NCBI GenBank assembly: GCA_020722945.1
Contig: DYJV01000089.1
Span: 1 to 7,343 of the forward strand
Direction: 5' to 3'
Length of the DNA stretch: 7,343 nt
Source of the DNA: Candidatus Methylomirabilis sp.
Lineage (GTDB): Bacteria > DYJV01
Part shown: positions 1 through 7,343 of the stretch, one piece after another
Layout of the letters: every line of letters starts with the position of its first letter
Numbering within the stretch: the first letter of the stretch is position 1
The notes under the pieces: model-generated
The model's input: the letters and a program-made list of their open reading frames with translations, nothing else
Told to the model about the DNA's origin: nothing
Database searches by the model: none
Position numbers and translations under genes: made by a program

Positions 1-25
1 AATATAGAGTTGTATTCTATCATCA

Positions 26-1030
26 CTATTTAACTTCCTGAACATATTCAAATCTTAAAATGTACCAGCGTAAACCACTGCTTATAATATTTTTAATATC
101 CGAGTATGTAGGCTTCCATTGTAATTTTTTCATAATCTTTTCATAGGAACCAATCAATATTTCTGGGTCACCAGCTCTTCTACTACCAATTTTGTATTTT
201 ACTTTTTGGCCAGATAGTTTCTCAATCTCATTGATAACATCTCTCACACTAAAGCCTACACTATTGCCAAGGTTAAAACACTCTGAGCTCCCACCACTTC
301 CCAAGTATTCTAACGCCAATTTGTGAGCAAGAGCCAAGTCATAAACATGTATATAATCCCTAATACATGTACCATCATATGTGTCATAATCATCACCAAA
401 AACAGTTAAAACATAATCACTTTCATATGCGGCTTTTATCGCCAGGGGGATCAAGTGCGTCTCTGGGTCATGTAGCTCACCGAGCTCTCCATCAAAATCT
501 GCTCCTGAAGCATTAAAATACCGCAGTGCGACATATTTGAGACCATATGCCAAATCGTAGTCTTTTAATATTTGCTCTATCATAAATTTTGTTTTGCCAT
601 AAGGATTTATTGGATTTTGTGGATGCTCCTCTGTTATTGGAAGTGATTCAGGGATGCCATATGTGGCACATGTAGATGAAAAAACAATTTTTTTAACTCC
701 AAATTCAAGCATAGTGTCGAGTAAATTTAGTGTCCCAACTACATTGTTTTGATAGTATTTCTGAGGATTACCAACAGACTCTCCAACATACGCATACGCT
801 GCAAAGTGAACAACAGCATCTATTTTATATTTTGGGAATATGCTTCTCAGACTATTTTTATCTAATAGGTCACCTTGTTCAAAAGTACCCCATTTTACAA
901 ACTCTCTATGTCCATATACTAAATTGTCAAAAATAATAGTATTGTAGCCAGCATTTGATAAAAGTTTATTGGTATGACTGCCAATATAGCCTGCACCTCC
1001 TGTAACCAATATGTATTTTTGACTCATCAT
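26..1030 (-). CDS. galE: UDP-glucose 4-epimerase
   Basis: An NAD-dependent short-chain dehydrogenase/reductase that interconverts UDP-glucose and UDP-galactose in the cytoplasm. Its 334 residues are the usual length for the family. Visible marks are the NAD-binding GGAGYIG (11-17), FDNL at the end of the second strand (34-37), GDLLD (53-57), HFAAYAYVGESV (75-86), FSSTCATYG (117-125) carrying the Ser/Thr of the active site, and the catalytic YGKTK (Y144, K148). LRYFNASGAD, the IRDYIHVYDLA segment and RRAGDPE (284-290) complete the substrate-binding half. By eye, the position matching E. coli Tyr299, which restricts the enzyme to non-acetylated sugars, is Leu292, so activity on UDP-GlcNAc cannot be settled. 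Two tandem ATG codons (1030, 1027) are possible starts; the gene begins one base after the DUF4422 stop. In this operon it probably feeds UDP-Gal both to the GT8 domain and to Glf. The stop is TAG at 26-28. Confidence 0.95.
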   Translation of the reverse strand: MMSQKYILVTGGAGYIGSHTNKLLSNAGYNTIIFDNLVYGHREFVKWGTFEQGDLLDKNSLRSIFPKYKIDAVVHFAAYAYVGESVGNPQKYYQNNVVGTLNLLDTMLEFGVKKIVFSSTCATYGIPESLPITEEHPQNPINPYGKTKFMIEQILKDYDLAYGLKYVALRYFNASGADFDGELGELHDPETHLIPLAIKAAYESDYVLTVFGDDYDTYDGTCIRDYIHVYDLALAHKLALEYLGSGGSSECFNLGNSVGFSVRDVINEIEKLSGQKVKYKIGSRRAGDPEILIGSYEKIMKKLQWKPTYSDIKNIISSGLRWYILRFEYVQEVK

Positions 1031-1031
1031 A

Positions 1032-1802
1032 TTACTCTTGAATCAAGGCTATATTCTGCTCTCTAATCAAAATATTGTGCCTACTTTTTAAAATATGCAA
1101 GTATATATTAAGTATCCTCTCCCCCATAAAGCCCAAAACTTTATACTGATAGAGCTTTAACTTACTAAAATCTATATTTTTTTCCATCTCTTCACAAATA
1201 GTGAACAAAAACTGCATATAATCACAAAAGATCTCTTTTCTCATGATAAACATATTGTAATAATGTACACTACGAATAGATCTAGACTCATCAATCATGC
1301 CACTCCACTCTGGATAGAGCTTCTTGGCAGTTTCGATCATTAAGTCAAAATACTCTATCGGATGAGATACCTCATATTGAGACTCAAGAGTAGCACTTCT
1401 ATACACCTCTGCCTTTGGTAATATAATATCATATCCAGCAATAGAGTCGTATATTGCTTGCTCATCCCAGAGGAGATGTTTTTTTGTCTTATGCTCATGT
1501 AAAAAGTTTGGTATCTCTATAATTTCTCTTGTATCGTTTTTGGCAAACGATAGATATCTTCTATAGTGAGCTAATCCAACATACTCTGGAAGTTCTACAT
1601 TTTTCCAGATCCAATATAGCAGTGTCAGCTCCGCATATTTTCTATTTTTATTAGAAATATTGACACCAGTATCGTCACCATCCAAGCCAAGGTCAACGCT
1701 GCTGATCGCCTTACCAACTTGCATAGGCACAAAAATATCATTTTCCACTAAATGAAATGGTCTATGATACGCTACAAAAATTTTTACTTTGCTACTATTC
1801 AA
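1032..1802 (-). CDS. DUF4422 (GT111-type) glycosyltransferase, probable galactofuranosyltransferase
   Basis: A 256-residue protein covering essentially one DUF4422 domain. Visible marks are the start KIFVAYHRPF (7-16), FVPMQVG (24-30), the GDDTGVNISNKN stretch (42-53), the tyrosine/glutamate segment YAELTLLYWIWKN (56-68), HYRRY (79-83), DIILPK, NMFIMRKEIF and the C-terminal GFMGER (224-229). This is the family order from end to end, so the protein looks complete. Established knowledge: the DUF4422 domain of Klebsiella WbbM was shown to be a galactofuranosyltransferase and founded CAZy family GT111. With glf and galE in this operon, UDP-galactofuranose is the likely donor here too, which is inference from family plus context. 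The TTG start overlaps the upstream stop (TTGA) by 4 bases and has a GGAG 8 bases upstream, indicating coupled translation with the GT8-containing gene. No transmembrane segment is seen; it should act on lipid-linked glycan in the cytoplasm. Linkage and acceptor are not readable from sequence. Confidence 0.88.
   Translation of the reverse strand: MNSSKVKIFVAYHRPFHLVENDIFVPMQVGKAISSVDLGLDGDDTGVNISNKNRKYAELTLLYWIWKNVELPEYVGLAHYRRYLSFAKNDTREIIEIPNFLHEHKTKKHLLWDEQAIYDSIAGYDIILPKAEVYRSATLESQYEVSHPIEYFDLMIETAKKLYPEWSGMIDESRSIRSVHYYNMFIMRKEIFCDYMQFLFTICEEMEKNIDFSKLKLYQYKVLGFMGERILNIYLHILKSRHNILIREQNIALIQE
1035..1039 (-). promoter_or_regulatory. Weak ribosome binding site AAGAG for galE
   Basis: On the minus strand AAGAG lies 4 bases before ATG 1030 and 7 bases before the directly following ATG 1027. 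The spacing slightly favours the second ATG, which would give a protein one residue shorter (MSQKYILVTGG). Confidence 0.45.
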
Positions 1803-4276
1803 TAAACATTCTCCAGCCTAACGGTCAGCTTTCCGCACTCTAGTATTTTTGGATTTACTTTTTGATATTTGCCAAAAACAATAGCCTCGACATCACTAAT
1901 ATGAATCTTTATAAACTCATCTGTCGAAACAACTGGTATACCGTTGTAGTTATCTGAAAAATTGTCATCAATAATTACACCGATACTGCAATTCATATTT
2001 TTTTCCACAAAAGCTATTGTTAGTTTCCCAGACATTCCAAGTCCGAAAACAGCTATACTTCTAGCATTCTCTAAGTTTACATATCCTTCAATCTTTTCCC
2101 TAAAAGCTTCAAATGTATCATCATATAATTTTTTTACTTTTTTATAGAATGGTGTTTTTTTCAAATACAACCAAAAATAATCATCAAGTGGTACTTTACC
2201 CTTCCAAGGCTTCAGATGATGTCCTGCGTAGTGGATTATAAAAGGATTTGACATGCTGTTGTGGTATTTGCTATAGTCAGATTCACCGACATGTCTCATG
2301 ATATCATCATATTGCACTATTACATTCCATGCTGCATCCAAAAAGTTGACATTATTTTTAAAATATAGATTTAATATATCTTGATCTACGGCATTAAACT
2401 CTTTTTGCTCGTAAAGCTGAAGCATTTTTGACTCAAGCCCCGCACTCCTGATCTTTTTAAGATTAAACACCATCACGCCGGCATTGAAATAGTTCATTAT
2501 GGCATCAGCACTGAGGCCTACAGAAGATAAATACTCATCATACCTAGCTCCGCCAAAACGCTCTGCGACTTTTGAGCCATTTTTTATCATGAGTCTATAT
2601 GTCAGGTCTATACAGACAGCAGCATAGGTCTCTCCCAGATCTACACCTTGTAGCTCTGACAAATCTTTAAGGACTATCGTGTCTGGATCAACATACACAA
2701 CCTTTTCATATGAGGGCATTAGTGAGCCAAGTTTTAGTCTAAAAAAAGTAGATTTTGCAAAGTGACTATGAACAGCGTCTTTTTTTTCAAAGCCAATCTC
2801 GCCCTCAAAAAATCTCAGACTAAAATTATCTTTTGCGTCTACAATCTGACATAGTTTGTTTTCATTTTCTAGGCTTATGTTGTCTGCCAAAACAACAATG
2901 TCATAAAAATAATCTTTGCTTGAATTATCAGCTATAGACGCCAAACAAGCCCCAAAATAAGGAGCGTAGTTATCATCAAAAGCAGTAACTATACTCACCA
3001 CCTTTCGCCCATCCAAAACAAATGTATCTAACTGCGAAATACATCCGGTCTCTATCTTGTTGGATACAGATAAATACTCAAGCCAACGGAGTGTTTTTGT
3101 GCCAAAAGCATCTTCAATGGTATCGTCTTGCGATGACCGTTTAAGCACTGAAGCCTTTGAGTTGAAAAAAATATAACCATCTTTCAAGCATCTATAGAGA
3201 TAACCACTGTTAAATACATAATTTTTGAGTATTTTAGTTACAGAGTCAATGACCACATCGCTATTCGCGACCAGCATCCAGTCATCTCCACTAAAACTGT
3301 TCGCATATAGTTCTTTTAAGTTGTTTACTATCGTAATTGACCTTGGAAGAATATTTTTGTTGCTCTCTGAGATACGAAGACTCTGGTCATGCATATAAGG
3401 TAATGCCTCATCTATGACTTCATGCTCATTTGGGTCATAATGATCTACATCAAAAATTTCATATTTACCTTTTTTAAATTTTGGACTGTTCATCTCTTGT
3501 AGTTTTTGAGCCCAAAATGGCGACATATCATCTACCTCTTGTCTCGCATCTCTTTTTGGTGCTGGCAGACAAGCACTGCAATACTCACACCAGTTGAGCT
3601 GCTCTTTAAAGTCCTCTGGTTTTCTATTCCACCAACCCTTTTCGATCTTCCAACCACCAGGACCTTTAAACAAATAATCAAGTGCAGCAGCTACTTCACA
3701 GAAAAATGCACCCTTTGGCGTAATTGATGCACTCCAATATTTTTGAACCCAACAATCATCACGAAGCTTGTACCACTCTTCATCTGGTATGCCAAGCTCT
3801 TTTCTAGTCAGCATCAAAGTTTGATGAAAGCTGGGATTGATATGGTCGTTTAGGGCTTGATAACTATACGTCTTTTGAATCACCTCGAAATGTTTGTAAT
3901 AGTTTCTACCAACAGATGACCAAAGTCCTCTTTTTGTATGTTTTGGGTCTTCATAATTGAATACATTTTCCACCACATAACCTACAAAATCTTTTGTTGG
4001 ATTTTTAAACTCATTTTGCACTTCACCGTTACCAAAATTTTCTCGAAAATAGTCAGAAAATTTTTCAAACTCAGGATGAAGCGTAGGCTCACCACCCATG
4101 ATGCCAACAGTACCCTGAAAGCCCTTCATAGAGTCTACGGCCTGCTTAAATGTGTCAAAGTCCATAAAAAAAGGTTCTTCATGATGACCGCAAAAGCGGG
4201 TACAATTAGAACAACTGAGACTACATGCATTAGTAATCTCTATCTGTATTATGTTCATATCTTTTGGCGATTTCAA
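1799..4276 (-). CDS. Radical SAM - family 8 glycosyltransferase fusion protein with C-terminal Rossmann-like module
   Basis: An 825-residue protein with four regions. (1) About 1-245: radical SAM domain, with the CxxxCxxC cluster site at C18, C22 and C25, an extra C29, the SAM-binding GGEP at 61-64, and later cysteines C175, C193, C230, C233 and C236. The C193 plus CxxCxxC arrangement looks like a partial SPASM/twitch auxiliary Fe-S site. (2) About 246-424: region I cannot assign. (3) About 425-715: GT8 retaining glycosyltransferase, with VVSIVTAFDDNY, the metal-binding YVDPDT (D530, D532), FNAGVMVFNL, DQDILN and a closing HYAGHHLKPW (682-691). (4) About 738-825: Rossmann-like module with AVFGLGMSGK, IIDD and GIPVV. 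GT8 enzymes in such clusters usually transfer galactose or glucose from UDP donors, and galE in this operon supplies UDP-Gal. The radical SAM part implies reductive cleavage of SAM and modification of a substrate, but which one is unknown. The TTG start is chosen because AAAGGA lies 6 bases upstream. The stop overlaps the DUF4422 start by 4 bases. Domain calls are firm; the function as a whole is inference. Confidence 0.88.
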   Translation of the reverse strand: MKSPKDMNIIQIEITNACSLSCSNCTRFCGHHEEPFFMDFDTFKQAVDSMKGFQGTVGIMGGEPTLHPEFEKFSDYFRENFGNGEVQNEFKNPTKDFVGYVVENVFNYEDPKHTKRGLWSSVGRNYYKHFEVIQKTYSYQALNDHINPSFHQTLMLTRKELGIPDEEWYKLRDDCWVQKYWSASITPKGAFFCEVAAALDYLFKGPGGWKIEKGWWNRKPEDFKEQLNWCEYCSACLPAPKRDARQEVDDMSPFWAQKLQEMNSPKFKKGKYEIFDVDHYDPNEHEVIDEALPYMHDQSLRISESNKNILPRSITIVNNLKELYANSFSGDDWMLVANSDVVIDSVTKILKNYVFNSGYLYRCLKDGYIFFNSKASVLKRSSQDDTIEDAFGTKTLRWLEYLSVSNKIETGCISQLDTFVLDGRKVVSIVTAFDDNYAPYFGACLASIADNSSKDYFYDIVVLADNISLENENKLCQIVDAKDNFSLRFFEGEIGFEKKDAVHSHFAKSTFFRLKLGSLMPSYEKVVYVDPDTIVLKDLSELQGVDLGETYAAVCIDLTYRLMIKNGSKVAERFGGARYDEYLSSVGLSADAIMNYFNAGVMVFNLKKIRSAGLESKMLQLYEQKEFNAVDQDILNLYFKNNVNFLDAAWNVIVQYDDIMRHVGESDYSKYHNSMSNPFIIHYAGHHLKPWKGKVPLDDYFWLYLKKTPFYKKVKKLYDDTFEAFREKIEGYVNLENARSIAVFGLGMSGKLTIAFVEKNMNCSIGVIIDDNFSDNYNGIPVVSTDEFIKIHISDVEAIVFGKYQKVNPKILECGKLTVRLENVY
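1811..1814 (-). promoter_or_regulatory. Ribosome binding site GGAG for the DUF4422 gene
   Basis: On the minus strand GGAG lies 8 bases upstream of TTG 1802, inside the end of the upstream fusion gene. No ATG or GTG lies in frame before the conserved KIFVAYHRPF, so this site decides the TTG start. Confidence 0.7.
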
Positions 4277-4282
4277 ATTGAA

Positions 4283-4288
4283 TCCTTT
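4283..4288 (-). promoter_or_regulatory. Ribosome binding site AAAGGA for the radical SAM-GT8 gene
   Basis: On the minus strand AAAGGA lies 6 bases upstream of TTG 4276 and 24 bases upstream of the next in-frame candidate, ATG 4258. The spacing favours the TTG start, although the ATG form (starting MNIIQIEI) also gives a family-like N-terminus. The site begins on the last base of the preceding gene's stop codon. Confidence 0.7.
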
Positions 4289-5403
4289 CAGGCAAATAAA
4301 TAGCGAATATAAATTCTTAATAAAATTTTAGCCTTTTTATATTCTTTGCAAAGTACAAGCCAAAAAATCAAAAAAGGTATTTTTTCATGCAAGTTGTCTA
4401 TAAACAAAAAGTAGAAACCTTCCAAACCTAAGTTCTTCATTTCCCTATAAAAACCTATCAGATGATATGCAATAAATTTTTTGTCTTTTACACCATAAAA
4501 ATCAGTATATTTAAAAAAATTTTTATATTTAACTATTGACTTTTGAAAATAGGAAGAAAAATTTTCACCTTTAGAAAAAAAAGAGTATACTCCGTGAATA
4601 AAACGAAAATAAAATAAGGTAAAATATTCCTTATATTGTCTATTAGTTTTGAGACCATTCGCTCTCAATATCTCATAAATACCTTCAACTACATGGTAAC
4701 TTTTTTCTATGTATTCAGCTTTTTTTTGCATGGTAGCGGAATTTGTATTCTTTTGATTATAAAAATAAATGTAATCAGATATTAATGCTACCTTTTTTGA
4801 CAGCAATAATTCATTAAAATTGGTTATTACATCTTCATACAATCCATTATCATGCTTGATAGAATTATCCATAATAAAGCTTTTCTTTATAATTTTTCCC
4901 CATGGTTCAGTGGGTAACCACATATCATTATTAAAAATTTGGAAGTATCTTCCCCATATTTCATCATCTTTAAGGAGCATATATTCATTTTTATAGTTAC
5001 CCAGAAAAGTATCTTTTTCAATATTTTTATCTTCATAACACCATACTGAGTTTGCAATTGCAATATCAGCATCATCCTTTTTTATTGCCAACAATAGCTT
5101 TTCTATATAATCATTGGTAAATGAATCATCAATATCAATATATGCTATATACTTTCCATTGGAATTTAAAAAACCTGTATTCCTGGCACATCCCTGACCC
5201 ATATTCTGTTTATGTTCAAAGTAATGAATTCTTTTATCCATATCAAGATAAGGAAAAATCAATTCTTTTGATCTGTCAGGAGAGGCATCATTAACTACTA
5301 TAACTTCGAAATCTTTAAAGGTTTGGGAAAAAATCATTTTAATAAATTCATCAATATAGGCTTCAGCATTATAAACAGGTGTTATTATACTTACTTCAGG
5401 CAT
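4288..5403 (-). CDS. Glycosyltransferase family 2
   Basis: An inverting GT-A glycosyltransferase of 371 residues, predicted to transfer a sugar from a nucleotide donor to a lipid-linked glycan intermediate. Visible marks are the N-terminal VSIITPVYNAEAYI (4-17), VVNDASPD (36-43) for nucleotide binding, QNMGQGCARNTG (66-77), the metal-binding YIDIDD (88-93), EPWGKIIKKSFI, and an LYEDV motif, whose acidic pair usually holds the catalytic base. The last ~45 residues are rich in aromatic and aliphatic residues with interspersed lysines and arginines, which fits peripheral membrane attachment rather than a clean transmembrane segment. The start ATG at 5403 overlaps the glf stop by 8 bases, so translation is probably coupled; only a weak AAAG lies upstream. 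The gene is clearly more AT-rich than its neighbours (15-28% GC in 60-base blocks counted by hand, against 37-50% in blocks of the flanking genes), which suggests separate acquisition. Donor and linkage cannot be assigned. Confidence 0.9.
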   Translation of the reverse strand: MPEVSIITPVYNAEAYIDEFIKMIFSQTFKDFEVIVVNDASPDRSKELIFPYLDMDKRIHYFEHKQNMGQGCARNTGFLNSNGKYIAYIDIDDSFTNDYIEKLLLAIKKDDADIAIANSVWCYEDKNIEKDTFLGNYKNEYMLLKDDEIWGRYFQIFNNDMWLPTEPWGKIIKKSFIMDNSIKHDNGLYEDVITNFNELLLSKKVALISDYIYFYNQKNTNSATMQKKAEYIEKSYHVVEGIYEILRANGLKTNRQYKEYFTLFYFRFIHGVYSFFSKGENFSSYFQKSIVKYKNFFKYTDFYGVKDKKFIAYHLIGFYREMKNLGLEGFYFLFIDNLHEKIPFLIFWLVLCKEYKKAKILLRIYIRYLFA

Positions 5404-6532
5404 TGGCTATATCTTTACTGAAAATTTCCAAAGCTCTCTCGACCGCCTGATCCATGTTGTAGTATTTATACTCTCCAAGCCTGCCAGCAAAAATTACACT
5501 ATCATTGTCTTTTCCCAAAGACCTATATCGCTCGTATAAAGCTTGATTTTTGCTATTTGGCACTGGGTAGTAAGGATCATTTATACCCAGTTTAAACTCA
5601 CATGGATATTCGTAAGAGACAACGGTATTTGCTGACTTTTCTTTCAAAAAATATTTATATTCTGTTATCCTCGTGAAATCAAAATTATTCGGGTAATTAA
5701 CTTGTGTGCAACGCTGAAAAAACTCACTGCCATAAGTCACAAAATCAAAATCCAAACTCCTATATGGCAATGCACCAAACTTGAACTCATAAAATTCATC
5801 TATCATACCTGTATATATTATTTTTTCATACTTGTTAGTATCAGTTAATTTTTTGTAGTCGCATTCAAGCCTTACTTCTATAAGGGGGTTGTCCAACATT
5901 TTCTCTATCATTTTGGTGTATCCGCCACTTGGAATTGCTTGATATTTATCTTGAAAGTAGCAATTATTTCTGCTTGATACAAATGGAACCCTAGATAATA
6001 CCGACCTGTCAAGCTCTGATGGCTCAATCCCCCATTGCTTCACAGTATAACCAACAAATACCTTTTCATAAATATATTCAGCAAGAAAATTTAACTCTTT
6101 ACTCTCTAAAAGCTCCAATATGGAAACAGATCTTGAATACCCATATTCTTTGATAATTTTTTCCTCAAACTCTTCGCAAATGGCTTTTGGAAATAGCATA
6201 TTTAGAGAGTTGAAATTAAATGGCAACGGAATATTCTGTCCGTCAACCATTGCTTCTACCTTATGAAAATATGGTTCCCATTTTGTAAACTGCGATAAAT
6301 AGTCCCAAACTTTCTGTGAATTTGTATGAAATGCATGTGGACCGTATTTATGTATAGTTATGAAGTCTTTGTTCTTGTAATCATAAATATTGCCAGCTAT
6401 ATGAGCTCTTCTATCGACTATCAAAACTGGTTTTTTCAGCGTATTAGCTATCCTCTCAGCAATTACAACGCCAGTGAGCCCGCATCCAACTATCAAATAC
6501 AATTCTGCAACCCGTTTAGATAATTTCTCCAC
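5396..6532 (-). CDS. glf: UDP-galactopyranose mutase
   Basis: This flavoenzyme converts UDP-galactopyranose to UDP-galactofuranose, the donor for galactofuranosyltransferases, in the cytoplasm. The 378 residues match the usual family length. Visible family marks are the FAD-binding YLIVGCGLTG (12-21), a HIAGN (44-48, the common HxGGN region with Ala in place of the first Gly), KYGPHAFHT (62-70), YTVKQWG (162-168), a YQAIPSGGYT segment, an FTRITEYKYF segment carrying the conserved Arg, and the C-terminal GRLGEYKYYNMDQ (350-362). The start is uncertain. The longest form begins at GTG 6532, overlaps the upstream gene by 40 bases and adds ten residues before the usual N-terminus. A TTG at 6502 would give a typical start (xYLIVGCG) with a 10-base overlap. 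Neither has a clear Shine-Dalgarno at good distance. It overlaps the next glycosyltransferase gene by 8 bases. With galE in the same operon, it implies a galactofuranose-containing glycan. Confidence 0.95.
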   Translation of the reverse strand: MEKLSKRVAELYLIVGCGLTGVVIAERIANTLKKPVLIVDRRAHIAGNIYDYKNKDFITIHKYGPHAFHTNSQKVWDYLSQFTKWEPYFHKVEAMVDGQNIPLPFNFNSLNMLFPKAICEEFEEKIIKEYGYSRSVSILELLESKELNFLAEYIYEKVFVGYTVKQWGIEPSELDRSVLSRVPFVSSRNNCYFQDKYQAIPSGGYTKMIEKMLDNPLIEVRLECDYKKLTDTNKYEKIIYTGMIDEFYEFKFGALPYRSLDFDFVTYGSEFFQRCTQVNYPNNFDFTRITEYKYFLKEKSANTVVSYEYPCEFKLGINDPYYPVPNSKNQALYERYRSLGKDNDSVIFAGRLGEYKYYNMDQAVERALEIFSKDIANA

Positions 6533-7343
6533 ACCATAACATCTATCACTCTTTTAAATCTCAGGCTTCCAATTTTAAGCCAAATACTTCTCAAGGTATC
6601 AATATTACCGCTAGGAATAACAATTGTAAAATCATTCTTAATGTCCGCTGGATTGACTATCTGAATTCCAAAAAGCTCTCCTGACTCGTAATCGTCTATA
6701 AAGTTAACAATTTGCTTTTCTATATCATGCCTTTTAAAACTGTCGTATAAAGTTTTAGCAGCCTCTTTTGTACCGTATATTGCAACCTTTTCATTTTTTG
6801 AAACTAGCTCATAACATCTATGCAAAAATTCACCATAACCACTACCAATTTTACCATACTCCCAAGCGATTCTATTTGCCTCATATGAGTATCTCTTCTG
6901 CTTCCAGCCTAAAATCTCATCATCTGTCAATAGGCAATTTTTTTTTGCAAAATCACCAACTAGTGAAATCCAACATAATGCGTCAAAATTTTTTACAATA
7001 TTATCTTTTGAAAAAAAGCTTATACAGCTAGGTTCAACATTGTGTACATATGTAATAGAGTCAAGATAGGCAAAATTTCCTATGAGTGCCAGCTTAAACA
7101 TCATTTCAGTATCAAGTGTACTAATATCCATGCTGAATAAATTCAACTTTTTAACTTCTTCTCTCCTGTAGACTGCTCCATTATCTGAATATAGAAATTT
7201 ATTCATAAAAATATCTTGTCCACTATTGATTTCAGAAAATATACAATCTTTTCCGTATAAATGATCGCCATCTATATTTTTGTACAAAACATTTGAAAAT
7301 ACACAAACTACATTTTGATTTTCATATTTTTTAAAAAGCTCTA
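6493..7343 (-). CDS. Glycosyltransferase family 2, C-terminal part, with Rossmann-like tail (5' truncated by window edge)
   Basis: The reading frame is open from the right edge to a TGA at 6493-6495, giving 282 visible residues. The true start lies outside the window; a TTG at 7287 is an internal leucine codon, since the frame continues upstream of it. The first ~130 residues resemble the acceptor-side half of GT2 enzymes: a VVCVFSNVLYKNIDGD stretch, a SDNGAVYRREE segment (the usual 'gai.rr' region), LDTEMMFKLALIG (the usual D/E-containing 'yel.lrla..G') and a histidine/asparagine segment near HNVEPSCISF. The nucleotide-sugar DxD region is not visible. From about visible residue 184 a second module begins, with KVAIYGTKEAAK followed by FIDDYESG and GIQIV. 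This is a Rossmann-like fold of the kind seen in PglD N-termini, with ligand unknown. The same module type ends the radical SAM-GT8 protein downstream. Probable role: adds a sugar to the lipid-linked glycan at the cytoplasmic face of the membrane. Sugar specificity cannot be read from this fragment. Confidence 0.75.
   Translation of the reverse strand, partial: ELFKKYENQNVVCVFSNVLYKNIDGDHLYGKDCIFSEINSGQDIFMNKFLYSDNGAVYRREEVKKLNLFSMDISTLDTEMMFKLALIGNFAYLDSITYVHNVEPSCISFFSKDNIVKNFDALCWISLVGDFAKKNCLLTDDEILGWKQKRYSYEANRIAWEYGKIGSGYGEFLHRCYELVSKNEKVAIYGTKEAAKTLYDSFKRHDIEKQIVNFIDDYESGELFGIQIVNPADIKNDFTIVIPSGNIDTLRSIWLKIGSLRFKRVIDVMVWRNYLNGLQNCI

Follow-up and report, generated by a model that had tools for sequence, protein, structure and literature searches.

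A Twitch-type radical SAM domain fused to a WbbM-type GT8 glycosyltransferase: a possible synthase-coupled enzyme of glycan modification

Can an oxygen-sensitive radical SAM enzyme be part of the machinery that builds a polysaccharide? The question is raised by a contig of Candidatus Methylomirabilis sp. (DYJV01000089.1), of which 7,343 nucleotides (hereafter the window) were analyzed. One gene in the window encodes a protein in which a radical SAM domain precedes a GT8 glycosyltransferase. To our knowledge, no characterized radical SAM enzyme acts on a polysaccharide. No description of a fusion between radical SAM and GT8 domains was found in the literature searched; Twitch radical SAM domains and WbbM-type GT8 domains are both known, and it is their pairing for which no description was found.

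Integrity of the fusion gene and its place in a probable galactan-type gene row

The first-pass annotation had described an uninterrupted frame of 825 residues within a glycan operon and had judged that the join is not an assembly error. The ORF listing agrees on the frame, which starts with TTG and continues for 825 codons without a stop, open throughout. The start call is taken as correct because homologs begin with MKSPADM or MKSPRDM at the point where the fusion begins with MKSPKDM and because AAAGGA precedes the TTG. The judgement on the join is borne out by the N-terminal family, members of which are joined to glycosyltransferases elsewhere among bacteria and on phage contigs, and a search for homologs of the same kind recovered a second chain with radical SAM, DUF4422 and GT8-like domains (L151). 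The fusion within a glycan operon is real. An assembly or frameshift artefact was considered and is ruled out by the open frame, the start shared with homologs and the recurrence of the fused radical SAM/GT-A core in alphaproteobacteria, a second bacterial family and phages. Contamination of the genome bin is not indicated, as tetranucleotide profile and GC are in line with those of further contigs from this genome, at correlations of 0.81-0.93. The features of the window are listed in Table 1.

Table 1. Predicted features of the window, with positions, strand and supporting evidence
Feature	Positions	Strand	Evidence
Fusion protein, 825 aa: Twitch-type radical SAM, GT-A remnant, GT8, Rossmann-like tail	1799..4276	-	ORF, domain matches, homologs
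Radical SAM and Twitch domain, residues 1-300	3377..4276	-	Pfam Radical_SAM; AlphaFold pLDDT 87, pTM 0.86; SpeY and BtrN folds
CX3CX2C (C18/C22/C25), predicted radical SAM cluster ligands	4202..4225	-	Invariant, 78/78
GGEP, residues 61-64	4085..4096	-	G61, G62 invariant; E63, P64 ≥90%; IMGGEPLLHP-type motif also in SpeY
C175, predicted auxiliary cluster ligand	3752..3754	-	Invariant, 78/78; aligned with SpeY Cys
C193, predicted auxiliary cluster ligand	3698..3700	-	Invariant, 78/78; aligned with SpeY Cys
C230-x2-C233, predicted auxiliary cluster ligands	3578..3589	-	Invariant, 78/78
Degenerate GT-A-like segment, residues ~310-395, without N-terminal half and DxD (NSD)	3092..3349	-	Sequence alignment
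GT8 glycosyltransferase with intact catalytic motifs, residues 425-720	2117..3004	-	Pfam, WbbM match, fold
GT8 DxD (D530, D532)	2681..2689	-	Invariant in GT8 alignment
Rossmann-like tail (PglD_N-like), residues ~736-820	1817..2071	-	Weak Pfam match
GalE, UDP-glucose 4-epimerase	26..1030	-	TIGR01179 above cut-off
DUF4422/GT111 glycosyltransferase, WbbM's other half	1032..1802	-	DUF4422 E=1.4e-65; WbbM 27-279 E=1.5e-45; 4-bp overlap with fusion gene
GT2 glycosyltransferase	4288..5403	-	Glycos_transf_2 E=8e-35; 11 bp upstream of fusion gene
Glf, UDP-galactopyranose mutase (UDP-Galf supply)	5396..6532	-	TIGR00031 above cut-off

The genes for Glf, GT2, the fusion, DUF4422 and GalE follow each other in one direction with neighbours touching or overlapping, a row known within this short contig only. 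Comparison with the solved structure of WbbM from Klebsiella pneumoniae O2a (PDB 6u4b) revealed that its residues 27-279 correspond to the DUF4422 gene and residues 300-593 to the GT8 part of the fusion (E=4.7e-42). In WbbM, Galf is transferred by the N-terminal half (GT111) and Galp by the C-terminal half (GT8) (PMC12269835). Because WbbM matches both the DUF4422 gene and the GT8 domain and the fold agrees, the two genes probably represent a split WbbM-type synthase with a radical SAM domain on its GT8 half. By sequence, both components of a WbbM-type galactan synthase, GT111 (DUF4422) and GT8, are present on two adjacent genes. WbbM is likewise encoded in an operon with UDP-galactopyranose mutase; in contrast to the window, its halves are on one chain, which carries neither a radical SAM/Twitch domain nor a dead GT-A. 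By analogy with WbbM, and with GalE and Glf encoded nearby, the product may be [3)-aGalp-(1-3)-bGalf-(1-]n. In plasmid records, GT8 matches occur inside DUF4422-annotated genes, a WbbM-like arrangement without radical SAM.

The GT8 signature noted at first reading was recovered in full: D530/D532, YFNAG and HYAGHHLKPW are all present, and Glyco_transf_8 matches residues 429-692 (E=5e-41). Profile, DxD, HxxGxxKPW-type motif and a modelled LgtC-like fold assign the domain to the GT8 family. In the full-chain structure model (25 alignment rows), which is confident in GT8 only and poor elsewhere, the GT8 part fits WbbM best (Z 32.3), followed by LgtC (Z 26.1). LgtC (PDB 1g9r/1ss9), a GT8 galactosyltransferase, has the GT8 fold and motifs in common with the fusion, but is a single-domain protein without radical SAM. 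Among the matches listed in named phages and plasmids, the best were to the GT8 part of the fusion; when viral sequences were scanned with this part on its own, no match was obtained.

The first-pass annotation had missed the kinship with WbbM and also the GT-A segment, which aligns with the intact GT-A of L024 and with the remnants in L002 and L151; the corresponding GT-A of L040 and L041 has a Pfam GT2 match. The match of tail residues 741-793 to PglD_N (PF17836) is weak (E=0.03; 15.3 bits, cut-off 23.4). A further gene at 6493-7341 of the window is cut by the contig end and has no Pfam match; by eye its C-terminal part resembles the Rossmann-like tail type (VAIYGTKEAAKTLYDSF...FIDDYESGELFGI), and BLASTP did not support kinship with the tail of the fusion.

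Motifs and fold of the radical SAM domain

The Radical_SAM profile (PF04055), one of the domain searches suggested by the first-pass annotation, did match residues 12-79 (E=3e-5), but with a score of 24.6 bits, slightly below the Pfam cut-off of 29.5; relatives such as L024, L025 and L029 pass this gathering score. Among NCBIfam models many weak radical SAM matches were obtained, covering core residues only. All were far below cut-off, so the domain falls in no named NCBIfam radical SAM family.

Analysis of 78 family members revealed exactly seven invariant cysteines, C18, C22, C25, C175, C193, C230 and C233; N143, H151, W181, G189, E194 and W216 are also conserved. Mixed alignments in which GT8 rows fell partly on the radical SAM region were left out. 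The radical SAM signature described earlier (C18, C22, C25 and GGEP) is thus present and conserved. The earlier list of auxiliary cysteines stands for C193, C230 and C233 but not for C236, which is cysteine in just 12 of the 78 relatives, and it had left out C175. A SPASM domain, also proposed as a search target, is contradicted by these data: the cysteine set of a second auxiliary cluster is absent, no further invariant cysteine occurring among the 78 relatives. The conserved motifs and the predicted fold place the domain in the radical SAM superfamily, and the four invariant auxiliary cysteines, together with a modelled SpeY/BtrN fold over nearly the whole domain, place it in the Twitch class.

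With the AlphaFold model as query, Foldseek ranked SpeY and BtrN first (SpeY E=1.7e-7), and VIA-align gave Z 15.7 for SpeY (234 residues), Z 11.4 for BtrN and 9.3 for the next row. A sequence search with the family profile also retrieves both, BtrN at E=1.2e-4 and SpeY at E=3.4e-4; the domain is about 14% identical to the two. The substrate of SpeY belongs to the spectinomycin pathway. SpeY (PDB 7wzv/7wzx/7x0b), a Twitch radical SAM dehydrogenase, is the closest fold, shares an IMGGEP-LHP stretch and has two auxiliary cysteines that align; unlike the fusion, it is a stand-alone protein with a small-molecule substrate, only ~14% identical. BtrN (PDB 4m7s/4m7t), the Twitch dehydrogenase of 2-deoxy-scyllo-inosamine, is the second closest fold and has a single auxiliary cluster with four cysteines; it differs from the fusion in being small and stand-alone, with an aminocyclitol substrate and no glycosyltransferase. 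Three cysteines of BtrN bind the SAM cluster and four the auxiliary cluster, which is the proposed acceptor of the second electron in a two-electron alcohol oxidation (PMC9012708). SpeY and BtrN both dehydrogenate sugar-like compounds; the fold common to them does not fix the reaction of the present domain.

Relatives in bacteria and phages

Relatives of the radical SAM domain were found in Rhodoblastus, Acidocella and one more proteobacterial genome, and further in one bacterial family, one small phylum and many viral contigs, where at least 282 candidates were confirmed. The family is sparse: a sample of 386 genomes spanning bacterial families contained it in three. In one class it was found in 29 of 347 genomes, with the members in one bacterial family; none was found among 388 genomes of another order, an empty result that proves little.

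Most relatives are stand-alone proteins of 285-305 amino acids. In six viral contigs (L024, L040, L041, L042, L045 and L207) the domain is fused to a GT-A-like domain that is intact and keeps a DxD-type motif; L042 and L207 have an additional GT7C-like galactosyltransferase domain, and in L210 the fusion partners are glycosyltransferase and methyltransferase domains. Viral chains of about 1000 residues that link radical SAM to GT-A and GT7C-like domains, joined in L210 by a methyltransferase domain, are found at L207:1484-4465, L210:4146-7142 and L042:5001-7931. The chain in L207 directly precedes terminase genes, which identifies this contig as phage. In alphaproteobacterial relatives the GT-A is without DxD, and that of the window is shorter still. 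The chain L151:5151-8465 (genome G727) comprises 1104 residues with radical SAM, GT-A remnant, DUF4422-like and GT8-like domains and C-terminal repeats. Its GT8-like domain is degenerate and has no DxD, so a GT8 beside this radical SAM domain need not be catalytic.

A quick tree places the radical SAM domain of the window in a clade with 13 members (SH-aLRT 99), every one of which carries a C-terminal extension, usually made of glycosyltransferase domains. Other C-terminal extensions arose separately, namely Rossmann-like tails (L142/L143, by eye) and a methyltransferase (L053). The simplest history would be a single ancient fusion of radical SAM and GT-A, after which the GT-A decayed in bacteria and WbbM-type domains were recruited. 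An uncharacterized radical SAM family, repeatedly tied to glycosyltransferases in bacteria and phages, is hereby defined.

Sugar-related proteins are enriched beside the viral copies. Methyltransf_24 was found in 12 of 83 proteins within two genes of the radical SAM gene against one of 83 distant proteins on the same contigs (Fisher p ~0.002), and NDP-sugar epimerases in nine of 83 against at most one of 83 (Fisher p 0.003-0.02); these p-values are optimistic, the contigs being partly related and not independent events.

A proposed reaction and its alternatives

The best explanation of these data, to which we give slightly less than an even chance, is a glycan synthase that includes a Twitch radical SAM domain for the oxidation of a sugar hydroxyl on the polymer or its precursor. 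GalE and Glf would supply UDP-Galp and UDP-Galf, and the fusion and the DUF4422 enzyme would build a Galp/Galf polymer, the GT8 probably transferring galactopyranose from UDP-galactopyranose and DUF4422/GT111 probably acting as galactofuranosyltransferase, both activities being assigned from family knowledge. The dead GT-A, a likely leftover of an older radical SAM-GT-A fusion, may hold the radical SAM domain at the N-terminus of the GT8 half. A 5'-deoxyadenosyl radical would then abstract a hydrogen atom from a hydroxylated carbon in the glycan or precursor, and the four-cysteine auxiliary cluster would accept the second electron, yielding a keto-sugar. A short-chain reductase might reduce this to an epimer, so that the oxidation is possibly half of an epimerization.

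The domains, their motifs, the operon and the recurrence of the fusion are observed; a WbbM-like product, a sugar substrate for the radical SAM domain and oxidation as its reaction are what we infer. The first-pass annotation had suggested that synthesis is coupled to the radical modification of a sugar, glycan or attached group. That a sugar is modified gains likelihood from SpeY and BtrN, the solved structures nearest to the modelled domain, and from the sugar-enzyme neighbours. Relatives in which the domain is fused to GT-A, GT7C-like, DUF4422/GT8-like or methyltransferase domains also suggest a glycan role. Conversion of a hydroxyl to a ketone, as by BtrN and SpeY, is suggested by an agreement limited to fold and ligand pattern, the seven invariant cysteines dividing 3+4 as in BtrN. 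An epimerase returning hydrogen from a cysteine is disfavoured, because there is no eighth invariant cysteine. It is conceivable, and proposed here more tentatively than the explanation above, that the fusion is a synthase-coupled radical enzyme oxidizing or epimerizing polysaccharide residues during assembly, from an uncharacterized glycosyltransferase-linked Twitch family of bacterial surface-glycan clusters and phages.

Modification before transfer, with the radical SAM domain acting on a nucleotide-sugar or lipid-linked precursor (e.g. UDP-Gal or UDP-Galf) and the fusion only co-localizing two steps, appears unlikely but deserves serious attention. The substrates of SpeY and BtrN are small molecules, and most relatives are stand-alone proteins, often beside NDP-sugar epimerases and methyltransferases in phages; the consistent C-terminal extension of the clade that includes the window protein, mostly by glycosyltransferases, suggests instead a coupling with assembly. 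Another radical reaction on a sugar (deoxygenation, redox-neutral epimerization, decarboxylation or C-C coupling) is improbable. The sugar radical SAM enzymes DesII and BlsE are also among the structural matches, but at Z 7.7-7.9 they rank well behind SpeY and BtrN, and no spare invariant cysteine is available as hydrogen donor.

We consider it highly improbable that the substrate is a protein or peptide, such as a glycoprotein or RiPP: the SPASM peptide modifiers SuiB, anSME and PqqE follow in the fold ranking at Z 8-9 and some phage copies adjoin tail or capsid genes, whereas neighbours and fusion partners of the domain are sugar enzymes and no small gene for a precursor peptide was noticed in the window. 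We see a similarly small chance that the domain has no radical activity and serves as a structural passenger only, since all cluster ligands and GGEP are kept from bacteria to phages, even if the adjoining GT-A, having lost its catalytic residues, demonstrates that decay happens in this architecture.

If the radical SAM domain acts on the glycan, radical C-H chemistry enters polysaccharide assembly and provides a direct route to sugars that are unpredictable from nucleotide-sugar genes; there may be bacteria that change a surface sugar chemically while building it. With Twitch dehydrogenation the family presents a reaction that can be put to the test, and WbbM-type galactan synthesis is a partner system amenable to study.

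Further observations concern the neighbourhoods of individual relatives. In the viral contigs L029, L030, L031 and L032, WYNEE- or similar glycosyltransferase-like proteins and methyltransferase-like proteins are located near the radical SAM gene. In one bacterial family (L039, L122-L133), the stand-alone radical SAM gene adjoins one or two more radical SAM genes in several genomes.
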